Positions 1-64,000 of a stretch of 64,000 nt of DNA are shown piece by piece. The stretch is from Devosia sp. A16 (lineage in GTDB: Bacteria > Pseudomonadota > Alphaproteobacteria > Rhizobiales > Devosiaceae). Under the pieces are notes generated by a model. It searched no databases, was not told where the DNA came from, and saw only the letters and a program-made list of their open reading frames with translations. The stretch is from the NCBI RefSeq assembly GCF_001402915.1, contig NZ_CP012945.1:2953501-3017500 (forward strand), written 5' to 3'. Both the position numbers and the translations under genes were made by a program. Numbering within the stretch: position 1 is the stretch's first letter; the number at the start of each line of letters is the position of its first letter.

Positions 1-1
1 C

Positions 2-2056
2 AAGCACGGCAATCTCGAATGGCTGCCGGGCAAGGCCACGGCGCTGGATGCCGCGTCCTATCCGGCGGCGCTCTGGGCCGAGCTGCCGCAGCTCTATCCG
101 TTCATCGTCAACGACCCGGGCGAGGGCACGCAGGCCAAGCGCCGCACCGGCGCGGTGATCATCGACCACCTGGTGCCGCCGCTGACCCGGGCCGAAACCT
201 ACGGCGCGCTGAAGGACCTCGAGGCGCTGCTCGACGAATATTATGCCGCTTCCGGCATGGATCGCCGCCGCCTGGCGGGCCTGCGCAGACGCATTCTCGA
301 TTTCACCCGCGATATCAGGCTCGACCGCGACATCGGCCTCGTCGCCGACGAGTTTGAAACGCTCCGGCGCATCGACACCTTCCTCTGCGATCTCAAGGAA
401 GCCCAGATTCGCGACGGCTTGCATGTGTTCGGCCAATCCCCCTCCGGCCGGCTGGAACGCGACCTGATCGTCGCGCTTGCCCGCGTGCCGCGCGGCGAGG
501 GAGCCGGGGACGCGTCGCTGATCCGCGCCTTGGCCGACGATCTGAAACTGGGGTTCGATCCGCTGACGGCGGACCTCGGCGCGCCGTGGACCGGGCCTCT
601 GCTTCCCTCCCTTCAAGGGGGAGGGGGGCTCGTCCGCACCGTCGGCGACGTGGTCGAGCATCTCGAGGGCCTCGCGGCAGAGCTTGTCGACGGCCGTCCA
701 CCCGATCCCGATTGGCACGCCACTGCCGCCGTTCTCTCGACGATCGAGACCACTATCCGCCCCCGCCTCGCTGCATCCGGCCCCAACGAGATTGCATCGC
801 TGCTCGTCGGCCTCGACGGCAAGTTCGTGCTACCCGGTCCGTCCGGCGCGCCGTCGCGCGGCCGGCTCGATGTGCTCCCGACCGGGCGCAACTTCTATTC
901 GGTCGACATCCGCGCCGTGCCCACCCCGACGGCCTGGGAGCTTGGCCGGAAATCCGCCGAGAACCTGCTGGTCCGGCATTTTCAGGATCACGGCGCGCCG
1001 CTGCGCTCCCTGGCGCTCTCGGTCTGGGGTACCGCCAATATGCGCACCGGTGGCGACGACATCGCCCAGGCCCTCGCCTTCATCGGCGCCAGGCCGACCT
1101 GGGATCCATCCTCGCTTCGCATTTCCGGCTACGAGATCATCCCGTTGGCGAGGCTCGGTCGTCCGCGCGTCGACGTGACCCTGCGCATCTCGGGGTTCTT
1201 CCGCGACGCCTTCCCGGCGCAGATCTCCCTGTTCGACAAGGCGGTCCGCGCCATCGGGGCGCTCGATGAACCCGAGGAGCAGAACCCGATCGCCGCGCGC
1301 ATGCGCACCGATGCGCTGGAGCTGATGAAGGCCGGCGCCGATGAGCGCACCGCGGCGCTGGGCGCCGGCCATCGTGTCTTCGGCTCCAAGCCTGGTGCCT
1401 ACGGCGCGGGCCTCCAGGGCCTGATCGATTCAGGCAACTGGGAGAGCAAGGCGAACCTCGCCGAAGCCTTCCTCAACTGGGGCCAATACGCCTATGGCGC
1501 CAATGCTGACGGCACGCCGGAGCGCGATCGCTTCGCCGCCCGCCTCTCCGACATCGAGGCGGTGGTCCACAACCAGGACAATCGCGAGCACGACCTGCTC
1601 GACAGCGACGACTACTACCAGTTCGAGGGTGGCCTCGCCGTCACCGCCGAAGCCTTGGCAGGTCGCGTCCCCGCCACCTATCACAACGACCACTCCCGTC
1701 CCGAGCGCCCGCTGGCTCGCACGCTGACCGAAGAGATTTCGAAGGTCGTCCGCTCCCGGGTCGTCAACCCGAAGTGGATCGATGGGGTGAAGCGCCATGG
1801 CTACAAGGGCGCCTTCGAGATCATTGCCACGGTCGACTACATGTTCGCCTTCGCCGCCACCACTGGCGCAGTGGCGACGCACCATTTCGATCTCGCCTTC
1901 GAGGCCTTTGTCGAGGACGATGCGACGCGGCAGTTCATTCAATCGAACAACCGCTTCGGCTATGACGAGCTGATCGCCAAATTCAACGAAGCCCGTCGCC
2001 GCGGCTTCTGGACGCCGCGCTCCAATTCCGCCTTCGCGTATCTCGAGGATACTTGA
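2..2056 (+). CDS. cobN: Cobaltochelatase subunit CobN, 3' part
   Basis: This is the C-terminal part (about 684 residues) of the large subunit of the aerobic cobaltochelatase, which inserts cobalt into hydrogenobyrinic acid a,c-diamide with CobS and CobT using ATP. The frame is open from the first base of the window, so the gene starts upstream. It contains the family stretch KHGNLEWLPGK near the window start and a conserved C-terminal region ending in a tail rich in Arg and Phe. The stop (TGA 2054-2056) overlaps the cobO start by one base, so the two are probably translated together. Around residue 200 of the visible part a short Pro/Gly-rich stretch (LLPSLQGGGG) is encoded by a REP-like palindrome. 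cobS and cobT are not in the window. Confidence 0.95.
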   Translation, partial: KHGNLEWLPGKATALDAASYPAALWAELPQLYPFIVNDPGEGTQAKRRTGAVIIDHLVPPLTRAETYGALKDLEALLDEYYAASGMDRRRLAGLRRRILDFTRDIRLDRDIGLVADEFETLRRIDTFLCDLKEAQIRDGLHVFGQSPSGRLERDLIVALARVPRGEGAGDASLIRALADDLKLGFDPLTADLGAPWTGPLLPSLQGGGGLVRTVGDVVEHLEGLAAELVDGRPPDPDWHATAAVLSTIETTIRPRLAASGPNEIASLLVGLDGKFVLPGPSGAPSRGRLDVLPTGRNFYSVDIRAVPTPTAWELGRKSAENLLVRHFQDHGAPLRSLALSVWGTANMRTGGDDIAQALAFIGARPTWDPSSLRISGYEIIPLARLGRPRVDVTLRISGFFRDAFPAQISLFDKAVRAIGALDEPEEQNPIAARMRTDALELMKAGADERTAALGAGHRVFGSKPGAYGAGLQGLIDSGNWESKANLAEAFLNWGQYAYGANADGTPERDRFAARLSDIEAVVHNQDNREHDLLDSDDYYQFEGGLAVTAEALAGRVPATYHNDHSRPERPLARTLTEEISKVVRSRVVNPKWIDGVKRHGYKGAFEIIATVDYMFAFAATTGAVATHHFDLAFEAFVEDDATRQFIQSNNRFGYDELIAKFNEARRRGFWTPRSNSAFAYLEDT
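600..630. repeat. REP-like half element inside cobN
   Basis: A short palindrome, CCCTCCCTTCAAGGGGGAGG in its core, lies inside cobN. It resembles the hairpin cores of the intergenic elements elsewhere in the window. It keeps the reading frame and encodes about ten residues in a poorly conserved linker. The insertion is inferred from sequence similarity to the other elements. Confidence 0.55.
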
Positions 2057-2697
2057 TGACCGACAAAGCCCCGAAAAAGACCGACCTGATGACCGAGGCC
2101 GAGCGCGACGCCTACCATGCCGAAAAGATGCGGAAGAAAAAGGAGGCGCGGAACAAGATCCTCGCCACCAAGACCGAGGAGCGCGGCCTCGTCATCGTCC
2201 ACACCGGCAAGGGCAAGGGCAAATCCACCGCTGCGTTCGGCATGGTGTTCCGCGCCATCGGCCACGGTTTCAAAGTCGGCGTGGTGCAGTTCGTCAAGGG
2301 CGCCTGGTCGACCGGCGAGCGCGACGTGCTCGACAGGTTTCCCGAGCAGGTGACCATCAAGGCGATGGGCGAGGGGTTCACCTGGGACACCCAGGACCGC
2401 CAGCGCGACCTCGCCGCCGCCCGCGGCGCCTGGGAGATGGCCAAGGCGCTGATCGCCGACGAGAGCTACAAGCTGATCCTGCTCGATGAGCTCAACATCG
2501 TGCTGCGCTACGACTACCTGCCGCTCGACGAGGTGCTCGAGGTGCTCAGGAACAAGCCGCGCGACACCCACGTCATCGTCACCGGCCGCAACGCCAAGGA
2601 CGAGCTCATCGAATTGGCCGACCTCGTCACCGAGATGACCGAGATCAAGCACCCGTTCCGCTCGGGCGTGAAGGCGCAGGCCGGGATCGAGTTTTAG
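2056..2697 (+). CDS. cobO: Cob(I)yrinic acid a,c-diamide adenosyltransferase
   Basis: CobO transfers the adenosyl group of ATP to the Co(I) corrin ring, giving adenosylcobyrinic acid a,c-diamide. The 213-residue product has the CobA/CobO-type P-loop HTGKGKGKST near residue 50, preceded by the usual basic N-terminal helix, and the later block ILLDELNIVLRYDYL. The chosen ATG overlaps the cobN stop (TGATG). A TTG one codon upstream is possible but unnecessary. It belongs with cobN in one operon. The length and motifs fit the CobO family well. Confidence 0.95.
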   Translation: MTDKAPKKTDLMTEAERDAYHAEKMRKKKEARNKILATKTEERGLVIVHTGKGKGKSTAAFGMVFRAIGHGFKVGVVQFVKGAWSTGERDVLDRFPEQVTIKAMGEGFTWDTQDRQRDLAAARGAWEMAKALIADESYKLILLDELNIVLRYDYLPLDEVLEVLRNKPRDTHVIVTGRNAKDELIELADLVTEMTEIKHPFRSGVKAQAGIEF

Positions 2698-2799
2698 CGG
2701 CCGCGGAGGACCTGGGAGGAACGAAGTTCCCGCGCCCACCGCGTGCCATCCAAGCGAAAGCGGACCCATTTATCCGCTGGTACCGGCTGCGAGTTGGGG

Positions 2800-2815
2800 C
2801 CCAACTTTCGTTGGG
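2800..2815. repeat. Small hairpin repeat downstream of cobO
   Basis: The hairpin CCCAAC-TTTC-GTTGGG lies between cobO and the convergent cupin gene, next to GATGAC. It has the same design as the TCATTCCCGCGAAAGCGGG element at 43538, a short stem with a GAAA-type loop. It may act as a bidirectional terminator, but no U-tract follows. Confidence 0.4.
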
Positions 2816-2890
2816 ATGACAGCCGGTGGAGGGGGAAAGGGAGTGTCTCCCATTCCCAACCCCGCACCCCCGCCGAGAAAAGATGCCCCT

Positions 2891-3223
2891 CTACTCCAGC
2901 CAATGCGTCTCGAACTTCGGGCTGGCATGGATGTGGATGCTCTTCATCGGTCCCAGCGTCTTGAACTTGTGCGGCGTGTTCGGCGGCACTACCAGGATCT
3001 GGCCGGGGCCCGCCTCGATCTCCTCGTCGCCCACGGTGAACACTGCACGCCCCGCCTCGATGATGAATGTTTCGGGGTAGGGGTGGGTATGGAGCCGCGG
3101 CCCGGAGCCGGCCTCGACGCTGTCATGCAGGATCAGCGTGACGTTGGCCTCGCCCCCCTCCCATTCGCCCGATTGCCGCGTCGGGTGCGTGGCCCAGTCT
3201 TGCCGCCGATAAACCCGCGCCAT
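2891..3223 (-). CDS. Cupin domain protein
   Basis: A 110-residue single-domain cupin. The metal-binding motif 1 is visible as HTHPYPETFIIEAG, and motif 2 as PPNTPHKF. Such small cupins bind a metal ion in a beta-barrel; the substrate cannot be told from the sequence. I chose the ATG at 3223 because it overlaps the stop of the upstream gene (TGATG) and because the residues before it do not resemble a cupin. It forms a two-gene minus-strand unit with the exported protein at 3223-3684. Confidence 0.85.
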   Translation of the reverse strand: MARVYRRQDWATHPTRQSGEWEGGEANVTLILHDSVEAGSGPRLHTHPYPETFIIEAGRAVFTVGDEEIEAGPGQILVVPPNTPHKFKTLGPMKSIHIHASPKFETHWLE

Positions 3224-3684
3224 CAGCACCCTCCCTTGAGGCTTCGCACCAGTCGCTCCACCACCGAATCCAGCTTGCCCAGATCGATCGCCGAGTATTC
3301 CAGACGGAACGCTGCATAGGCGCCATCGCATAGCGCGACCATCCGCTGGTAGAGGATGCGCCTGCCCCGGGCGCCGGAAAAGCTGGCCCAGCTCGGCGTC
3401 ACCGCCTGGTAGCTTATGGCCCAGCCGTCGGTCTCGACAAAGTCCATCGCTGCGGCGACCTCGCCCTCGAAACCGGGTTCCATGACATTGCCGCCCCAGA
3501 CCACCAACTTGGTCGCCCCCTCACGGAACGTCCGACCATCGCCGTTGTCGGCCTCCGGTCCCCATTCGAAGCCGGGTGGAACGTCGATGGTGTAGCCGAA
3601 ACGGGCATTGTCATACTGCCCCCAATCGGCGGCGAATGCCGGGGCGGCGAGGGCGATCAGCATCAGACAAATCAAAGCGCGCAT
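3223..3684 (-). CDS. Exported protein of unknown function
   Basis: A 153-residue protein with a clear Sec signal peptide: MRA, a hydrophobic stretch LICLMLIALAAP and a cleavage site AFA followed by ADWGQYDN. The mature part begins with a phrase like YTIDVPPGFEW, typical of small periplasmic proteins of unknown function. I do not recognise a catalytic motif. The ATG at 3684 was preferred over one 14 codons upstream because it places the signal peptide at the N-terminus. It overlaps the downstream cupin gene by one base and was probably co-transcribed with it. Confidence 0.7.
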   Translation of the reverse strand: MRALICLMLIALAAPAFAADWGQYDNARFGYTIDVPPGFEWGPEADNGDGRTFREGATKLVVWGGNVMEPGFEGEVAAAMDFVETDGWAISYQAVTPSWASFSGARGRRILYQRMVALCDGAYAAFRLEYSAIDLGKLDSVVERLVRSLKGGC

Positions 3685-3750
3685 GGCAGCGAGGATCGCC
3701 CGCCATGCGCCAGCCTGCAACCTCAAACGCCGAAGCGCTATGCAGAGGCG

Positions 3751-3921
3751 TCAGGCGCCCTTCATCATCACTGCCGCCGCGAGCACGATGAACGCGACGA
3801 TCAGGATCCAGAAGGCGTAGGCACTGACGAACGGTATCGAGACGATGGCGCCGAGCAACGCGATGACCGCGATGACGACGGCGACGATGAACATGGTCTG
3901 GCTAGGCGCATTGAGAGTCAT
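3751..3921 (-). CDS. Small two-helix membrane protein, 56 aa
   Basis: A 56-residue reading frame, MTLNAPSQTMFIVAVVIAVI onward, ending in VMMKGA. It consists almost entirely of two predicted transmembrane helices (about 11-29 and 34-52) joined by a short loop. A good Shine-Dalgarno AGGAG lies 7 bases before the ATG, which is the main reason to believe it is a gene. The hydrophobic composition also fits a real protein. Function unknown. It stands alone on the minus strand between the exported protein and the plus-strand solute-binding protein. Confidence 0.7.
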   Translation of the reverse strand: MTLNAPSQTMFIVAVVIAVIALLGAIVSIPFVSAYAFWILIVAFIVLAAAVMMKGA

Positions 3922-4135
3922 GGAAGATCTCCTGGGTCATGCACACGGCAAGAGTTTAGGCGCGCCGTTGAATCGCGGCCATGCCGGCACCTGTGCTATG
4001 CACAGCTTGTGCGGTGGCCCCGCACTTCCGCTTGCTGGTAGTAAGTACTCGCCGGCGAAAGTCGATTGTCATTGTCAGGCTAACAATTCGGCGACAATAC
4101 TCGATTAAGGGTGGTGCCGCCTTGGGGGCCTCGCA

Positions 4136-5017
4136 GTGACCACACCCAGCTTGGAGCGGTTCGTCCGCGCCATAACCCGTTTTGCCATAGGCTGCCTGCT
4201 GGCGGTCTCGGTAGTCTCGTCGGCGTCGCCGGCCATGGCGCAATCGTCCGCCATAGCCCGCATCCAGGCGGCCGGCAAACTCACCGTCGCGGTGTTCTTC
4301 GAGGATGTGGTGCCGTTCTTCTATGCCGGGCCGGACGGCAAGCTGATCGGCGTCGATCCGGCGATCGCCGAGGATATTGCCCAAAAGCTCGGGGTGACGC
4401 TGGAGTACAATCGCGCTGCCACCACCTTCGACGGCCTCGTCGACGAGGTCATCGAAGGCCGCGCCGACATGGCGATCAGTCTGCTCAGCGACACGCTCGA
4501 GCGCGCCGCGCGCGCCAGCTTTTCGCAAAGCTATGTGAGCGTGCGCCAGTTCCTGTTGATCAACCGCCTCGAACTCGGGCGTCTGGTCGCGGCCGATCCC
4601 GACCGCGCCAACGACATTCCGGCGCTGCTCAACAGCCCGCAATCGCGCATCGGCGTCATCGGCGGCACCTCCTATGTCGGCTTCGTCGCCGAGGATTTTC
4701 CCCGCGCGCAAAGCGTTGCCTTCGAGGCCTGGCCTCAGATGCTGGCGGCGGTGAAATCCGGCGACCTGGTGGCGCTGATGTACGACGAGATCGAGATCGG
4801 CAACTGGCGCCTCGCCGATTCCGCCGGTGCGGTCGAACTGCGGCCCTACCACCTGGCCGGCCACCCCGACACGATCGCCATCGCCATGTCGCCGGGCGAT
4901 GCCGACCTCAAGGCCTGGGTCGATCTCTATCTCACCAAGGCCAAGGGCAACGGCTTCCTCGACGGCGTGCTCAATCAATACCTCTATTCCAAGGACAGGG
5001 CGTTGATCGATGACTGA
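4136..5017 (+). CDS. Periplasmic solute-binding protein, family 3
   Basis: A 293-residue periplasmic binding protein of the amino-acid type (SBP_bac_3). It has a long signal peptide ending in ASPAMAQSS, then the usual opening of the mature protein IQAAGKLTVAVFFEDVVPFF and the lobe motif DGKLIGVDPAIAEDIAQKLG. It starts with GTG; no ATG is available upstream of the signal peptide. Family members normally feed an ABC importer or sense ligands. Here the gene overlaps by 8 bases the start of a DAACS-type carrier, which suggests the two proteins work together. The ligand is not known; an amino acid or dicarboxylate is the natural guess. Confidence 0.85.
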   Translation: MTTPSLERFVRAITRFAIGCLLAVSVVSSASPAMAQSSAIARIQAAGKLTVAVFFEDVVPFFYAGPDGKLIGVDPAIAEDIAQKLGVTLEYNRAATTFDGLVDEVIEGRADMAISLLSDTLERAARASFSQSYVSVRQFLLINRLELGRLVAADPDRANDIPALLNSPQSRIGVIGGTSYVGFVAEDFPRAQSVAFEAWPQMLAAVKSGDLVALMYDEIEIGNWRLADSAGAVELRPYHLAGHPDTIAIAMSPGDADLKAWVDLYLTKAKGNGFLDGVLNQYLYSKDRALIDD

Positions 5018-6212
5018 GGCACGAAAGACCGGCCTCGGCCGGCTGCTGCTCCATCCGGTCGCGATCTTTTCGGGGCTGATCGCCGGCGGCGTGCTGGGCT
5101 GGCTCGACAAGGGGCAGTTGCCGCTCATCGGCACGCTGGGCGAGATCTACATCCGCCTGTTACAGATGTGCGTCATCCCGCTGCTGTTTACCGCGGTCGC
5201 CACCAGCCTCAGCCGGCTGTTCCTCGATGGCGCAGCCAATCGCTACGTTACCCGCCTGGTCCTGCTGGTCATCGGCGGGCTGGCTAGTGCCGGCGCACTC
5301 GGCGTTGCGTTGGGCTATTGGGGCCAGCCCGGCAGTGAACTGCAGCTCGCCGCCCGCGAGGTGATCGGCAAGGTGATCTTTACCGCCGAAGCATCCGGCG
5401 CCGCGGCCGATCCGGCGCATAATCCCGGGGTGTTCGCCGACCTGGTGGTCGGCATGTTCCCCGAGAATATCTTCGGGGCGCTCACCACCGGCAACAAGAT
5501 CGCCATCCTGATGTTCGCGGTGCTGTTCGGCGTGGCGCTCGGCTCGATCGCCCGGGAGAAATCCGAGCGCGCCACGGCGCTGCTCGAGGCCTTCTACGAC
5601 ACCTTCATCAAGATCATCGAATGGCTGATGTACGTGCTGCCGTTCGGGCTGTTCTGCCTTGCCTACAGCCAGGTCTCGGCCGTGGGGATCGATGTTCTGT
5701 TCGCCATGACCAAGCTCGTGGTGCTGGTCTATGCCGGCGCCATCCTGCTGATCGCCTTCTACTCGGTGCTGATCTGGCTGCGCGTCGGCGGAAGCTATCT
5801 CGCAACGCTGGGCGCGCTGCGCGAAACGGTGGTTGTCGCCTTCGGCACCTCGAGCAGCTATGCCTCGATCCCCTCGGCGCTGCGCGGCCTCAAGGAAGGC
5901 CTGGGGCTCGATCGGCGCGTTGTCGACCTGGCGCTGCCGCTCGGCATCACCCTCAATCCGCCCGGCTCCACGTTCCATTTCGCGCTGGCGACGCTCTTCC
6001 TCGCCAACCTCTATGGGCTGGCGCTCGATCCCGGACAGATGGTGTTCGTGCTGTTCGGCGCCATGCTGGCCGGCGCCGCCGCCACCGGCGCCCCGGGCGT
6101 CGCGGCTTTGTCGATGATCTCGATCATCCTCGTGCCGCTCGGCCTGCCGGTCGAAGTGGCGATCATCCTGCTGGGCTGGCGTCGGGGGAGTTGGCGAAGA
6201 GGTGAATTGTGA
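5010..6212 (+). CDS. Divergent DAACS-family symporter, shortened C-terminus
   Basis: A 400-residue inner-membrane carrier of the dicarboxylate/amino acid:cation symporter family (GltP/DctA fold). The family order is seen: N-terminal helices, the serine-rich hairpin TSSSYASIPSALRG near residue 285, and a TM7 region. Two departures stand out. The family NxDGT motif in TM7 is replaced by NPPGS. The protein also ends at ILLGWRRGSWRRGEL, where relatives continue with the Asp/Arg/Asn substrate-binding half of TM8. The last codons enter an inverted repeat (6202-6262), so the end may have been cut by repeat insertion. Function may be altered or lost. It is translationally coupled to the upstream binding protein. 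Confidence 0.8.
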   Translation: MTEARKTGLGRLLLHPVAIFSGLIAGGVLGWLDKGQLPLIGTLGEIYIRLLQMCVIPLLFTAVATSLSRLFLDGAANRYVTRLVLLVIGGLASAGALGVALGYWGQPGSELQLAAREVIGKVIFTAEASGAAADPAHNPGVFADLVVGMFPENIFGALTTGNKIAILMFAVLFGVALGSIAREKSERATALLEAFYDTFIKIIEWLMYVLPFGLFCLAYSQVSAVGIDVLFAMTKLVVLVYAGAILLIAFYSVLIWLRVGGSYLATLGALRETVVVAFGTSSSYASIPSALRGLKEGLGLDRRVVDLALPLGITLNPPGSTFHFALATLFLANLYGLALDPGQMVFVLFGAMLAGAAATGAPGVAALSMISIILVPLGLPVEVAIILLGWRRGSWRRGEL

Positions 6213-6262
6213 GTGGTGAATGGATGAGTGTGGTCCGTTTCCATTCACCATCCACCATTCAC
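6202..6262. repeat. Inverted repeat of degenerate heptads
   Basis: Two 22-base arms (6202-6223 and 6241-6262) are reverse complements except for three positions. Each arm is made of GTGAATG-like heptads repeated three times. It lies between two convergent genes, takes in the last codons of the symporter and ends four bases before the stop of the CDF gene. It could serve as a bidirectional terminator. Confidence 0.6.
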
Positions 6263-6265
6263 ACC

Positions 6266-7168
6266 TCAAACCACCACGATTCCCGAATGTTTGGCCTTGT
6301 TCTCGGGCTCGACATGGATGGTGATCTGCGCCCGCTCCACCGCTTCGCGGAGCTTGGCCTCGATGCCGTCGCAGATCGCATGCGCCGCCTCGACGCTCAT
6401 CGCGCCGGGCACCACCAGGTGGAAATCGATGAAAGTCATGGCGCCGGCCTGCCTGGTGCGGATGTCGTGCGCCTCGATCGCCCCTTCGGCATTGGCCGAG
6501 ATGATCTCGCGGATCTGGTTGAGGAGCCTGGGCTCCACTGCCACGTCCATCAGCCCGATGACGCTCTGCTTGATCAGCTCCCAGCCTGACCACAGGATGG
6601 CGACGCCGACCAGCGCGGCAAGGATCGCGTCGAGCTGCACGAAGCCGGTGGCCGCCGCCAGCAACACACCGATCAGCACCCCCAGCGTCGAGATTACGTC
6701 GGTCCACAGATGCTTGCCGTCGGCCACCAGCGCCGGCGATTGCTCCTCGCGCCCGCGGCGCGACAGCCACCAGGCCCATCCGGCATTGATGCCGGTCGCC
6801 AGTACGCTGACGCTCAGGCCCAGCGGATCGAGGGTGAAGCCCTTGGGCGCGATGAAGCCGTAATAGGCCTCGCGGAAGATCAAGAGCGCCGCCACCGCAA
6901 TGAAGATGCCGATCACCACGGCCGAGAAATACTCGGCCTTGTAATAGCCATAGGGCAGGGTGGCGTCGGCGGGACGCGCCGCGAGGCGCACCGCGATCAG
7001 CGCCACGATCGCCGTCACTACATTGACGACGCTTTCGAGCGCATCGGAGAACAGTGCGATCGAACCGGTCGCCCAGGCGGCAAAACCCTTCAGCGCCAGC
7101 ACCAGGATGCCGACCACCAGACTGCCATAAGCGATGCGCACCGCCAGATTTGAAGAACCGCTTGCCAT
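6266..7168 (-). CDS. Cation diffusion facilitator family transporter
   Basis: A 300-residue inner-membrane metal exporter of the CDF family (FieF/ZitB type), which swaps divalent metal for protons. Six transmembrane helices are visible, followed by a cytoplasmic dimerisation domain from about residue 210. The TM2 site reads SDALESVVN, with Asp followed by Glu rather than the DxxxD of FieF. The TM5 site is intact as HLWTD (HxxxD). The C-terminal domain carries several His and Asp residues. Placed in a cobalamin region it could handle cobalt, zinc or iron, but nothing in the sequence decides which. Confidence 0.9.
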   Translation of the reverse strand: MASGSSNLAVRIAYGSLVVGILVLALKGFAAWATGSIALFSDALESVVNVVTAIVALIAVRLAARPADATLPYGYYKAEYFSAVVIGIFIAVAALLIFREAYYGFIAPKGFTLDPLGLSVSVLATGINAGWAWWLSRRGREEQSPALVADGKHLWTDVISTLGVLIGVLLAAATGFVQLDAILAALVGVAILWSGWELIKQSVIGLMDVAVEPRLLNQIREIISANAEGAIEAHDIRTRQAGAMTFIDFHLVVPGAMSVEAAHAICDGIEAKLREAVERAQITIHVEPENKAKHSGIVVV

Positions 7169-7419
7169 CAGCGGCCAATAGCCGAGCCCCCTCGTGCTGG
7201 CAAGTCACTGAATTTGCGTGTGATTTTGAGAAGCGTTCGCATCTGGGCGGGAATCGTTTGACGCCGACACGGGCCCCTCACTACAACCCATTGATAGCGC
7301 AGCGTTCCTTGATGGACTGAAACTCACGCCCGGTGCGGTCGACCCAAATCGGGGACCAAGTCCGGGGCTGCTGGTTGGTCGAAAAGCGAACTCTGCCTTT
7401 GTGCAAAACAGAGGCGAGA

Positions 7420-8691
7420 ATGGAAAAATCCCTGATCCTGCCGGCGGACACTGCCGTGATGCTCTGCGGGCACGGCAGCCGCAACCAGCTCGCCGTGGGC
7501 GAGTTCGCCGTGCTGGCCGAGCGGCTGCGCGAACGCCTGCCCGGCGTGCCGGTGGAGTATGGCTATCTCGAATTCGCCAACCCGGTGATCCACCAGGGGC
7601 TCGACAAATTGCGGGCCGCCGGTGCCAGGCGCGTCCTCGCCGTACCCGGCATGCTGTTCGCCGCCGGCCATGCCAAGAATGACATCCCCTCGGTGCTCAA
7701 CACCTATGCCGCCGGCAAGGATGTCGAAATCACCTATGGCCGCGAACTCGGCGTCGACCTCAAGATGCTGCGCGCCGCCGGCGACCGCATCCAGCAGGCG
7801 ATCGATGCCTCGCCGATTGAGGTGCCGCGGCACGAGACGCTGCTGGTGGTGGTCGGCCGCGGCGCGTCCGATCCCGATGCCAATTCCAACGTCGCCAAGG
7901 TGATGCGCCTGCTCTGGGAGGGCATGGGCTTTGGCTGGGGCGAGGTCGCCTATTCCGGCGTCACCTTCCCTTTGGTCGCCCCGGCGCTCGACCACGCAGC
8001 GAGGCTCGGCTATCGCCGCATCATCGTCTTTCCGTACTTTCTGTTCACCGGGGTGCTGGTCAAACGCATCTACGACGCCGCCGACGAGGCGGCGGTGAAG
8101 TATCCCGATATCGAGTTCCTCAACGCGCCCTATCTCAACGACCACCCGCTGGTGGTCGACACCTTCCTCGATCGCATCCAGGAGATGCTGGTCGGGCAGA
8201 ACCTGATGAACTGCGCCATGTGCAAGTATCGCGAGCAGGTGCTGGGCTTCGAGGCCGAGGTCGGGCTGAAGCAGGAAAGCCACCACCACCATGTCGAGGG
8301 CATCGGCGGCGGGCTGGAGAACTGCCCCTGCAAGGGCGATTGCGACTCCTCATGCCGCGACGAGGCCTTCTGCCTGAAGCATGGCCTGCCCTGGACGCCG
8401 CTCCATACGCACGACCACGCTCACGCTCACAGCCATCCACATCCGCACACCCACGCCCCGGCCCGGCATGCGCTGGTCGCCAATCCGGCCTTTCCGGTGA
8501 TCCGGCTCGGCGGCAGCCACGACCATGGCTATCCAGAGGATCACGGCCACCACCATGGCGACGGCGCGCACCATCACCACGATCATGCCCATCACCACCA
8601 TCACCCCTATCCGCACGCCGACCATCCGCTCGGTCCCGTGACCCTGCCGAAAATCCCCGGTCGGCTCGCCCGTGAGGATAGCGAGACCTGA
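7420..8691 (+). CDS. cbiX: Sirohydrochlorin cobaltochelatase CbiX, long form
   Basis: A 423-residue chelatase. The first 280 residues contain two CbiX/SirB-type repeats beginning at AVMLCGHGSRNQ, where the His is the expected metal/proton ligand. Beyond these lies a Cys cluster, MNCAMC, matching the MxCxxC motif of long CbiX proteins that bind an Fe-S cluster, and then CPCKGDCDSSC. The last 100 residues are extremely His-rich (runs such as HHHHDHAHHHHHPYPHADH) and probably store or deliver cobalt. The ATG at 7420 follows GAGGCGAGA and matches the family N-terminus; the frame is open further upstream without homology. The stop overlaps the next start (TGATG). Confidence 0.9.
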   Translation: MEKSLILPADTAVMLCGHGSRNQLAVGEFAVLAERLRERLPGVPVEYGYLEFANPVIHQGLDKLRAAGARRVLAVPGMLFAAGHAKNDIPSVLNTYAAGKDVEITYGRELGVDLKMLRAAGDRIQQAIDASPIEVPRHETLLVVVGRGASDPDANSNVAKVMRLLWEGMGFGWGEVAYSGVTFPLVAPALDHAARLGYRRIIVFPYFLFTGVLVKRIYDAADEAAVKYPDIEFLNAPYLNDHPLVVDTFLDRIQEMLVGQNLMNCAMCKYREQVLGFEAEVGLKQESHHHHVEGIGGGLENCPCKGDCDSSCRDEAFCLKHGLPWTPLHTHDHAHAHSHPHPHTHAPARHALVANPAFPVIRLGGSHDHGYPEDHGHHHGDGAHHHHDHAHHHHHPYPHADHPLGPVTLPKIPGRLAREDSET

Positions 8692-9815
8692 TGCCGCTGT
8701 TCGATCGCTACATCGCGGTGGACTGGTCGGCGGCCAATAGCCCGAAACGCGGCAAGGATTCGATCTGGATCGGCGAGTTCGGACCCGAGGGCCGGGTGCC
8801 GAGCGTGAATCCGCCGACCCGCCAGGCCGCGATGGAGGCGATCACCGCGCGACTGCTCGGCGCCCGCCGACGCGGCGAGCGCCTCATGCTCGGCTTCGAC
8901 TTCGTCTTCGGCTACCCGCGTGGCGCGGCTGCTGCCATTGCGGCCACCGGCTTATCCCTCCCGCTCGCGGGGGAGCGGGATCATCCGGATAGCTCAGTGC
9001 GAGAAGAGTACCCCCCACCCTGTCCCTCCCCCGCAAGGGGGACGACAAGAGGTCGCCCCGAGGGGGAGGAGATCAAAACACCGGCGCCGGAGTGGGCGTC
9101 TCCCTCCCCCATGCGGGGAGGGGACAGGGGTGGGGGTACGTTTCCCGCACCGGCCCCTCAGCCAGGTGATCAGCCACCCTGGCTGCAGCTTTGGTCTACG
9201 CTGGCGCGCCTCGTCGCTGACGCCCCCGACAACCGCTCCAACCGTTTCCAGCTCGCCGAAGCGATCAATCAGCGGCTCGCCGACGGCCCGCATTTCTGGG
9301 GCCATCCGCATCAGCACAGCTACGCGGCGTTGCAGCCGAAACGCCCGACCGAGGCCTACGCCAAGATCCCCGAGCGCCGCGTGGCCGAACGCTACGTCCG
9401 CGGCGCCCAGCCGGTATGGAAGCTCACCGGCGTCGGCTCGGTCGGCAGCCAGGCCATGCTCGGCATCGCCCGACTGGCGGCGTTGCGAAGCGACCCGCGC
9501 CTCGCCGCCGATATTGCCGTCTGGCCGTTCGAAACCGGCTTTGCCGACGACCTTGGCAAGCCGATCATCGTCACCGAGATCTATCCCTCGCTGTTTCCTG
9601 TCACTGCAGCCGATGGCCTGCCGCGCGACCGCGCCCAGGTCGAGGTGACCACCACCCGCTTCGCCGAACTCGACCGCACCGGCCTGCTCGCCACCTTCCT
9701 CAGTGCACCCGCCGGGCTCACTGCCGATGAGCGTGCGATCCTCATTGCCGAAGAGGGCTGGATCGCCGGCGCCGGCCACGATGCCCTGCTGGCCCAGCTG
9801 TCCGAGGCCGCATGA
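8691..9815 (+). CDS. Uncharacterised cob-cluster protein with repeat-encoded insert
   Basis: A 374-residue protein starting MPLFDRYIAVDWSAAN, which resembles DUF429-type proteins (predicted RNase H fold). The function is unknown, although its position fused by overlaps between cbiX and cobH points to a role linked to corrin synthesis. Residues about 89-152 (SLPLAGERDHPD to FPAP) are low-complexity, rich in Pro, Gly and Arg. They are encoded by REP-like palindromes at 8953-9140. Without them the protein would be about 310 residues. The frame is kept through the insert, and the sequence on both sides looks conserved, so the gene is probably still translated. Confidence 0.75.
   Translation: MPLFDRYIAVDWSAANSPKRGKDSIWIGEFGPEGRVPSVNPPTRQAAMEAITARLLGARRRGERLMLGFDFVFGYPRGAAAAIAATGLSLPLAGERDHPDSSVREEYPPPCPSPARGTTRGRPEGEEIKTPAPEWASPSPMRGGDRGGGTFPAPAPQPGDQPPWLQLWSTLARLVADAPDNRSNRFQLAEAINQRLADGPHFWGHPHQHSYAALQPKRPTEAYAKIPERRVAERYVRGAQPVWKLTGVGSVGSQAMLGIARLAALRSDPRLAADIAVWPFETGFADDLGKPIIVTEIYPSLFPVTAADGLPRDRAQVEVTTTRFAELDRTGLLATFLSAPAGLTADERAILIAEEGWIAGAGHDALLAQLSEAA
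8953..9140. repeat. Composite REP-like element inside the cob-cluster gene
   Basis: The element contains a hairpin at about 8953-8982 and two arms of the same family found between genes. The left arm, with CCCTCCCCCGCAAGGGGG, is at about 9011-9042. The right arm, with CCCTCCCCCATGCGGGGAGG, is at about 9097-9138 and ends GACAGGGGTGGGGGT. The arms are in the same relative orientation as the pairs at 15268 and 17610. It adds about 64 codons in frame to the host gene. Confidence 0.8.
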
Positions 9816-10435
9816 GCTACCTGCGCGACCCCGCCGCCATCTATGCGCAGAGCTTCGCCACTATCGAAGCGGAAGCGAATCTGTCGGCCTTGCCGGCCGA
9901 ACTGCACCCCGCCGCCATCCGCATGATCCACGCCTGCGGCATGGTCGATCTTGCAGCCGACATCGTCGGCGACCCCGCCGTTGCCATGGCCGTTCGCGAT
10001 GCCCTCCGGGCCGGCGCGCCGGTGCTGTGCGACTGCGAAATGGTCCGCTCCGGCATCATCCGCCGCCACCTGCCCGTGGCCACTGAGCTCATCCTAACCC
10101 TTAACGATCCGACCGTGCCGGCGCTGGCGAGCTCGCTCGGCACCACCCGGTCGGCTGCCGCCGTCGAACTCTGGCGCCCGCGCCTCTCGGGCGCCGTGGT
10201 GCTGATCGGCAATGCCCCGACGGCGCTGTTTCACCTGATCGAACTGATCGAGGCCGGCGGGCCCAGGCCAGCCGCCATCATCGCCGCGCCGGTGGGTTTC
10301 GTGGGGGCGGCCGAAAGCAAGGCCTTGCTCGCCTCCAATGCGCTTTCTATGCCATTCCTCACGGTGCGCGGGCGCCGTGGTGGCTCGGCCATCGCCAGCG
10401 CTGCCTTCAACGCCATTTCGAAAGACCTCGCATGA
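9812..10435 (+). CDS. cobH: Precorrin-8X methylmutase
   Basis: CobH moves the C-11 methyl group of precorrin-8X to C-12, forming hydrogenobyrinic acid. The 207-residue length is usual for the family. The catalytic His lies in MIHACGMVD around residue 41, and the region DCEMVRSGI is also typical. Both ends overlap neighbours by ATGA: the start with the upstream uncharacterised gene and the stop with cobL. This indicates tight translational coupling within the corrin operon. Confidence 0.95.
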   Translation: MSYLRDPAAIYAQSFATIEAEANLSALPAELHPAAIRMIHACGMVDLAADIVGDPAVAMAVRDALRAGAPVLCDCEMVRSGIIRRHLPVATELILTLNDPTVPALASSLGTTRSAAAVELWRPRLSGAVVLIGNAPTALFHLIELIEAGGPRPAAIIAAPVGFVGAAESKALLASNALSMPFLTVRGRRGGSAIASAAFNAISKDLA

Positions 10436-11787
10436 CCGCGTGGCTGCACATCATCGGGGTAGGGGAGCGGGGACCGAGCGAACTGCCAGCTTCGTACAAG
10501 CTGCTGCTCAGCTATGCCGACACGGTCATCGGCCCGGCCCGCTTCCTCGCCGATCTCGAACCGGTGACGCGTCCCAATGCGAGCGCCGACCTATTCAATC
10601 CGGAATTCGTCACCAAGCGCAGCTTCGAGGCCGTGGCGCGCGCTCTCGCCGGCGAAGAGCCCGACCATTCGCCGGCCGCTACCTATGCCGATGGTCGTAC
10701 GCTGATCGAGTGGGAGCCGCCGCTCGACAGCATGATCGAGCAGGTGATGGCGCTGCGCGAGACGCCGACCGTCATCCTCGCCTCGGGCGATCCGATGTGG
10801 TTCGGCATCGGCGCGACGCTGACCCGCTACCTGCTGCCCTCCGAGTTCGTCATCCACGCCCATCCGTCGGCTTTCCAGCTGGCCGCGGCGCGGCTGCACT
10901 GGCCGCTGCAGTCGGTCGCCACCCTGTCGCTGCACGGCCGGGCGGTGGAAGCGCTGCACCCGCAACTGCTGCCCGGCAACCGCATCCTGGCATTGACCTC
11001 CGATCACACCACCGTCGATCTCGCCATCGAGCTGCTGGTCGACCGCGGCTATGGGCGCAGCCTCGTCACCACGCTCGAAAACCTCGGCGGCCCCGACGAG
11101 AAGATCACCGCCGACGAGGCCGAGAACTTCAACAGTCGTGAGGTCGAGGATTTCTACGTCCTTGCCATCGACTGCGTGCCCGATTTCACCGCGCCGCTGT
11201 TGCCACCGCTCCCCGGGCTGCCCGACGAGGTGTTCGTCACCGATGGGCAGCTGACCAAGCGCGAGGTGCGCGCAGCGACGCTCGCCAAGCTGGCGCCATT
11301 CCCCGGTGCGCTGCTCTGGGACGTGGGCGCCGGATCGGGCTCCATCGCCATCGAGTGGATGCGCGCCGCCCGCGATGCCAAGGCGGTGGCCTTCGAGCGT
11401 GAGGGCGAGCGGCTGCAGATGATCGCCGTCAATGCGGCGGCGCTGGGCGTTCCCGGCCTCGAGATCGTCAGCGGCGAGGCGCCCGGCACCTTTGGCCGCA
11501 AGGCGCCGCCCGACGCCATCTTCATGGGCGGCGATGTCGGCAATGACGATTTGTTCGATGCCTGCTGGAGCGCACTGAAGCCCGGTGGCCGGCTGGTCGC
11601 CAACGCCGTGACGCTCGACGCCGAGCACGCGCTCTACTCGCGCCACCTGCAACTCGGCGGCGAGCTGACCCGCATCGAGATCTCTGCCCTCGATCGCGTC
11701 GGCGGCCACCGAGCCTTCAAGCCGCGCCTGGCTGTGACGCAGTGGCTGGTGACCAAGGCCATGCATGGCCTCGTGGTGACGCCGTGA
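10432..11787 (+). CDS. cobL: Precorrin-6Y C5,15-methyltransferase (decarboxylating)
   Basis: CobL methylates C-5 and C-15 of precorrin-6Y and removes the C-12 acetate carboxyl. The 451-residue protein is a fusion, as usual in aerobic producers. An N-terminal CbiE-like tetrapyrrole methylase domain starts WLHIIGVGERG (residues about 3-200) and includes ASGDPMWFGIG. A C-terminal CbiT-like domain begins at VTDGQLTKREVRA (about residue 265) with the SAM motif WDVGAGSGSIAIEW. It overlaps cobH and cobI by four bases each. Confidence 0.95.
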   Translation: MTAWLHIIGVGERGPSELPASYKLLLSYADTVIGPARFLADLEPVTRPNASADLFNPEFVTKRSFEAVARALAGEEPDHSPAATYADGRTLIEWEPPLDSMIEQVMALRETPTVILASGDPMWFGIGATLTRYLLPSEFVIHAHPSAFQLAAARLHWPLQSVATLSLHGRAVEALHPQLLPGNRILALTSDHTTVDLAIELLVDRGYGRSLVTTLENLGGPDEKITADEAENFNSREVEDFYVLAIDCVPDFTAPLLPPLPGLPDEVFVTDGQLTKREVRAATLAKLAPFPGALLWDVGAGSGSIAIEWMRAARDAKAVAFEREGERLQMIAVNAAALGVPGLEIVSGEAPGTFGRKAPPDAIFMGGDVGNDDLFDACWSALKPGGRLVANAVTLDAEHALYSRHLQLGGELTRIEISALDRVGGHRAFKPRLAVTQWLVTKAMHGLVVTP

Positions 11788-12524
11788 CGGCGCATCAGCG
11801 CACCGGCACGCTGCATCTCGTCGGGGTAGGGCCGGGCGACCCGGAGCTGCTGACCCTCAAGGCCGTGCGGCTGCTCGGCCGCGTCGCTGTCATCGCCTAT
11901 CCCACTACGGGTGAAGATGCGGCACTGGCGTTCGAGATCGCGTCCCCCCACCTCAACGCTGCCGCCGAGCGCCTGTCGGTCGCCATTCCCATGGCCATCG
12001 AGCGGTGGCCTGCCCAGGCCGCCTATGATGGCGCGGCCGAGGCCATCCTTGGCCACCTCCGCGCCGGACGCGACGTTGCCTGGCTCTGCGAGGGCGATCC
12101 GCTGTTCTATGGCTCGGCCATGTACCTGGTTGCCCGCGTCGGTCCCCATGCGCCGGTCGAGATCGTCCCCGGCATCACCTCGCTCACCGCCGCTGCGGCG
12201 GTTGCCGGCCGGCCGCTCGCGGCCCGCAACGAAATGCTGAAGGTGCTGCCGGCGCCGCTCGACGATGCGACGCTCCGCACCGAGCTCGCCGCCACCCCGG
12301 TGGCCGCCATCATCAAGGTGGGCCGGCACTTCGATCGCATCCGCGCGCTGCTCGCCGAGACCGGCCATGCCGACGGCGCCGTGGTGGTCGAACACGCGAC
12401 CACGGCGCGCCAGCGCATTACCCGTCTCGCCGACTTCGCCCATGACGAGCGACCCTACTTCTCGACCATCCTGTGCTATCGCGGCGCCGAGGCCTGGGGC
12501 GAAACTGCCGGAGCCGACCGATGA
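11784..12524 (+). CDS. cobI: Precorrin-2 C20-methyltransferase
   Basis: CobI adds a methyl group at C-20 of precorrin-2. The 246-residue protein starts with GTG at 11784, which overlaps the cobL stop (GTGA). An in-frame ATG upstream lies inside cobL and is unlikely. The tetrapyrrole methylase motifs are clear: LHLVGVGPGDPELLTLKAV at the N-terminus, LCEGDPLFYGS near residue 100 and VPGITSLTAAAA after it. The stop overlaps the next gene by ATGA. Confidence 0.95.
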   Translation: MTAHQRTGTLHLVGVGPGDPELLTLKAVRLLGRVAVIAYPTTGEDAALAFEIASPHLNAAAERLSVAIPMAIERWPAQAAYDGAAEAILGHLRAGRDVAWLCEGDPLFYGSAMYLVARVGPHAPVEIVPGITSLTAAAAVAGRPLAARNEMLKVLPAPLDDATLRTELAATPVAAIIKVGRHFDRIRALLAETGHADGAVVVEHATTARQRITRLADFAHDERPYFSTILCYRGAEAWGETAGADR

Positions 12525-14296
12525 CCACGCCCGCCATCATCATCTTCGCCGATACCGGGCTCGATACCGCCACTCGCATCGCCGAGGCCACCGGCGGCGA
12601 GATCTACACCTGCGGTCAGGGCGGCGCCGATGCGCTGAAGCTGTTGCCGCGACTGTTCGCCGAAGGGCGGCCGATCATCGGCGTCTGCGCCGCCGGCATC
12701 CTGATCCGGTTGCTCGCCTCGAGCCTCGAGAACAAGCAGAAGGAACCGCCGGTGCTCGCCGTCTCGCTCGGCGGCGCCAGCATCGTGCCGCTGCTCGGCG
12801 GCCACCGCGGCGCCAACCGGCTGGCGCGCGAACTCGCCGACGAGTTGGGCGGCCATCCCGCCATTACCACGGCGTCCGACAGCAAGTTCCTCCACAGCCT
12901 CGACGAGCCGCCGCCGGGCTGGGTGCTCGGCACCCCGCAGGATGCCAAGCCCGCCATGATGGCGCTGCTGCTCGGCGCCAAGTTGCAGGTGGAGGGCGAG
13001 GCGCCGTTCCTCGCCGAAGCCGGTTACCCGGTATCCTCGATGGGCGCCGTCAAGGTGCTGGTTTCCGAGCAGAAACTGAGGATCGAGCGCGGCATCGTCT
13101 ATCACCCCAAAACCCTGGTCGCCGGTGTTGGCTGCGAACGTGGCGCCGATGCCGAGGAGGTCATCGGCCTCATCGATTTCGCGCTTCGGCAGCAGAACCT
13201 CGCGCCCCAGAGCCTTGCTGCCATCGCCTCGATCGACATCAAGGCCGATGAGCCGGCGCTGCTCGAGGCGGCACGCCATTTCAAGGTGCCGTTGCGCCTG
13301 TTCTCGGCCGCCGAACTCAGCCAGGAGCGCTATCGCCTGCGCGCGCCGTCCGACTATGTCGACCAGACCGTCGGCACCCCCAGCGTTGCGGAAGCGGCGG
13401 CGCTGAAGGCCGGGCCACTGGTGGTCGAGAAGTTGAAATCGGATCGCGCCACCTGCGCCATCGGCAAGGCGCCGCGCCCCATCGATGCCGAAAGCTTCGG
13501 CCGCCGTCCCGGCGTGCTGCACCTTGTCGGCATCGGGCCGGGCGAGGCCATCTCGCGCACTGCCGCTGCGGTCAATGCGCTCGAACAGAGCACCGACTGG
13601 GTCGGCTACGAACTCTATCTCGATCTCGTCGCCGACCTGCGCCGCGGCCAGGTCGAGCACCGCTACGGCCTCGGCGAGGAAGAGAGCCGCGTGCGCCAAG
13701 CGCTCGAACTCGCGGCCGAGGGCAAGGTCGTATCGCTGGTCTGCTCCGGCGACGCGCAGATCTATGCCATGGCGGCGCTCGCCTACGAGCTGCTCGACGC
13801 TACCGGCGCGCGGGCCGTCTCCGACGTGGCGCGTCGCGTCAACCTCGAGACCCACCCCGGCGTCTCCGCCTTCCAGGCGGCTTCTGCCGCCGCGGGCGCG
13901 CTGATCGGCCACGACTTCTGCTGCATCTCGCTATCCGACCTGCTCACGCCGCGGGCCGATATCCTCAAGCGGCTCGATGGCGCTGCCCGCGCCGACTTCG
14001 TCACCGCGCTCTACAACCCGCGTTCGCAACGCCGGACCGACCTGATCGAAGAGACCAAGCGGATTTTCCTCGAGCATCGCCCGCCCTCGACCCCGGTCAT
14101 CATCGGCTCCAATCTAGGTCGCCCCACCGAGAAGGTCCGCGTCGTCACTTTGGCCGATTTCGATCCCACCGAGATCGACATGCTGACCATCGTGCTGATC
14201 GGCTCCAGCACCTCCCGCACCTTCCAGCGCGGCTCCGGCACGGTCGCCTACACGCCGCGCGGTTATGCAGCCAAGGGGGCTGGCGATGGGCAGTAG
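12521..14296 (+). CDS. cobJ: CbiG-CobJ fusion: cobalamin protein CbiG / precorrin-3B C17-methyltransferase
   Basis: A 591-residue fusion. The first 320 residues match CbiG/CobE: MTTPAIIIFADTG, then GVCAAGILIRLLA and the CobE-like segment VAGVGCERGADAEEV. CbiG opens the ring delta-lactone in the anaerobic pathway. From about residue 330 a CobJ/CbiH methylase domain follows, starting GVLHLVGIGPGEA with CSGDAQIYAM and ALYNPRSQRR. It methylates C-17 with ring contraction. No CobG (precorrin-3B synthase) is encoded nearby, so CbiG may take part in handling the lactone, which is inference. The ATG at 12521 overlaps the cobI stop; an upstream in-frame ATG is inside cobI. Confidence 0.92.
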   Translation: MTTPAIIIFADTGLDTATRIAEATGGEIYTCGQGGADALKLLPRLFAEGRPIIGVCAAGILIRLLASSLENKQKEPPVLAVSLGGASIVPLLGGHRGANRLARELADELGGHPAITTASDSKFLHSLDEPPPGWVLGTPQDAKPAMMALLLGAKLQVEGEAPFLAEAGYPVSSMGAVKVLVSEQKLRIERGIVYHPKTLVAGVGCERGADAEEVIGLIDFALRQQNLAPQSLAAIASIDIKADEPALLEAARHFKVPLRLFSAAELSQERYRLRAPSDYVDQTVGTPSVAEAAALKAGPLVVEKLKSDRATCAIGKAPRPIDAESFGRRPGVLHLVGIGPGEAISRTAAAVNALEQSTDWVGYELYLDLVADLRRGQVEHRYGLGEEESRVRQALELAAEGKVVSLVCSGDAQIYAMAALAYELLDATGARAVSDVARRVNLETHPGVSAFQAASAAAGALIGHDFCCISLSDLLTPRADILKRLDGAARADFVTALYNPRSQRRTDLIEETKRIFLEHRPPSTPVIIGSNLGRPTEKVRVVTLADFDPTEIDMLTIVLIGSSTSRTFQRGSGTVAYTPRGYAAKGAGDGQ

Positions 14297-14306
14297 CTGC
14301 CGGGTC

Positions 14307-14444
14307 CTGCCCCTCACCCGTCTCGCTTCGCTCGCCACCCTCTCCCTCAAGGGGAGAGGGAACACAGCCGCCCGCTCTGGGCCCCTTCTTCCCTCTCCCC
14401 TTGAGGGAGAGGGTGCCCTGCGCAGCAGGGCGGGTGAGGGGCAG
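14307..14444. repeat. REP-like inverted element, family B
   Basis: The arms CTGCCCCTCACCC and GGGTGAGGGGCAG bound this 138-base element. Inside are two opposed hairpins, CTCTCCCTCAAGGGGAGAG and its counterpart. It fills nearly the whole gap between cobJ and cobM and probably separates two transcription units or is transcribed as a structured spacer. Confidence 0.75.
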
Positions 14445-14464
14445 TTCATCCGAGTCCACTATCC

Positions 14465-15247
14465 ATGACCGTCTACTTTATCGGCGCCGGCCCCGGCGCG
14501 CCTGATCTCATCACCCTGCGCGGCCAGCGTCTGATCGAACGGTGCGAGGTCTGCCTCTATGCCGGCTCGCTGGTTCCGGCCGAAATCGTCGCCGCCGCTC
14601 CTGCGGGCGCGCTGGTGCGCGACACCGCGCCGATGCACCTCGACGAGATCATTGACGAAATCATCAAGGCCAATGACGCCGGCAAGGATGTGTCGCGCGT
14701 GCATTCCGGCGACCCGTCGATCTATGGTGCAGTCGCCGAGCAGATGCGCCGCCTCGATGCGCTTGGCATCCCATATGAGGTGGTCCCCGGGGTGCCGGCC
14801 TTTGCCGGCGCCGCCGCCCGCATCGCCGCCGAACTGACGCTGCCGGAAATCTCGCAGACCATCATCCTCACCCGCACTTCCGGCAAGGCCTCGGCCATGC
14901 CGGAGTCGGAAAGCCTCGAGGTGCTGGGGCAGAGCAAGGCGACGCTCTGCATCCACCTGTCGATCCGCAACCTGGGCTACGTCGAAACCGCGCTCACCCC
15001 CAATTACGGGGCCGATTGCCCGGTGGTGATCATCTATCGCGCCACCTGGCCGGACGAGGAGGTGATCTTCACCACCCTCGCCGAGATGAAGGCGCGGGTG
15101 CGCGAGGAAAAGATCACCCGCACCGCACTGATCCTCGTCGGCCGCGTCCTCGGCGAAACCCGCTTCCGCGAGTCGAAGCTCTATGACGAGAGCTTTGCCC
15201 ACGTGCTGCGCAACGCAGGCAAGAAGAAGCTGAGGGCGGGGGGATGA
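14465..15247 (+). CDS. cobM: Precorrin-4 C11-methyltransferase
   Basis: CobM methylates C-11 of precorrin-4 to give precorrin-5. The 260-residue protein shows the family motifs MTVYFIGAGPGAPDLITLRG at the start, HSGDPSIYGAVAEQM near residue 79 and VVPGVPAFAGAAA. The start ATG lies 20 bases after the upstream REP-like element, so the gene may be driven by readthrough or by its own promoter. It is followed by another REP-like element and the convergent cobK. Confidence 0.95.
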   Translation: MTVYFIGAGPGAPDLITLRGQRLIERCEVCLYAGSLVPAEIVAAAPAGALVRDTAPMHLDEIIDEIIKANDAGKDVSRVHSGDPSIYGAVAEQMRRLDALGIPYEVVPGVPAFAGAAARIAAELTLPEISQTIILTRTSGKASAMPESESLEVLGQSKATLCIHLSIRNLGYVETALTPNYGADCPVVIIYRATWPDEEVIFTTLAEMKARVREEKITRTALILVGRVLGETRFRESKLYDESFAHVLRNAGKKKLRAGG

Positions 15248-15267
15248 TGGCTAGGCCGGTGCGTGCC

Positions 15268-15373
15268 GCCCCCCACCCCTGTCCCCTCCCCGCAGGGGGG
15301 AGGGGGACGCCAGGCACCGCCATCAGAGTGAGGGTCACCCTCCCCCTTGCGGGGAGGGGACAGGGGTGGAGGT
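15268..15373. repeat. REP-like inverted element, family A
   Basis: The left arm runs CCCCCACCCCTGTCCCC-TCCCCGCAGGGGGG. The right arm is its approximate reverse complement, CCCTCCCCCTTGCGGGGAGG then GACAGGGGTGG. They are separated by about 25 bases. It lies between the convergent cobM and cobK ends and could fold into a large terminator-like structure. Confidence 0.8.
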
Positions 15374-15399
15374 CCACAGCCACCGGCCTTTCGACAGGC

Positions 15400-16125
15400 T
15401 CAGACGAGCTTCAGCGCGGCGATCGCCTGCCCCACCGTCGGCACGTCGTGCGCGGGTGGCAGCGGCGGCCGGGCGATCATGAAAACCGGCAATCGCAGTC
15501 GCAGCGCCGCCTGCAGCTTGGCCTCGGTCTGCGCCCCGCCGGAATTCTTGCAGATCAGGTGGGTGATCCCCTGTTCCTGCATCATCTGGAACTCGCCGTT
15601 GAAAAAGAACGGCGGCCGCGCCAGCAGCGACGTGGCGTTGACCGGCAGTTCCTTTTCCGGCGGCTCGATCGAGCGCACCACAAAGCTGCAATCGGTGCGC
15701 TTCAAATAGGTGTCGAGGTGGGTGTGCCCCACCGTCAGCAGCGCCCGCGCCCCCTTGGGCAGGCTTGCGGCGGCTTCTTCGGCGTTGGCGACGTGTTTCC
15801 AGAACGCGTATTGCGGTTCGCTCCAGGCCGGCCGGGTCAGTCGCACCAGCCGCAGTTCCGCCAACTCCGCTGCCCGCACCGCGTTGCGCTTGATCTCCTC
15901 GGCATAGGGATGAGTGGCGTCGACCAGCCGGTCGAACCGTTCACTAAGGATGTAGTTGCCCAATCCGTCGCCGCCGCCAAAGCCCCCAATACGCACTTCG
16001 CCTACCGGCAGCAGCGGCTCGCTGGTCCGCCCGGCCAGCGACGTGGTCACCTGATGGCCCATCTTGGTCAGTTGCGCGGCGAGTTGACGAGCCTCTTCGG
16101 TCCCGCCGAGGATCAGGATCTTCAT
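15400..16125 (-). CDS. cobK: Precorrin-6A reductase
   Basis: CobK reduces precorrin-6A to precorrin-6Y (dihydro form) with NADPH. The 241-residue protein begins MKILILGGTEEARQLAAQL, the family nucleotide-binding start, and has DATHPYAEEI near residue 69 and ICKNSGG with a downstream EAKL near residue 193. It is on the minus strand, convergent with cobM and divergent from cobB. The shared 131-base gap to cobB must hold both promoters; I saw no cobalamin riboswitch there. Confidence 0.95.
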   Translation of the reverse strand: MKILILGGTEEARQLAAQLTKMGHQVTTSLAGRTSEPLLPVGEVRIGGFGGGDGLGNYILSERFDRLVDATHPYAEEIKRNAVRAAELAELRLVRLTRPAWSEPQYAFWKHVANAEEAAASLPKGARALLTVGHTHLDTYLKRTDCSFVVRSIEPPEKELPVNATSLLARPPFFFNGEFQMMQEQGITHLICKNSGGAQTEAKLQAALRLRLPVFMIARPPLPPAHDVPTVGQAIAALKLV

Positions 16126-16256
16126 TTGTTCGTTTTCCCCAAGTCCGGCGTCCCGATGGACCGCCGCGGCGCTTCCAGTACCCCCCGGTCCGGTTGCGCT
16201 AACTCTATCTTAACCGCTAGCCCCAAGATTTTGCAGCGTAATTTTCGGGTGGTTGG

Positions 16257-17597
16257 ATGAACGGCCTGGTCGTCGCCGCTCCGCGCTCCGGCTCGGGCAA
16301 GACCACCCTCACGCTCGGCCTGCTTGCTGCGCTCGCCCACCGTGGATTGAACGTTGCGCCGGCCAAGACCGGCCCCGACTATATCGACACCACTATTCTC
16401 GCACGCGCCGCGGGCCGGCCGGCGATCAACCTCGACCCGTGGGCGATGTCGCCCGCTCGCCTGCGGACCCTCGCTTCAAGCCACATGGCGGGGGCCGATC
16501 TGTTCCTCGTCGAAGGCGTCATGGGCCTCTTCGATGGCGCTGCCGATGGCCGTGGCTCCACCGGCGACCTCGCCGCAACGCTCGACCTGCCGGTGATCCT
16601 GGTGCTCGATGCCGAACGCCAGTCGCAGTCGATCGCCGCCCTGGCGCATGGCTTTGCCACCTGGCGTCCGGAGGTGAAGGTGGCCGGCCTGATCGTCAAC
16701 CGCGCCGCCTCCACCCGCCACGAACTGATGCTGCGTGCCGCCCTCTCCGCAGTGGAAATCCCGCTGCTCGGCGTCATCCCCAAACGCGAGGCCCTGGGGC
16801 TCCCCGACCGCCACCTCGGGCTGGTCCTCCCCGACGAAATCACCGGCTTCGACAAGGTGGTCGCCACTGCGGCTGAAGCGATGGAGGACTATGTCGATCT
16901 CAACCAGTTGCTGGCCATGTCCTCGCCACTTGCACTGGCGGGCACCTCCCCCCTCGCGGGGGAGGTTGGGAGGGGGGGAGCCAGATACTCGATTTCGGGG
17001 TTGCTCCCACCCCTCGGTCAGCACATCGCCATCGCCCGCGACGATGCCTTCGCCTTCCTCTATCCGCACTGGCTCGCCGACTGGCACGCCGCCGGTGCCA
17101 GCCTCAGCTTCTTCTCGCCGCTGGCCGACGAAGCACCCGATACCGCGGCGGATGCCGTCTTTCTCCCTGGCGGCTACCCCGAGCTGCACGCCGCCCGTCT
17201 CGCTGCCTCAGCGACCTTTATGCGCGGCCTGCGCGCCGCTGCCGACAGGTCGGCGCTGATCTATGGCGAGTGCGGAGGTTTCATGGTGCTCGGCGCCACC
17301 CTGACCGACAAGGCCGGTGCGACTTACCCGATGTCGGGCCTCCTGCCGCACGAGACCCGCATCGACCGTCCCAAGCGCGTGCTCGGCTACCGGCGGCTCA
17401 GCCACCAGGGCCCGCTGCCCTTCCCGTCATCGCTCAACGGCCACGAGTTCCACTACTCGTCCGCGCGCAAGACCCGGGGCACGCCCCTGTTCGAGGCCAC
17501 TGATGCACTGGGGGAAGCGTTGCCGCCGATGGGCCTGGTCGAGGGGCGCGTCATGGGCTCGTACGCGCATGTGATCGACGTGGCGTTAGAGCCGTAG
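16257..17597 (+). CDS. cobB: Cobyrinic (hydrogenobyrinic) acid a,c-diamide synthase
   Basis: CobB amidates the a and c carboxylates using glutamine and ATP. The N-terminal ATPase domain has the P-loop APRSGSGKTTLT, then KTGPDYID and VEGVMGLFDG. The C-terminal class I glutamine amidotransferase-like domain has GGYPELHAARLA and the nucleophile Cys in YGECGGFMVLG. Between the two domains, residues about 229-241 (GTSPLAGEVGRGG) are encoded by a REP-like hairpin, apparently a tolerated in-frame linker insert. The stop precedes another REP-like element and the convergent cobF. Confidence 0.93.
   Translation: MNGLVVAAPRSGSGKTTLTLGLLAALAHRGLNVAPAKTGPDYIDTTILARAAGRPAINLDPWAMSPARLRTLASSHMAGADLFLVEGVMGLFDGAADGRGSTGDLAATLDLPVILVLDAERQSQSIAALAHGFATWRPEVKVAGLIVNRAASTRHELMLRAALSAVEIPLLGVIPKREALGLPDRHLGLVLPDEITGFDKVVATAAEAMEDYVDLNQLLAMSSPLALAGTSPLAGEVGRGGARYSISGLLPPLGQHIAIARDDAFAFLYPHWLADWHAAGASLSFFSPLADEAPDTAADAVFLPGGYPELHAARLAASATFMRGLRAAADRSALIYGECGGFMVLGATLTDKAGATYPMSGLLPHETRIDRPKRVLGYRRLSHQGPLPFPSSLNGHEFHYSSARKTRGTPLFEATDALGEALPPMGLVEGRVMGSYAHVIDVALEP
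16943..16980. repeat. REP-like hairpin inside cobB
   Basis: The perfect stem ACCTCCCCC-CTC-GCGGGGGAGGT is followed by TGGGAGGGGGG, the same motif order as the family at 43471. It lies in the linker between the ATPase and amidotransferase domains and keeps the frame. A C-rich stretch at 17005-17012 may be the remains of an opposite arm. Confidence 0.7.
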
Positions 17598-17609
17598 CCG
17601 GCGCGGGCT

Positions 17610-17714
17610 GACCCCCACCCCCGTCCCCTCCCCGCAAGGGGGAGGGAGACCCCAACACGGCGATCTCAATCTGCGTCTCCCTCCCCCTTGCGGGGAGGGA
17701 TTAAGGGTGGGGGC
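17610..17714. repeat. REP-like inverted element, family A
   Basis: The left arm GACCCCCACCCCCGTCCCC with TCCCCGCAAGGGGGAGGG ends GAGAC. After a 24-base loop the right arm starts GTCTCCCTCCCCCTTGCGGG and ends in GGGTGGGGGCC. It sits between the convergent cobB and cobF and is one of the cleanest copies of this family in the window. Confidence 0.85.
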
Positions 17715-17740
17715 CACAGCCACCGGCAGCGCGACAGGAG

Positions 17741-18502
17741 TCAGCCCTTTTCCGGCTTCCTGATCATGTACGTGTCCATGATCCAGCCATGGCGCGCCTG
17801 CGCCTCGCGCCGCTTCACGTCGATCTCGTCCATCACCTCCGAGACCTTGCCCGCGACCAGCAGCTCGTCGGCCGTGCCGAGATAGGCGCCCCAGAAGATT
17901 TCCGCCTCGTCCGCGGCAAAGCGCCGGAACACCTGGTGATTGTCCAGCATCACCACGGCACTGCTGAGCCCGTCGGCCTCGCCTTCGCCGACCCGGCGTC
18001 CGGTGGTGATGGTCACTGCCTCCCCCACCCGGTTGAGCGTCACCTGGTGCTGCGCCGCCAGCGCCTGCGGCGCCGAAATACCGGGAATCACCTCGATGGT
18101 GATCTCCCATCCGGCGGCCTGCATGTCCCTGAGGATGCGCAGCGTCCCGTCATAGAGCGCCGGGTCGCCCCAGACCAGGAACGCGCCAACTGCTCCGTCC
18201 GGCAGCTCTGCGAACATCTGCCGGTAGGCCTGCTCCAGCTTGTTTCGCCACTCCTCGACGCTCTCCCGATAGTCCGGCGTGGTCGCCTGTCGCCGCGACG
18301 GGATGGCAAAATCCACCAATCGATAGCGCGGCTCGCTGACGAACTGCTCGAGCATCCCGAGGCGGATGGCGTTGAGCCCGGCCTTCTCCTCGCCCTTGTC
18401 GGGCATGAAGAACACCTCGGCCCGGTTCATCGCCTTGATCGCCTGGAGCGTGAGGTAGTCCGGGTTGCCGGCCCCGATGCCGATGACGAGGATGGTGCGC
18501 AT
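17741..18502 (-). CDS. cobF: Precorrin-6A synthase (deacetylating)
   Basis: CobF methylates C-1 and removes the acetyl group as acetate, giving precorrin-6A. It is a marker of the aerobic pathway. The 253-residue protein begins MRTILVIGIGAGNPDYLTLQ and has VWGDPALYDGTLRIL near residue 110 and VIPGISAPQALAA. It is on the minus strand, divergent from cobQ with only 45 bases between starts. No riboswitch is visible in that gap. Confidence 0.95.
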   Translation of the reverse strand: MRTILVIGIGAGNPDYLTLQAIKAMNRAEVFFMPDKGEEKAGLNAIRLGMLEQFVSEPRYRLVDFAIPSRRQATTPDYRESVEEWRNKLEQAYRQMFAELPDGAVGAFLVWGDPALYDGTLRILRDMQAAGWEITIEVIPGISAPQALAAQHQVTLNRVGEAVTITTGRRVGEGEADGLSSAVVMLDNHQVFRRFAADEAEIFWGAYLGTADELLVAGKVSEVMDEIDVKRREAQARHGWIMDTYMIRKPEKG

Positions 18503-18547
18503 CCGTCCTCCCTATCGGATCGCCGCGTCAGCCGCTAGAACGGCCCC

Positions 18548-19996
18548 ATGGCGAAATCCCTCATGTTCATGGGCACCGGGTCCGATGTCGGCAAGTCGCT
18601 GCTGGTCGCCGGCCTGTGCCGCGCCTATGCCAATCGCGGGCTGCGCGTGGCGCCGTTCAAGCCGCAGAACATGTCGAACAATGCCGCCGTCACCGCCGAT
18701 GGCGGGGAGATCGGTCGGGCCCAGGCATTGCAGGCACGCGCCGCGCGCCGCGCATCCGTCACCGCCATGAACCCGGTGCTGCTGAAGCCTGAGGGCGAGA
18801 CCGGCTCGCAACTGGTGCTGCGCGGCCAGCGCATCGGCAGCTTTGCGGCCCGCGAATACTGGAAGAAACGCGGCGAACTGCTGCCGCAGGTGCTGGCCGC
18901 CCATGCCGAGCTCGCGGCCGAGGTCGACCTGATCCTGGTCGAGGGCGCCGGCAGCGCTTCGGAGGTGAATCTCCGTGCCAACGACATTGCCAATTTCGGT
19001 TTCGCCCGCGCCGCCGCGCTCAAGGTCATCCTCGCCGGGGACATCCAGCGCGGCGGCGTCATCGCGGCTCTGGTCGGCACCTTCGCGGTGATCGATCCCG
19101 ACGACGCGGCGTTGATCGCTGCGACGCTCGTCAACAAGTTCCAGGGCGATCCGGCCCTGTTCGAGGACGGCAAGCGCTTCATCGCCGAGCGCACCGGCGT
19201 GCCGTGCCTCGGGCCGATCCCCTGGTTCGCCGATGCCGGCAAGCTTCCCGCCGAGGATGCGCTGGCGCTCGAAGCGCAGCAGACGCCGGGGCAGGGGCCC
19301 TATCGCATCATCGTGCCGCGCCTGCCGCGCATCTCGAATTTCGACGATCTCGATCCGCTGCGGCTCGAGCCCGGCGTCAGCCTCGAGATCATCCAGCCCG
19401 GCCGGCCGCTGCCTTATGGCGAGTTGATCATCCTCCCCGGCTCGAAGGCGACTCGCAGCGATCTGGCGGCGCTGCGCGAATATGGCTGGGATATCGACAT
19501 TCTCGCCCATCACCGCGCCGGCGCCCGGGTGCTCGGCCTTTGCGGCGGCTTTCAGATGCTGGGCCATACCGTGTTCGACCCCGAGGGGATCGAGGGGGCC
19601 GTCGGCACTTCGGCTGGCCTCAATCTCCTCGATCTTGACACCGTGCTCGAGCCGACAAAGCAACTGCGCGTCGAGCAGGCGACCTCGACGCTCACCGGCG
19701 ACCCGCTGGTGGGCTACCATATGCATATGGGCGTCACCCGGGGCCGCGGGCTCGAACGCCCCTTCGCCCGCATCGGCGACATGACCGACGGCGCGGTAAG
19801 CCCCGATGGTACGGTCATGGGCACCTACCTCCACGGCCTCTTCGCCGCCGACGCCTTCCGCCGCAACTTTGTCGGTTCGGCTGCCGCGACCTCGAGCCTG
19901 GCGTATGAGGCGACCATCGACGCGACCCTCGACGAACTGGCCGGGCATCTCGAACGACATCTCGATCTTGATCAACTGCTGGAGTTTGCCCGATGA
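18548..19996 (+). CDS. cobQ: Cobyric acid synthase
   Basis: CobQ amidates carboxylates b, d, e and g of adenosylcobyrinic diamide using glutamine. The 482-residue protein has the P-loop-like start [18 protein letters not shown], the block [10 protein letters not shown], and [13 protein letters not shown]. Its C-terminal amidotransferase domain has the nucleophile Cys in [10 protein letters not shown] (about residue 329) and the region YHMHMGVT with catalytic His. All motifs are intact. It begins right after the cobF divergent gap and is followed by a REP-like element. Confidence 0.95.
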
Positions 19997-20005
19997 GCGG
20001 AACTG

Positions 20006-20189
20006 GCAGTCGGGTTCCCTCTCCCGTTTACGGGGGAGGGGGGACCAGCCGACAGGCTGGTGGGAGGGGGGTGCCACAAGCACCGACCCAACCCCGTCCG
20101 CCCACCATTCGTGCGTGGGGCACCCCCCTCCCACCACGCTTTCGCGTGGTCCCCCCTCCCCCGCAAGCGGGAGAGGGATTCCCGACTGC
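20006..20189. repeat. Long REP-like inverted element, family C
   Basis: The ends GCAGTCGGG and CCCGACTGC frame this 184-base element. Next to them are GTTCCCTCTCCC with GTTTACGGGGGAGG, and the opposite CCGCAAGCGGGAGAGGGATT. Internal pieces GACCAGCCGACAGGCTGGTGG and CCACCACGCTTTCGCGTGGT form two smaller hairpins. It fills most of the cobQ-cobD gap. The cobD frame stays open through it, which could permit an extended product, though the downstream ATG fits the family. Confidence 0.8.
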
Positions 20190-20207
20190 GGACCTCGGTG
20201 GCCTCTG

Positions 20208-21161
20208 ATGCAGGCACTGCTCGCTCCCCTGGCGCTGCTGCTCGAGCGGCTCGTCGGCTACCCCAACGGCCTCGCCGCCCGCATCGGTCACCCTGTGATG
20301 TGGATCGGCAAGCTGATCTCGCGGCTCGACCTCGGGCTGAACCGTGGCGCCAACCGGCGCGGCAAGGGCGTGATGGCGCTCGTCATCCTGCTCGCGGTCA
20401 TCGGCCTCATCACTGCCGCCATCGCCTGGCTCTTCCGGCTCATCCCCTATGGCTTCATCCTCGAAGCGGTCCTCGCCTCGACCTTCCTCGCGCAGAAGGC
20501 GCTGGGCGACGCGGTGCGCTTCGTTGCCGCCGCGCTGCGCCGCAGCCTTCCGGAGGGGCGCACCGCGGTCAGCCACATCGTCGGCCGCGATCCGCAGTCG
20601 CTCGACGAGCCCGGCGTCGCCCGCGCGGCGATCGAATCGCTGGCCGAATCCACATCCGACGCCGTGGTGGCGCCGCTGTTCTGGCTGCTGCTGCTCGGGC
20701 TCCCCGGCATCGCTCTCTACAAGGCGGTGAACACCGCCGACTCGATGATCGGCCACAAGACCGAGAGGCACCTCGAGTTCGGCTGGGCCAGCGCCCGCTT
20801 CGACGACCTGCTCAACCTGATCCCGGCCCGCCTCACCGCGCTGCTGATCGCCGGCGGCGCGTTCTTCCTCAAGGGCGCGCATCCGGAGCAGGCCTGGTCT
20901 ACAGCGCTGCGCGACGCGAAAAAGCACGAAAGCCCCAACGCCGGCTGGCCCGAGGCCGCAATGGCCGGCGCCCTCGGCTTTCGCCTCGGCGGCCCGCGCA
21001 GCTATGACGGCGAAGTGGTGGACTTGCCGAGCTTCGGCGATGGTCGGCCGGACCTGGGGCCCGATGACATCGACCGCTCGCTGAAGCTCTACGCGGTGAC
21101 CCTGAACCTGACGCTGGCAGTGACGGTGCTGGTGGCGCTGGTGCTCTGGCGGCTAGGTTAG
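20208..21161 (+). CDS. cobD: Adenosylcobinamide-phosphate synthase (CbiB type)
   Basis: CobD/CbiB joins adenosylcobyric acid with an aminopropanol phosphate side chain at the inner membrane. The 317-residue protein fits the family length when started at the ATG at 20208, just after the REP-like element. It has LLLERLVGYPNGLAARIGHP at the start, several hydrophobic helices, and the family motifs RDPQSLDEPGVARAAIES and VNTADSMIGHK near residue 175. The last helix lies at the C-terminus. A frame open upstream through the repeat is not supported by homology. Confidence 0.93.
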   Translation: MQALLAPLALLLERLVGYPNGLAARIGHPVMWIGKLISRLDLGLNRGANRRGKGVMALVILLAVIGLITAAIAWLFRLIPYGFILEAVLASTFLAQKALGDAVRFVAAALRRSLPEGRTAVSHIVGRDPQSLDEPGVARAAIESLAESTSDAVVAPLFWLLLLGLPGIALYKAVNTADSMIGHKTERHLEFGWASARFDDLLNLIPARLTALLIAGGAFFLKGAHPEQAWSTALRDAKKHESPNAGWPEAAMAGALGFRLGGPRSYDGEVVDLPSFGDGRPDLGPDDIDRSLKLYAVTLNLTLAVTVLVALVLWRLG

Positions 21162-21169
21162 CTGAGAGA

Positions 21170-21289
21170 GACGGCCCCCTCCCATCCTCCCCACAAGGGG
21201 GAGGTGCCCCGCTGGTTCCCCTGGTACGATCGATGACGGAGCCTCGACTCTTCACCTCCCCCCTTGTGGGGGGCCGGGAGGGAGCCGTC
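21170..21289. repeat. REP-like inverted element, family D
   Basis: The arms GACGGCCCCCTCCC and GGGAGGGAGCCGTC bound the element. Within are CTCCCCACAAGGGGGAGGTG and its counterpart CACCTCCCCCCTTGTGGGG. It lies between the convergent cobD and cobP genes and likely ends both transcripts or is a mobile repeat. Confidence 0.8.
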
Positions 21290-21304
21290 TGCTCCAGTCA
21301 GCCC

Positions 21305-21862
21305 TCAAGCCTCATGCACCCGCCGCTGCAGCACCTCCGCCTCCGGGGCCGAGCCCTTCAGCACCAGCGGCAGGCCCGCCACCACGAAATAGGCGTCGTC
21401 GCAGATCTCGGCGATCCGCTGGTGCGCCGAACCGGCGAGGTCGCGGAACATCCGCGCCATCGCATTGTCGGGCACGATTCCGAGCCCGACTTCGTTCGAG
21501 ACCAGGATCACCCGGGCAGCTGTCGTTGCGCTCAGCGTCGCCAGCAATTCGTCCACCGCCGTAGCGACGTTTTCGTTGGCGACGATCAGGTTGGTGATCC
21601 ACAGCGTCAGACAGTCGACCAGGATCGCATCATGCGATTTCGCCGCCCGGGCGATGGCAGCGCTGAGCCGCAGTGGCTCCTCGATGGTGGCGAAAACCTG
21701 GGCCCGCTGCTGCTTGTGGCTTTCCACCCGTTCGCGCATTTCGGCGTCGAGCGCCTGCGCAGTGGCGAGGTAGGCCGGCCGCGCTCCTGCGCGCATGGTC
21801 AGCCGCTCGGCGAAGCCGGTCTTGCCCGAGCGCGCCCCGCCCAGCACCAGAATGTGACCCAT
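21305..21862 (-). CDS. cobP: Adenosylcobinamide kinase / adenosylcobinamide-phosphate guanylyltransferase
   Basis: CobP phosphorylates adenosylcobinamide and then attaches GMP, preparing the nucleotide loop assembly. The 185-residue protein has the P-loop LVLGGARSGKTGFAE at its start, then DCLTLWITNLI near residue 83 and VSNEVGLGIVPDNA near residue 120, all diagnostic for CobP/CobU. It is on the minus strand, convergent with cobD. The upstream 232 bases before the kinase gene contain no recognisable riboswitch. Confidence 0.95.
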   Translation of the reverse strand: MGHILVLGGARSGKTGFAERLTMRAGARPAYLATAQALDAEMRERVESHKQQRAQVFATIEEPLRLSAAIARAAKSHDAILVDCLTLWITNLIVANENVATAVDELLATLSATTAARVILVSNEVGLGIVPDNAMARMFRDLAGSAHQRIAEICDDAYFVVAGLPLVLKGSAPEAEVLQRRVHEA

Positions 21863-22094
21863 GGTCGGCCTCCTTGCCGTCTGTCACCGCTCTGACGCAA
21901 TGCGTCGCGCGGCGCTTCGATCCCTTGGCGGCGGACTTTGGCCGCATGCGAGCCATGCGGCAAGCGACCTTTCTAGCCGCCTTCCTTTGCTTATTCTACT
22001 TTCGTCTAGAAACCTTTGGCATTAAGGTCCGCGCCGGACTCGGGGGGCTCCTGGGTCGGCAAGCCATGAGTTGTCGCGAAGGAGTGCGCGTTCG

Positions 22095-23021
22095 GTGCCT
22101 AGGTACTATCTCGGGGTGGATGGTGGCGGCACCAACTGCCGCATCCGCCTCGCCAATGAGAACCTCGAAACCCTGGCCGACGCCGCCGGTGGTCGCTCGA
22201 ACCTGCAGATCGAAGCCGGCGAACCGGCCTACCGCTCGATCACCGAAGGTACCAAAGAGGTCTTCTTGAAGGCCGGCATCGATATTGCCGAGGCGAAGAA
22301 CACCTATGCCTGTTTCGGCATGGCCGGCGGTCGGCTGCCCTCGGCGCGCGATGCCTTCGAGCAACGCCCCTGGCCCTTCGCCAAGGTGCGCGTCTATGAC
22401 GACATCGATATCGCCCGCGCCGGCGCCCATGGGGGCGAAGACGGCGCGGTGATCATTGTCGGCACCGGCTCGGCGGCGCTCGCCATGGTCAATGGCCAGC
22501 GTCACCAGTGCGGCGGCTGGGGCTTCCAGATCGGCGACCAGATGAGTGGCGCCATTCTCGGCCGCGAGCTGGTGCGCCGCTCGGTGGAAGGCGCCGACGG
22601 CCTGCTGTCGGCCTCGCCGCTCACCCAGGCCGTGATCGACAAGCTCGGCGGCTCGATCGATGCGGTGATGGATTGGTCCTTCCCGAGGGATCCGCGCGGC
22701 CCGATGCCATCAGGCAATGGTGCGCCCTCGACCCTGCTCGGTCGCGCTCCCGCCGAGTTCGGCGCGCTGATCCCGCTGTTCTTCGACTACTACGAACAGG
22801 GCGATCCGGTGGCCAAGGAACTGATGGAGCTCGAGCTGAGCTACATCGACAATTACGTGCGCTGGTTCAAGGCGCGCGGGGTGACCCGCATGGCCGCCGT
22901 CGGCGGCTTCGGCACCCGGCTTTACCCGCTGATGATGGAGCGCTACGGCGACTTCATCGTCCGCCCCGTCGACGAGCCGCTGCACGGCGCCGTCATCCTT
23001 GCCAAGCAGAATTTTGCCTGA
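22095..23021 (+). CDS. BadF/BadG-family sugar kinase (N-acetylglucosamine kinase-like)
   Basis: A 308-residue ASKHA-fold kinase of the BadF/BadG/BcrA/BcrD group, whose sugar-active members phosphorylate N-acetylglucosamine or glucosamine. It begins PRYYLGVDGGGTNCRIRL (phosphate 1 motif). It then has GMAGGR, VGTGSAALAM, and GGWGFQIGDQMSG near residue 140, and ends with the adenosine motif AVGGFGTRLYPLM. The GTG start at 22095 follows AAGGAG at a spacing of ten and puts the ATP motif at the N-terminus. It lies 29 bases before zwf, so it probably belongs to the Entner-Doudoroff operon and may supply a hexose 6-phosphate. The true substrate is unknown. Confidence 0.85.
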   Translation: MPRYYLGVDGGGTNCRIRLANENLETLADAAGGRSNLQIEAGEPAYRSITEGTKEVFLKAGIDIAEAKNTYACFGMAGGRLPSARDAFEQRPWPFAKVRVYDDIDIARAGAHGGEDGAVIIVGTGSAALAMVNGQRHQCGGWGFQIGDQMSGAILGRELVRRSVEGADGLLSASPLTQAVIDKLGGSIDAVMDWSFPRDPRGPMPSGNGAPSTLLGRAPAEFGALIPLFFDYYEQGDPVAKELMELELSYIDNYVRWFKARGVTRMAAVGGFGTRLYPLMMERYGDFIVRPVDEPLHGAVILAKQNFA

Positions 23022-23050
23022 GCAAAACTTCGACTGAGAATTGAGTTGCC

Positions 23051-24562
23051 ATGAACTACCTCGACAGGAGCTTGAAGAGCGTGTCCAGCCGTATCATCCC
23101 GGTTCAGCCCTTCGATTACGTGGTGTTCGGCGCGACGGGCGACCTCACCAAACGCAAGCTGATCCCCGCGCTCTATCATCGCTTCAAGGATGGCCAGTTC
23201 GATGAGCAGAGCCGCATCATCGGGGTGTCGCGCACCAAGTTGAGCGATGAGGAGTTCCAGAAGCTCGCGCGCGAGTCGATCGAAACCTTTGTCGAGAAGT
23301 CCTACCAGGACAAGAAGACCATCGATCGCTTCATCGGCACGTTCTCCTATGTGGCCAACGACGTGACCGACGAGGCGCACTGGGGCGACCTCAGCAAGAA
23401 TCTGCGCGAGGATCCCAAGGTGGTCCGGGCCTTCTACCTCGCCATCGCGCCGGACCTGTTCGGGCCGACCTGCGAGTACATCCTCAAGAAGGGCTATTAT
23501 CGGCGCGACGCTCGCGTGGTGATCGAAAAGCCGCTGGGCCACGACCTCGCATCCTCGATCGAGATCAACGACGAGGTGTCGCGGATTTTCAAGGAAGATC
23601 AGGTCTACCGCATCGACCACTACCTGGGCAAAGAGACGGTGCAGAACCTTCTGGCCCTGCGGTTCGCCAATATCCTGTTCGAGCCGATCTGGAACTCCGC
23701 CCATATCGACCACGTGCAGATCACCGTGGCCGAGTCGGTCGGCGCCGGCACCCGTGGCTATTACGACGAATCCGGCGCGCTGCGCGACATGGTGCAGAAC
23801 CACATCATCCAGCTGCTCTGCCTCGTTGCCATGGAGCCCCCGGCCTCCGATGGCGCCAATGCGCTGCGCGACGAAAAGCTCAAGGTGCTGCGCTCGCTGA
23901 AGCCGATCACCGGCGCCGATGTCGGTCGCGCCACGGTACGCGGCCAGTATCGCGGCGGCAGCGTCGACGGCAGTGCGGTGGCGAGCTACCAGGACGAATT
24001 GCCCGAGGACAAGAAGGGCTCGCGCACCGAGACCTTCGTCGCCATCAAGGCCGAGATCGAGAACTGGCGCTGGTCGGGCGTGCCGTTCTACATCCGCACC
24101 GGCAAGCGCCTGGTGTCGCGCGCTTCGGAAATCGTCATCCAGTTCCGCAACATCCCGCACTCGATGTTCGATCACGCCGAAGGGGCGCCCAAGCCCAACC
24201 GGCTGGTCATCCGCATCCAGCCCGATGAGGGCGTCAAGCTGTTCCTGATGATCAAGGATCCGGGCCCAGGGGGAATGCGCCTGAGGGAAGTTCCGCTCAA
24301 CCTCAGCTTCGCCGAGACCTTCGCCGAGCGCACCCCGGAAGCCTATGAGCGCCTGCTGCTCGACGTCATCCGCGGCCAGCAGACGCTGTTCATGCGTCGC
24401 GACGAACTGGAGGCGGCCTGGGAATGGGTCGATCCGATCCGCAACGGTTGGGACCAGGCGAGCGACGCGCCGCAGAGCTACACCGCCGGCACCTGGGGCC
24501 CGACCGGCGCCATCGCGCTGATCGAGCGCGACGGGCGCACCTGGCACGAGGACGGGCATTGA
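23051..24562 (+). CDS. zwf: Glucose-6-phosphate 1-dehydrogenase
   Basis: Zwf oxidises glucose 6-phosphate to 6-phosphogluconolactone with NAD(P)+. The 503-residue protein has the dinucleotide motif VVFGATGDLTKRKLIPAL near residue 25 and the active-site block YRIDHYLGKETVQN near residue 187. The C-terminal half is also typical, with PFYIRTGKRL. The length is normal. Its stop overlaps the TTG start of pgl, indicating coupled translation of the first two Entner-Doudoroff steps. Confidence 0.97.
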   Translation: MNYLDRSLKSVSSRIIPVQPFDYVVFGATGDLTKRKLIPALYHRFKDGQFDEQSRIIGVSRTKLSDEEFQKLARESIETFVEKSYQDKKTIDRFIGTFSYVANDVTDEAHWGDLSKNLREDPKVVRAFYLAIAPDLFGPTCEYILKKGYYRRDARVVIEKPLGHDLASSIEINDEVSRIFKEDQVYRIDHYLGKETVQNLLALRFANILFEPIWNSAHIDHVQITVAESVGAGTRGYYDESGALRDMVQNHIIQLLCLVAMEPPASDGANALRDEKLKVLRSLKPITGADVGRATVRGQYRGGSVDGSAVASYQDELPEDKKGSRTETFVAIKAEIENWRWSGVPFYIRTGKRLVSRASEIVIQFRNIPHSMFDHAEGAPKPNRLVIRIQPDEGVKLFLMIKDPGPGGMRLREVPLNLSFAETFAERTPEAYERLLLDVIRGQQTLFMRRDELEAAWEWVDPIRNGWDQASDAPQSYTAGTWGPTGAIALIERDGRTWHEDGH

Positions 24563-25257
24563 ACGCGACCCGGCGCAGCTTCGGCACCAAGGAAGACCTG
24601 GCGCTTGCCCTCGCCGAGACCGTTGCCGAGCACCTGAACGACGGTATTGCTGCCCGCGGGCAGGCGGTGCTCGCCGTCTCCGGCGGCTCGACCCCGGCGC
24701 GGTTCTTCGCCGTGCTGGGCCGCCGCAAGGATATCGACTGGTCGAAGGTCACCGTGACCCTGGTCGACGAGCGCTGGGTCGACGAGACCAACGATCGTTC
24801 CAACGCCCTGCTGGTCAACGAGCGCCTGCTGCAGGGCCCGGCTGCTTCGGCGCATTTCGTGCCCCTCTACTCGGGCGGCGACGTCCCGACCGACGCCGCC
24901 ATCGCCCGCACCAACGTTGCGGTCAACGCGCTGCCGACGCCGTTCGACGCGGTGATCCTCGGCATGGGCAATGACGGCCACACCGCATCGTTCTTTCCCG
25001 GCGGCGACACCCTCGCCGCGGCGCTGACCGGCGAGGGGCCGGCCATCGCCATCCGGGCGCCCGGGGCAGGGGAGCCCAGGGTGACGCTGGTCCTCAGGCG
25101 CCTTCTCGACGCCAAGGGGCTCTATCTGCATATCGAGGGGGAGGAGAAGCTGGCGACGCTGGACAAGGCTGCGTCGGATGGTCCCGTTGAGGACATGCCG
25201 ATCCGGTCTATTCTCAGGCAAAGCCAGACACCGCTGACTATCTTCTGGAGCCCCTAG
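24559..25257 (+). CDS. pgl: 6-phosphogluconolactonase
   Basis: Pgl hydrolyses the lactone made by Zwf to 6-phosphogluconate. The 232-residue protein has the sugar-isomerase-like fold with [13 protein letters not shown] near residue 36, [17 protein letters not shown] near residue 65 and the catalytic loop [15 protein letters not shown]. Its start is TTG, overlapping the zwf stop by TTGA; the in-frame sequence upstream is inside zwf and unlike the family. It is followed by an inverted repeat and then edd. Confidence 0.95.
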
Positions 25258-25270
25258 ACCGTGCGCGGAG

Positions 25271-25311
25271 CCCGTTCAGGAAAAGTTGCAGACTTTTCCG
25301 GTTCGAACGGG
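25271..25311. repeat. Inverted repeat between pgl and edd
   Basis: The outer arms CCCGTTC and GAACGGG enclose an inner stem GGAAAAGT-TGCAG-ACTTTTCC. The resulting two-tier hairpin resembles repeats common in Hyphomicrobiales. It could be a repeat or an mRNA structure that lowers edd expression relative to pgl. No U-tract follows directly. Confidence 0.6.
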
Positions 25312-25351
25312 CGACCAACCAAGGTTGTGGCGCTCCCCCAAGGAGCATGAA

Positions 25352-27166
25352 ATGTCCGTCGTCAAGATCGTCCAGGAAGTCACCGACCGCATCGCGGCCC
25401 GGAGCGCCGGCTCACGCCGCGAATATCTCGATCGCATCGAGGGCGCGCGGGTGGCGGGCGTGCACCGCGCGGCGCTCGCCTGCGGTAACCTGGCGCATGG
25501 CTTTGCCGCCTGCTCTCCTTCCGACAAGGCCAAGCTCGCCGGCAGCAAGGCACTGAACCTCGGCATCGTCACCTCCTACAACGACATGCTGAGCGCCCAT
25601 CAGCCCTACGAGAACTATCCCGAGATCATCAAGGACGCGGCCCGCCAGATCGGCGCCACGGCGCAGGTAGCCGGCGGTGTGCCGGCCATGTGCGACGGCG
25701 TCACCCAGGGCCAACCCGGCATGGACCTCAGCTTGTTCAGCCGCGACGTCATCGCCATGGCGACGGCGATTGCGCTGAGCCACAACATGTTCGACGCCGC
25801 GGTCTATCTCGGCATCTGCGACAAGATCGTCCCCGGCCTGATGATCGGCGCGCTGACCTTCGGGCACCTGCCGGCGGTGTTCGTTCCTGCCGGCCCGATG
25901 CCGACCGGCATTTCCAACGACGAGAAGGCCAAGGTCCGCCAGCTCTATGCCGAGGGCAAGGTCGGCCGCGCGGAACTGCTGGAATCCGAGGCCAAGTCCT
26001 ACCACTCGCCCGGCACCTGCACGTTTTACGGCACCGCCAACTCCAACCAGATGTTGATGGAGATCATGGGCCTGCACCTGCCGGGCGCCAGCTTCGTCAA
26101 CCCCAACACGCCGCTGCGCGAGGCGCTGACCCGCGAGGCGACGAAGCGCGCCCTGTCGCTCACCGCCGAGGGCAACGACTATACGCCGATCGGCCACATC
26201 GTCGACGAGAAGGCCATCGTCAACGGCCTCGTCGGGCTGCTGGCGACCGGCGGGTCCACCAACCACACCATGCATCTCGTCGCCATTGCCGCCGCGGCCG
26301 GCCTCAAGGTGACCTGGGAGGATATGTCGGACCTGTCGGGCGGCGTGCCGCTCCTCGCCCGCGTCTATCCCAACGGCATCGCCGACGTGAATCACTTCCA
26401 CGCTGCCGGCGGCATGGGCTTTTTGATCCGCGAGCTGCTCGAGGCCGGGTACCTGCACGAAGACGTCAAGACCGTCTGGGGCGCCGGTCTCTCCGGCTAC
26501 GCCGTCGAAGCCAGGCTCATCGAAGACAAGCTCAGCTTCGAGCCTTCGCCTGTCGTCTCCGGCAACCCCAAGGTGCTGGCGGCGGTGAAGGACGCCTTCT
26601 CGGCCAATGGCGGCCTCAAGGTGCTCTCGGGCAATCTCGGCAAGTCGGTGATCAAGGTTTCCGCGGTGAAGCCCGAGAACCGCGTCGTCGAGGCCAGGGC
26701 GCGCGTCTTCCACACCCAAGAAGGCCTGCAGGCCGCCTTCAAGAACGGCGAGCTCAATGGCGACGTCATCGCCGTGGTGCGCTTCCAGGGCCCGAAATCG
26801 GTGGGCATGCCCGAACTCCACAAGCTCACCCCGCAGCTCGGCATCCTGCAGGATCGTGGCCACAAGGTCGCGCTGGTCACCGACGGGCGCATGTCCGGCG
26901 CCTCGGGCAAGATTCCGGCCGCCATCCACATGACCCCGGAGGCCTCCGATGGCGGCGCCATCGCCAAGATCCGCGACGGCGACCTGATCCGTCTCGACGC
27001 CAACGAGGGCACGCTCACCTTCATCGGCGACGAGAAGGAGTTCTTCTCCCGCACCCCGGCCACCGAGGATCTCCGCCGCGAGCATTACGGCATGGGCCGC
27101 GAACTCTTCGCCGGCTTCCGTGCCTTGGTCGGTACCGCAGACCGGGGCGCCAGCGTCTTCGGCTAG
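25352..27166 (+). CDS. edd: Phosphogluconate dehydratase
   Basis: Edd dehydrates 6-phosphogluconate to 2-keto-3-deoxy-6-phosphogluconate using an iron-sulfur cluster. The 604-residue length is normal. Visible family segments include [17 protein letters not shown] near residue 73, [20 protein letters not shown] near residue 113, [10 protein letters not shown] and [12 protein letters not shown], and near the end [18 protein letters not shown]. The ATG at 25352 has AAGGAG six bases upstream; the frame is open earlier without homology. eda, the following aldolase, is not in the window. Confidence 0.97.
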
Positions 27167-27411
27167 GACATCGTCACCTTGGCCTGGCCGAGAGGGACCG
27201 ATTGCCGCTCGCTCGGCAGGTCCACCGCTGAAGGTGGGCCACGCGCATCTGCTGTGGATACCATGCCACGCTCGCTGCCGATGTGAACGCACCCGGCCAG
27301 AATATTCTTGTCCCAACTTTAATGCGCATGCACTGTCGCGGCATGGGGGCCGGCGCTGATTTGCCCGGCTGTGACGGTTACCGAGGGGTGGCCAGTCGAC
27401 AGGAGGGAAGC

Positions 27412-28320
27412 ATGTTTGCAAGGCTGGCCGTGGCGGCACTGGCGTCGGTTTCGATGATCTCGGGTGCGTTCGCCTGGGATGGGGCGCGGGCCTATCACCT
27501 GCGCCCGGGCGGGGCGAGCGACATCAGCCTGGCGCTCAACATGATCCATATCGAGGACAATATCCCCTTCCTCGGGGACACCACGCTCGATGTCGGTGTC
27601 CTGACCCCGACCTATCGCAAGACTTTCGACCTCTCGGGCAATGTCGGCCTGGTGCTGATCGGCCTGCCGGTCGGCGGCATGACCTTCGACTCGTTGGCTC
27701 CCACCATCGACACCGGTCTCGCCCAGGGCGACCTGGTGCTCGGCGCGGCCCTCGGACTGGTTGGCATGCCCGCCCTCGCTCCGATGGATTATGCCATGCA
27801 CAAACCGGGCTTCCAGGCCATGGTCGAGGGCAAGCTGTTTCTCCCCACCGGCGATTACGATCCCAACCGCCTGGTGAACCTGGGGCAGAACCGCTGGTCG
27901 TTTCAGGCGAGCCTGCCCATCAGCTACGCGCTGGGCGACAGCATGATCGATCCGGAGCTCACCACTTTTGAAATTCGTCCGGTGGTGCAGATCTTCGGCG
28001 ATAACGAGGATCCCTTCGTCGGCACCGGCGCCACCGTGATGAGCCAGGCTCCGATCTTCGGAGTCGAGGGGCACATCACCCGCAATTTCGGCAACAGCAT
28101 CTGGGCTGCCGTCGACGGCTACTACGAGACCGGCGGCGAGATCTCCTTCAATGGCGTTCCGCAGGGCGACGGGCCGGAGACGCTGGCGCTCGGGGCCACC
28201 CTCGGTCTGGTGCTCAGCCCGAACGTCGCGACGCGCATGACCTATCGCCAGACGGTTTACTCCAGCGACCCGGACCTCTCCGCGCAGGCCCTCGAGATCA
28301 CCGCGGCTTATCTGTTCTGA
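27412..28320 (+). CDS. Outer-membrane transporter-like beta-barrel protein
   Basis: A 302-residue exported protein resembling the MetA-pathway phenol-degradation family of outer-membrane proteins. The signal peptide MFARLAVAALASVSMISGAFA is followed by WDGARAYHLRPGGA. The body has alternating hydrophobic and polar strands, and the C-terminus is ITAAYLF with the terminal Phe typical of outer-membrane barrels. The ATG at 27412 follows AGGAGGG at a good spacing. The frame extends upstream without homology. The transported substrate is unknown. It stands alone, 245 bases after edd, in a gap without recognisable features. Confidence 0.8.
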   Translation: MFARLAVAALASVSMISGAFAWDGARAYHLRPGGASDISLALNMIHIEDNIPFLGDTTLDVGVLTPTYRKTFDLSGNVGLVLIGLPVGGMTFDSLAPTIDTGLAQGDLVLGAALGLVGMPALAPMDYAMHKPGFQAMVEGKLFLPTGDYDPNRLVNLGQNRWSFQASLPISYALGDSMIDPELTTFEIRPVVQIFGDNEDPFVGTGATVMSQAPIFGVEGHITRNFGNSIWAAVDGYYETGGEISFNGVPQGDGPETLALGATLGLVLSPNVATRMTYRQTVYSSDPDLSAQALEITAAYLF

Positions 28321-28394
28321 TCGCTACTGCGGGGTGACGGCGTAGCGTCCTTGACACCGCCGGTTGCGGCCACCCATGCCGCCTACCGCGCCGG

Positions 28395-28515
28395 GCACCC
28401 CTCCCTTGGGGGGAGAGGTCGGCCCGCAGGGCCGGGTGAGGGGGGCTTTCCACGCTCAGTGTTACGGCAAGGCCCCTCACCCCGACCCTCTCCTCCAAAG
28501 GGAGAGGGGGCGCTT
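28395..28515. repeat. REP-like inverted element, family E
   Basis: The left part has GGGCACCCCTCCCTTGGGGGG-AGAGGTCGG and GGGTGAGGGG. The right part has CCCCTCACCCCGACCC-TCTCCTCCAAAGGGAGAGGG. It lies in a 393-base gap (28321-28713) between the outer-membrane gene and the convergent OhrR-like gene. The remaining 190 bases of that gap show no open reading frame with family resemblance. Confidence 0.75.
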
Positions 28516-28713
28516 GGGCCCGGCCAGTGGAAATGACGACGACATCTCCGCCTTGGATGATCTCGCCGGGCTTCCGTCACCGCGCCAGAGTCTCGCTGGA
28601 GGTTGTTGCTCGACAAGGCTCTGAGGGTGACCTCGCCTAGATGAGGGACAGGACGGCCACATCCTGTTCCGCGGTGATTGAAGTGCTTTTCGGGGGCGCG
28701 CCGCTCGCCAACC

Positions 28714-29172
28714 TCAAACCGCTTCCAGCTTCTCCCGCACGCTGTCGCGCATCTTCGCCATGCGCTGCTGCATCTCGACCACCCCGTCGAGATCTTCGCC
28801 GCTGGCCAGCGCCAACTCGACCGCCGCCAGCTGGCCGTCGGCCTTGAGCGCACGCCCGGCCTCGGTGATCTCGACGTCGAGCACCCGCTCGTCGTCCCTG
28901 TTGCGCGTGCGTTTGACCAGCCCGGCCGCCTCGAGCTTTTTGAGCAGCGGGGTCAGCGTGTTCGACTCCAGCATCACCAGGTCCGTCAGCGCCTTCATCG
29001 TGATCTTGCCGTTTTCCCACAGCACCATCATCACCACGAATTGCGGATAGGTGAGCCCGAGCTTGTCCAGCATCGGCCGATAGAACCGGCTGAAGGCGTG
29101 GCTCAGCGAATAGGCTGAAAAGCACAGCAGGGCGTCCAGCTTCAGCTGCTCGGCAATCTCTTTCTTGTCCAT
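28714..29172 (-). CDS. OhrR-like MarR-family redox repressor
   Basis: A 152-residue MarR-fold regulator. The N-terminal segment LKLDALLCFSAYSLSHAF carries the reactive Cys position of OhrR proteins, which senses organic peroxides. It is followed by LGLTYPQFVVMMVLWE and the winged-helix region MLESNTLTPLLKKLEAAGLV with KRTRNRDDER. The ATG at 29172 matches the family start. It is divergent from an alpha/beta-hydrolase, with two copies of a 22-base palindromic repeat between them (29210-29287). No ohr gene is adjacent, which is unusual. Confidence 0.88.
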   Translation of the reverse strand: MDKKEIAEQLKLDALLCFSAYSLSHAFSRFYRPMLDKLGLTYPQFVVMMVLWENGKITMKALTDLVMLESNTLTPLLKKLEAAGLVKRTRNRDDERVLDVEITEAGRALKADGQLAAVELALASGEDLDGVVEMQQRMAKMRDSVREKLEAV

Positions 29173-29209
29173 CGAATGTCTCCAACCGTGCCTTGTAGAT
29201 AAAGCGTAT

Positions 29210-29287
29210 GCGATAGAATCGCAAGCGATCTGTGCATGTGAGCCATGCATCGACGCGCGTTGTCGGCGATTCAATCGCATGCGATCT
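29210..29287. promoter_or_regulatory. Two-copy operator in the repressor/hydrolase divergent region
   Basis: A 22-base unit, GCGAT-N3-ATCGC-A-W-GCGATCT, occurs at 29210-29231 and again at 29266-29287, identical at 19 positions. Each contains the inverted pair GCGAT-N3-ATCGC. The first copy lies 37 bases before the repressor start and the second 49 bases before the hydrolase start. This layout fits negative control of both genes by the MarR-type protein. Confidence 0.7.
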
Positions 29288-29336
29288 AATGTGTCATCGC
29301 GATGATGCGACGGACGTTTTCAAACGGGAGATTGAA

Positions 29337-30170
29337 ATGACCACGAACCTCGAGACTGCGGCTGCCTTCGCTGCCGCCAAAGCCACAAACAGCAAGACCG
29401 CGCTGTTCATCACCGGCGCGTGGATGCACACCTCCAGCTGGGACAAGCTGCGCTCGGTGTTCGAAGCGGCCGGCTACAAGACCCTGGCTCCGGCCTGGCC
29501 CTACCTCGACGGCAACCCGGCCGAGCTTCGCGCCAACCCCGATAAGCGGCTGGGCAGCCTGACCTTCGGCAAGATCGTCGATCACTATGCCAGGATTATC
29601 GACGGCCTCGACGAACAGCCGGTGATCATCGGCCATTCGATGGGCGGCCTCATCACCCAGTTGTTGCTCGATCGCGGTTACGGCGTTGCCGGCATCGCCA
29701 TGGATCCCGGCCCGATCGCCGGCGCCCTGCCCGGGCCGGTCTCGCTGCTCGCCGCCCTGCCGCCGATCTTCGCCGGCCCCGGCACCACCCAGACCATCAC
29801 CCGCGAAGGCTTTGCGAAGAGTTTCGCCAACACCCTGAATGCGGCCGACCAGAAGGCCGCCTATGACGACTATGTCGTGCCCACCCCGACCAACATCTTC
29901 TACCAGGCGGCCGGCATGTTCGGCACCGCGGTGAAGGCAAAGGCGCGCAAGCAGCCCCTGCTGGTGATTGCCGCCGAGCAAGATCGCACCGTCACCCCAT
30001 ATCTCGCCAAGGCGAGCTTCAACATCCAGAAGAGGGCGCCCGCCCGCACCGATTTCCACCAGTTCGCCGACCGCTCGCATTTCCTGGCCGGCGAGAAGGG
30101 CTGGGAAGAAGTCGCCCACTACGCCCTCGACTGGGCCAACGAAGTGACGCAGGCTCCTTCGATCCACTGA
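29337..30170 (+). CDS. Alpha/beta hydrolase
   Basis: A 277-residue single-domain alpha/beta hydrolase. The oxyanion region GAWMHTSSWDKL appears near residue 27. The nucleophile elbow GHSMGG lies near residue 100 with Ser as nucleophile. The late acid and His lie in AAEQDRTVTPY and FADRSHFLAGE. No signal peptide is seen, so it is cytoplasmic. The ATG at 29337 has GGGAG eight bases upstream. It is divergent from the OhrR-like repressor and shares its operators, so its substrate may be a reactive or toxic compound; this is inference. Confidence 0.88.
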   Translation: MTTNLETAAAFAAAKATNSKTALFITGAWMHTSSWDKLRSVFEAAGYKTLAPAWPYLDGNPAELRANPDKRLGSLTFGKIVDHYARIIDGLDEQPVIIGHSMGGLITQLLLDRGYGVAGIAMDPGPIAGALPGPVSLLAALPPIFAGPGTTQTITREGFAKSFANTLNAADQKAAYDDYVVPTPTNIFYQAAGMFGTAVKAKARKQPLLVIAAEQDRTVTPYLAKASFNIQKRAPARTDFHQFADRSHFLAGEKGWEEVAHYALDWANEVTQAPSIH

Positions 30171-30188
30171 GCGGCCGGTGGATCCCGC

Positions 30189-30214
30189 ATCCTCCCCGCC
30201 TCGCGAGGGAGGAT
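30189..30214. terminator. Possible terminator hairpin after the hydrolase
   Basis: The stem ATCCTCCC pairs with GGGAGGAT and encloses a second small palindrome CCTCGCGAGG. It lies 19 bases after the hydrolase stop. There is no U-tract, so it could equally be a fragment of the palindromic repeats. Confidence 0.35.
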
Positions 30215-30354
30215 CATCTGCCGGCAGGGCGCCGACGGGGAGAGGCGATGGTGTCCGGATGCGCCTGCACCATTCCCCAGCCCGCGGGAATCTCGTAACC
30301 CATCAACAGCGCCTCCGGGGATGAGGTATCGTCCCGAGGGCAGGGGAGGGGAAG

Positions 30355-30942
30355 TTGAGCCGTCGCACGACCCGGATTGCCGCCGCCATGATCGCGCTTG
30401 CGGTTTTGGCCGCCTGTTCCTCGATCCCTATCGGCACCGCCTCGAAACTGCGTGGCCTCGACTACCTCAACGACGACGTCGCCAGCCTGTTGCTGGCCCT
30501 CGATCTGCCACCCTCGCTCGAGCCGGTGCAGGGCGCCTCGACCATCGGCTTCGACATCACCACCCCGGCCAACGGAGAACGCCGCATCAAGGCGACGCTG
30601 GTCGCCGCCGACGCGGATGAACTCGCCGGCACGCTTCCGCCGCCGGCGGGCGAGCGCAACTACTACCTGTTCGGTTTCTCGGACCCCGACAAGCAGGCGA
30701 TCCGCGACGCCCAGGCCTGGGCCCGGACGCTGCCGGCCGGGGCAGCCTCCCTCTCGGTATCGCTGGCGCCAAGGCTTTGCCGCACCGAGCCTCTCGACCC
30801 GGCCAAGACCACCGTCTCGGCCCTGGTCGCACTCCCCGGCGCTTCTGGCCTTGCGCCGCTGCTGAGCAACCAGCCGCTGTCGAGCGTGCTTGCGAACGCC
30901 CCGATCAAGGACGTCCCGCCCTGCGCTGGCCACTCCGGCTAG
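30355..30942 (+). CDS. Putative lipoprotein of unknown function
   Basis: A 195-residue protein whose N-terminus, MSRRTTRIAAAMIALAVLAA followed by CSS, is a clear lipoprotein signal with the lipobox LAAC. The mature part has no recognised domain. It contains two further Cys residues (LCRTEP, and PPCAGH near the end) that could form a disulfide. The start is TTG at 30355 preceded by GGGAGGGG. An ATG 34 bases upstream is in another frame. It stands alone between the hydrolase and a regulator remnant. Confidence 0.75.
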   Translation: MSRRTTRIAAAMIALAVLAACSSIPIGTASKLRGLDYLNDDVASLLLALDLPPSLEPVQGASTIGFDITTPANGERRIKATLVAADADELAGTLPPPAGERNYYLFGFSDPDKQAIRDAQAWARTLPAGAASLSVSLAPRLCRTEPLDPAKTTVSALVALPGASGLAPLLSNQPLSSVLANAPIKDVPPCAGHSG

Positions 30943-31002
30943 GGGCTTCGGCGCAGAGGCGCGGTAAGTCCGAGGCGCGCCCTGCCCGCCCTGGCACAGT
31001 AG

Positions 31003-31125
31003 AGGCCCACTGAACTCAGTGCTCGCTATCCCACCATCGACCGCTCGCGCCTGCTGCTCGACAGCGATTGGGACGGCACTTTCAGGCGGGGGCTCGATCT
31101 GCTCGACGGCCTCAACCCGGAGTGA
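31003..31125 (+). pseudogene. Remnant of a TetR-type regulator C-terminus
   Basis: A frame without a start codon, closed upstream by a stop at 31000, encodes ARYPTIDRSRLLL then DSDWDGTFRRGLDLLDGLNPE before TGA at 31123-31125. This resembles the C-terminal end of TetR-family regulators (pattern FP-L-xx-FxFGLDxLLDGL). The rest of the gene is absent; the sequence upstream is the lipoprotein end. The remnant shows that a regulator gene was lost next to the present ArsR gene. Confidence 0.45.
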
Positions 31126-31136
31126 CGAGCCGTCAC

Positions 31137-31169
31137 TTGACTCAGTTCGACGATTAGCTAATCATCGAA
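31137..31169 (+). promoter_or_regulatory. Promoter and palindromic operator of the ArsR gene
   Basis: TTGACT at 31137 is followed, after 16 bases, by TAATCA, a plausible -35/-10 pair. The near-perfect palindrome TTCGACGATTAG-CTAATCATCGAA (31146-31169, one mismatched pair) overlaps both. The ATG at 31172 follows almost immediately and has no Shine-Dalgarno, so the transcript may be leaderless. A bound repressor here would block transcription, fitting autorepression. Confidence 0.6.
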
Positions 31170-31171
31170 TT

Positions 31172-31468
31172 ATGAGCTTGGTGTTCAAGGCCATTGCCGA
31201 TCCGACCCGCCGCCGTGTGCTGCAGCTGCTGCAGGCCGGGCCGATGAGTGCGGGAGAACTTTCCGGGCACTTCGATGTCTCCAAGCCCACCATGTCGGCG
31301 CATTTCGCCGTGCTCAAGGACGCCGACCTGGTGCATGCCGAGAAGGCCGGCAAGTCCGTCATCTACCATCTGAAACTGTCGGTGCTCGAAGAAGCGCTGC
31401 TGGGGTTTGCGCACACGTTCGGCATCGGGGCCGAAGTCGCGCCGACGAAGCTGGAGACCGTGCGATGA
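31172..31468 (+). CDS. ArsR-family (SdpR-like) autorepressor
   Basis: A 98-residue winged-helix repressor. It begins MSLVFKAIADPTRRRVLQLL, the classic ArsR start, then has MSAGELSGHFDVSKPTMSAH with the recognition helix and the wing VHAEKAGKSVIYHL. There is no CxC metal motif, which fits the SdpR rather than metal-sensing type. The ATG at 31172 lies right after the palindromic operator. Its stop overlaps the next gene by ATGA, so the membrane protein is its likely target. Confidence 0.88.
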   Translation: MSLVFKAIADPTRRRVLQLLQAGPMSAGELSGHFDVSKPTMSAHFAVLKDADLVHAEKAGKSVIYHLKLSVLEEALLGFAHTFGIGAEVAPTKLETVR

Positions 31469-31848
31469 AAAAGGAAGTTCTTGTGGGGCTGGCTTGGGCC
31501 GCCGCCATCGTGCTTGTGGCGCTGGCCGCGCAGTTGGCGCGCGAACATGGCTATATCGATGCGGAGACGACCCAGCGGGTCGTCGCCATGAACGGGCTGG
31601 TGATCGCCTATTACGGCAACCGCGCCCCTAAGGCGCTGGCGCCCAGCGCGCTGGCGCGGCAGGTCGCGCGGTTCTCCGGCTGGGTTCTGGCGTTGAGTGG
31701 CCTCGTCTACGCCGGCTTCTGGGCCTTTGCCCCGCTCCCGCTGGCCATGACCATCGGAACCGGCGGTCTCGCCGCCGGCGTGATCATGATCATCGGCTAT
31801 TGTGTCGGGCTCAGGACGAAACTCGGTGGCGACGGAAGTGCTGCTTGA
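31465..31848 (+). CDS. Membrane protein paired with the ArsR repressor
   Basis: A 127-residue protein with three predicted transmembrane helices: residues about 5-24, 72-91 and 94-114. A segment between the first two (RVVAMNGLVIAYYGNRAPKA) looks amphipathic. The family is not recognised with certainty; its pairing with an SdpR-like repressor recalls SdpR/SdpI immunity pairs, but the sequence is too short and different to call it SdpI. The start overlaps the repressor stop (ATGA), so the two are co-expressed. Confidence 0.75.
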   Translation: MKKEVLVGLAWAAAIVLVALAAQLAREHGYIDAETTQRVVAMNGLVIAYYGNRAPKALAPSALARQVARFSGWVLALSGLVYAGFWAFAPLPLAMTIGTGGLAAGVIMIIGYCVGLRTKLGGDGSAA

Positions 31849-31902
31849 GGGGCGCGCGTACACCACGAACCTGAAGTGGGCGCACGGCCAAGCGCCGCAG
31901 GC

Positions 31903-32069
31903 TCCTCTTCACTTCTCCCCTCAGGGGAGAAGGTGGCGCGAAGCGCCGGATGAGGGGTGAAGCGGTGCAACTCGCGCTCACTGAGAAGCTGAACCCCTCA
32001 CCCTAGTTCCGCTACGGACCTTCGGTCCTAGCTGCACTACCCTCTCCCCTCAGGGGAGAGGTGAAGAGG
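31903..32069. repeat. REP-like inverted element, family F
   Basis: The outer arms CCTCTTCACTTCTCCCCTCA and GGGGAGAGGTGAAGAGG bound the element. Each arm contains the hairpin CTCCCCTCAGGGGAG. Internal parts include GATGAGGGGT and ACCCCTCACCC. It lies between the membrane protein and the convergent coiled-coil gene, filling most of the 238-base gap. Confidence 0.8.
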
Positions 32070-32086
32070 GGCGGTCGGCTACACCC

Positions 32087-33643
32087 CTAAAATCCGCCGC
32101 CCGTCTTGAAGCCGCCGCTGGTGCGGTTGCCGCTGGAGCCGGTGCGGGGACGCGAGAAGCCGCCGCCGCCACCGCCGGAACCGCCACCCCCGAAACCGCC
32201 GCCGCCCCCGCCGGGGAGCCGCCCCCAGCTGCCGCCGAAGCCGCCATCGCGACGCCCGCCACCAGCGCCGCCGCCAAAGCTCGAGTCCGGCCAGCTGAAC
32301 CCGCCGCCGCTATTGCTGCCGCCCCATGGCGAATCCTGGCGCCGCTGCGGCTGCACGCCGCCCTGCCAGTTCTGGCTGCGCCGCCACTGGCCCCAATAGT
32401 CGGCCGCGGTGATGCCGCCGCGCAGGAAGTCGTTCAGCAGGTCGCCGACCAGCTTGTCTTCGCGGAAGGTCGAGCGTGGGTTGTCGAAATTCTGCTTCTT
32501 GAATTCGTACTGGATATCCTCGAGCTCGCGCCGCCGCGCCGCCAGCGTCTTCAGTCGCGCCTTCTGCTCGCGGCTGTCGCCGTCTTCCTCGGTCGCACGC
32601 TGCCGGGCCTCGTCGATCTGCTTGACGATGGTGTCGTCCTGCCCGGTCTCGGTGGCGCGCGCTTCGGCGAGCAGCGTCTGGATGTCCTCGCGGCCCAGCG
32701 CTTCGGCCAGTCCGCTGACCGCGGCGCTGAATGCCGGGTCGCTCCCCTGCGCCAGCTCACGCTGCGCCCGGGCGCGCTCGTCGCGCTTGTCTTCGGCTGC
32801 CACCATCTGCTGGTCGATGGCGGCGATCCTCGCTTCAGCCTTCTCCAGCAAATCGCGGGTCGGCCGTCCGCCAGCCGCGTCCACCGCCGCCTTTTCGAGC
32901 TTGGTCACTTCCTCGGCGGCCGCCGCGGCGATCTGCTGCTGGCGCTCGGCATGCTCACGCAGCCTCATCGGGATCTCGTTCAGCATTGCGAAATTCGCCC
33001 GCGCCTCCGGAAAGCCCACCAGCCCGGCGATCAGCTCGTCGAGATACTGAATGAGGTTGTTCTCGCGGTAGTTCTTGGTGCCGAAGCCGCGCTCCCACAG
33101 ATACATGAACAGCGGGTCGTCGCGGTACGGCTTGCCCTTCTGCTCGCGATCGGATTCGGCCTGCTCGGTCTTGCGCAGGCTTTCTTCGGCAATGTGGGCC
33201 AGTTGCTCGGCAGCCTGGCGCTTTTGCGCATATTCGGGGTTCTTCACCGCTTCGACCGCCACCCGGTCGGCCAGCAGCTTCAGCTCGGCCTGCGCCTTGT
33301 CGGCGATGGCGGCCTGCTCGGTGCGCTCCTTGGCGAACGCCGCGATCTGCTTGTCCAGCTCCTTGAGCTCGCCTTCCGCCGCGCTGAGCTCGGCGCCATG
33401 CCGGCTCAGCATCTCGCGCGCCTTGATCTCGGCCTGGCTCAGCCGGCCGGCGAGCGCCGCCTGAGTGGTCGGGTCCAGCCGGATCTCCGCCAGCTGCCGC
33501 AGCAACTCGCTCTCGGTCTCCTTGAACTTGGTGACCAGTTCGGCCGAGCGGGCCAGGCGCTTAGCGATCTCGTCCTCCTCGCGGCGGATGTCACGCAGCG
33601 CTTCGTCGAGGGAGCGCAGGGCCTCGGGTCCGGAAAGGCTCAT
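32087..33643 (-). CDS. Coiled-coil protein with glycine-rich tail
   Basis: A 518-residue protein of unknown function. Residues about 10-330 are predicted to form long alpha-helical coiled coils rich in Glu, Lys, Gln and Ala. A patch at 175-215 (KPYRDDPLFMYLWERGFG) interrupts the coil. The last 80 residues are glycine-rich with aromatic residues (GGGFSWPD, GGFGGSWG, GGGGGFGGGG). No signal peptide or transmembrane segment is seen. It is the third gene of a minus-strand operon, 34 bases after the membrane-anchored protein. The Gly-rich tail could drive assembly or condensation, but that is speculation. Confidence 0.75.
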   Translation of the reverse strand: MSLSGPEALRSLDEALRDIRREEDEIAKRLARSAELVTKFKETESELLRQLAEIRLDPTTQAALAGRLSQAEIKAREMLSRHGAELSAAEGELKELDKQIAAFAKERTEQAAIADKAQAELKLLADRVAVEAVKNPEYAQKRQAAEQLAHIAEESLRKTEQAESDREQKGKPYRDDPLFMYLWERGFGTKNYRENNLIQYLDELIAGLVGFPEARANFAMLNEIPMRLREHAERQQQIAAAAAEEVTKLEKAAVDAAGGRPTRDLLEKAEARIAAIDQQMVAAEDKRDERARAQRELAQGSDPAFSAAVSGLAEALGREDIQTLLAEARATETGQDDTIVKQIDEARQRATEEDGDSREQKARLKTLAARRRELEDIQYEFKKQNFDNPRSTFREDKLVGDLLNDFLRGGITAADYWGQWRRSQNWQGGVQPQRRQDSPWGGSNSGGGFSWPDSSFGGGAGGGRRDGGFGGSWGRLPGGGGGGFGGGGSGGGGGGFSRPRTGSSGNRTSGGFKTGGGF

Positions 33644-33677
33644 GAGAAAACCCGCCTTGCAGTCGATGTCGCGAGGC

Positions 33678-34619
33678 TCACCACCGTGTCACCGCTCCGC
33701 CCAGCACCGGCATGACATAGTCGACGTCGAGGAAGCCGTACTCCTTCAAGCCCAGGATGTTACGCTGCAGGATGCCGTCATCCTTCTTGTCGTTCTCGAC
33801 GGCGCGATAGGTGCTCTCGGGCACGCGCACGCCCCAGATCGCCACCTTCTCGGTCTGGCCGCTTTCTTCGTTGACGATCGGCAGCGTCAGCGGTTTGCCG
33901 TCGGTGCCGATCGCTTCCACCACCACATAATAGTTGGTGGCCGCGGTATTGATCTCGGGGAAGGTCCAGAACCCGGTCTTCTGGCCTTCGCGGTTGACGA
34001 TCTTCAACTGGTATTCCTGGCGGAGCTGGTCGCGCAGTCCGGTGAGCGCGGCGATCGCCTGTTCGGCGCCGCTGCGGTTGCCTTCGGCGGCGGCGGTCTT
34101 GCCGCGGGTCCGCAGCTGCTCGGCCTCGGTCACGGCCTGTTGCACCTTGGTCTCTTCGAAGATGGTCTGGTACAGGCCGTCCATCTCGGCGGGCAGCTTC
34201 TCGCTGAGCTCGACCCGGGCACCTTCGACCTGCGCCTGCTGATACGGCCGATAGGCGAAGAAGTAGCCGCCCAGCCCCACCACCAGGATCAACGCGATCG
34301 CCAGTGCGGCCGGCCCCCATTTCTTGCGGCCGACATAGAGCCTGGCGAGGCTCACCCCCAGGCTCGGCTTGGGCGGCGTATAGACGAAGCGGCTTTCCTC
34401 GAGCGCCTTCACGCCCTCCATCAGCACCGCATCGGTGACCTCGATGCCCTGCTGGTGATAGATTTCGCGCAGCTTGTCGATCAGCTGCTTCTCGCGGGCA
34501 TCGCCCGCGAGTTCGCGTTCCACCAGGTCCTGCCGGTGACGGAGCGTGTCGACCACGTCCATCGCCAGCATCACCTCGTCGAGCGGGGCCTTGTCGGCAG
34601 TCGCCGTCGTCGTGCTCAT
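33678..34619 (-). CDS. Membrane-anchored protein, DUF6384-like
   Basis: A 313-residue protein of unknown function; the layout resembles what I recall as DUF6384, but I cannot check this. Residues 1-110 are cytoplasmic and helical, opening DKAPLDEVMLAMDVVDTLRH. One transmembrane helix lies at about 120-141 (ALAIALILVVGLGGYFFAY). The periplasmic part has a helical linker and then a beta-rich domain from about residue 215 (GFWTFPEINTAATNYYVVVE). It is the middle gene of the operon, 24 bases after the TelA-like gene. The topology suggests it links cytoplasmic partners to the periplasm. Confidence 0.75.
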   Translation of the reverse strand: MSTTTATADKAPLDEVMLAMDVVDTLRHRQDLVERELAGDAREKQLIDKLREIYHQQGIEVTDAVLMEGVKALEESRFVYTPPKPSLGVSLARLYVGRKKWGPAALAIALILVVGLGGYFFAYRPYQQAQVEGARVELSEKLPAEMDGLYQTIFEETKVQQAVTEAEQLRTRGKTAAAEGNRSGAEQAIAALTGLRDQLRQEYQLKIVNREGQKTGFWTFPEINTAATNYYVVVEAIGTDGKPLTLPIVNEESGQTEKVAIWGVRVPESTYRAVENDKKDDGILQRNILGLKEYGFLDVDYVMPVLGGAVTRW

Positions 34620-34643
34620 GTTCGAGCCCGTTCGCGCTCCAAA

Positions 34644-35831
34644 TCAGGCCTTCTTTTCTTCCAGCAGCAGCGCGTTGCCCTCGGCAGCCAGCTGCGCCAG
34701 GCGGCGCTTGCCGTCTTCGACCGCATCGCGGATCTCAGCCGAGTTCTTGGTCGCCGCCTCGCGCATCTCGTTGATGATGACGCGCGATTTCTCCTGGAAG
34801 GTCACCACCGAGTCGACCAGCTTCTTGACCGCGTCGGCGCGGATCGTCGGGCCGTAACCGGCCTTTACCGCCGCCTCGCCCACCCGGTCGCCGATTTCCG
34901 ACAGCGTCTCGAGGCTCTTGGACATGCCTTCCTTCATGGCGTTCAGCGTCTCGGTCGATTCATGCAGGCCAAACAGCCCGGTGAACGAGGCGCTGAGCGC
35001 GGTGAACACCGTCTCGTTGGTCGAAAAGAACGAAATCGCCTGCTGGTAGACGCGCTCCTTGGCCTGCGTGGTCTGCATCAGCCGCGCCATCACCACTTCG
35101 GAAGTGGAGTAGGAGATGGTCAGGTTGTCGCTCAGGTCCTTGGCGATCTGGTAGCGGCGTTCCTCGTTCTGCAGGTCGCGCAGCTTCTCGTCGCGATCCA
35201 TTTCGAGCTTGGCGCGGTCGGCCGGGGTGCCGGTGGTGAACGCCGCCAGCGCGTCGCCCGCTGCCTTCAGCGTCGCCTTCTTGTCGTCGAGCTTCCTCGT
35301 CGCCACGTCCAGCAGCTCCAGCGCCATCACTTCGGACTGCTTCAGTGCGCCGCGGAAATCGCGATAGGCCTCGAGGATGGTATGCTCGCGGTCGACCTGG
35401 TTCTTGGTCTCCTTGGAGACGTCGAGATAGGTGTTGCGGATCTTGTCGAAGCGCGAGGCGATATCGCCGCGGCTGACCTTCATCCAGACGTTGGAGACGC
35501 GCTCCATCAGGTCGAGCTTGCCGTCGTCGAGCTGGTCGACCATGGCCTTGGCGTCGTCACGGATCGAGTTGAAGCCATTGGTGATGTCTTCGTAGCGCTC
35601 GCCGACATTCATCGCCGCCACCTGGCTGCGCACCACCTCGTTGAAGGCGCTCGCCTGCGTCAGCGTGCGGCCGATCAGGATGACCTTGTTCTCGTCGAGG
35701 TCGGTGATCTCGTTCAGCAGGCCGGTAATCGGCTGTTCGCCGGCCTGCTCGGGCCAAATGCCGAGCTGCTTGATCGCCCCCATCGCCTTGTCGAGATACT
35801 GCAGGGGCTTTTCCATCACTTCAGTGGCCAT
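34644..35831 (-). CDS. TelA-like (toxic anion resistance) cytoplasmic protein
   Basis: A 395-residue, entirely helical protein. It resembles TelA/KlaA-type toxic-anion-resistance proteins, often annotated as cell surface proteins, but shows no signal peptide or membrane helix. The similarity is a judgement from helical pattern and segments such as NLTISYSTSEVVMARLMQT. The ATG at 35831 is preferred over an upstream GTG (35858), although neither has a strong ribosome-binding site. It is the first gene of a three-gene operon with a membrane-anchored and a Gly-rich coiled-coil protein, so the three probably act as a complex. The true role is unknown. Confidence 0.7.
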   Translation of the reverse strand: MATEVMEKPLQYLDKAMGAIKQLGIWPEQAGEQPITGLLNEITDLDENKVILIGRTLTQASAFNEVVRSQVAAMNVGERYEDITNGFNSIRDDAKAMVDQLDDGKLDLMERVSNVWMKVSRGDIASRFDKIRNTYLDVSKETKNQVDREHTILEAYRDFRGALKQSEVMALELLDVATRKLDDKKATLKAAGDALAAFTTGTPADRAKLEMDRDEKLRDLQNEERRYQIAKDLSDNLTISYSTSEVVMARLMQTTQAKERVYQQAISFFSTNETVFTALSASFTGLFGLHESTETLNAMKEGMSKSLETLSEIGDRVGEAAVKAGYGPTIRADAVKKLVDSVVTFQEKSRVIINEMREAATKNSAEIRDAVEDGKRRLAQLAAEGNALLLEEKKA

Positions 35832-36068
35832 TTGGATGCGTTTCCCTCTATCGGTCACCTTGGGGTGACATGATTCACGTTCTCGGCGTCACTTGCCAAT
35901 GTTGCTTATATCGGCGACGCCTGTTTTGCGCGATATGGTGCTTAAAAGCCTCACGAAAAGAGCCGGCCGGGAAGTTTGCGGCAACCGTTGCAGCGTTGCC
36001 GCGGTTGTTCATCTGCACGACCCGCACTAGCTTCACCTGACACGGCTCCAACGCGAGGAAATGACGGC

Positions 36069-36530
36069 ATGGAATTCGGCGGCAGGTACCTCGTTTCGGC
36101 GCCCAGGCTCGAGGTCTGGCGGGCGCTCAACGACACCCAGGTGCTCAAGGCCGTCATCCCCGGTTGCCGCCGCATCGACTGGACCGGCGAAACCACGCTC
36201 GAACTCGAGATCGAGATCAACCTGGGCCTGATGCAGCCGGTGTTCTCCGGCGATCTCGAACTGCGCGATATCGTGCCGGCCGAGAGCTACACCCTCGCCG
36301 GCCGGGGGCGCGGCGGCCTGCTCGGCAAGGCTGAAGCGGCGGCGGACATCGTGCTTTCCGATGCCGGCCAGCACACCCGGCTGGTGTTCACCGCCAATGG
36401 CGGCGCCGACGGCGGCATCATGAAGCTGGGCAAGTCGTTGATCGGCAACTCCGCCCAGAAGCTCATCGACGGCTTTTTCGAGCGCTTCGGCGAAGCCATG
36501 GGCGTCGAGGTCAAGCCGATCGTCGGCTAG
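36069..36530 (+). CDS. CoxG-like SRPBCC-fold protein
   Basis: A 153-residue protein of the CoxG group within the START/SRPBCC fold. It has the family opening MEFGGRYLVSAPRLEVWRAL, then VIPGCRRIDW and FTANGGADGGIMKLG. CoxG proteins accompany CO dehydrogenase-type molybdenum enzymes, yet no such enzyme is encoded nearby; stand-alone copies are common and bind unknown hydrophobic ligands. The ATG at 36069 matches the family start. It ends 30 bases before the antitoxin-like gene. Confidence 0.85.
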   Translation: MEFGGRYLVSAPRLEVWRALNDTQVLKAVIPGCRRIDWTGETTLELEIEINLGLMQPVFSGDLELRDIVPAESYTLAGRGRGGLLGKAEAAADIVLSDAGQHTRLVFTANGGADGGIMKLGKSLIGNSAQKLIDGFFERFGEAMGVEVKPIVG

Positions 36531-36619
36531 CGTATCGTTGAGAGATACACCCGCTTGAAGATGCCGCTAAAGTTCGATCCCCAATCCACTCGGGTGAGAT
36601 TCTCCGCGAGGAGTTCCTT

Positions 36620-36898
36620 GTGCGGCTCGGGCTGTCAGCCGGGGTGCTGGCAAAGGCGCTCGGCGTACCGCGCACCCGTATCGAGCGCATCGTCGAGGAA
36701 CAGATGGGCATCAGTGCCGACACGGCGCCAAGGCTCGCCAAATACTTCGACACAACGCCCAATGTTTGGCTCAATCTCCAGACCAGCTACGATCTGGCGA
36801 TTGGCGCAGAGGCGCTCAAGGAGCCGCTGGCGGCCATTCAGGCCCGTGCGCCGGGCAATGACAACGAGCGGAGTCCGCCCCGCCGCGCGCGGGCATAA
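36620..36898 (+). CDS. HigA-like antitoxin, apparently missing its original start
   Basis: The open frame of 92 residues starts at GTG 36620 and has the Xre-type helix-turn-helix LSAGVLAKALGVPRTRIERI and DTAPRLAKYFDTTPNVWLNL, typical of HigA. The same frame upstream of the GTG still encodes SPIHSGEILREEFLV, which is the normal HigA N-terminus, but it has no start codon. An ATG at 36561 is one base out of frame. Adding one A in the AAA at 36569-36571 would give MPLKVRSPIHSGEILREEF. A single-base deletion is the simplest explanation, or a sequencing error. No HigB toxin is adjacent. Confidence 0.65.
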   Translation: MRLGLSAGVLAKALGVPRTRIERIVEEQMGISADTAPRLAKYFDTTPNVWLNLQTSYDLAIGAEALKEPLAAIQARAPGNDNERSPPRRARA

Positions 36899-36914
36899 AC
36901 CTTCCGCGCACGAT

Positions 36915-36934
36915 TTTTGCCCACTTGGTCAAAA
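36915..36934 (+). promoter_or_regulatory. Palindromic operator before the nucleoside operon
   Basis: The 20-base imperfect palindrome TTTTGCCCACTTGGTCAAAA has one mismatched pair. It lies 115 bases before the start of the binding-protein gene. The half-site TTTTGACCA recalls sites of GntR-type regulators. The regulator itself is not in the window. It may control nucleoside uptake and the deo genes. Confidence 0.5.
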
Positions 36935-37049
36935 TCTCTGCTGCCGCCTCTTGCAGAGCGCCGGTTTGCAGGGTTGTATTCGTTCCCAACGCGCCGGGCT
37001 GTCAGGGCGGCATGTGCCGTTGCCGGACGCGATACAGGGAGACTGATCC

Positions 37050-38045
37050 ATGAACTACTTTTCGAAGCGCATCACTGCGCTCGCGGCCGGGGTGGCGCTG
37101 TCGGTGCTCGCCGCCGGGGCTGCCCTCGCTGATCCGGCGGTGATCTACGATCTGGGCGGCAAGTTCGACAAATCCTTCAACGAGGCGGCCTATAATGGCG
37201 CCGAGGCCTGGAAGAAGGCCACCGGCGGCAGCTTCACCGATCTCGAGCTGCAGAACGACGCACAGCGCGAGCAGGCGCTGCGCCGCTTCGCCTCGCAGGG
37301 CGCCAACCCGATCGTGATGGCCGGCTTCTCCTGGGGCACCGCGCTCACCACCGTCGCCGCCGAGTTCCCCGATACCCACTTCGTGGTGATCGACGCCGTG
37401 GTCGACGCGCCCAACGTGCAGTCGATCATTTTCGACGAGCATACCGGCTCGTTCCTCGTCGGCGCCATCGCGGCGCTGAAGTCGACTACCGGCACGGTCG
37501 GGTTCGTCGGCGGCATGGACGTGCCGATCATCCACAAGTTCTACTGCGGCTACGCCCAGGGCGCCAAGGCAGCCAACCCCAACGTCAAGATCATCGAGAA
37601 CTATACCGGCACTACGCCGGCCGCCTGGAACGATCCGGTGACCGCCGGTGAACTGACCAAGGCGCAGTTCGACGCCGGTGCCGACGTGGTCTTCGCCGCC
37701 GCCGGCGGCTCGGGCCTGGGTGTGCTGCAGGCGGCCGCCGATGCGGGCAAGTTCTCGATCGGCGTCGACAGCAACCAGAACTACCTGCACCCCGGTTCGG
37801 TGCTGACCTCGATGCAGAAGCGTGTCGACGTGGCCGTCGAGAACGCGCTCACCGATGCCAACTTCAAGCCCGGCCTCACTGTGCTCGGGCTCAAGGAGAA
37901 CGGCGTCGGCTACGCGCTCGACGACAACAACAAGGCGCTGATCACCGACGACATCAAGACCAAGGTCGACGCCTTCTCGACCGAGATCCAGTCGGGCGCG
38001 ATCAAGGTCCACGACTACACCGCCGACAATACCTGCCCGGCCTGA
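37050..38045 (+). CDS. BMP-family nucleoside-binding protein of an ABC importer
   Basis: A 331-residue periplasmic binding protein of the basic membrane protein (PnrA-like) family, which binds purine nucleosides. It has a signal peptide ending GAALADPAV; there is no lipobox, so it is soluble in the periplasm. Family segments are GGKFDKSFNEAAYNGAEAW, GTALTTVAAEFPDTHF, GFVGGMDVPIIHKF and GVDSNQNYLHPGSVLTSM. It begins an operon with an ATPase and two permeases and then cdd and deoC, which supports nucleoside uptake. A hairpin (38094-38109) beyond the stop may favour its higher expression. Confidence 0.93.
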   Translation: MNYFSKRITALAAGVALSVLAAGAALADPAVIYDLGGKFDKSFNEAAYNGAEAWKKATGGSFTDLELQNDAQREQALRRFASQGANPIVMAGFSWGTALTTVAAEFPDTHFVVIDAVVDAPNVQSIIFDEHTGSFLVGAIAALKSTTGTVGFVGGMDVPIIHKFYCGYAQGAKAANPNVKIIENYTGTTPAAWNDPVTAGELTKAQFDAGADVVFAAAGGSGLGVLQAAADAGKFSIGVDSNQNYLHPGSVLTSMQKRVDVAVENALTDANFKPGLTVLGLKENGVGYALDDNNKALITDDIKTKVDAFSTEIQSGAIKVHDYTADNTCPA

Positions 38046-38072
38046 GTTCGGCAGTTGTCCAGCGACACCCCC

Positions 38073-39683
38073 ATGGGTGATCCCAATGTGCAGCGGCCCC
38101 AAGGGGCCGTTGCATCTTCGGTCGCCGCATCCGATCTGGCGATCGAGCTGATCGGCATCAACAAGCGCTTCGGCGCTGTGCATGCCAACAAGGACATCGA
38201 CCTCAAGGTCCGGCGCGGCACGGTGCATGGCATCGTCGGCGAGAACGGCGCCGGCAAGTCGACGCTGATGTCCATCCTCTATGGCTTCTATACCGCCGAC
38301 AGCGGCGAGATCCGCGTCAACGGCACGCCGCATGCCATTACCGACAGCCGCCATGCGCTGGCGCTCGGCATCGGCATGGTGCACCAGCACTTCATGCTGG
38401 TCGACAATTTCTCCATCCTCGAGAACGTCGTGCTCGGCGCCGAGGACAGCGCGATGCTCGGCCCCAGCCTTGATCGGGCGCGCAAGGAACTGACCCGCCT
38501 CGCCAAGGAGTACCGCCTCGATGTCGATCCCGATGCGATCATCGAGGACGTTTCGGTCGGCACCCAGCAGCGCGTCGAGATTCTGAAGGCGCTCTATCGC
38601 GGCGCCGACGTTTTGATCCTCGACGAGCCGACCGGCGTGCTCACCCCGGCCGAGGCCGACGACCTGTTCCGGGTGCTCCGCACCCTGCGCGACCAGGGCA
38701 AGACCATCATCCTCATCACCCACAAGCTGCGCGAGATCATGGCGATCACCGACTATGTGTCGGTCATGCGCCAGGGCGCCATGGTGGAAACGCTCAAGAC
38801 CTCGGAGACCAATCCCGAACAGCTCGCCGAACTGATGGTCGGTCGCCGGGTACTGCTGCGCGTCGAAAAGACCGCCGCCAAACCGGGCGACACCTATCTG
38901 TCGGTCGAGAACCTGGTGGTCAAAGACGATCTCGGCGTCACCCGGGTCAAGGATGTGAGCTTCACCGTGCGGGCCGGCGAAATCGTCGGCATCGCCGGGG
39001 TCGCCGGCAACGGCCAGTCCGAACTGCTCGAGTCGATCTCCGGCATGCGCGACCAGGCCAGCGGCATCGTGCGCCTGAAGGGCACGCCCCTGTCGCTCGA
39101 AGGCGACGACGGCGCGCATCGCGCCCGCCAGGCCGGCCTCGCCCACGTGCCCGAAGACCGCCAGCGGATGGGCCTGATCACCGCCTTCGAGGAGTGGGAA
39201 AACGCCATGCTCGGTTACGAGGACGACCCGGCCTATGGCAAGGGCATCCTCCTCGACATTCCGGCGGCGCAGGCGCAGGCCCGCGAGCGGATCAAGAAGT
39301 TCGACATCCGCCCCGCCAACGAGCGGCTGAAGACCGCCAATTTCTCCGGCGGCAACCAGCAGAAGATCGTCCTGGCGCGCGAGATGGAGCGCAACCCCGA
39401 TGTGCTGATCGTCGGGCAGCCGACGCGGGGCGTCGATATCGGCGCCATCGAGTTCATCCACAACCAGATCATCAAGATGCGCGATGCCGGCAAGGCGATC
39501 CTCGTCGTCTCGGTCGAGCTCGACGAAATCCGTTCGCTGGCCGACCGCATCCTGGTGATGTTCGACGGCAATATCGTCGGCGAAGCCGATCCGGCCACCG
39601 CCACCGAGGGCGAACTGGGGCTGATGATGGCTGGCGTCACCGACAGGCAGGCAGTCGCCGCGGCCCAGGGACAGACGCCATGA
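38073..39683 (+). CDS. ABC transporter ATP-binding protein, double ATPase
   Basis: A 536-residue cytoplasmic ATPase with two nucleotide-binding domains, as in simple-sugar and nucleoside importers. The first has Walker A GENGAGKSTLM, signature SVGTQQRVEI and Walker B VLILDEPTGVL. The second has AGVAGNGQSEL, the signature FSGGNQQKIVLAREM and VLIVGQPTRGVD, with Gln in place of the catalytic Glu, which is usual for this subfamily. The start is uncertain: ATG 38073 or TTG 38055, neither with a good ribosome-binding site. The stop overlaps the first permease by ATGA. Confidence 0.93.
   Translation: MGDPNVQRPQGAVASSVAASDLAIELIGINKRFGAVHANKDIDLKVRRGTVHGIVGENGAGKSTLMSILYGFYTADSGEIRVNGTPHAITDSRHALALGIGMVHQHFMLVDNFSILENVVLGAEDSAMLGPSLDRARKELTRLAKEYRLDVDPDAIIEDVSVGTQQRVEILKALYRGADVLILDEPTGVLTPAEADDLFRVLRTLRDQGKTIILITHKLREIMAITDYVSVMRQGAMVETLKTSETNPEQLAELMVGRRVLLRVEKTAAKPGDTYLSVENLVVKDDLGVTRVKDVSFTVRAGEIVGIAGVAGNGQSELLESISGMRDQASGIVRLKGTPLSLEGDDGAHRARQAGLAHVPEDRQRMGLITAFEEWENAMLGYEDDPAYGKGILLDIPAAQAQARERIKKFDIRPANERLKTANFSGGNQQKIVLAREMERNPDVLIVGQPTRGVDIGAIEFIHNQIIKMRDAGKAILVVSVELDEIRSLADRILVMFDGNIVGEADPATATEGELGLMMAGVTDRQAVAAAQGQTP
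38094..38109 (+). promoter_or_regulatory. Hairpin at the binding-protein/ATPase junction
   Basis: The perfect stem CGGCCCC-AA-GGGGCCG lies 48 bases after the binding-protein stop and just inside the ATPase N-terminus. Such structures often stabilise the upstream message or slow the polymerase, raising the ratio of binding protein to ATPase. No U-tract follows. Confidence 0.4.
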
Positions 39684-40816
39684 GTTCCGCCATCCTCAAG
39701 CCGCTGCCGCGCTGGGCCGACGTAGTGCTGCTGCCACTGCTCAACCTGGCGCTGGCCTTCATCGTTTCCGGCCTCGTCGTGCTGGCCATCGGCCAGGATC
39801 CGCTGGCGGCGCTCAATGCCATCGTCACCGGCGCCTTCGGCAACGGCTACAATCTCGGCTACACGCTCTACTACTCGACCAACTTCATCTTCACCGGGCT
39901 TGCCGTGGCGGTCGCCGCGCATGCCGGGCTGTTCAATATCGGCGGCAACGGCCAGGCCTATATCGCCGGGCTCGGCGTCATCGCCGTGGCGCTGCCGCTG
40001 CAGTTGCTGCCCTGGTGGATCACCTTTCCGATCGCCATCCTCGCCGGCGGGGCGGTGGGTGGGCTCTGGGGCTTCATTCCCGGGTGGCTGCAGGCCAAGC
40101 GCGGCTCGCACGTCGTCATCACCACCATCATGTTCAACTTCATCGCCGCCGCGGTCATGGTCTACATGGTGGTGAACGTGCTGAAGCCGGCCGGCACGCT
40201 GGCGCCCGAGTCGGCGATGATCGCCGCCGAGGGGCGCATGCCCAAGCTAGGCGCCTTCATCCCCTGGTTCAAGAACACCGACGTCAACTTCACCCTGGTG
40301 CTGGCGCTCATCTGCCTTGTCGGCGCCTATGTGCTGATCTGGCATACCCGCTTCGGCTTCGCCATGCGCGCCCTGGGCCAGAACCCCACCGCCACCCGCT
40401 ATGCCGGCATGTCCAACAGCCGCATCATCATGATCGTCATGACCATGTCGGGGGCACTCGCCGGCATGGTGGCGGTCAACCAGGTGGTCGGGGTGCAGTA
40501 TCGCCTGGTGCTGGACTACGTCGCGGATGCCGGTTTCGTCGGCATCGCGGTGGCGCTGATGGGCCGCAACCATCCAATCGGCATCCTGCTCGCCGCACTG
40601 CTGTTCGGCGCGCTCTACCAGGGCGGCAACGAGCTGCAATACGTCATTCCCGGGCTGTCGAAGGAAATGGTCGTCGTCATCCAGGCGCTGGTCATCCTGT
40701 TCACCGGCGCCATGGAAGGGCTGTTCCGCCCCGGCCTGCAGCGCATCTTCATGACGCTGTCGCCGCAGCAGAAGGCCGCCGCCGTCGAAGCCAACAGCGT
40801 CAAGTCGGGGAGCTGA
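39680..40816 (+). CDS. ABC transporter permease, nucleoside importer subunit 1
   Basis: A 378-residue inner-membrane permease of the BPD_transp_2 type (branched-chain amino acid/sugar/nucleoside group). It has about ten hydrophobic segments. The stretch AAHAGLFNIGGNGQAYIAGL near residue 80 is diagnostic, and the coupling region is FAMRALGQNPTATRYAGM. The ATG overlaps the ATPase stop by ATGA. It pairs with the second permease, three bases downstream. Confidence 0.93.
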   Translation: MSSAILKPLPRWADVVLLPLLNLALAFIVSGLVVLAIGQDPLAALNAIVTGAFGNGYNLGYTLYYSTNFIFTGLAVAVAAHAGLFNIGGNGQAYIAGLGVIAVALPLQLLPWWITFPIAILAGGAVGGLWGFIPGWLQAKRGSHVVITTIMFNFIAAAVMVYMVVNVLKPAGTLAPESAMIAAEGRMPKLGAFIPWFKNTDVNFTLVLALICLVGAYVLIWHTRFGFAMRALGQNPTATRYAGMSNSRIIMIVMTMSGALAGMVAVNQVVGVQYRLVLDYVADAGFVGIAVALMGRNHPIGILLAALLFGALYQGGNELQYVIPGLSKEMVVVIQALVILFTGAMEGLFRPGLQRIFMTLSPQQKAAAVEANSVKSGS

Positions 40817-40819
40817 GCC

Positions 40820-41785
40820 ATGGATCTCGGCCTCATACTCTCTACCCTCGACGCCACGCTCCGGCTGTCGACCCCGCTGCTGCTCGCCTGCCTCGCCGGG
40901 CTCTATTCCGAGCGGGCCGGCGTGTTCGATATCGGCCTCGAAGGCAAGATGCTGGCCTCGGCCTTCGCTGCGGCGGCGGTTGCCGCGATCACCGCAGATG
41001 TCTGGCTCGGTCTGCTCGCCGGGCTCGCCGTCTCGATCACCACCGCGGCGCTCCAGGGGGCGGCCGCCATTACCTTGCGCGGTAATCAGCTGATCGCCGG
41101 CGTCGCCATCAACATGCTGGCGGCAGGGCTCACCACCTTCCTCGGCATCCAGTGGTTCGGGCAGGGCGGTCGCACCCCGCAACTGCCGGTGAGCGGCCGC
41201 TTCCAGAACATCGATCTGCCCTTTGCCAACGAGCTGGCGGGGGTGCCGGTGGTCGGCCAGATCTATTCCGAGCTGATCTCGGGCCACAATATCCTCGTCT
41301 ATGTCGCCTTCCTCGCCGTGCCGATCACCTGGTGGGTGCTCTATCGCACGCGCTTCGGGCTGCGCCTGCGGGCCGTGGGCGAGAACCCCAAGGCGGTGGA
41401 TACCGCCGGCATCTCGGTCACGAAGCTCCGCTATCAGGCCGTGCTGATTACCGGCCTGCTCTGCGGGCTCGCCGGGGCGTTCTTCTCGATCGCCCAGGGC
41501 TCGGGCTTCGGCAACAACATGACCGCCGGAAAGGGCTTCATCGCGCTCGCTGCGCTGATCTTCGCCAAGTGGAAGCCGGTGCCGGCGATGTTCACCTGCC
41601 TGCTGTTCGGCTTCCTCGATGCGCTGCAGATCCGTCTGCAGGGCACCTCGATCTTCGGCGTCGGCGTGCCGGTGCAGGCCATCCAGGCACTGCCCTATAT
41701 TCTCACCGTCATCCTGCTGGCCGGCTTCATCGGCAAGGCCGTCGGCCCCAAGGCCGGTGGCGTCGCCTATACGAAGGAGCGCTAG
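40820..41785 (+). CDS. ABC transporter permease, nucleoside importer subunit 2
   Basis: The second permease, 321 residues, with about nine hydrophobic segments. It shows LYSERAGVFDIGLEGKMLAS near residue 29 and the coupling loop LRLRAVGENPKAVDTAGI near residue 186. Together with the preceding permease, the double ATPase and the BMP protein it completes a purine/pyrimidine nucleoside importer. The stop is followed by a REP-like element of 130 bases before cdd. Confidence 0.93.
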   Translation: MDLGLILSTLDATLRLSTPLLLACLAGLYSERAGVFDIGLEGKMLASAFAAAAVAAITADVWLGLLAGLAVSITTAALQGAAAITLRGNQLIAGVAINMLAAGLTTFLGIQWFGQGGRTPQLPVSGRFQNIDLPFANELAGVPVVGQIYSELISGHNILVYVAFLAVPITWWVLYRTRFGLRLRAVGENPKAVDTAGISVTKLRYQAVLITGLLCGLAGAFFSIAQGSGFGNNMTAGKGFIALAALIFAKWKPVPAMFTCLLFGFLDALQIRLQGTSIFGVGVPVQAIQALPYILTVILLAGFIGKAVGPKAGGVAYTKER

Positions 41786-41810
41786 GTGCGCTTCAGCCCG
41801 TCATTCGCCG

Positions 41811-41943
41811 AAAGGCCTCCTCACCCGGCCCGGCGGGCCGACCTCTGCCCCAAGGGAGAGGTGGTGATGGGGCGAGATCGTGCCGCAACCTCACCTCTCC
41901 CTTGGGGGAGAGGTCGCCGCAAAGCGGCGGGTGAGGGGGCCTT
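41811..41943. repeat. REP-like inverted element, family E/G
   Basis: The arms AAGGCCTCCTCACCC and GGGTGAGGGGGCCTT enclose ACCTCTGCCCCAAGGGAGAGGT and the counterpart ACCTCTCCCTTGGGGGAGAGGT. It separates the importer genes from cdd and may weaken but not stop transcription. Confidence 0.8.
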
Positions 41944-41957
41944 CTTAGAGATTTGCC

Positions 41958-42365
41958 ATGCCCCATCCGCTTGACCCCCAATTGCTTGCCGCGGCCGAAG
42001 CCGTTCGCGCCAGGGCCTACGCGCCTTATTCGAACTTCCAGGTCGGCACCGCCATCCTTGCCGATGACGGCAAGATCTATGTCGGCTGCAATGTCGAGAA
42101 CGCCGCCTATCCGGTCGGCAACTGCGCCGAGCCCTCGGCGATCGCCGCCATGCTGGCCGGCGGGGCCCGGCGCATCAAGCGCGTCTACACCACCGGCCCG
42201 GGAACGACGCCGGTCACCCCGTGCGGCGGCTGCCGGCAGCGCATCCGCGAGTTCGCCGATCAGGATGTGGTCGTCGTCTCGCACGGCATCGACGGCACTC
42301 CGCTCGAGCAGACCATCGCTCAACTGCTGCCGCACTCTTTCGGACCCGAGTTTTTGGGCCGATAA
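41958..42365 (+). CDS. cdd: Cytidine deaminase
   Basis: Cdd converts cytidine and deoxycytidine to the uridine forms. The 135-residue length is that of the tetrameric zinc enzymes. The zinc site is visible: NCAEPSAIAAM, with Cys and catalytic Glu near residue 55, and TPCGGCRQRIREF near residue 88 with the other two Cys. The N-terminus has YAPYSNFQVGTAIL, the substrate-binding loop. It follows a REP-like element and precedes deoC. Confidence 0.96.
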   Translation: MPHPLDPQLLAAAEAVRARAYAPYSNFQVGTAILADDGKIYVGCNVENAAYPVGNCAEPSAIAAMLAGGARRIKRVYTTGPGTTPVTPCGGCRQRIREFADQDVVVVSHGIDGTPLEQTIAQLLPHSFGPEFLGR

Positions 42366-42425
42366 TGCCTGCATGAAATCTGCCGCAAAACGGGCGTAAG
42401 ACCCGTTTCAGGCAAGGAGGCCACC

Positions 42426-43448
42426 ATGGAACTTCGCGTCGTCGATCAACCGGCCGAACCCAAGCTTGCAAAGAAAAAGCCCATCGAGCCCGCTGGCTCG
42501 CACAGGCGCAATCCCGGCTTCCCGCTCGATCTCGATTGGGTCGAACGCGTCCGCATGAACCGCTCGGCGCTCGAACGGCGCGCTGCGACGCTGCCGGCTC
42601 GCCGGACGGTGAAGAAGGACTGGCAGGCCGCCTGGCTGCTGAAGGCCATCACGCTGATGGACCTGACGACGCTCAACTCCGACGATACCCCGGGCCGCGT
42701 CGAGCGGCTCTGCGCCAAGGCCCGTCACCCGGTGCGGCAGGATATCATCGACGGCCTCGGCGTCGCCGAGCTCGACATCAAGCCCGCTGCCGTCTGCGTC
42801 TACCACTCTTTCGTCAAGACCGCGGTCGAGGCGCTCAAGGGCACCGGCATCAACGTCGCGGCGGTGTCGACCGCCTTCCCGCACGGGCTCGCGCCGCTCT
42901 CGACCCGCCTCGCCGAAATCGAAGCGTCGGTCGCCGATGGCGCCAATGAGATCGACATCGTCATCGAGCGCGGCATGGTGCTGCGCGGCGACTGGCAGGC
43001 GCTTTACGACGAAGTCAAAGCCATGCGGAAGGCGTGTGGCGACGCCCATATCAAGACCATCCTGGGCACCGGCGAACTGGCAACGCAGACCAATGTCGCC
43101 AAAGCCTCGCTGGTCTGCATGCTGGCCGGCGCCGATTTCATCAAGACCTCGACCGGCAAGGAAAAGGTCAACGCCAACCTCCAGACTTCGCTGTCGATGG
43201 TGCGGATGATCCGCTGGTTCCACGAGGAAACCGGCATCGAGATCGGCTACAAGCCGGCCGGCGGCATCGCCACGGCAAAGCTGTCGCTCGACTACATGGC
43301 GCTGATCAAGGAAGAGCTCGGCACCCACTGGCTGCAGCCGCATTTGTTCCGCTTCGGCGCGTCCAGCCTGCTCACCGACATCGAGCGGCAGCTGGAGCAC
43401 ACGCTGACCGGTCACTACGCGGCGGACTATCGGATGCCGATGGTGTGA
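42426..43448 (+). CDS. deoC: Deoxyribose-phosphate aldolase
   Basis: DeoC splits 2-deoxyribose 5-phosphate into glyceraldehyde 3-phosphate and acetaldehyde. The 340-residue protein belongs to the longer group with an N-terminal extension of about 60 residues. The Schiff-base Lys lies in DFIKTSTGKEKVN near residue 239, and a second catalytic Lys in GYKPAGGIATA near residue 275. The start follows AAGGAGG at good spacing. A small hairpin, AAACGGG-CGTAAGA-CCCGTTT, lies just before it at 42388-42408. The neighbouring aldehyde dehydrogenase can take up the acetaldehyde produced. Confidence 0.95.
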   Translation: MELRVVDQPAEPKLAKKKPIEPAGSHRRNPGFPLDLDWVERVRMNRSALERRAATLPARRTVKKDWQAAWLLKAITLMDLTTLNSDDTPGRVERLCAKARHPVRQDIIDGLGVAELDIKPAAVCVYHSFVKTAVEALKGTGINVAAVSTAFPHGLAPLSTRLAEIEASVADGANEIDIVIERGMVLRGDWQALYDEVKAMRKACGDAHIKTILGTGELATQTNVAKASLVCMLAGADFIKTSTGKEKVNANLQTSLSMVRMIRWFHEETGIEIGYKPAGGIATAKLSLDYMALIKEELGTHWLQPHLFRFGASSLLTDIERQLEHTLTGHYAADYRMPMV

Positions 43449-43470
43449 ACCACACACCGGCCTCTCCGTG

Positions 43471-43522
43471 ATCCTCCCCCGCGTGGCGGGGGAGGGGGAC
43501 CAGCGAAGCTGGTGGAGGGGGC
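43471..43522. repeat. REP-like half element, family C
   Basis: ATCCTCCCCCGCGTGGCGGG-GGAGGGGG is followed by GACCAGCGAAGCTGGTGG and AGGGGGC. The same order of motifs is seen inside the element at 20006. It begins 23 bases after deoC. Confidence 0.75.
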
Positions 43523-43537
43523 GGCCCCACCCCCGGT

Positions 43538-43632
43538 GTCATTCCCGCGAAAGCGGGAAACTCTGTTTGCGATCCATCCACTCGCGCAGGCGGAGCAAAG
43601 AAAACGGAGGTTCCCGCTTTCGCGGGAATGAC
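43538..43632. repeat. Inverted pair of GTCATTCCCGCGAAAGCGGGAA-type repeats
   Basis: Two 22-base copies, 43538-43559 and 43611-43632, are reverse complements of each other, and each contains its own hairpin CCCGC-GAAA-GCGGG. They lie between deoC and the aldehyde dehydrogenase gene, so the message would carry a large stem-loop before the dehydrogenase ribosome-binding site. Confidence 0.8.
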
Positions 43633-43661
43633 CCGGTGAGAGTGGAGAGGGAGTGTCTCGA

Positions 43662-46034
43662 ATGAACAAAATCGCCGAAATCTTCACCTCCCTCGACTAC
43701 GGCCCGGCGCCGGAATCGCCTGATCTGGCGCTCGCCTGGCTTGCCGCGCATGACAACAAGTTCGGCCACTTCATCAACGGCGCCTGGACCAGCCCCGGCA
43801 AGACCTTCGCTTCGGAGAACCCGGCCAACGGCAAGAAGCTTGCCGACGTCACCGACGGCACCGCCGCCGATGTCGACGCCGCTGTGAAGGCTGCCCGCGC
43901 AGCGTTCCCCAAGTGGTCGGCTCTGTCAGGCTATCAGCGCGGCAAGTACCTCTATGCGATCGCCCGGTTGGTCCAGAAGCATTCACGCCTCTTCGCGGTG
44001 CTCGAGACCATGGACAACGGCAAGCCGATCCGTGAGAGCCGCGATGTCGATATCCCGCTGGTGGCGCGCCACTTCTACCACCATGCCGGTTGGGCCCAGC
44101 ACCTCGAGCGCGAGTTCCCCGACCACGTGCCCTATGGCGTCTGCGGTCAGATCATCCCGTGGAATTTCCCGCTGCTGATGCTGGCCTGGAAGATCGCCCC
44201 GGCGCTCGCCGCTGGCAACACCGTGGTGCTGAAGCCGGCCGAGTTCACCTCGCTCACTGCACTGCTGTTCGCCGAGATCTGCGAGAAGGCCCACCTGCCC
44301 AAGGGCGTGGTCAACATCGTCACCGGCGAGGGCGACACCGGCGCCGCCATCACCAGCCATCCTGATATCGACAAGATCGCCTTCACCGGCTCGACCGAGG
44401 TGGGGAAGATCATCAGGAGGGCCACTGCCGGCACCGGCAAGGGTCTGTCGCTCGAGCTCGGCGGCAAGTCGCCCTACATCGTCTTCGACGATGCCGACAT
44501 CGACAGCGCCATCGAGGGTCTCGTCGATGCCATCTGGTTCAACCAGGGCCAGGTCTGCTGCGCCGGCTCGCGCCTCCTCGTCCAGGAATCGATCGAAGAG
44601 CGCTTCCTCGAAAAGCTGAAGAAGCGCATGGCGACGCTCCGCGTCGGCGATCCGCTCGACAAGGCCGTCGATATCGGCGCCCTGGTCGCCCCGGTGCAGG
44701 TCGAGCGCGTCCGCGACCTGGTGAAGAAAGGCGTCGCCGAAGGCGGCCAGCTCTATGAGCCCGACATCGATATGCCGGGCGGCGGCTGCTTCATCAAGCC
44801 GACGCTGATCACCCACGTGTCGACTGCCAACACCGTGGCCAACGAGGAGATCTTCGGGCCGGTGCTGGTCGAGATGAGCTTCCGCACCCCCGAGGAGGCG
44901 GCGGCGCTCGCCAACAACACCCGCTACGGCCTCGCCGCGACCATCTGGACCGAGAACGTCAACCTCGCCCTAGATATCGCCCCCAGGCTGAAGGCCGGCG
45001 TGGTGTGGATCAACTCCACCAACAATTTCGACGCCGCGGTCGGCTTCGGCGGCTACAAGGAAAGCGGCTTTGGTCGCGAAGGCGGCCGTGAAGGCATGGT
45101 CTCCTACCTGAAGCCGAAGTGGGAGAAGGAGCTGAAGCCCTTCGTCGCCGCGACGCCCAAGGCAGCCAAATCCGCCAATCCGCTCGACGATGCCGGCGGC
45201 ATCGACCAGACCGCCAAGATGTACATCGCCGGCAGGCAGGCTCGTCCGGATTCCGGCTATTCCCGGCCGGTCTACGGCCCCTCTGGCGCGCTCGTCGGCG
45301 AAGTCGGCGACGGCAACCGCAAGGACATCCGCAACGCCGTGGAGGCCGCCCGCGCCGCGCTCGGCTGGGCCACCACCTCGGCCCATAACCGCGCCCAGAT
45401 CCTCTATTTCCTCGCCGAGAACCTCGAGTACCGGGCCGACGAGTTCGCCGCCCGCATCAAGGCGCAGACCGGTGAGGACGGCGCCGCTGAAGTCGCAGCC
45501 AGCGTCGAGCGCCTGTTCGCCTTCGCCGGCTGGGCCGACAAGTATGACGGCGCCGTGCACAACCCGCCGCAGCGCATGGTGGCGACCGCCATGGTCGAAG
45601 CGCTCGGCGCCATGGCCATCCTGGCGCCGCCGTCGCGCCCGCTGCTCGGCTCGATCGCGCTCGTCGCCCCGGCGCTCGCCATGGGCAACGCGGTGGTGCT
45701 GGTGCCCAGTGAGAAATCGCCGCTGTCGATGACCGACTTCTACCAGGTGCTGGAAACCTCGGACGTGCCCCCCGGCGTCCTCAACATCGTCACCGGGGAG
45801 AGCAAGGTGCTGGCCAGGACGCTCGCCGAGCATGACGGCATCGACGCCATCTGGTTCGCCGGCGATGCCGAGACCTCGGCCATGGTCGAGAAAGCCTCGG
45901 CCGGCAACGTCAAGCAGACCTGGACCAGCCGCGGGCTCTTCTATGACCTGAGCGATAAGGCGAAGTTCGAGGGCGACTATTTCCTGAGGCGCGCGACCCA
46001 GGTGAAGAACGTCTGGGTGCCTTACGGGGCTTAA
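43662..46034 (+). CDS. Tandem aldehyde dehydrogenase
   Basis: A 790-residue protein with two aldehyde-dehydrogenase-like halves. The first (about 20-490) is complete: IIPWNFPLLM, the catalytic Glu in LELGGKSP near residue 262 and the catalytic Cys in GQVCCAGSR near residue 295. The second (about 515-790) begins MYIAGRQARPDSGYSRPVYG and covers only the coenzyme-binding part; it has no catalytic Cys. Such tandem proteins occur beside deoC and probably oxidise the acetaldehyde released by it. The ATG at 43662 follows GAGGGAG; a GTG three codons earlier is possible. Confidence 0.9.
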   Translation: MNKIAEIFTSLDYGPAPESPDLALAWLAAHDNKFGHFINGAWTSPGKTFASENPANGKKLADVTDGTAADVDAAVKAARAAFPKWSALSGYQRGKYLYAIARLVQKHSRLFAVLETMDNGKPIRESRDVDIPLVARHFYHHAGWAQHLEREFPDHVPYGVCGQIIPWNFPLLMLAWKIAPALAAGNTVVLKPAEFTSLTALLFAEICEKAHLPKGVVNIVTGEGDTGAAITSHPDIDKIAFTGSTEVGKIIRRATAGTGKGLSLELGGKSPYIVFDDADIDSAIEGLVDAIWFNQGQVCCAGSRLLVQESIEERFLEKLKKRMATLRVGDPLDKAVDIGALVAPVQVERVRDLVKKGVAEGGQLYEPDIDMPGGGCFIKPTLITHVSTANTVANEEIFGPVLVEMSFRTPEEAAALANNTRYGLAATIWTENVNLALDIAPRLKAGVVWINSTNNFDAAVGFGGYKESGFGREGGREGMVSYLKPKWEKELKPFVAATPKAAKSANPLDDAGGIDQTAKMYIAGRQARPDSGYSRPVYGPSGALVGEVGDGNRKDIRNAVEAARAALGWATTSAHNRAQILYFLAENLEYRADEFAARIKAQTGEDGAAEVAASVERLFAFAGWADKYDGAVHNPPQRMVATAMVEALGAMAILAPPSRPLLGSIALVAPALAMGNAVVLVPSEKSPLSMTDFYQVLETSDVPPGVLNIVTGESKVLARTLAEHDGIDAIWFAGDAETSAMVEKASAGNVKQTWTSRGLFYDLSDKAKFEGDYFLRRATQVKNVWVPYGA

Positions 46035-46059
46035 TGCCTTCACCAGGAGCGGTGTGAGG

Positions 46060-46100
46060 GTCTCCCTCCCCCTTGCGGGGAGGGGACAGGGGTGGGGGTC
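46060..46100. repeat. Family A arm, left flank of the DUF559 gene
   Basis: A 41-base copy reading GTCTCCCTCCCCCTTGCGGG then GAGGGGACAGGGGTGGGGGTC. It matches the reverse complement of the copy at 46466-46506 at 38 of 41 positions and the right arm of the element at 17610. The DUF559 gene begins 21 bases after it. Confidence 0.85.
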
Positions 46101-46121
46101 CGCGAGCACCGGAGTTTCGGC

Positions 46122-46718
46122 TTGAGCATCGAGCGCGCCAGGCAGCTACGGCACAACGCCACCGGCCCAGAACGAAAGCTCTGGGCCATCCTTCGCGTCT
46201 TCAGCGAGCGTGGCTATCACTTCCGCCGTCAGCAACAGATCGGTCCGTACTACGCCGACTTCGCGTGCATGCATGCCCAGCTGATCATCGAAGCTGATGG
46301 CGAAACGCATACCTCCGCGGCCGAGCGTGACTACGATAGCGCCCGTGACGACTACCTGCGCGCTCGCGGCTTTCGTGTCCTGCGTGTCTGGAACAACGAA
46401 ATCACCGAGAACGCCGAGGGTGTCTTCACCATCATTGAGCAAGCCTTGAGCAATGTGCCCGCACTGACCCCCACCCTTGATCCCTCCCCGCAAGGGGGAG
46501 GGAGACGCAAGAGTCGCAAGGCTCTGCACGCACCCGACGCACCCACCATCCCCTTCCTTGGAATGAACACCGCCTCCAGCAGCGACAGCAGCGCTATCGC
46601 TCCAACCATCGCTCCTGATGTCAGCACCACGCGCTGCACCACCACTTCGAAGGCGTCGCGGGCGCCGAAGGTGGACGACAGCAGCATCACCAGCGCCACC
46701 GAGCAGATATACTGGTAG
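46122..46718 (+). CDS. DUF559 (Vsr-like) endonuclease-domain protein with repeat-derived tail
   Basis: The first 115 residues form a DUF559 domain with the PD-(D/E)xK nuclease fold: RARQLRHNATGPERKLW, then FRRQQQIGPYYADFACM with the Asp, LIIEADGETH with the Glu, and FRVLRVWNNEITENAEG. The natural end should be near EQALSN. Instead the frame runs through a family A repeat (LTPTLDPSPQGGGRR) and continues about 75 residues antisense to the FUSC gene. The start is taken as TTG 46122; a GTG in the left repeat (46092) is possible. DUF559 proteins are presumed nucleases; a DNA target is not known. Confidence 0.7.
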   Translation: MSIERARQLRHNATGPERKLWAILRVFSERGYHFRRQQQIGPYYADFACMHAQLIIEADGETHTSAAERDYDSARDDYLRARGFRVLRVWNNEITENAEGVFTIIEQALSNVPALTPTLDPSPQGGGRRKSRKALHAPDAPTIPFLGMNTASSSDSSAIAPTIAPDVSTTRCTTTSKASRAPKVDDSSITSATEQIYW

Positions 46719-47557
46719 TAGAGCGGCCGGCTCGCCCCGGTGGTCATCTTGTCGATCAGCACGAAAGTGATCAGCGCGATCAGGGCCACCAGCACCGGGA
46801 ACTGCGGCACCACGTAGTAGATCGCCATGGCGCCGACGGCGACCACCGCGCCGACGATGGTGCCGCCGCCGCGGTCGATCAGCTGCTGCAGCCGCCCGCC
46901 GCGATCCGGCTCGGCGCAGATGAAAGCCAGCATGATCGGCACGATGAGCAGGTTCATATCGCCCGTCGCGTAGGTCAGCAGCATGATCGGCACATAGACC
47001 GCCATGCGGATCAGCAGTTCCGCCGCGGGATTCTCGGTTTCGAACGGTTTTGGTTGCTCGACATGCACCAGGGCCGTCTGCGGCGGGAACAGGATGTTGA
47101 GTACCACCGCGGTGGTGCCGACGATCACGCCGCCGGTCGCCATCGAGTCGCGGATCGCCACCAGCGCCTGATCGCTGTAGAGCACCGACATCGACATCAT
47201 CGCGGGAAACACCGTCAGCATCACGCCGAGGCGCGAGCCCTTGAACAGCATCAGCGCGATGCCGGCGCCGGCCAGCACGACGTTGACCAGGACGAACAGC
47301 ATCGGCTCGCTCACCGTCGCCGCCGCGAGCCAGCTGAACACGAACGCCATCACCGGCAGCATCACCGGCCCCATGAACGAGCGCACGTTCAGGGCGCCGC
47401 GCTGGTTCGACATCAGGCTCATGCCCAGCACCACCGGCATCATCGGCTGCGTGACGCCGAGCGGATCGGCGAGGATCACGCAGATGGCGACACTGAGCGC
47501 GGTGCGGAGCGCCAGATAGGGATCCTCATTGGGATCGACGCGGGTCAGCTCTTCCAT
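46352..47557 (-). CDS. FUSC/DUF2955-like membrane efflux protein with repeat-derived tail
   Basis: A 401-residue inner-membrane protein related to fusaric-acid-resistance/AaeB-type exporters (DUF2955-like). It has two blocks of hydrophobic helices (about 15-160 and 180-330) around a short cytoplasmic segment (EQPKPFETENPAA). The natural end is probably LLEAVFIPRKG. After it the frame passes through a family A repeat (LRLPPPCGEGSRVGV) and runs antisense into the DUF559 gene. Its start follows GAGGAGG at good spacing and lies 26 bases after the HlyD-type gene, so the two form an efflux unit. Confidence 0.8.
   Translation of the reverse strand: MEELTRVDPNEDPYLALRTALSVAICVILADPLGVTQPMMPVVLGMSLMSNQRGALNVRSFMGPVMLPVMAFVFSWLAAATVSEPMLFVLVNVVLAGAGIALMLFKGSRLGVMLTVFPAMMSMSVLYSDQALVAIRDSMATGGVIVGTTAVVLNILFPPQTALVHVEQPKPFETENPAAELLIRMAVYVPIMLLTYATGDMNLLIVPIMLAFICAEPDRGGRLQQLIDRGGGTIVGAVVAVGAMAIYYVVPQFPVLVALIALITFVLIDKMTTGASRPLYYQYICSVALVMLLSSTFGARDAFEVVVQRVVLTSGAMVGAIALLSLLEAVFIPRKGMVGASGACRALRLLRLPPPCGEGSRVGVSAGTLLKACSMMVKTPSAFSVISLFQTRRTRKPRARR
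46466..46506. repeat. Family A arm, right flank of the DUF559 gene
   Basis: A 41-base copy reading GACCCCCACCCTTGATCCCT then CCCCGCAAGGGGGAGGGAGAC, inverted relative to 46060-46100. Both convergent genes, DUF559 on the plus strand and FUSC on the minus strand, read through it without a stop. Confidence 0.85.
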
Positions 47558-47583
47558 TTGCGCCTCCTCGGCTCGAACAGGTC

Positions 47584-48849
47584 CTAGTTGAGGCCCGACA
47601 GCAGCCCATTGATGCCCATCAGGCCGCGGGCGATGGTCGGCACGATGCCGTCTTCAGGCACGATCAGGACGCTCGCTTCCGAGCCGAGCCGCACGTTGGC
47701 GGGCAGCGCGCTCATGTCGTCGATGCTGACGCGCACCGGGATCTTCCGCGCCGGCGGGAACCAGCGGGTGTCGTTCGACGACTGCGCCAGGCCATTGGCC
47801 GTGGTGCGGCCGCTATTGATGCCCCAGGCGATGCTGTCGACCGTCGCTTCGAACTGCCGGCCGGGCGCCGCCTCGAACATCACCGTCGCCTTGTCGCCCG
47901 GCTGCACGTTGACCAGCTGGTTCTCCCGGAAATCGGCGATCACCATCTGCGTGGCGGGGTTGATGAAGGTCAGGGCCGGCGTGCCGGCGGCAACGAACTG
48001 CCCTTCGGCCAGCGACAGGTTCGACACATAGCCGTCGGCTGGCGCCGCTACGGTGGTGTTGCGGAGCGCGAACTCGGCCTTGTCGAGCGCCGCCTGTGCG
48101 GCCCGCACATTGGGATTGCGTGCGTCCGCCGTGCTGGCCGATGCCTTGATCCGCTCGAGATCGGCCTTCGCTGCTTCGACGTTCAACGCCGCGGTCCTCG
48201 CGTTGGCGTCCGCCGTGTTGAACTTTGCCAGTGGCAGCAGGCCCTTGTCGTGCAGCGTCGTGGCGCGCTCCAGCTCCTGCTGTGCGATGGTCAGCGCCAC
48301 CTCCGTCTGGGCCAGCTTGGCCTCTGCCGCAGGGACGGCGGCGACGCCCGACGTCACGTTGTTCATCGCCTGGTCGAGCTGGCCCTGGGCCTGCGCCACG
48401 TCCATCCGGAACGTCGCGTCGTCGATCTCGAACAGCGGCTGGCCTGCCTGCACTTCGGCATTGTCGGCGATCAGCACCTGCTTGACCGGACCCGCCACCC
48501 GTGGCGCCACCTGCGTCACCTGGGCGGTGATCGAGGCGCCCGAGGCGAACGGCGCGTAGTGATCGGCGAGCGGGTACCAGGCGACCACCACCCCCAGCGT
48601 CAGCAGCAATCCGGCACCGAACAGTCTTGCCTTCTTGCGGCTCCGGTTGGGAGCTGCCGTCGGCTGGATGGCGATGGGAGTGTCGGCCGAGGCGGGGGCG
48701 GGCAGGGGAGCGGGCGCCGGTGCCACCAGGCGCTCCACTGGAATGCCCACCACCCTCGTTTCGTTCGCTGCGCGGCCGATGGCGGCAATCCCCGCCTTAC
48801 CGGCGTCGACAGCGTCTTTGGGGTCCATCGTGGCCTGTGCCTGTGCCAT
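47584..48849 (-). CDS. HlyD/EmrA-type membrane fusion protein
   Basis: A 421-residue periplasmic adaptor. A cytoplasmic N-terminus rich in Ala and Pro is followed by one transmembrane helix at about 75-95 (LFGAGLLLTLGVVVAWYPL). After it come the lipoyl half-motif VAGPVKQVLIADNAEVQAGQ, long coiled-coil helices, and the second half-motif VAAPADGYVSNLSLAEGQFV. Such proteins join an inner-membrane pump to an outer-membrane channel. The ATG at 48849 follows GGAG at spacing seven; two upstream starts have no good site. It is transcribed with the FUSC-type gene and divergent from a MarR gene. Confidence 0.9.
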   Translation of the reverse strand: MAQAQATMDPKDAVDAGKAGIAAIGRAANETRVVGIPVERLVAPAPAPLPAPASADTPIAIQPTAAPNRSRKKARLFGAGLLLTLGVVVAWYPLADHYAPFASGASITAQVTQVAPRVAGPVKQVLIADNAEVQAGQPLFEIDDATFRMDVAQAQGQLDQAMNNVTSGVAAVPAAEAKLAQTEVALTIAQQELERATTLHDKGLLPLAKFNTADANARTAALNVEAAKADLERIKASASTADARNPNVRAAQAALDKAEFALRNTTVAAPADGYVSNLSLAEGQFVAAGTPALTFINPATQMVIADFRENQLVNVQPGDKATVMFEAAPGRQFEATVDSIAWGINSGRTTANGLAQSSNDTRWFPPARKIPVRVSIDDMSALPANVRLGSEASVLIVPEDGIVPTIARGLMGINGLLSGLN

Positions 48850-48903
48850 AGTCCGCTCCATTGGCTGCGTTTGGTTGACCACCATCTAGAGCAGCTGATT
48901 TAA

Positions 48904-48932
48904 CTTTGCAACAAAGATACTATGTTGCATAG
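48904..48932. promoter_or_regulatory. Operator pair between the efflux operon and the MarR gene
   Basis: Two 13-base palindromes lie side by side: CTTTG-CAA-CAAAG (48904-48916) and CTATG-TTG-CATAG (48920-48932). The flanking TGCAAC and GTTGCA also form a wider inverted pair. The position between divergent starts is that of a MarR operator controlling the pump genes and itself. Confidence 0.6.
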
Positions 48933-48964
48933 CTATATTGCGCGTGAGGAATGTGCGGCCTGAG

Positions 48965-49453
48965 ATGACGGAATCGGAACGAAAGCCTGAAATGGACGAG
49001 CTGCTGCGGGAGCTGACCGCCGAGGTGACGCATGTCTATCGCTGGCTCGCCGAGCGGGCGGGGATCAACCACACCGACCTGATGTGCCTGTTCTTCGTGC
49101 GCGCCTCCCACGGCAAGGCGACGCCCAAGGCGATCTCGCAACACCTCGGCCTGACCACCGGCGCCACCGCCATCATGCTGAACCGGCTCGAAGCGGCGCG
49201 CTTCATCGAGCGCCACCCGCATCCGACCGACCGGCGTGGGGTGCTGATCGAGCTCGGCCCCGCGACCGAGGAGGCGGGGCTACTCCAGTTGCGCGACTAT
49301 GTGCTGCGCATGAACCAGCAGGTGATCGCCTCCTATTCCGAGGATGAACTGGCGATCGTCCGCCGCTTCATCGGCGATATGCTGGCCAATACCCGCGATA
49401 CCCTGCGCAAGACCCGGCTCGAAAAAGCCGCCTCGGCCCCAGTCGAGCACTGA
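48965..49453 (+). CDS. MarR-family transcriptional regulator
   Basis: A 162-residue winged-helix regulator. It has MDELLRELTAEVTHVYRWLA at the dimer region, AGINHTDLMCLFFV, and the recognition region ISQHLGLTTGATAIMLNRLE followed by the wing ERHPHPTDRRGVLIEL. The start is uncertain: ATG 48965 fits the family, while GTG 48953 with GAGGA close upstream is possible. It is divergent from the HlyD/FUSC pump genes and probably represses them until a toxic organic acid or drug is bound. Confidence 0.88.
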   Translation: MTESERKPEMDELLRELTAEVTHVYRWLAERAGINHTDLMCLFFVRASHGKATPKAISQHLGLTTGATAIMLNRLEAARFIERHPHPTDRRGVLIELGPATEEAGLLQLRDYVLRMNQQVIASYSEDELAIVRRFIGDMLANTRDTLRKTRLEKAASAPVEH

Positions 49454-49491
49454 GGCCGGGCGATCGCTTGTCGAAATCCGGGCGGCGGCCC

Positions 49492-49923
49492 TCAGGCGTG
49501 GCGGGTCGCCAATGTCTCGACGTAGTGCGGATTGTACATGATCCCCAGCACGTTGCCGAACGGGTCAAGCACCGACGCGGTGACGAACCCGCTCTCGCCG
49601 CGCTTGGTGATCGGGTCATACTCCCTTGCGCCCAACTGCTCCAGCCGGGCGAACGCCGCCTCGATATCGTCGACATGCCACAGCAGGATCGCGCCGCCGG
49701 GGCCGGGCTGCATCGCCTGGGGAGCGTAGCGGCGGTCGATGATGCCGAACTCGTCCTCGCTGTCGCCAATGCGAAACTCGACATAGGCCGGCGCTTCGCG
49801 GTTGGGCATCTGGAAATAGGCCTCGACGCCGAACAGTTCGGCATACCAGTCGCGGGCCGCGATCATGTCGTCGGCAAAGAAGTTCACCGTGGCCATGCCG
49901 CGCAGGAAGTGCTTGTTGCTCAT
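49492..49923 (-). CDS. VOC-family (glyoxalase-like) protein
   Basis: A 143-residue protein of the vicinal oxygen chelate superfamily, with two beta-alpha-beta repeats: MATVNFFADDMIAARDWYAE at the start and ILLWHVDDIEAAFARLEQLG near residue 80, ending SVLDPFGNVLGIMYNPHY. The metal-ligand pattern is incomplete, so it could be a binding protein rather than an enzyme. The ATG follows AAGGAAA. It is divergent from the AraC-type gene, with 37 bases between starts, so that regulator may control it. Confidence 0.88.
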   Translation of the reverse strand: MSNKHFLRGMATVNFFADDMIAARDWYAELFGVEAYFQMPNREAPAYVEFRIGDSEDEFGIIDRRYAPQAMQPGPGGAILLWHVDDIEAAFARLEQLGAREYDPITKRGESGFVTASVLDPFGNVLGIMYNPHYVETLATRHA

Positions 49924-49960
49924 CTGGAATTTCCTTCATCGTTGAGGTGATGCTCAGACC

Positions 49961-50809
49961 ATGAATGATGAGCCGAGGCCTGTATTTCAGAAACCCGCAG
50001 GGCCCTCCGGGCAGCGCGAACCCTACGACCCGCGTGGCCGGCTCGATCCCCTGGGTTTCGAGCGACACGTGCAGTTTCGCACCGTCCCGCCGCCCGAGGA
50101 CCTGTCGCGCTTCATCGAGCATTTCTGGGTCATCCGCTGGGACAGTGTGCTGGGGCCCTACCAGTCCGACGAGGTGATGCACCGGCCCTATGTCGACATT
50201 TTCCTCTCGGCCCAGGAGTCCGGCATTCAGGGCACCTTTCGCGGCAAACGCACCTATTCGGCTGCCGGCAGCGGCCGCATTGTCGGCGTTCGCTTCCGTC
50301 CCGGCGCCTTTCACGCGTTCTGGACCGGCGAGATGGCCGACCTGCAGGACAAGGTGGTGCCGTTGCGCGCCGTTTTCGATTGGGCCGATGCCAGTGGCAT
50401 CGCCGAACTGCTCGAGGGGGACGATGACGCGGTCATTACCACGCTGATCGAGCGCATCCGCACCGCCGCACCGGTGGCCGATACGACGCTGGAGGCGATC
50501 AACGACATCATCGCTGCGGTGGAAACCGACCCGGCGCTCAGCACCGTCGCCGCTGTCGGCGAGGCCTTCGGGCGCAGCGAGCGTTGGTTGCAGCAGGCGT
50601 TTCGAGAGCACCTGGGCATCGGCCTCAAATGGCTGCTGCAACGCAAGCGCCTGCTTGCCGCCGCGGCCCAGATCCGCGCCAGCGACGCGCCGGATTGGGT
50701 CGGCATCGCCTATGATCTCGGCTATAGCAGCCAGCAGCACTTCATCACCGATTTCCGCACCGTGCTGGGCGCAACGCCGGTGCAGTATCACCGCGGGCTC
50801 ACCCGCTAG
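49961..50809 (+). CDS. AraC-family transcriptional regulator
   Basis: A 282-residue regulator. The N-terminal part (about 40-150) has the DUF6597-like sensor pattern PPEDLSRFIEHFWVIRWD. The C-terminal part is an AraC DNA-binding domain: VAAVGEAFGRSERWLQQAF with FREHLGIGLKWLL, and AYDLGYSSQQHFITDF, then GATPVQYHR. It is divergent from the VOC gene. Its inducer is unknown. Confidence 0.88.
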   Translation: MNDEPRPVFQKPAGPSGQREPYDPRGRLDPLGFERHVQFRTVPPPEDLSRFIEHFWVIRWDSVLGPYQSDEVMHRPYVDIFLSAQESGIQGTFRGKRTYSAAGSGRIVGVRFRPGAFHAFWTGEMADLQDKVVPLRAVFDWADASGIAELLEGDDDAVITTLIERIRTAAPVADTTLEAINDIIAAVETDPALSTVAAVGEAFGRSERWLQQAFREHLGIGLKWLLQRKRLLAAAAQIRASDAPDWVGIAYDLGYSSQQHFITDFRTVLGATPVQYHRGLTR

Positions 50810-50866
50810 ACCGGCGCCCACCGTCACCACCTTGCCATCGCCCGGCGCTCAGCGCACAACACCGCC

Positions 50867-52186
50867 ATGACCCTGCTCCCGCAAGAAACCATTATCCGCA
50901 AGCGCGACGGTCTCGCCCTGACAGCGGGCGAAATCTCGGCCTTCATCACGGGCCTCACCACTGGTTCGGTCAGCTCCGCCCAGGCGGCTGCCTTCGCCAT
51001 GGCGGTGTATTTCCGCGACATGACGACCCCCGAGCGCGTCGCCCTGACCGAGGCGATGCGGGATTCGGGGACCGTGCTCGACTGGTCGGACCTTGATGGG
51101 CCGGTGGCCGACAAGCATTCGACCGGCGGAGTAGGGGACAATACCTCGCTGATGCTGGCGCCGATCCTTGCCGCCTCAGGCGTCTACGTGCCGATGATCT
51201 CCGGTCGCGGCCTCGGCCATACCGGCGGCACGCTCGACAAGTTCGATTCCATCCCCGGCTACAGCACCAGCCCGGACAACGCCTTGTTTCGCAAGGTGGT
51301 GCGCGAGGCCGGCTGCGCCATTATCGGCCAGACGGCCGACCTCGCCCCGGCCGACAAGGTGCTCTACGCCATCCGCGACGTCACCGGCACGGTCGAATCC
51401 ATTCCGCTGATCACTGCGTCGATCCTGTCGAAGAAGCTGGCCGCCGGCCTCGGGGCGCTGATCCTCGATGTGAAGACCGGTTCCGGCGCCTTCATGCCGA
51501 CGCTGGAGAAGTCCCGCGCCCTGGCTGAAAGCCTCGTCTCGGTGGCCAATGGCGCCGGGCTGCGCACTGCGGCCCTGATCACCGACATGAACGAGCCGCT
51601 GGCTTCGGCAGCCGGCAATGCGCTCGAAGTGCGCAATGCCGTCGACTTCCTCACCGGCAGGCACCAGGACCCGCGCCTGCGCGAGGTGACGCTCGATCTC
51701 TGCGCCGCCGCGCTGCAGCTCACCGGCTATGCCGGCGATGCCGCCGCGGCCGTCGAGCTCGCCCTCGCCAGCGGCAAGGCGAGCGAGCACTTTGCCCGCA
51801 TGGTCGCCCTGCTCGGCGGCCCCACGGATTTCATCGAGCGCATGGATGCACACCTGCCGCAGGCCCCCATCGTTCGCGACATCCTCGCCCCCGTTGCCGG
51901 CACCGTCACCGGCATCGATACGCGCGGGCTCGGCATGGGGGTCGTTGCGCTCGGCGGGGGACGGCGGCTGCCAACCGATAGCATCGATTTTGCCGTGGGT
52001 TTCGACCGCATCCTCGGCCTGGGCGCGACAACCGACCTGCAGACGGTGCTCTGCCGCGTGCATGCGCGCACCGAAGCTGCGGCGGCGGATGCCGCCGAGC
52101 GGCTGCTGGCCACCTACACCATCACCGAGGGGCCGGCGCAGCAGCATCCGCTGATCGCCGACTACGTCCCGCCCACGGAGAGTTGA
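50867..52186 (+). CDS. deoA: Thymidine phosphorylase
   Basis: DeoA phosphorolyses thymidine to thymine and deoxyribose 1-phosphate. The 439-residue protein begins [15 protein letters not shown], with [18 protein letters not shown] near residue 82 as the phosphate-binding glycine loop. It also has [20 protein letters not shown] and [10 protein letters not shown] near residue 204. The stop overlaps with TTGA just before deoB. It resumes the nucleoside pathway interrupted after the aldehyde dehydrogenase. Confidence 0.96.
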
Positions 52187-52188
52187 CC

Positions 52189-53367
52189 ATGCCCCGCGCC
52201 ATCCTCTGCATCCTTGACAGCTTCGGCATCGGCGGCGCTCCCGACGCCGCCGAATATGGCGACACCGGCGCCGATACGCTGGGGCACATTGCCGCCAACT
52301 ACGAGATCTCGCTGCCCAATATGGATGCGCTGGGCCTCGGTGCCGCAGCCAGGCTCTCTACCGGCCAGGTCCCGCGCGGCCTCACCGACCGACCCCGGGG
52401 CGGGCGCTGGGGCGTTGGCCGCGAGGTGTCGAAGGGCAAGGACACCCCCTCGGGTCACTGGGAGATTGCCGGCGTGCCGGTGCCGTTCGAGTGGGGCTAT
52501 TTCCCGCAGACCGAACCGACCTTCCCGCCCGAGCTCATCGCCCAACTGGTCCAGCAATCCGGAATTCCCGGCATCCTCGGCAACAAGCACGCCTCCGGCA
52601 CCGCCGTCATCGCCGAACTGGGCGAGGAGTCGATCCGGACGGGCAAGCCGATCTGCTACACCTCGATCGACAGCGTTTTTCAGATCGCCGCGCACGAGAC
52701 CCATTTCGGGCTCGAGCGGCTCTACCAGCTTTGCGAAACCGCCTTCGCGCTGATCGCGCCGCTCAATATCGGCCGCGTCATCGCCCGGCCGTTCGTCGGC
52801 GAGGACGCCGGCAGCTTCAAGCGCACCGGCAACCGCCGCGACTTCGCCATCGCCCCGCCTGAGCCGACCTTGCTCGACCGCGCCAAGGACGCCGGGCGGC
52901 AAGTCTACGCCATCGGCAAGATCTCCGACATCTATGCGGGGCATGGGGTTACCCACAAGATCAAGGCCACCGGCAACATGGCCCTGTTCGATCGCACCCT
53001 CGAGGCCATGGAGATGGCGGCCGACGGCGCCTTCGTCATGACCAACTTCGTCGATTTCGATCAGGATTTCGGCCATCGTCGCGACGTTGCGGGTTATGCG
53101 CGGGCCCTGGAGGCGTTCGACGCGCGCCTGCCCGAACTGATCGCGGCGCTGCGGCCCGACGATCTCGTCATCCTCACTGCCGACCACGGCAACGATCCGA
53201 CCTGGCGCGGCTCCGATCATACCCGGGAGCAGACCCCGATCATGGCCTTTTCCCCAGCCCTCACGCCCGGAACCATTGGCATCCGGCCGACCTTTGCGGA
53301 TATAGGGGAAAGTATCGCCCGCTGGCTTGGCCTCGCGCCCGGCCCCCACGGCAAATCCTTCCTCTAG
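52189..53367 (+). CDS. deoB: Phosphopentomutase
   Basis: DeoB converts (deoxy)ribose 1-phosphate to the 5-phosphate, feeding DeoC. The 392-residue protein is of the alkaline-phosphatase superfamily with manganese ligands: [16 protein letters not shown] at the start, [12 protein letters not shown] with the phosphorylated Thr near residue 85, and [17 protein letters not shown] near residue 327. The ATG at 52189 is preferred over TTG 52183 overlapping the deoA stop. It lies three bases after deoA. Confidence 0.96.
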
Positions 53368-53381
53368 CCCTCGAGGTATTC

Positions 53382-54011
53382 ATGCGCGGCGTTACGGTGA
53401 TCGACCATCCGATGGTGCAGCACAAGCTCACCATCATGCGCGACAAGGATACCTCGATCGCCGGCTTCCGGCGCCTGCTGCGCGAGATCGCGCACCTGAT
53501 GTGCTATGAGGTGACGCGCGACCTGGAACTCGAGATGATCGAGATCGAGACGCCGATGACCACCATGCAGGCCCCCACCATCAAGGGCAAGAAGCTGGTG
53601 TTCGCCTCGATCCTGCGCGCCGGCAACGGCCTGCTCGACGGTATGCTGGACCTGGTGCCGGCCGCCCGTGTCGCCCATATCGGCATCTATCGCGACCACG
53701 AGACGCTGCAACCGGTGGAGTATTACTTCAAGGCGCCGTCCGAGCTCGACAACCGGCTGATCATCGTTGTCGACCCGATGCTGGCGACTGCGAATTCCTC
53801 GATCGCGGCAGTCGACAAGCTCAAGGAGCGCGGCGCCAACAATATCCGCTTCCTGTGCCTGCTGGCAGCGCCCGAAGGCATCGAGAAATTCTCGACCGCC
53901 CATCCCGATGTCGCCATCTTCACCGCTGCCATCGACAGCCACCTCAACGAGAAGGGCTACATCATCCCAGGCCTCGGCGATGCCGGCGACCGCATGTACG
54001 GCACCAAGTAG
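53382..54011 (+). CDS. upp: Uracil phosphoribosyltransferase
   Basis: Upp makes UMP from uracil and PRPP, salvaging the base freed by nucleoside breakdown. The 209-residue length is standard. The family start is [19 protein letters not shown]. The segment [12 protein letters not shown], the PRPP loop [12 protein letters not shown] near residue 128 and the uracil-binding end [17 protein letters not shown] are all present. It ends the operon; a heptad repeat follows immediately. Confidence 0.97.
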
Positions 54012-54139
54012 GCAGTCGGCAATCGGCAGTCGGCAGTAGAAAAAGCGCTCCGCCGCGGCCCGACTCACTTAGCAATTTCTGCCGACTGCCGACTGCCGAC
54101 TGCCGACTGCCGACTGCCGACTGCCGACTGCCGACTGCC
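54011..54139. repeat. Heptad tandem repeat with inverted copy
   Basis: At 54080-54139 the heptamer TGCCGAC is repeated about eight and a half times without change. At 54011-54037 a shorter stretch of the reverse complement, GGCAGTCGGCAATCGGCAGT, lies opposite, so the two can pair. It fills the gap between the convergent upp and HAD genes, where it may stop transcription in both directions. The copy number is likely to vary between strains. Confidence 0.85.
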
Positions 54140-54757
54140 TCACTTCCTCAGCGGCAGTCCCAGCCCGATCAGCTCCTTGCGCAGCGATTTCGGGTCGGTG
54201 AAGTGGATGGCGTGCATGCCGAACTTGCGCGCCGAGATCACGTTGGGCTCGCTGTCGTCGATGAACACGCAGCTTTCCGGGGCGAGGCCGTAGCGGTCGC
54301 AGAAAACCCGGTAGAGTCGCGGATCGGGTTTCACCAATCCTTCGAGGCCCGACACCACCACGCCGTCGAACTTTTCGAGGAACGGCCACTCGGGCAGGCA
54401 ACTCACCCATTTCTCCCACGAGAAATTGGTGATGGCGAAGGTCGGAATGTCCTGGGCGATCAGCTCGTCATGGATCTGGGCCGTGCCGGTGATGAAGTCT
54501 CCGACGGTTTCCTTCCACCTCAGGTCGAACGCCTGGATCTCGCGCCAATAGCGCGGATAGCGGGTGATCAGCTTGGCGACGCCCTCGGCGAAGATATCTC
54601 CGGCGTCGAACTCGAGGTTCCAGTCCTTGGTGCAGATATTATCCCAGAACCACTGCGCTTCCTCTTCCGTCTCGAAGAGCTTGCGGAACAGGTACATCGG
54701 GTTCCAGTCGACGAACACGCCGCCGAGGTCGAAAACGGGGATCAAGGTATCTTGCAT
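54140..54757 (-). CDS. HAD-superfamily hydrolase, subfamily IA
   Basis: A 205-residue HAD hydrolase. Motif I is PVFDLGGVFVDWNP, with nucleophile Asp in DLGGV, a form shared with YihX-like phosphatases and the epoxide-hydrolase N-domain. Motif II is TFAITNFSWEKW, motif III the Lys in GLVKPDPRLY and motif IV VFIDDSEPNV. The small cap region is at about 20-90. The substrate, likely a sugar or other organic phosphate, cannot be deduced. It lies on the minus strand, upstream of the heptad repeat. Confidence 0.88.
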   Translation of the reverse strand: MQDTLIPVFDLGGVFVDWNPMYLFRKLFETEEEAQWFWDNICTKDWNLEFDAGDIFAEGVAKLITRYPRYWREIQAFDLRWKETVGDFITGTAQIHDELIAQDIPTFAITNFSWEKWVSCLPEWPFLEKFDGVVVSGLEGLVKPDPRLYRVFCDRYGLAPESCVFIDDSEPNVISARKFGMHAIHFTDPKSLRKELIGLGLPLRK

Positions 54758-54906
54758 CGGCGGGCCTCGCGGGAGCGCTTGGGAGAAGTGCAGACGTTTC
54801 CGGCTGGAAAGCCCGACAGAATGGTGAGCCCATTGGAGCGGTGCGCTTGTGGGAACACGACCCGGCTAATGGCACGGCTGCGGCGGCTCGGCAAGCGCCG
54901 GCTTGG

Positions 54907-55458
54907 CTACTTGAATTTGATCTCGTTGGGAAAACGCGGCAGGTAATATTGCACGTGTTTGAGGGTGATCGTCCCGGTGAGTACCAGACCGAAGATCGGT
55001 TGGTAGGGATAGGTGATCTCCGAGACCACCAGCCAGCCGCCGGAGCCCCGCGCCAGCTCGTTGATCTTGGTAGTCTTGTCGAGCGGATAGAGGCTGTCGG
55101 CGTCGCGTCCCTTGGGCGCGCCGCTTGCCTTGCTCCACTTGACCTTGGCGACGCCATTACTGTCGATCTGCAGCAAGGACACTGTCTGCACCAGGCCGGT
55201 CGCTGCGTAGGGCAGCATGATGGTCCTGGCGGCGTCGAAATAGGTGGTCAGCGTCGCGGAAGTGATTTCGCCGCGCTCGCGCGACACCAGGTCCGCCATC
55301 GTGCTGGCGACCGTTGCCACCTTGTGGTCGGTCGAGTATAGCGATGCGGCCTCGATGCTCCCCAGATAGAGGCCGATCAGCAGCGGCAGCACCAGCGCGA
55401 ACTCGACCGCCGCCACGGCGCGGACATCGGCTCGAAACTGCTGCAGCCGCCGCAACAT
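54907..55458 (-). CDS. TadE/G-like pseudopilin
   Basis: A 183-residue protein with the TadE-like N-terminal segment: VRAVAAVEFALVLPLLIGLY, a hydrophobic helix whose AVEFALVLP matches the prepilin-processing/assembly helix. The rest is a soluble domain with several aromatic residues, ending LPRFPNEIKFK. The ATG at 55458 overlaps the stop of the preceding pseudopilin gene (TGATG), so the two are co-translated. TadE/TadG proteins help assemble the Flp pilus encoded nearby. The frame is open upstream within the other gene. Confidence 0.85.
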   Translation of the reverse strand: MLRRLQQFRADVRAVAAVEFALVLPLLIGLYLGSIEAASLYSTDHKVATVASTMADLVSRERGEITSATLTTYFDAARTIMLPYAATGLVQTVSLLQIDSNGVAKVKWSKASGAPKGRDADSLYPLDKTTKINELARGSGGWLVVSEITYPYQPIFGLVLTGTITLKHVQYYLPRFPNEIKFK

Positions 55459-56069
55459 CACGGGCAGCTCGCGCAGACGAACGGTTCGTTGCGGAACACC
55501 CTGGACGCGGCGAGCAGGCGGGTGCCGTCCGGCAGCGTCTGGAAGTTGAAGCCGGGAAGGTTCAGCAAGGTCGGCCACTTGTAGTAGGCCTGCACCAGGA
55601 CGACCTGGCTGCCTTTGCCTGGCGCGTAGCTGTCGGTGAGCGTCCAGTCGCATTTGGTCTGCTTGCAGTCCTCGCCGGTCTTCAGCGGATATCCGAGCGT
55701 TGCGGCGCTGAAATCGGTCAACACCGTTACGCTGATCCGCAGTCTGTCATCGGAGGCGGTGCAGTCGAACATGCCATAGAGACCGTCGCAGATGGCGGCG
55801 CGGAACTGGTCCTTGCCGAACGGTGTCGGGCTGTTCTGAGCCTGTCCGGTGCGGATCAGCCGAGCGGAGTCCTGAACGGCGCTGTCGAGAATCTGGCCGG
55901 CGAGGAAGATCAGCGAGGTCTCGACGATCGCCGCGATGAACGTGAAGAACGGGAGAGCCAGCAGTGCGAACTCGATGACGGTTACGCCGCGCTCGTCACG
56001 CCGGAAGGCGTCGCCCCGGCGGATAGCCGGCGACATCAGCTTTCTCAGCCATCGGGAGCGTCTGGGCAT
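55458..56069 (-). CDS. TadE/G-like pseudopilin
   Basis: A 203-residue protein with the segment DERGVTVIEFALLALPFFTF near residue 26, the TadE-like processing and membrane helix. The soluble domain has six Cys residues (AICDGLYGMFDCTA, DCKQTKCDW and a C-terminal CASCP), likely forming disulfides in the periplasm. The ATG at 56069 is chosen; a TTG ten codons earlier is possible. It overlaps the second pseudopilin gene and is transcribed divergently from the main cpa operon. Confidence 0.85.
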   Translation of the reverse strand: MPRRSRWLRKLMSPAIRRGDAFRRDERGVTVIEFALLALPFFTFIAAIVETSLIFLAGQILDSAVQDSARLIRTGQAQNSPTPFGKDQFRAAICDGLYGMFDCTASDDRLRISVTVLTDFSAATLGYPLKTGEDCKQTKCDWTLTDSYAPGKGSQVVLVQAYYKWPTLLNLPGFNFQTLPDGTRLLAASRVFRNEPFVCASCP

Positions 56070-56177
56070 CGGGTCACTGCATTGCGTTCGCGAGGGCAAA
56101 CTAACGGCAGCTACCTAGTGATTGGTTATTGAATGCGCCGCATTTGCGCGCGACGCGAGCGCGTGGTTAACCGGCGG

Positions 56178-56630
56178 TTAGTTGGCTGCCGCGGCCCCGG
56201 CGACGGCATTGGCCGAGCCGATCGCCTCGCTGGTATAGCCGGCGTCGTCGCCCAGCATCACGATGGGCTGGCATACCGGCTCGCAGGCGAGACTGGTCCT
56301 CCGGTTCCCCTGGTAAACGGTGACGAGCCCGGCCTGCTCCTGCACCACTTCGAGCATGGTGTCGGCGATCGGGTTGCCCTGCGCGTCGAGGACGATCAGG
56401 TTGGTCTGGCCATAACTCTTGCCGGTCAGCACCAGGGTCTGCGGGTCCTGGATCGCCACATCGGCGATGCCGGGGTTGCCGACGATCACGGTCGCGGCGG
56501 GGGCGTTGATCCTGAGGATTCGCGCCATGTTCACCTTCACGCTGACCGGTGCGCTCTCGCCCAGCGCCGCGATCGGCGTCAGCAGCGTCGAGGCGATGGC
56601 GAGTGCGGCGAGGTTGGTGCGGAACGGCAT
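56178..56630 (-). CDS. Secretin-type pilus assembly N-domain protein
   Basis: A 150-residue exported protein with signal peptide MPFRTNLAALAIASTLLTPI and then ALGES. The mature part is the pilus-assembly N-domain found at the N-terminus of CpaC-type secretins: VNMARILRINAPAATVIVGN with PGIADVAIQDPQ and GKSYGQTNLIVLDAQGN. The secretin domain itself is absent. Two Cys (CEPVC) lie near the end. It stands upstream of the divergent flp gene and may support the CpaC pore. Confidence 0.85.
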   Translation of the reverse strand: MPFRTNLAALAIASTLLTPIAALGESAPVSVKVNMARILRINAPAATVIVGNPGIADVAIQDPQTLVLTGKSYGQTNLIVLDAQGNPIADTMLEVVQEQAGLVTVYQGNRRTSLACEPVCQPIVMLGDDAGYTSEAIGSANAVAGAAAAN

Positions 56631-56907
56631 GACGAACCCTGGACACGGTACACTTAGGCAAACAGAGTGTTGCGCGGAATGGTGAATAATTCGCAAACTG
56701 CGCGATGTCGCGAGGCCGGTGCCTCGGCCCAGGTAGATCGCCCCGGTCGGCAGCGTCGGTCCGAGCGTACTACTTGGGGAGTGTTCTCGACAATTGCGGT
56801 GACTACTTTAACCATCTGATCAGCATGCCGTAAAGCCTTGTAATCCGGGGCTCTTGGGCCGCAACTATTAACTCAATTTCAAGAGGTGCCGCCTAGCGTG
56901 AGGCCAT

Positions 56908-56930
56908 GTTCGATGTGTGACGTATCGAAC
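56908..56930. promoter_or_regulatory. Inverted repeat upstream of the flp pilin gene
   Basis: GTTCGAT and ATCGAAC are separated by nine bases, 56 bases before the flp start. It may be an operator or a leader stem-loop. The rest of the 290-base gap (56697-56986), where the flp promoter must lie, shows no other clear signal; no TTAA-N7-TTAA CtrA-type site was seen. Confidence 0.35.
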
Positions 56931-56986
56931 GGTGCTGACGCATCATCAGATGCAGTCACAAGAATGACGTGTGCAAGGAGCCAAGA

Positions 56987-57178
56987 ATGAACACTATCGC
57001 TCGTTTCGTGAATGACGAGTCCGGCGCTACCGCGATTGAATACGGCCTGATTGCCGCGCTCATCGCCGTCGGTATCATCGTTGCCGCCACCCTTCTGGGG
57101 AACAACCTGTCCGGCCTGTTTAATGGCATCTCCGGTCGTCTCGCGGCTGAAACCGCCAAGACCACGGCCACCCCCTGA
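56987..57178 (+). CDS. Flp/Fap-type pilin
   Basis: A 63-residue major pilin. The leader MNTIARFVNDESG ends at the processing site, followed by ATAIEYGLIAALIAVGIIVA; the mature start AxxIEYG is typical, with Glu at position 5 and Tyr at position 6. The C-terminal part is short and polar. It starts with AAGGAG seven bases upstream. A strong terminator follows, so it is probably transcribed alone at a high level. Confidence 0.95.
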   Translation: MNTIARFVNDESGATAIEYGLIAALIAVGIIVAATLLGNNLSGLFNGISGRLAAETAKTTATP

Positions 57179-57202
57179 TAAAGTCTATCGGGAGCTAAGA
57201 CG

Positions 57203-57242
57203 TGGAAGGGGACTCCGACAGGAGTCCCCTTCCACATTTTTC
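57203..57242 (+). terminator. Rho-independent terminator after flp
   Basis: A perfect 15-base stem, GTGGAAGGGGACTCC with GGAGTCCCCTTCCAC, encloses a four-base loop and is followed by ATTTTT. It lies 24 bases after the flp stop and separates the pilin gene from cpaA. Confidence 0.93.
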
Positions 57243-57317
57243 CTTTCTTAACGACGCTTCGGCCACACTCCCGTTGGTGCCGGATGACCGGCGCCTGTGC
57301 CAAACCGTCGGCCTCTC

Positions 57318-57830
57318 ATGCCCTCATTCATTACGCTCCCCGCTATGCTGGTGTTTCCGCTGCTGATGGCCTTCGCGGCCTCCTCGGACCTGTTGACCAT
57401 GCGGATCTCCAACCGGTTGGTGCTGCTGGTGGCCGGATTCTTCTTCGCCATCGCGTTGCTGGCCGGCCTGCCGCTCGAACTGATGGGCATGCATGTGGTG
57501 GCGGCGCTCCTCGTCCTTGCCGTGTCCTTCACCTTCTTCGCCCTCGGCTGGATCGGCGGCGGCGACGCCAAGCTGATCGCCGCGACCGCGCTGTGGTTCG
57601 GCTTTGAGGGCATGCTCTACTATCTGCTCTATGCCTCGCTGCTCGGCGGGGCGCTGACCTTGTCGTTGCTGGCGGTGCGCCGCTGGCCGCTGCCGATGCA
57701 GCTCAAGCAGGTGGTGTGGATCGATCGGCTGCACGACAGCAAGACCGGCGTGCCCTACGGCATCGCGCTGGCCGCCGCCGGGCTGCTCGTCTATCCCACC
57801 AGCCTGATCTTCCAGCGCCTCGCCGGCTGA
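57318..57830 (+). CDS. cpaA: Prepilin peptidase CpaA
   Basis: A 170-residue inner-membrane aspartic peptidase that cleaves the flp leader. About five hydrophobic segments are seen. The two catalytic Asp residues lie in FAASSDLLTMRISN near residue 24 and in GWIGGGDAKLIAAT, the GxGD motif near residue 78. The ATG at 57318 is preferred over a GTG seven codons earlier. It has no good Shine-Dalgarno. Confidence 0.92.
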   Translation: MPSFITLPAMLVFPLLMAFAASSDLLTMRISNRLVLLVAGFFFAIALLAGLPLELMGMHVVAALLVLAVSFTFFALGWIGGGDAKLIAATALWFGFEGMLYYLLYASLLGGALTLSLLAVRRWPLPMQLKQVVWIDRLHDSKTGVPYGIALAAAGLLVYPTSLIFQRLAG

Positions 57831-57991
57831 AGACTTCGAACTCCCGAAGATCGATCTCGCCGAAGACTTGGAAACTGTTTGTTAACCGTCTTCGACAAGC
57901 AACGATTAACCAAACTTTGACCCTTTGCCCCGATAGTCGGCTGCAAGTGTAGCCGGGCTCTCCAGGGCCCCGTGCGTGGAGTTTGGGGGCT

Positions 57992-58849
57992 ATGGGTCTC
58001 TCGCGTATCATCCTGCTGGTCGTGGCTCTTCTGGCAGGCGGCCTCGCGGCGTTCCTGGCGACGCGCGGCACGGCTCCGCAGCAGGTCGTGGTCGAAGGCC
58101 CCACCCAGATCATCGAGGAAAAGAAGGCCAAGGTGCTGGTGGCCAAAGCTCCCATCGGGGTCGGCCAGCGCATCACGGCCGAGACCATCGAGTGGCAGGA
58201 TTGGCCGGAGTTTGCCGTCCGCCCCGAATATATCAGCGAAGCCGCGGTGCCCGATGCGCCCACCAAGATGCTCGACGCCGTCGCGCGCTTCGAATTCTTC
58301 CCCGGCGAGCCGATCATCGACAAGAAACTGGTGCACTCCGACCAGGGCTACCTCTCGGCCGTGCTGACCAAGGGCATGCGCGGTGTCTCGGTGCCGGTCA
58401 GCGCCGATGCGGCGGCGGGCGGGTTCGTTCTGCCGAATGACCGCGTCGACGTGGTGATGAGCCGTGGCGGGGTCAGCCAGACCATCCTCGCCAACGTCAA
58501 GGTCCTGGCCATCGGTACCCGCCTGGGTGAAACCGGCACCACCGGTGAAAAGGCCGACCCAGAAAACCCCAAGGCCGACGTCTTTCAGGGCGGCACCATC
58601 GCCACCCTGGAGCTGACCCCGGCGCAGGGCGAACTGATCATCAACGCCGCAAAGGTCGGGGCGCTGTCGGTAGTGCTGCGCTCGATCGCCGACTTCAACC
58701 CGTCCCCCGGGGACAGCGTCAAGGACGAGACCAGCCGGGCGATCCGCATGATCCGCTTCGGTGTCGGCTCCGACGTGATGCCGAACTCGAACGCCGCCGT
58801 CGCCCAGGCGTCGCTCGACGGCGCCGGCTCAGAAGAGCAGGGCCAATAA
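57992..58849 (+). CDS. cpaB: Pilus assembly protein CpaB
   Basis: A 285-residue periplasmic protein anchored by an N-terminal helix (IILLVVALLAGGLAAFLAT). It has a SAF domain at about 48-115 (VLVAKAPIGVGQRITAETIE) and the RcpC/CpaB domain after it (GMRGVSVPVSADAAAGGFVL). It assists secretin assembly. The ATG at 57992 is chosen; a TTG three codons earlier is possible. The stop overlaps a start of cpaC (TAATG). Confidence 0.92.
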   Translation: MGLSRIILLVVALLAGGLAAFLATRGTAPQQVVVEGPTQIIEEKKAKVLVAKAPIGVGQRITAETIEWQDWPEFAVRPEYISEAAVPDAPTKMLDAVARFEFFPGEPIIDKKLVHSDQGYLSAVLTKGMRGVSVPVSADAAAGGFVLPNDRVDVVMSRGGVSQTILANVKVLAIGTRLGETGTTGEKADPENPKADVFQGGTIATLELTPAQGELIINAAKVGALSVVLRSIADFNPSPGDSVKDETSRAIRMIRFGVGSDVMPNSNAAVAQASLDGAGSEEQGQ

Positions 58850-58866
58850 TGCGTAAGGATTACGTG

Positions 58867-60354
58867 ATGTCTCCGGCTCTCACCACCCGTTCGCCGCGCA
58901 GCCTGTTCTCCACCACGCTCCGGCTGATGCTGGCCGCTGCGGCCCTCGGCGCCACCCTTGGCCTCGCCCCCCTGGGTCTCAATCAGGCGCTCGGTGCAGA
59001 GTCGACCCACCTGCGGGTCGGCTCCAACGCCTTCGGCACCACCCAGTCGGTCAGCCTCGACCTCAACAAGTCGATGATCATCGACCTGCCGATCGACGTG
59101 CAGGAGGTGATCGTTTCGCAGCCGAGCGTCGCCAATGCGATCCTCCGCTCCAAGCGCCGCGCCGTACTGCAGGCCATCGGGTCGGGCGACACCAACATCT
59201 TCTTCCTCGATGCATCCGGTCGCACAATCGTGGTGCTCGATGTCAGCACCAAGGGCAGCAACAATGCCGGCGGTACCAATGTTGCCGCCGTGTTGCGCGA
59301 CACCTTCGCCAAGGTCATGCCGAACTCCGCGATCGAGGTAGAATCTGTCGCCTTGGTCGACGGGCAGGGCAACACGAGCAACCGCGTTGTGCTGTCAGGC
59401 AGCGCCAACGCCGACGATGCGAACAAGGCGATTGCCATTGCTTCGCAGTTCGCCGGCTCTCCCGATAACGTCACCAACGTGATCAGCGTCGCCGGCGCCC
59501 AGCAGGTAATGCTGAAGGTGACCGTCGCCGAGGTGAACCGCAGCCTCGCCAAGCAGTTCGGCATCGACCTGACCGGCAAGTTCTCCAGTGGCGGGCTCAC
59601 CACCGCCCTGGTCAGCAGCCAGCCACTCGGCGGGGCCTCCAACCTGTTCACCAACAATGCTCTCGAAGTAGGGGTCGACGTCGGCGGCCTCAGCATCGAC
59701 GCCCAGATCCGCGCCATGGAGCAGCGCGGCGCCGCCCGCACCCTTGCCGAACCACTGCTCACCGCCATTTCCGGGCAGAGCGCCGACTTTTTCGCCGGCG
59801 GCGAGTTCCCGGTGCCGACCGCCGTCAAGGATGGCGACGTGACGTTCGAATACAAGGAGTTCGGCGTAAAGCTCAACTTCACCCCGACCATCAAGGCCAA
59901 CGGCAAGATCGGGCTCGTCGTCGATACCAGCAGCAGCGAACTGAGCGCCGAAGGCAACATCACGGTCGGCAACACGACGCTGCCCGGCATCAAGCGGCGC
60001 ACCGCCAAGACTTCGGTCGAGATCGGCACTGGCCAGACCCTGGCGATCGGCGGCCTCATCGAAGAAAAGACCCGCACCCAGATCAACCGCCTGCCAGGCC
60101 TCGGCGATATCCCGATCCTCGGCTCGCTGTTCCGTTCGCGCGATTTCATCCGCTCGCAGAGCGAGCTGGTGATCCTGGTGACCCCCTATCTCGCCAGACC
60201 GACCGACAAGAAACCGGAATTGCCGACCGATCGTATGCAGTTTGCTAACGACGCCGAGGCAATCTTCCTGGGCCACATCGAAACCATGTACGGCGTTGGC
60301 CCCGCGGGCACCCGCGGCGCCTATGACGGATCCGTCGGTTTCCTGCTGGATTGA
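58867..60354 (+). CDS. cpaC: Pilus assembly secretin CpaC
   Basis: CpaC forms the outer-membrane pore for the Flp pilus. The 495-residue protein has a signal peptide ending QALGA, then the pilus N-domain (LDLNKSMIIDLPIDVQEVIV), a BON-like region and the secretin core with VEVGTGQ-like segment VEIGTGQTLAIGGLIEEKTR near residue 385 and LGDIPILGSLFRS. I chose the ATG at 58867 because AAGGA lies eight bases upstream; the ATG at 58849 overlapping the cpaB stop is an alternative. Confidence 0.93.
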   Translation: MSPALTTRSPRSLFSTTLRLMLAAAALGATLGLAPLGLNQALGAESTHLRVGSNAFGTTQSVSLDLNKSMIIDLPIDVQEVIVSQPSVANAILRSKRRAVLQAIGSGDTNIFFLDASGRTIVVLDVSTKGSNNAGGTNVAAVLRDTFAKVMPNSAIEVESVALVDGQGNTSNRVVLSGSANADDANKAIAIASQFAGSPDNVTNVISVAGAQQVMLKVTVAEVNRSLAKQFGIDLTGKFSSGGLTTALVSSQPLGGASNLFTNNALEVGVDVGGLSIDAQIRAMEQRGAARTLAEPLLTAISGQSADFFAGGEFPVPTAVKDGDVTFEYKEFGVKLNFTPTIKANGKIGLVVDTSSSELSAEGNITVGNTTLPGIKRRTAKTSVEIGTGQTLAIGGLIEEKTRTQINRLPGLGDIPILGSLFRSRDFIRSQSELVILVTPYLARPTDKKPELPTDRMQFANDAEAIFLGHIETMYGVGPAGTRGAYDGSVGFLLD

Positions 60355-60369
60355 TGGAGTGCAGTAGTC

Positions 60370-61644
60370 ATGAGTTTCCTCTCCCGCGACAACGCCAGGC
60401 AGGCCGACGAGCCGGCGCTCGAGATCGCCGCCGGCGCGCGGCTGATCCCGCGCATCACCATCCAGGCGTTCTGTGAGCACTCGCAGACGGCGCAACTGGT
60501 CGAGTCCGCGGTGCATGACCGCCGCATGTCGAAGGTCGCTCTCACCACGCATAATGGCGGCCTCGACGGCGCCGTCGAGACCTACAAGTCCAATCCGACG
60601 CCCAACCTCATCATTGTCGAGACCTCGCTGCAGCCCGAGCAGATCCCCCTGGCGCTCGAGCGGCTGGCCGAAGTGTGCGATGCATCCACTCGCTTGATCG
60701 TGCTCGGCCACGTCAATGACGTGCTGCTCTATCGCGAACTGATCCGCTCAGGCGTTTCGGAATACATTGTGCTGCCGGCTTCGGCCCAGTCGATCGTCTC
60801 GGCGATCAGCGAGTTGTTCGCCGCCGAGGGCGCTGCGCCGATCGGGCGGACCATCGGCTTCATTTCGGCCAAGGGGGGCGCGGGCGGCTCCACCGTCTCG
60901 CACAATGTCGCCTGGGCAGTCAGCCAGACGCTTCGCCAGGATACGCTGATCCTCGACCTCGACTTCGCCTTCGGCACTGCCGGGTTGAACTTCAACCAGG
61001 ATCCGCCGCACGGCATCGCCGACGCCGTCGGCTCCAATGCCAAGCTCGACCAGACCCTGCTCGACCGGTTGGCCAGCAAAGCGGCCAACCATGTCAACCT
61101 GCTCACCGCTCCGGTGGTGCTCGACCGCACCTTCGATTTCGAGGAGCGCGAGTTCGAGCAGATCGTCGAGCTGAGCCAGAAATCCACGCCGGTCGTCATC
61201 CTCGACATCCCGCATATCTGGAGCGCCTGGGTCCGTCACACCATTGCGACCATCGACGAGGTGATCATCGTCGCCGAGCCGGATCTGGCGAACCTCAGGA
61301 ACGCCAAGAACCTCTCTGACACCATCAAGGCATTGCGCCCGGCCGAGAGTGAGCCGCTGCTGGTGATCAACAAGGTCGGTATGCCGCGCCGGCCCGAGAT
61401 CGCCGCCGCCGAATTCGCCACTTCGGTGGAGTGCCGGCTGCTCGGCCAGATCGGCTTCGATGCCGCGACCTTCGGCACAGCCGCCAATAACGGCCAGATG
61501 ATTGCCGAAGTCGCCGCCAACAACCGCGCCAACGAGGTGTTCCGAGCCATCGGCATGCACGTCACCGGCCGCAACGCCCCTGAAAAGAGTGCCTCCAGGA
61601 AGCCGGGGCTGAAGCTCCCGTCCTTCATGAAGAAGCGCGCCTGA
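60370..61644 (+). CDS. cpaE: CpaE-like pilus assembly/localisation ATPase
   Basis: A 424-residue cytoplasmic protein with two domains: a receiver-like fold at about 28-150 that lacks an obvious phosphorylated Asp set, and a MinD/ParA-type ATPase from about 155. The ATPase P-loop reads SAKGGAGGSTVSHN near residue 167, where the usual Lys/Ser of GKT/GST is replaced, as in other CpaE proteins. Next is DLDFAFGTAGLNF. CpaE places the pilus machinery at the cell pole. It follows cpaC directly; no cpaD is between them. Confidence 0.92.
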   Translation: MSFLSRDNARQADEPALEIAAGARLIPRITIQAFCEHSQTAQLVESAVHDRRMSKVALTTHNGGLDGAVETYKSNPTPNLIIVETSLQPEQIPLALERLAEVCDASTRLIVLGHVNDVLLYRELIRSGVSEYIVLPASAQSIVSAISELFAAEGAAPIGRTIGFISAKGGAGGSTVSHNVAWAVSQTLRQDTLILDLDFAFGTAGLNFNQDPPHGIADAVGSNAKLDQTLLDRLASKAANHVNLLTAPVVLDRTFDFEEREFEQIVELSQKSTPVVILDIPHIWSAWVRHTIATIDEVIIVAEPDLANLRNAKNLSDTIKALRPAESEPLLVINKVGMPRRPEIAAAEFATSVECRLLGQIGFDAATFGTAANNGQMIAEVAANNRANEVFRAIGMHVTGRNAPEKSASRKPGLKLPSFMKKRA

Positions 61645-61658
61645 AAGGCCCGTCCTAG

Positions 61659-63140
61659 ATGTTCGGCAAGCGTACCAGTTTCGGCGGCAACACTCCCGGC
61701 GCGGCCCAGTCGGCCCGACCGGCGACGGCACCCGTGGTCGCCGCGCCCCGGCAGGAGCTGGCGCGACAGGCCGACAACACGCGACGGCCACCCGACGATG
61801 GCGGCGTGCTCGACGTGCGCAGCCCCGAGGCCGTGGCGCGGGACAAGGAATATTTCCAGACCAAGTCGGCGATCTTCAACGCGCTGATCGACTCGATCGA
61901 TCTGAGCCAGCTCGCCACCATGGAGCAGGAATCGGCGCGTGAGGAAATCCGCGACATCGTCGCCGAGATCATCGCGCTCAAGTCGATCATCATGTCGATT
62001 TCCGAGCAGGAAGACCTGCTCGAGGACATCTGCAACGACGTGCTGGGCTACGGGCCGCTGGAGCCGTTGCTGGCCCGCGACGATATCGCCGATATCATGG
62101 TGAACGGCAGCCAGAAATGCTACATCGAGGTGGGCGGCAAGGTGAAGCTCACCAATGTCCGCTTCCGCGACGACGCCCACCTGATGAACGTCTGCCAGCG
62201 GATCGTCAGCCAGGTCGGCCGGCGCGTCGATGAGAGCTCGCCGATCTGCGACGCCCGTCTGCCGGATGGCTCGCGCGTCAACGTCATCGCCCCGCCGCTG
62301 GCCATCGACGGCGCCGCGCTCACCATCCGCAAGTTCAAGAAGGACAAGCTGACGCTGCAGCAGCTGGTCAAGTACGGCTCGATCTCGCCCGAAGGCGCCG
62401 AAGTGCTGCGCATCCTGGGCCGCGTCCGTGCCAATATCCTGATCTCCGGCGGTACCGGTTCGGGCAAGACCACCTTGCTCAACTGCCTCACCGGCTTCAT
62501 CGAGAAGGACGAGCGCGTCATCACCTGCGAGGACTCGGCCGAACTGCAGCTGCAGCAGCCACACGTGGTGCGGCTGGAAACCCGCCCCCCCAACCTCGAG
62601 GGCGAGGGCGAGATCACCATGCGCGACCTGGTCAAGAACTGCCTGCGCATGCGCCCGGAACGCATCATCGTGGGCGAAGTGCGCGGCCCCGAAGCGTTCG
62701 ACCTGCTGCAGGCGATGAACACCGGCCATGACGGTTCGATGGGCACGCTTCACTCCAACAGCCCTCGCGAGGCCCTGTCGCGCCTCGAGTCGATGATCAC
62801 CATGGGCGGCTACTCGCTGCCCAGCCGCACCATCCGCGAAATGATCGTCTCCTCGATCGACGTGGTGGTGCAGGCCGCCCGTCTTCGTGACGGCTCGCGC
62901 CGCATCACCCACATTTCTGAAGTGCTGGGCATGGAAGGCGATGTGATCGTCACCCAGGACGTCTTCCTCTACGACATCCTCGGCGAAGACTCGAACGGCA
63001 ACCTGGTCGGTCGGCATCGTTCGACCGGCATCACCAAGCCGAACTTCACCGAGCGCGCCCGCTACTTCAACGAAGAGGCCAATCTCGTCGAGGCGCTGGA
63101 GAAATCCAACGTCGAGCAGCACGAGATCCTCGGTGCATAG
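61659..63140 (+). CDS. cpaF: Pilus assembly ATPase CpaF
   Basis: A 493-residue secretion ATPase of the TadA/VirB11 group that powers pilus assembly. The N-terminal 90 residues are variable. The ATPase core has DDIADIMVNGSQKCYIEVGG, the Walker A SGGTGSGKTTLLNCL near residue 263, ITCEDSAELQL, the Walker B-like RMRPERIIVGEVRG and TGHDGSMGTLHSN. It is 14 bases after cpaE and nine bases before tadB. Confidence 0.96.
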   Translation: MFGKRTSFGGNTPGAAQSARPATAPVVAAPRQELARQADNTRRPPDDGGVLDVRSPEAVARDKEYFQTKSAIFNALIDSIDLSQLATMEQESAREEIRDIVAEIIALKSIIMSISEQEDLLEDICNDVLGYGPLEPLLARDDIADIMVNGSQKCYIEVGGKVKLTNVRFRDDAHLMNVCQRIVSQVGRRVDESSPICDARLPDGSRVNVIAPPLAIDGAALTIRKFKKDKLTLQQLVKYGSISPEGAEVLRILGRVRANILISGGTGSGKTTLLNCLTGFIEKDERVITCEDSAELQLQQPHVVRLETRPPNLEGEGEITMRDLVKNCLRMRPERIIVGEVRGPEAFDLLQAMNTGHDGSMGTLHSNSPREALSRLESMITMGGYSLPSRTIREMIVSSIDVVVQAARLRDGSRRITHISEVLGMEGDVIVTQDVFLYDILGEDSNGNLVGRHRSTGITKPNFTERARYFNEEANLVEALEKSNVEQHEILGA

Positions 63141-63149
63141 GCCGCTGTG

Positions 63150-64000
63150 ATGACCCCGCTGATCCTCGCCGTGCTCGCCGCCGTCGCCGTGGGGGCCGCC
63201 GGTTTCGCGCTGGCGCCGGCCCTCATGGGCGGCAGTCGCGCCGACAAGCGCATGAAGGCGCTGCAGGGCGACATCCAGGCCAACCGCCGCAATGCCGACG
63301 CCGCGCGCACTCGCGACAGCCGGCGCAAGGAGATCCAGCAGACGCTGCGGGCCCAGACCGCGGTGCTGGAAAAGCGCAAGAAGCGCGTGCCGCTGCAGGA
63401 CCAGCTCTATCAGGCCGGCATGAAGCTCAAGCGCGGCGCCTTCATCCGCAACTCGGTGATTCTCGGCCTGATCCTGTTCGTCGTCTGCTTCGTGCTGCAG
63501 CTCGAACTGATCTACTGCCTGGTCTTCGCTGTCGCCGGCGGCTACCTGCTGCCGCGCATGTATGTCGCCCGCCGGCGCAAGAAATACCAGAATGCCTTTC
63601 TCGACGAGTTGCCCAACGCGGTCGAGGCGATCGTGCGCGGCGTCAAGTCCGGCCTGCCGCTCAACGATTCGATGCGGCTGGTGGCCAAGGAGGCCAAGGA
63701 GCCGATCAAGACCGATTTCCAGCGCGTGCTCGATCAGCAGTCGGTGGGCAAGACCATCCAGGAGGCGGTGCTCACCCTCTATGAGCGGGTGCCGCTGCCT
63801 GAGGTCAATTTCTTCATCGTCGTCATCACCGTGCAGGCCCAGGCCGGCGGCAACCTCTCGGAAGCCCTGGGCAACCTGTCCCGCGTGCTGCGCAACCGCA
63901 AGAAGATGAAGGCCAAGGTGAAGGCGATGTCCTCGGAAGCCAAGGCCTCCGCCGGCATCATCGGCTCGCTGCCGATCATCGTCGCCTTCCTCGTCTCGCT
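63150..64000 (+). CDS. tadB: TadB-type pilus assembly inner-membrane protein, 5' part
   Basis: The frame beginning at ATG 63150 runs off the end of the window (283 complete codons). It encodes an N-terminal hydrophobic helix (ILAVLAAVAVGAAGFALAPA), a basic cytoplasmic segment, a pair of helices at about 100-132 and the start of the T2SSF domain: YQNAFLDELPNAVEAIVRGV and LPLNDSMRLVAKEA, then QAQAGGNLSEALGNLSRVLR. It follows cpaF by nine bases. tadC should follow outside the window. Confidence 0.92.
   Translation, partial: MTPLILAVLAAVAVGAAGFALAPALMGGSRADKRMKALQGDIQANRRNADAARTRDSRRKEIQQTLRAQTAVLEKRKKRVPLQDQLYQAGMKLKRGAFIRNSVILGLILFVVCFVLQLELIYCLVFAVAGGYLLPRMYVARRRKKYQNAFLDELPNAVEAIVRGVKSGLPLNDSMRLVAKEAKEPIKTDFQRVLDQQSVGKTIQEAVLTLYERVPLPEVNFFIVVITVQAQAGGNLSEALGNLSRVLRNRKKMKAKVKAMSSEAKASAGIIGSLPIIVAFLVS

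Follow-up and report, generated by a model that had tools for sequence, protein, structure and literature searches.

The DUF559 gene and its surroundings

The window, by which we mean the whole 64,000-nt stretch of DNA that was analysed, contains a DUF559 gene (about 46122-46466) in the gap that separates an aldehyde dehydrogenase gene from a convergent FUSC-like gene. The gene lies between two inverted copies of a repeat arm, and arms of the same or a related type are dispersed elsewhere in the window:

46060..46100, + strand: left arm, with an outer hairpin CCCTCCCC/GGGGAGGG at 46064-46084 and then a G-rich tail toward the gene
46122..46718, + strand: DUF559 gene, with the domain at 46131-46448; the frame continues across the right arm up to 46718
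46466..46506, - strand: right arm, the inverted copy of the left arm, tail toward the gene
43653..46034, + strand: aldehyde dehydrogenase gene, the left neighbour, which served to locate orthologous sites
46352..47557, - strand: FUSC-like gene, the convergent right neighbour, whose frame crosses the right arm into DUF559
15253..15389, no strand: dispersed dimer of the same arm family as the DUF559 unit, tails outward (inverted pair 15253-15308/15334-15389)
17609..17716, no strand: dispersed dimer of the same arm family as the DUF559 unit, tails outward (inverted pair 17609-17650/17675-17716)
9010..9137, no strand: dispersed pair of related arms (9010-9042 with 9095-9136)

The initial annotation of this DNA had described inverted 41-base arms around DUF559, alike at 38 of 41 bases, and we recovered the same arms at 46060-46100 and 46466-46506 (38/41 complementary, or 93% over 41 nt, and 365 nt apart). 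The closely spaced, tail-out pairs that it had placed at 15268, 17610 and within 8953-9140 are present too, at 15253-15389, 17609-17716 and 9010-9137. A by-eye alignment with the ATG of the gene in G004 and the GTG of that in G014 points to a likely TTG start for the window gene. As the DUF559 frame and the convergent FUSC frame overlap through the right arm (46352-46718), the unit seems to have lengthened the C-terminus of its neighbour; in G015, which is without the unit, the FUSC-like frame stops ten codons past a shared FIPRKG.

Other repeats were also seen in the window. An inverted pair of ATTCCCGCGAAAGCGGGAA-type repeats at 43525-43645 is CGTC REP-like, with no DUF559 inside, and long inverted dimers lie at 14307-14444, 20016-20178 and 41812-41943, those at 14307 and 41812 being arm-like. 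At 54079-54134 the 7-mer CTGCCGA forms a tandem array.

The encoded protein matched PF04480 (DUF559) with an E-value of 5.9e-32 and 110 bits, against a cut-off of 20.6. Among 46 sequences from across phyla, the core residues E17, W21, E57, D59, D72 and R88 were invariant, and D46 and H63 occurred in at least 90%. The NCBIfam vsr model gave a weak match (E 3.5e-4, below its cut-off). A profile search of the PDB returned 3hrl, annotated 'Endonuclease-Like Protein', as the nearest solved relative (4.9e-38), and 3r3p, annotated 'Mobile intron protein' (1.4e-4), which we take to be I-Bth0305I; weaker matches (E 0.07 and above) were put down to chance. With the Pfam cut-off exceeded and the core residues conserved, the earlier assignment to a Vsr/PD-(D/E)xK-type nuclease family stands, and nuclease activity is predicted from the sequence. 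A defence-system reading was considered and rejected: beyond the ycjD family and the weak vsr match, the PADLOC and NCBIfam matches were weak (best E 3.5e-6 and 6.4e-6) and to long multi-domain proteins.

The DUF559 gene is under purifying selection. For eight orthologue pairs, taken from five sets that share synteny on one side or both, dN/dS was 0.050-0.099, and it was 0.061 for the window gene and its orthologue in G004. Two pairs from a clade linked to VOC-like genes (described below) gave 0.19-0.21, and three other pairs 0.044-0.121; 14 pairs were run in all, one of which gave no value. The window genome (5.03 Mb, one contig) had no match to the Y1 transposase family (PF01797), so there is no RAYT at hand to move the repeats.

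Enclosure of DUF559 genes and arm number across genomes

To score enclosure, we compared the 300 nt to the left of the DUF559 domain with the 300 nt to its right and took the highest-scoring inverted match, with a threshold of at least 20. In the window genome 10 of the 11 DUF559 genes were enclosed. As controls we used a 400-kb random sample of the same genome, where 2/168 called genes of 240-900 nt and 15/7457 sliding positions clear of DUF559 reached the threshold. Across 19 Devosia genomes, the window genome included, there were 76 DUF559 matches, of which five lay at contig edges and 71 were testable. Fifty-three of these 71 were enclosed, 41 of them with both arms no more than 60 nt from the domain, and the 18 below threshold included four genes of the VOC-linked clade with arms upstream only.

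Enclosure extended beyond the genus. In the class sample, 11/20 strong DUF559 matches were enclosed and 0/4 weak ones, with four further weak loci left unscored, and in the phylum sample 16 of the 27 fetched loci were enclosed. A GTDB scan (its query was a single DUF559 protein; the wide alignment A1 had no conserved stretch) yielded 63 loci from named bacteria of several phyla, 59 of them testable and 38 enclosed. Leaving out a duplicate of a Devosia locus, this is 37/58, against 0/60 for other short ORFs at the same loci. Nine loci from plasmid-collection records, scored singly and outside all other counts, reached 20 in five cases; both Azospirillum loci and those of Neisseria and Synechocystis were below. 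Several loci under the threshold in the class, named and phylum samples still carry short arms, as judged by eye. Thus, DUF559 genes of the window genome, of the genus and of the named bacteria were flanked by arms on both sides more often than control genes, as the initial annotation had anticipated, and the lack of any enrichment beyond background, which it had named as the outcome that would count against it, was not observed.

The arms are built of a hairpin, whose 5' stem contains only C and T, and a G-rich tail, which around DUF559 mostly points inward. For each side of the domain we considered the closest arm. Of these, 82 were tail-in and 13 tail-out in the genus (71 loci, 16 without a called arm), and 72 were tail-in and 10 tail-out in the named loci (58 loci, six without a called arm), so that outward tails occur on 13/95 and 10/82 arm-bearing sides, respectively. 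A 464-kb sample of the window genome, which counts 20 kb twice as L055 overlaps the window, held six consecutive tail-in arm pairs spaced 200-1500 bp apart. The three at 396-410 bp all enclosed DUF559, and the remaining three (660, 1139 and 1238 bp) did not; the strict arm caller overlooked one further DUF559 gene of this sample (in L043). Dispersed dimers in the same sample often have hairpins inward and tails outward, about 50 nt apart (12 such). A further 13 were called tandem and nine tails-in, some of the 'tandem' dimers being mis-oriented because the tail of a neighbour can satisfy the tail rule.

By a strict pattern the window genome has 420 hairpins; a looser count gave 99 tailed hairpins in 464 kb, which extrapolates to about 1000. 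GTAG was absent from the 15 6-mers that occur most often in the 30 nt preceding the hairpin (99 arms), and the 70 arms that were read by eye showed no GTAG foot. A CGTC-like foot precedes some hairpins of the arms of protein cluster 4, but the other features of CGTC REPs are absent. As folded DNA, single arms have modest stability (z -1.0 to -2.3).

Arm number depends on the presence of the gene. Hairpins were counted with the pattern CCYTCYCCN{2,9}GGRGARGG, fixed after inspection of arms from Devosia and other alphaproteobacteria, and the reversed pattern served as a control (0-3 in Devosia). The 17 Devosia genomes with DUF559 had 32-480 hairpins, and the two without, which are 98-99% complete, had 5 and 1; if the two were placed at random among the 19, the chance that they hold both of the lowest counts would be 1/171. 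In the class sample, the 12 genomes with DUF559 had a median of 28.5 hairpins and 7/12 had at least 10, compared to a median of 0 and 0/23 in genomes without it (p 2e-6, kinship ignored). The corresponding values in the phylum sample were a median of 40 and 24/31 with the gene, and a median of 0 and 3/47 without it (p 2e-10, kinship again ignored).

The class sample comprised 35 of 57 other genomes of the class. They were picked by hand, mostly by dropping genomes that were small or incomplete, and every one of the 12 strong carriers was retained. The phylum sample of 80 genomes consisted of 31 carriers (E under 1e-20), the 47 lowest-numbered others and two unclear genomes that were set aside (G160 with 25 hairpins and G194 with 0). 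A genome with a weak DUF559 match was treated as lacking the gene (G019 in the class; G081, G096, G098, G110 and G129 in the phylum). Two of the three genomes with at least 10 hairpins and no DUF559, G119 and G091, had high reversed-control counts too. The third, G124, is a true exception, with 75 hairpins against 0 in the control and no DUF559 match; it may have lost the gene, its gene may have been missed, or its hairpins may have another partner. Conversely, G156 and G204 have DUF559 and no hairpins of the searched pattern, and six further carriers have 2-4 (G022, G047, G164, G203, G085 and G101). Absence of the repeats from genomes with many DUF559 genes, the other outcome that the initial annotation had held to speak against it, is likewise not the rule, G156 and G204 being exceptions and G124 the reverse case. 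The gene recurs between inverted arms in many bacteria, and repeats are usually many where it is present and few where it is not; DUF559 is thus probably the hitherto missing partner through which repeats of this class spread.

Some DUF559 genes stand apart. At L003, L012, L020, L022, L254, L256, L263 and L264 the gene is followed by one that we take, from the start of its sequence, to encode a VOC/glyoxalase-like product, with arms seen only upstream or not at all; these genes are perhaps a domesticated, host-serving branch. At G032:C1:1222093-1222408 a DUF559 fragment (profile positions 56-108) lies between two hairpins, an apparent internal-deletion derivative of a DUF559 unit. Three phage records carry a relative.

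Arm types and insertion sites

Arms differ in type, and their type matches the clade of the protein that they enclose. In Devosia, proteins of cluster 1 have arms with two hairpins and the tail GGTGGAGGGGG, often with an outer CAGTCGG; those of cluster 2 have mostly CCTCTCCC-type arms with GGTGAGGGG; and in cluster 4, to which the window gene belongs, an arm mostly consists of a single hairpin with a GGGGTGGGGG-like tail. The more alike two proteins were, the more alike were their arms: for 57 units, compared in 1539 pairs that lack orthologous flanks, rho was 0.344, a value reached in 0/2000 permutations, the best of which gave 0.137. Within the window genome rho was 0.53 over 45 pairs. By eye, a cluster-1-like protein from Sphingomonas is likewise paired with a cluster-1-like arm. 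This matching lends support to the analogy with RAYTs and REPs that had been drawn from the window locus.

Dispersed arms also resemble the units of their own genome. Outside the units, 53/86 dispersed arms reach 0.6 or more of the full score against a unit of their own genome. When sets of 11 units were drawn at random from other Devosia genomes, 3/500 fitted the dispersed arms of the window genome as well as its own units do. When the comparison was made genome by genome at equal unit number, the units of eleven other genomes fitted these dispersed arms worse than subsamples of the window genome's own units did, and those of G002, G006, G007, G010 and, by a hair, G016 fitted at least equally well.

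Units are present in some relatives and absent from others at the same gene junction, as the initial annotation had expected. The window unit is found in G000, G004 and G014 (in the last on a contig without the right neighbour). In G015 both neighbours are the same, with no DUF559 and one solo arm between them; in G002 the sequence is cut off inside an arm, and in other genomes the left gene is otherwise neighboured. G006 has a different DUF559 unit between the aldehyde dehydrogenase gene and a putative deoA, an identity that we presume, and in G005, G011, G012 and G017 the putative deoA directly follows the aldehyde dehydrogenase gene. The L010 site holds a unit in G000, G002 and G004; G018 and G003 also have a DUF559 unit there, but not the same one. 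In G005 and G013 the neighbouring genes directly abut, in G017 they are close and armless, and in G011 there is a solo arm with another right neighbour. At the L009 site the unit occurs in G000, G007 and G004, the genes abut in G014, and G011 and G015 have solo hairpins. The remaining genomes have other genes at both sites. As these comparisons span species of one genus, they establish presence and absence rather than exact ends or direction, and as several units are common to species at one site, movement is not frequent.

Two units of Sphingomonas parapaucimobilis lie between sufB and sufC and between transhydrogenase genes, respectively. Among 30 sphingomonad sufB loci there were two arm-flanked units, one remnant, eight diverged DUF559-like genes (35-42% identity, and eight of the ten DUF559-related genes) and 19 with none. 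With a DUF559-related gene at 10/30 sufB-sufC loci, the site may be old or favoured rather than one of fresh insertion. The junction (L285-L314, L275 and L143) also carries variable small ORFs, and the last sufB codons come in differing synonymous versions.

We looked for traces of insertion at the outer edges of the units. In L292 a second, diverged sufB 3' end lies beyond the right arm (15 matching codons' worth), and L143 has a shorter copy beyond the unit, of six residues plus the stop. Among 91 units, far-side copies of the end of the upstream gene scored a mean of 36.0 at the protein level, compared to 34.9 in shuffled pairs, and none exceeded the shuffled 99% level. Nor was there a clear target-site duplication: direct matches between the outer flanks averaged 7.0, against 6.3 in shuffled pairs. 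Such matches reached 10 in 8/87 units and in 2% of shuffled pairs, a modest excess that on reading by eye consisted mostly of further arm sequence, plus the sufB case of L143.

A candidate partner for a family of REPs

The DUF559 unit is most like a REPtron, in which a RAYT (TnpA_REP) gene is associated with GTAG REPs, BIMEs and REPINs. In REPtrons, whose features are described in part in PMC8266576 and PMC3733652, the gene for a small nuclease lies next to inverted REPs, further REPs and inverted dimers are dispersed in large numbers, and gene and REP match. The DUF559 gene likewise lies between inverted REPs that have many dispersed copies, single and as inverted dimers, and its clade matches the REP type. 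Its product, however, is PD-(D/E)xK/Vsr-like rather than an HUH Y1 enzyme, in a genome without a Y1 gene, and its arms carry a G-rich tail and no GTAG foot. The unit therefore works like a REPtron yet is not one by definition, because the enzyme differs and the GTAG foot is missing.

Three other known systems bear comparison. The CGTC REPs (Di Nocera 2013), found mainly in alphaproteobacteria, are also abundant short palindromes that form inverted dimers, and according to PMC3733652 they are apparently without a dedicated transposase. They have a CGTC foot, an 8-9 bp stem starting with A-T pairs, a 4-5 nt loop and a CCA tail; the DUF559 arms differ in their C/T-only 5' stem and in their tail, which is G-rich. 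The EDxHD/Vsr-fold homing endonucleases (I-Bth0305I, PDB 3r3p) are related to DUF559 by sequence profile, but at the loci inspected there was no intron or intein, and the DUF559 gene is intergenic and enclosed by REP arms. Caulobacter VsrA (CCNA_02930) and E. coli YcjD are DUF559 proteins too. VsrA is tied to the damage that follows loss of a cytosine methylase (PMC12907096), a methylation-linked role that differs from that of a repeat partner; beside ycjD of E. coli K-12, by eye, there is a degraded arm at the end of the gene and a better-kept one about 170 bp further on. Our literature search found no published link between DUF559 and repeats in the papers within reach, and a report in a subscription journal is possible.

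We favour, with a probability of about 0.6, the reading that the unit at 46060-46506 is REPtron-like and represents the coding member of a REP family: a small nuclease of Vsr/EDxHD type (DUF559) sits within its own cognate arms and acts as their partner or mobiliser. The dispersed arms and dimers would be the non-coding members of this family. The nuclease would recognise its own arms by their hairpin and tail, probably in an extruded or single-stranded state, and nick or cut there; through repair or re-joining, copies of one arm, of a dimer or of the entire unit would then arrive at new intergenic positions, so that by cutting its arms the nuclease would multiply them. DUF559 would thus play for these repeats the part that is attributed to RAYT transposases in the case of GTAG REPs, although the two enzymes are unrelated. 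Slightly less firmly, we lean towards DUF559 as a second, RAYT-independent class of REP-mobilising nuclease in Proteobacteria, Chloroflexota, Verrucomicrobiota, Deinococcota and others, with hairpin-plus-G-tail REPs replicated by cognate enzymes, one repeat family per clade.

The chief rival, which may be part of the same story as the REPtron-like reading, is a selfish homing-type endonuclease. It would cut arm-like G-rich sites, and repair of the break from a unit-bearing donor would insert the unit, with the arms serving as target and homology and being multiplied as a by-product. The profile match to the mobile-intron protein 3r3p suggests such a route, as does the assignment of a DUF559 gene to the EDxHD homing family in PMC9403480. 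It is also consistent with the solo arms or hairpins that unit-free relatives can keep at the site (G015 at the window site, G011 at L010, and G011 and G015 at L009), and with the sufB 3'-end copies beyond the right arm in L292 and, in shorter form, in L143. However, far-side copies are not general among the 91 units, and that of L143 is short. Homing alone would moreover leave the hundreds of arms per genome and the clade-to-arm matching unexplained, and we consider it unlikely as the whole account.

We regard as improbable a host-serving repair or silencing nuclease that curbs a pre-existing load of palindromes, or repairs mismatches in them, and that lies near arms by selection rather than mobility. 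Strong purifying selection and the sites common to species would fit this, as would the link of VsrA to DNA damage in Caulobacter (PMC12907096). The correlation with arm number is on its own compatible with a suppressor, because genomes with a heavy load may be the ones that retain it. A host-serving nuclease predicts neither inverted enclosure in a fixed orientation nor one arm type per clade, though, and the two DUF559-free Devosia genomes (5 and 1 hairpins) should have kept their arms in the absence of a suppressor. Hitch-hiking would mean that short genes often end up in intergenic DNA rich in repeats, with arms that are terminators or old repeats unrelated to the gene. It gains some plausibility from the density of arms in the window genome (the 99 tailed hairpins of the 464-kb sample). 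This reading is nevertheless already contradicted by the control genes (2/168 and 0/60), by the clade-to-arm matching and by the dependence of arm number on the gene within the genus, and we give it hardly any weight.

REP-type palindromes are common in bacterial chromosomes, and there are sets of them, above all in alphaproteobacteria, without a known mobilising enzyme (for CGTC REPs, see PMC3733652). DUF559 is a candidate mobilising enzyme family for another very large set of REPs, which hints at what this domain of unknown function, present in E. coli (ycjD) and many other bacteria, may do. The question can be reduced to one small protein and one 41-nt DNA. If the REPtron-like reading is true, two unrelated types of nuclease would have converged on the same life style.
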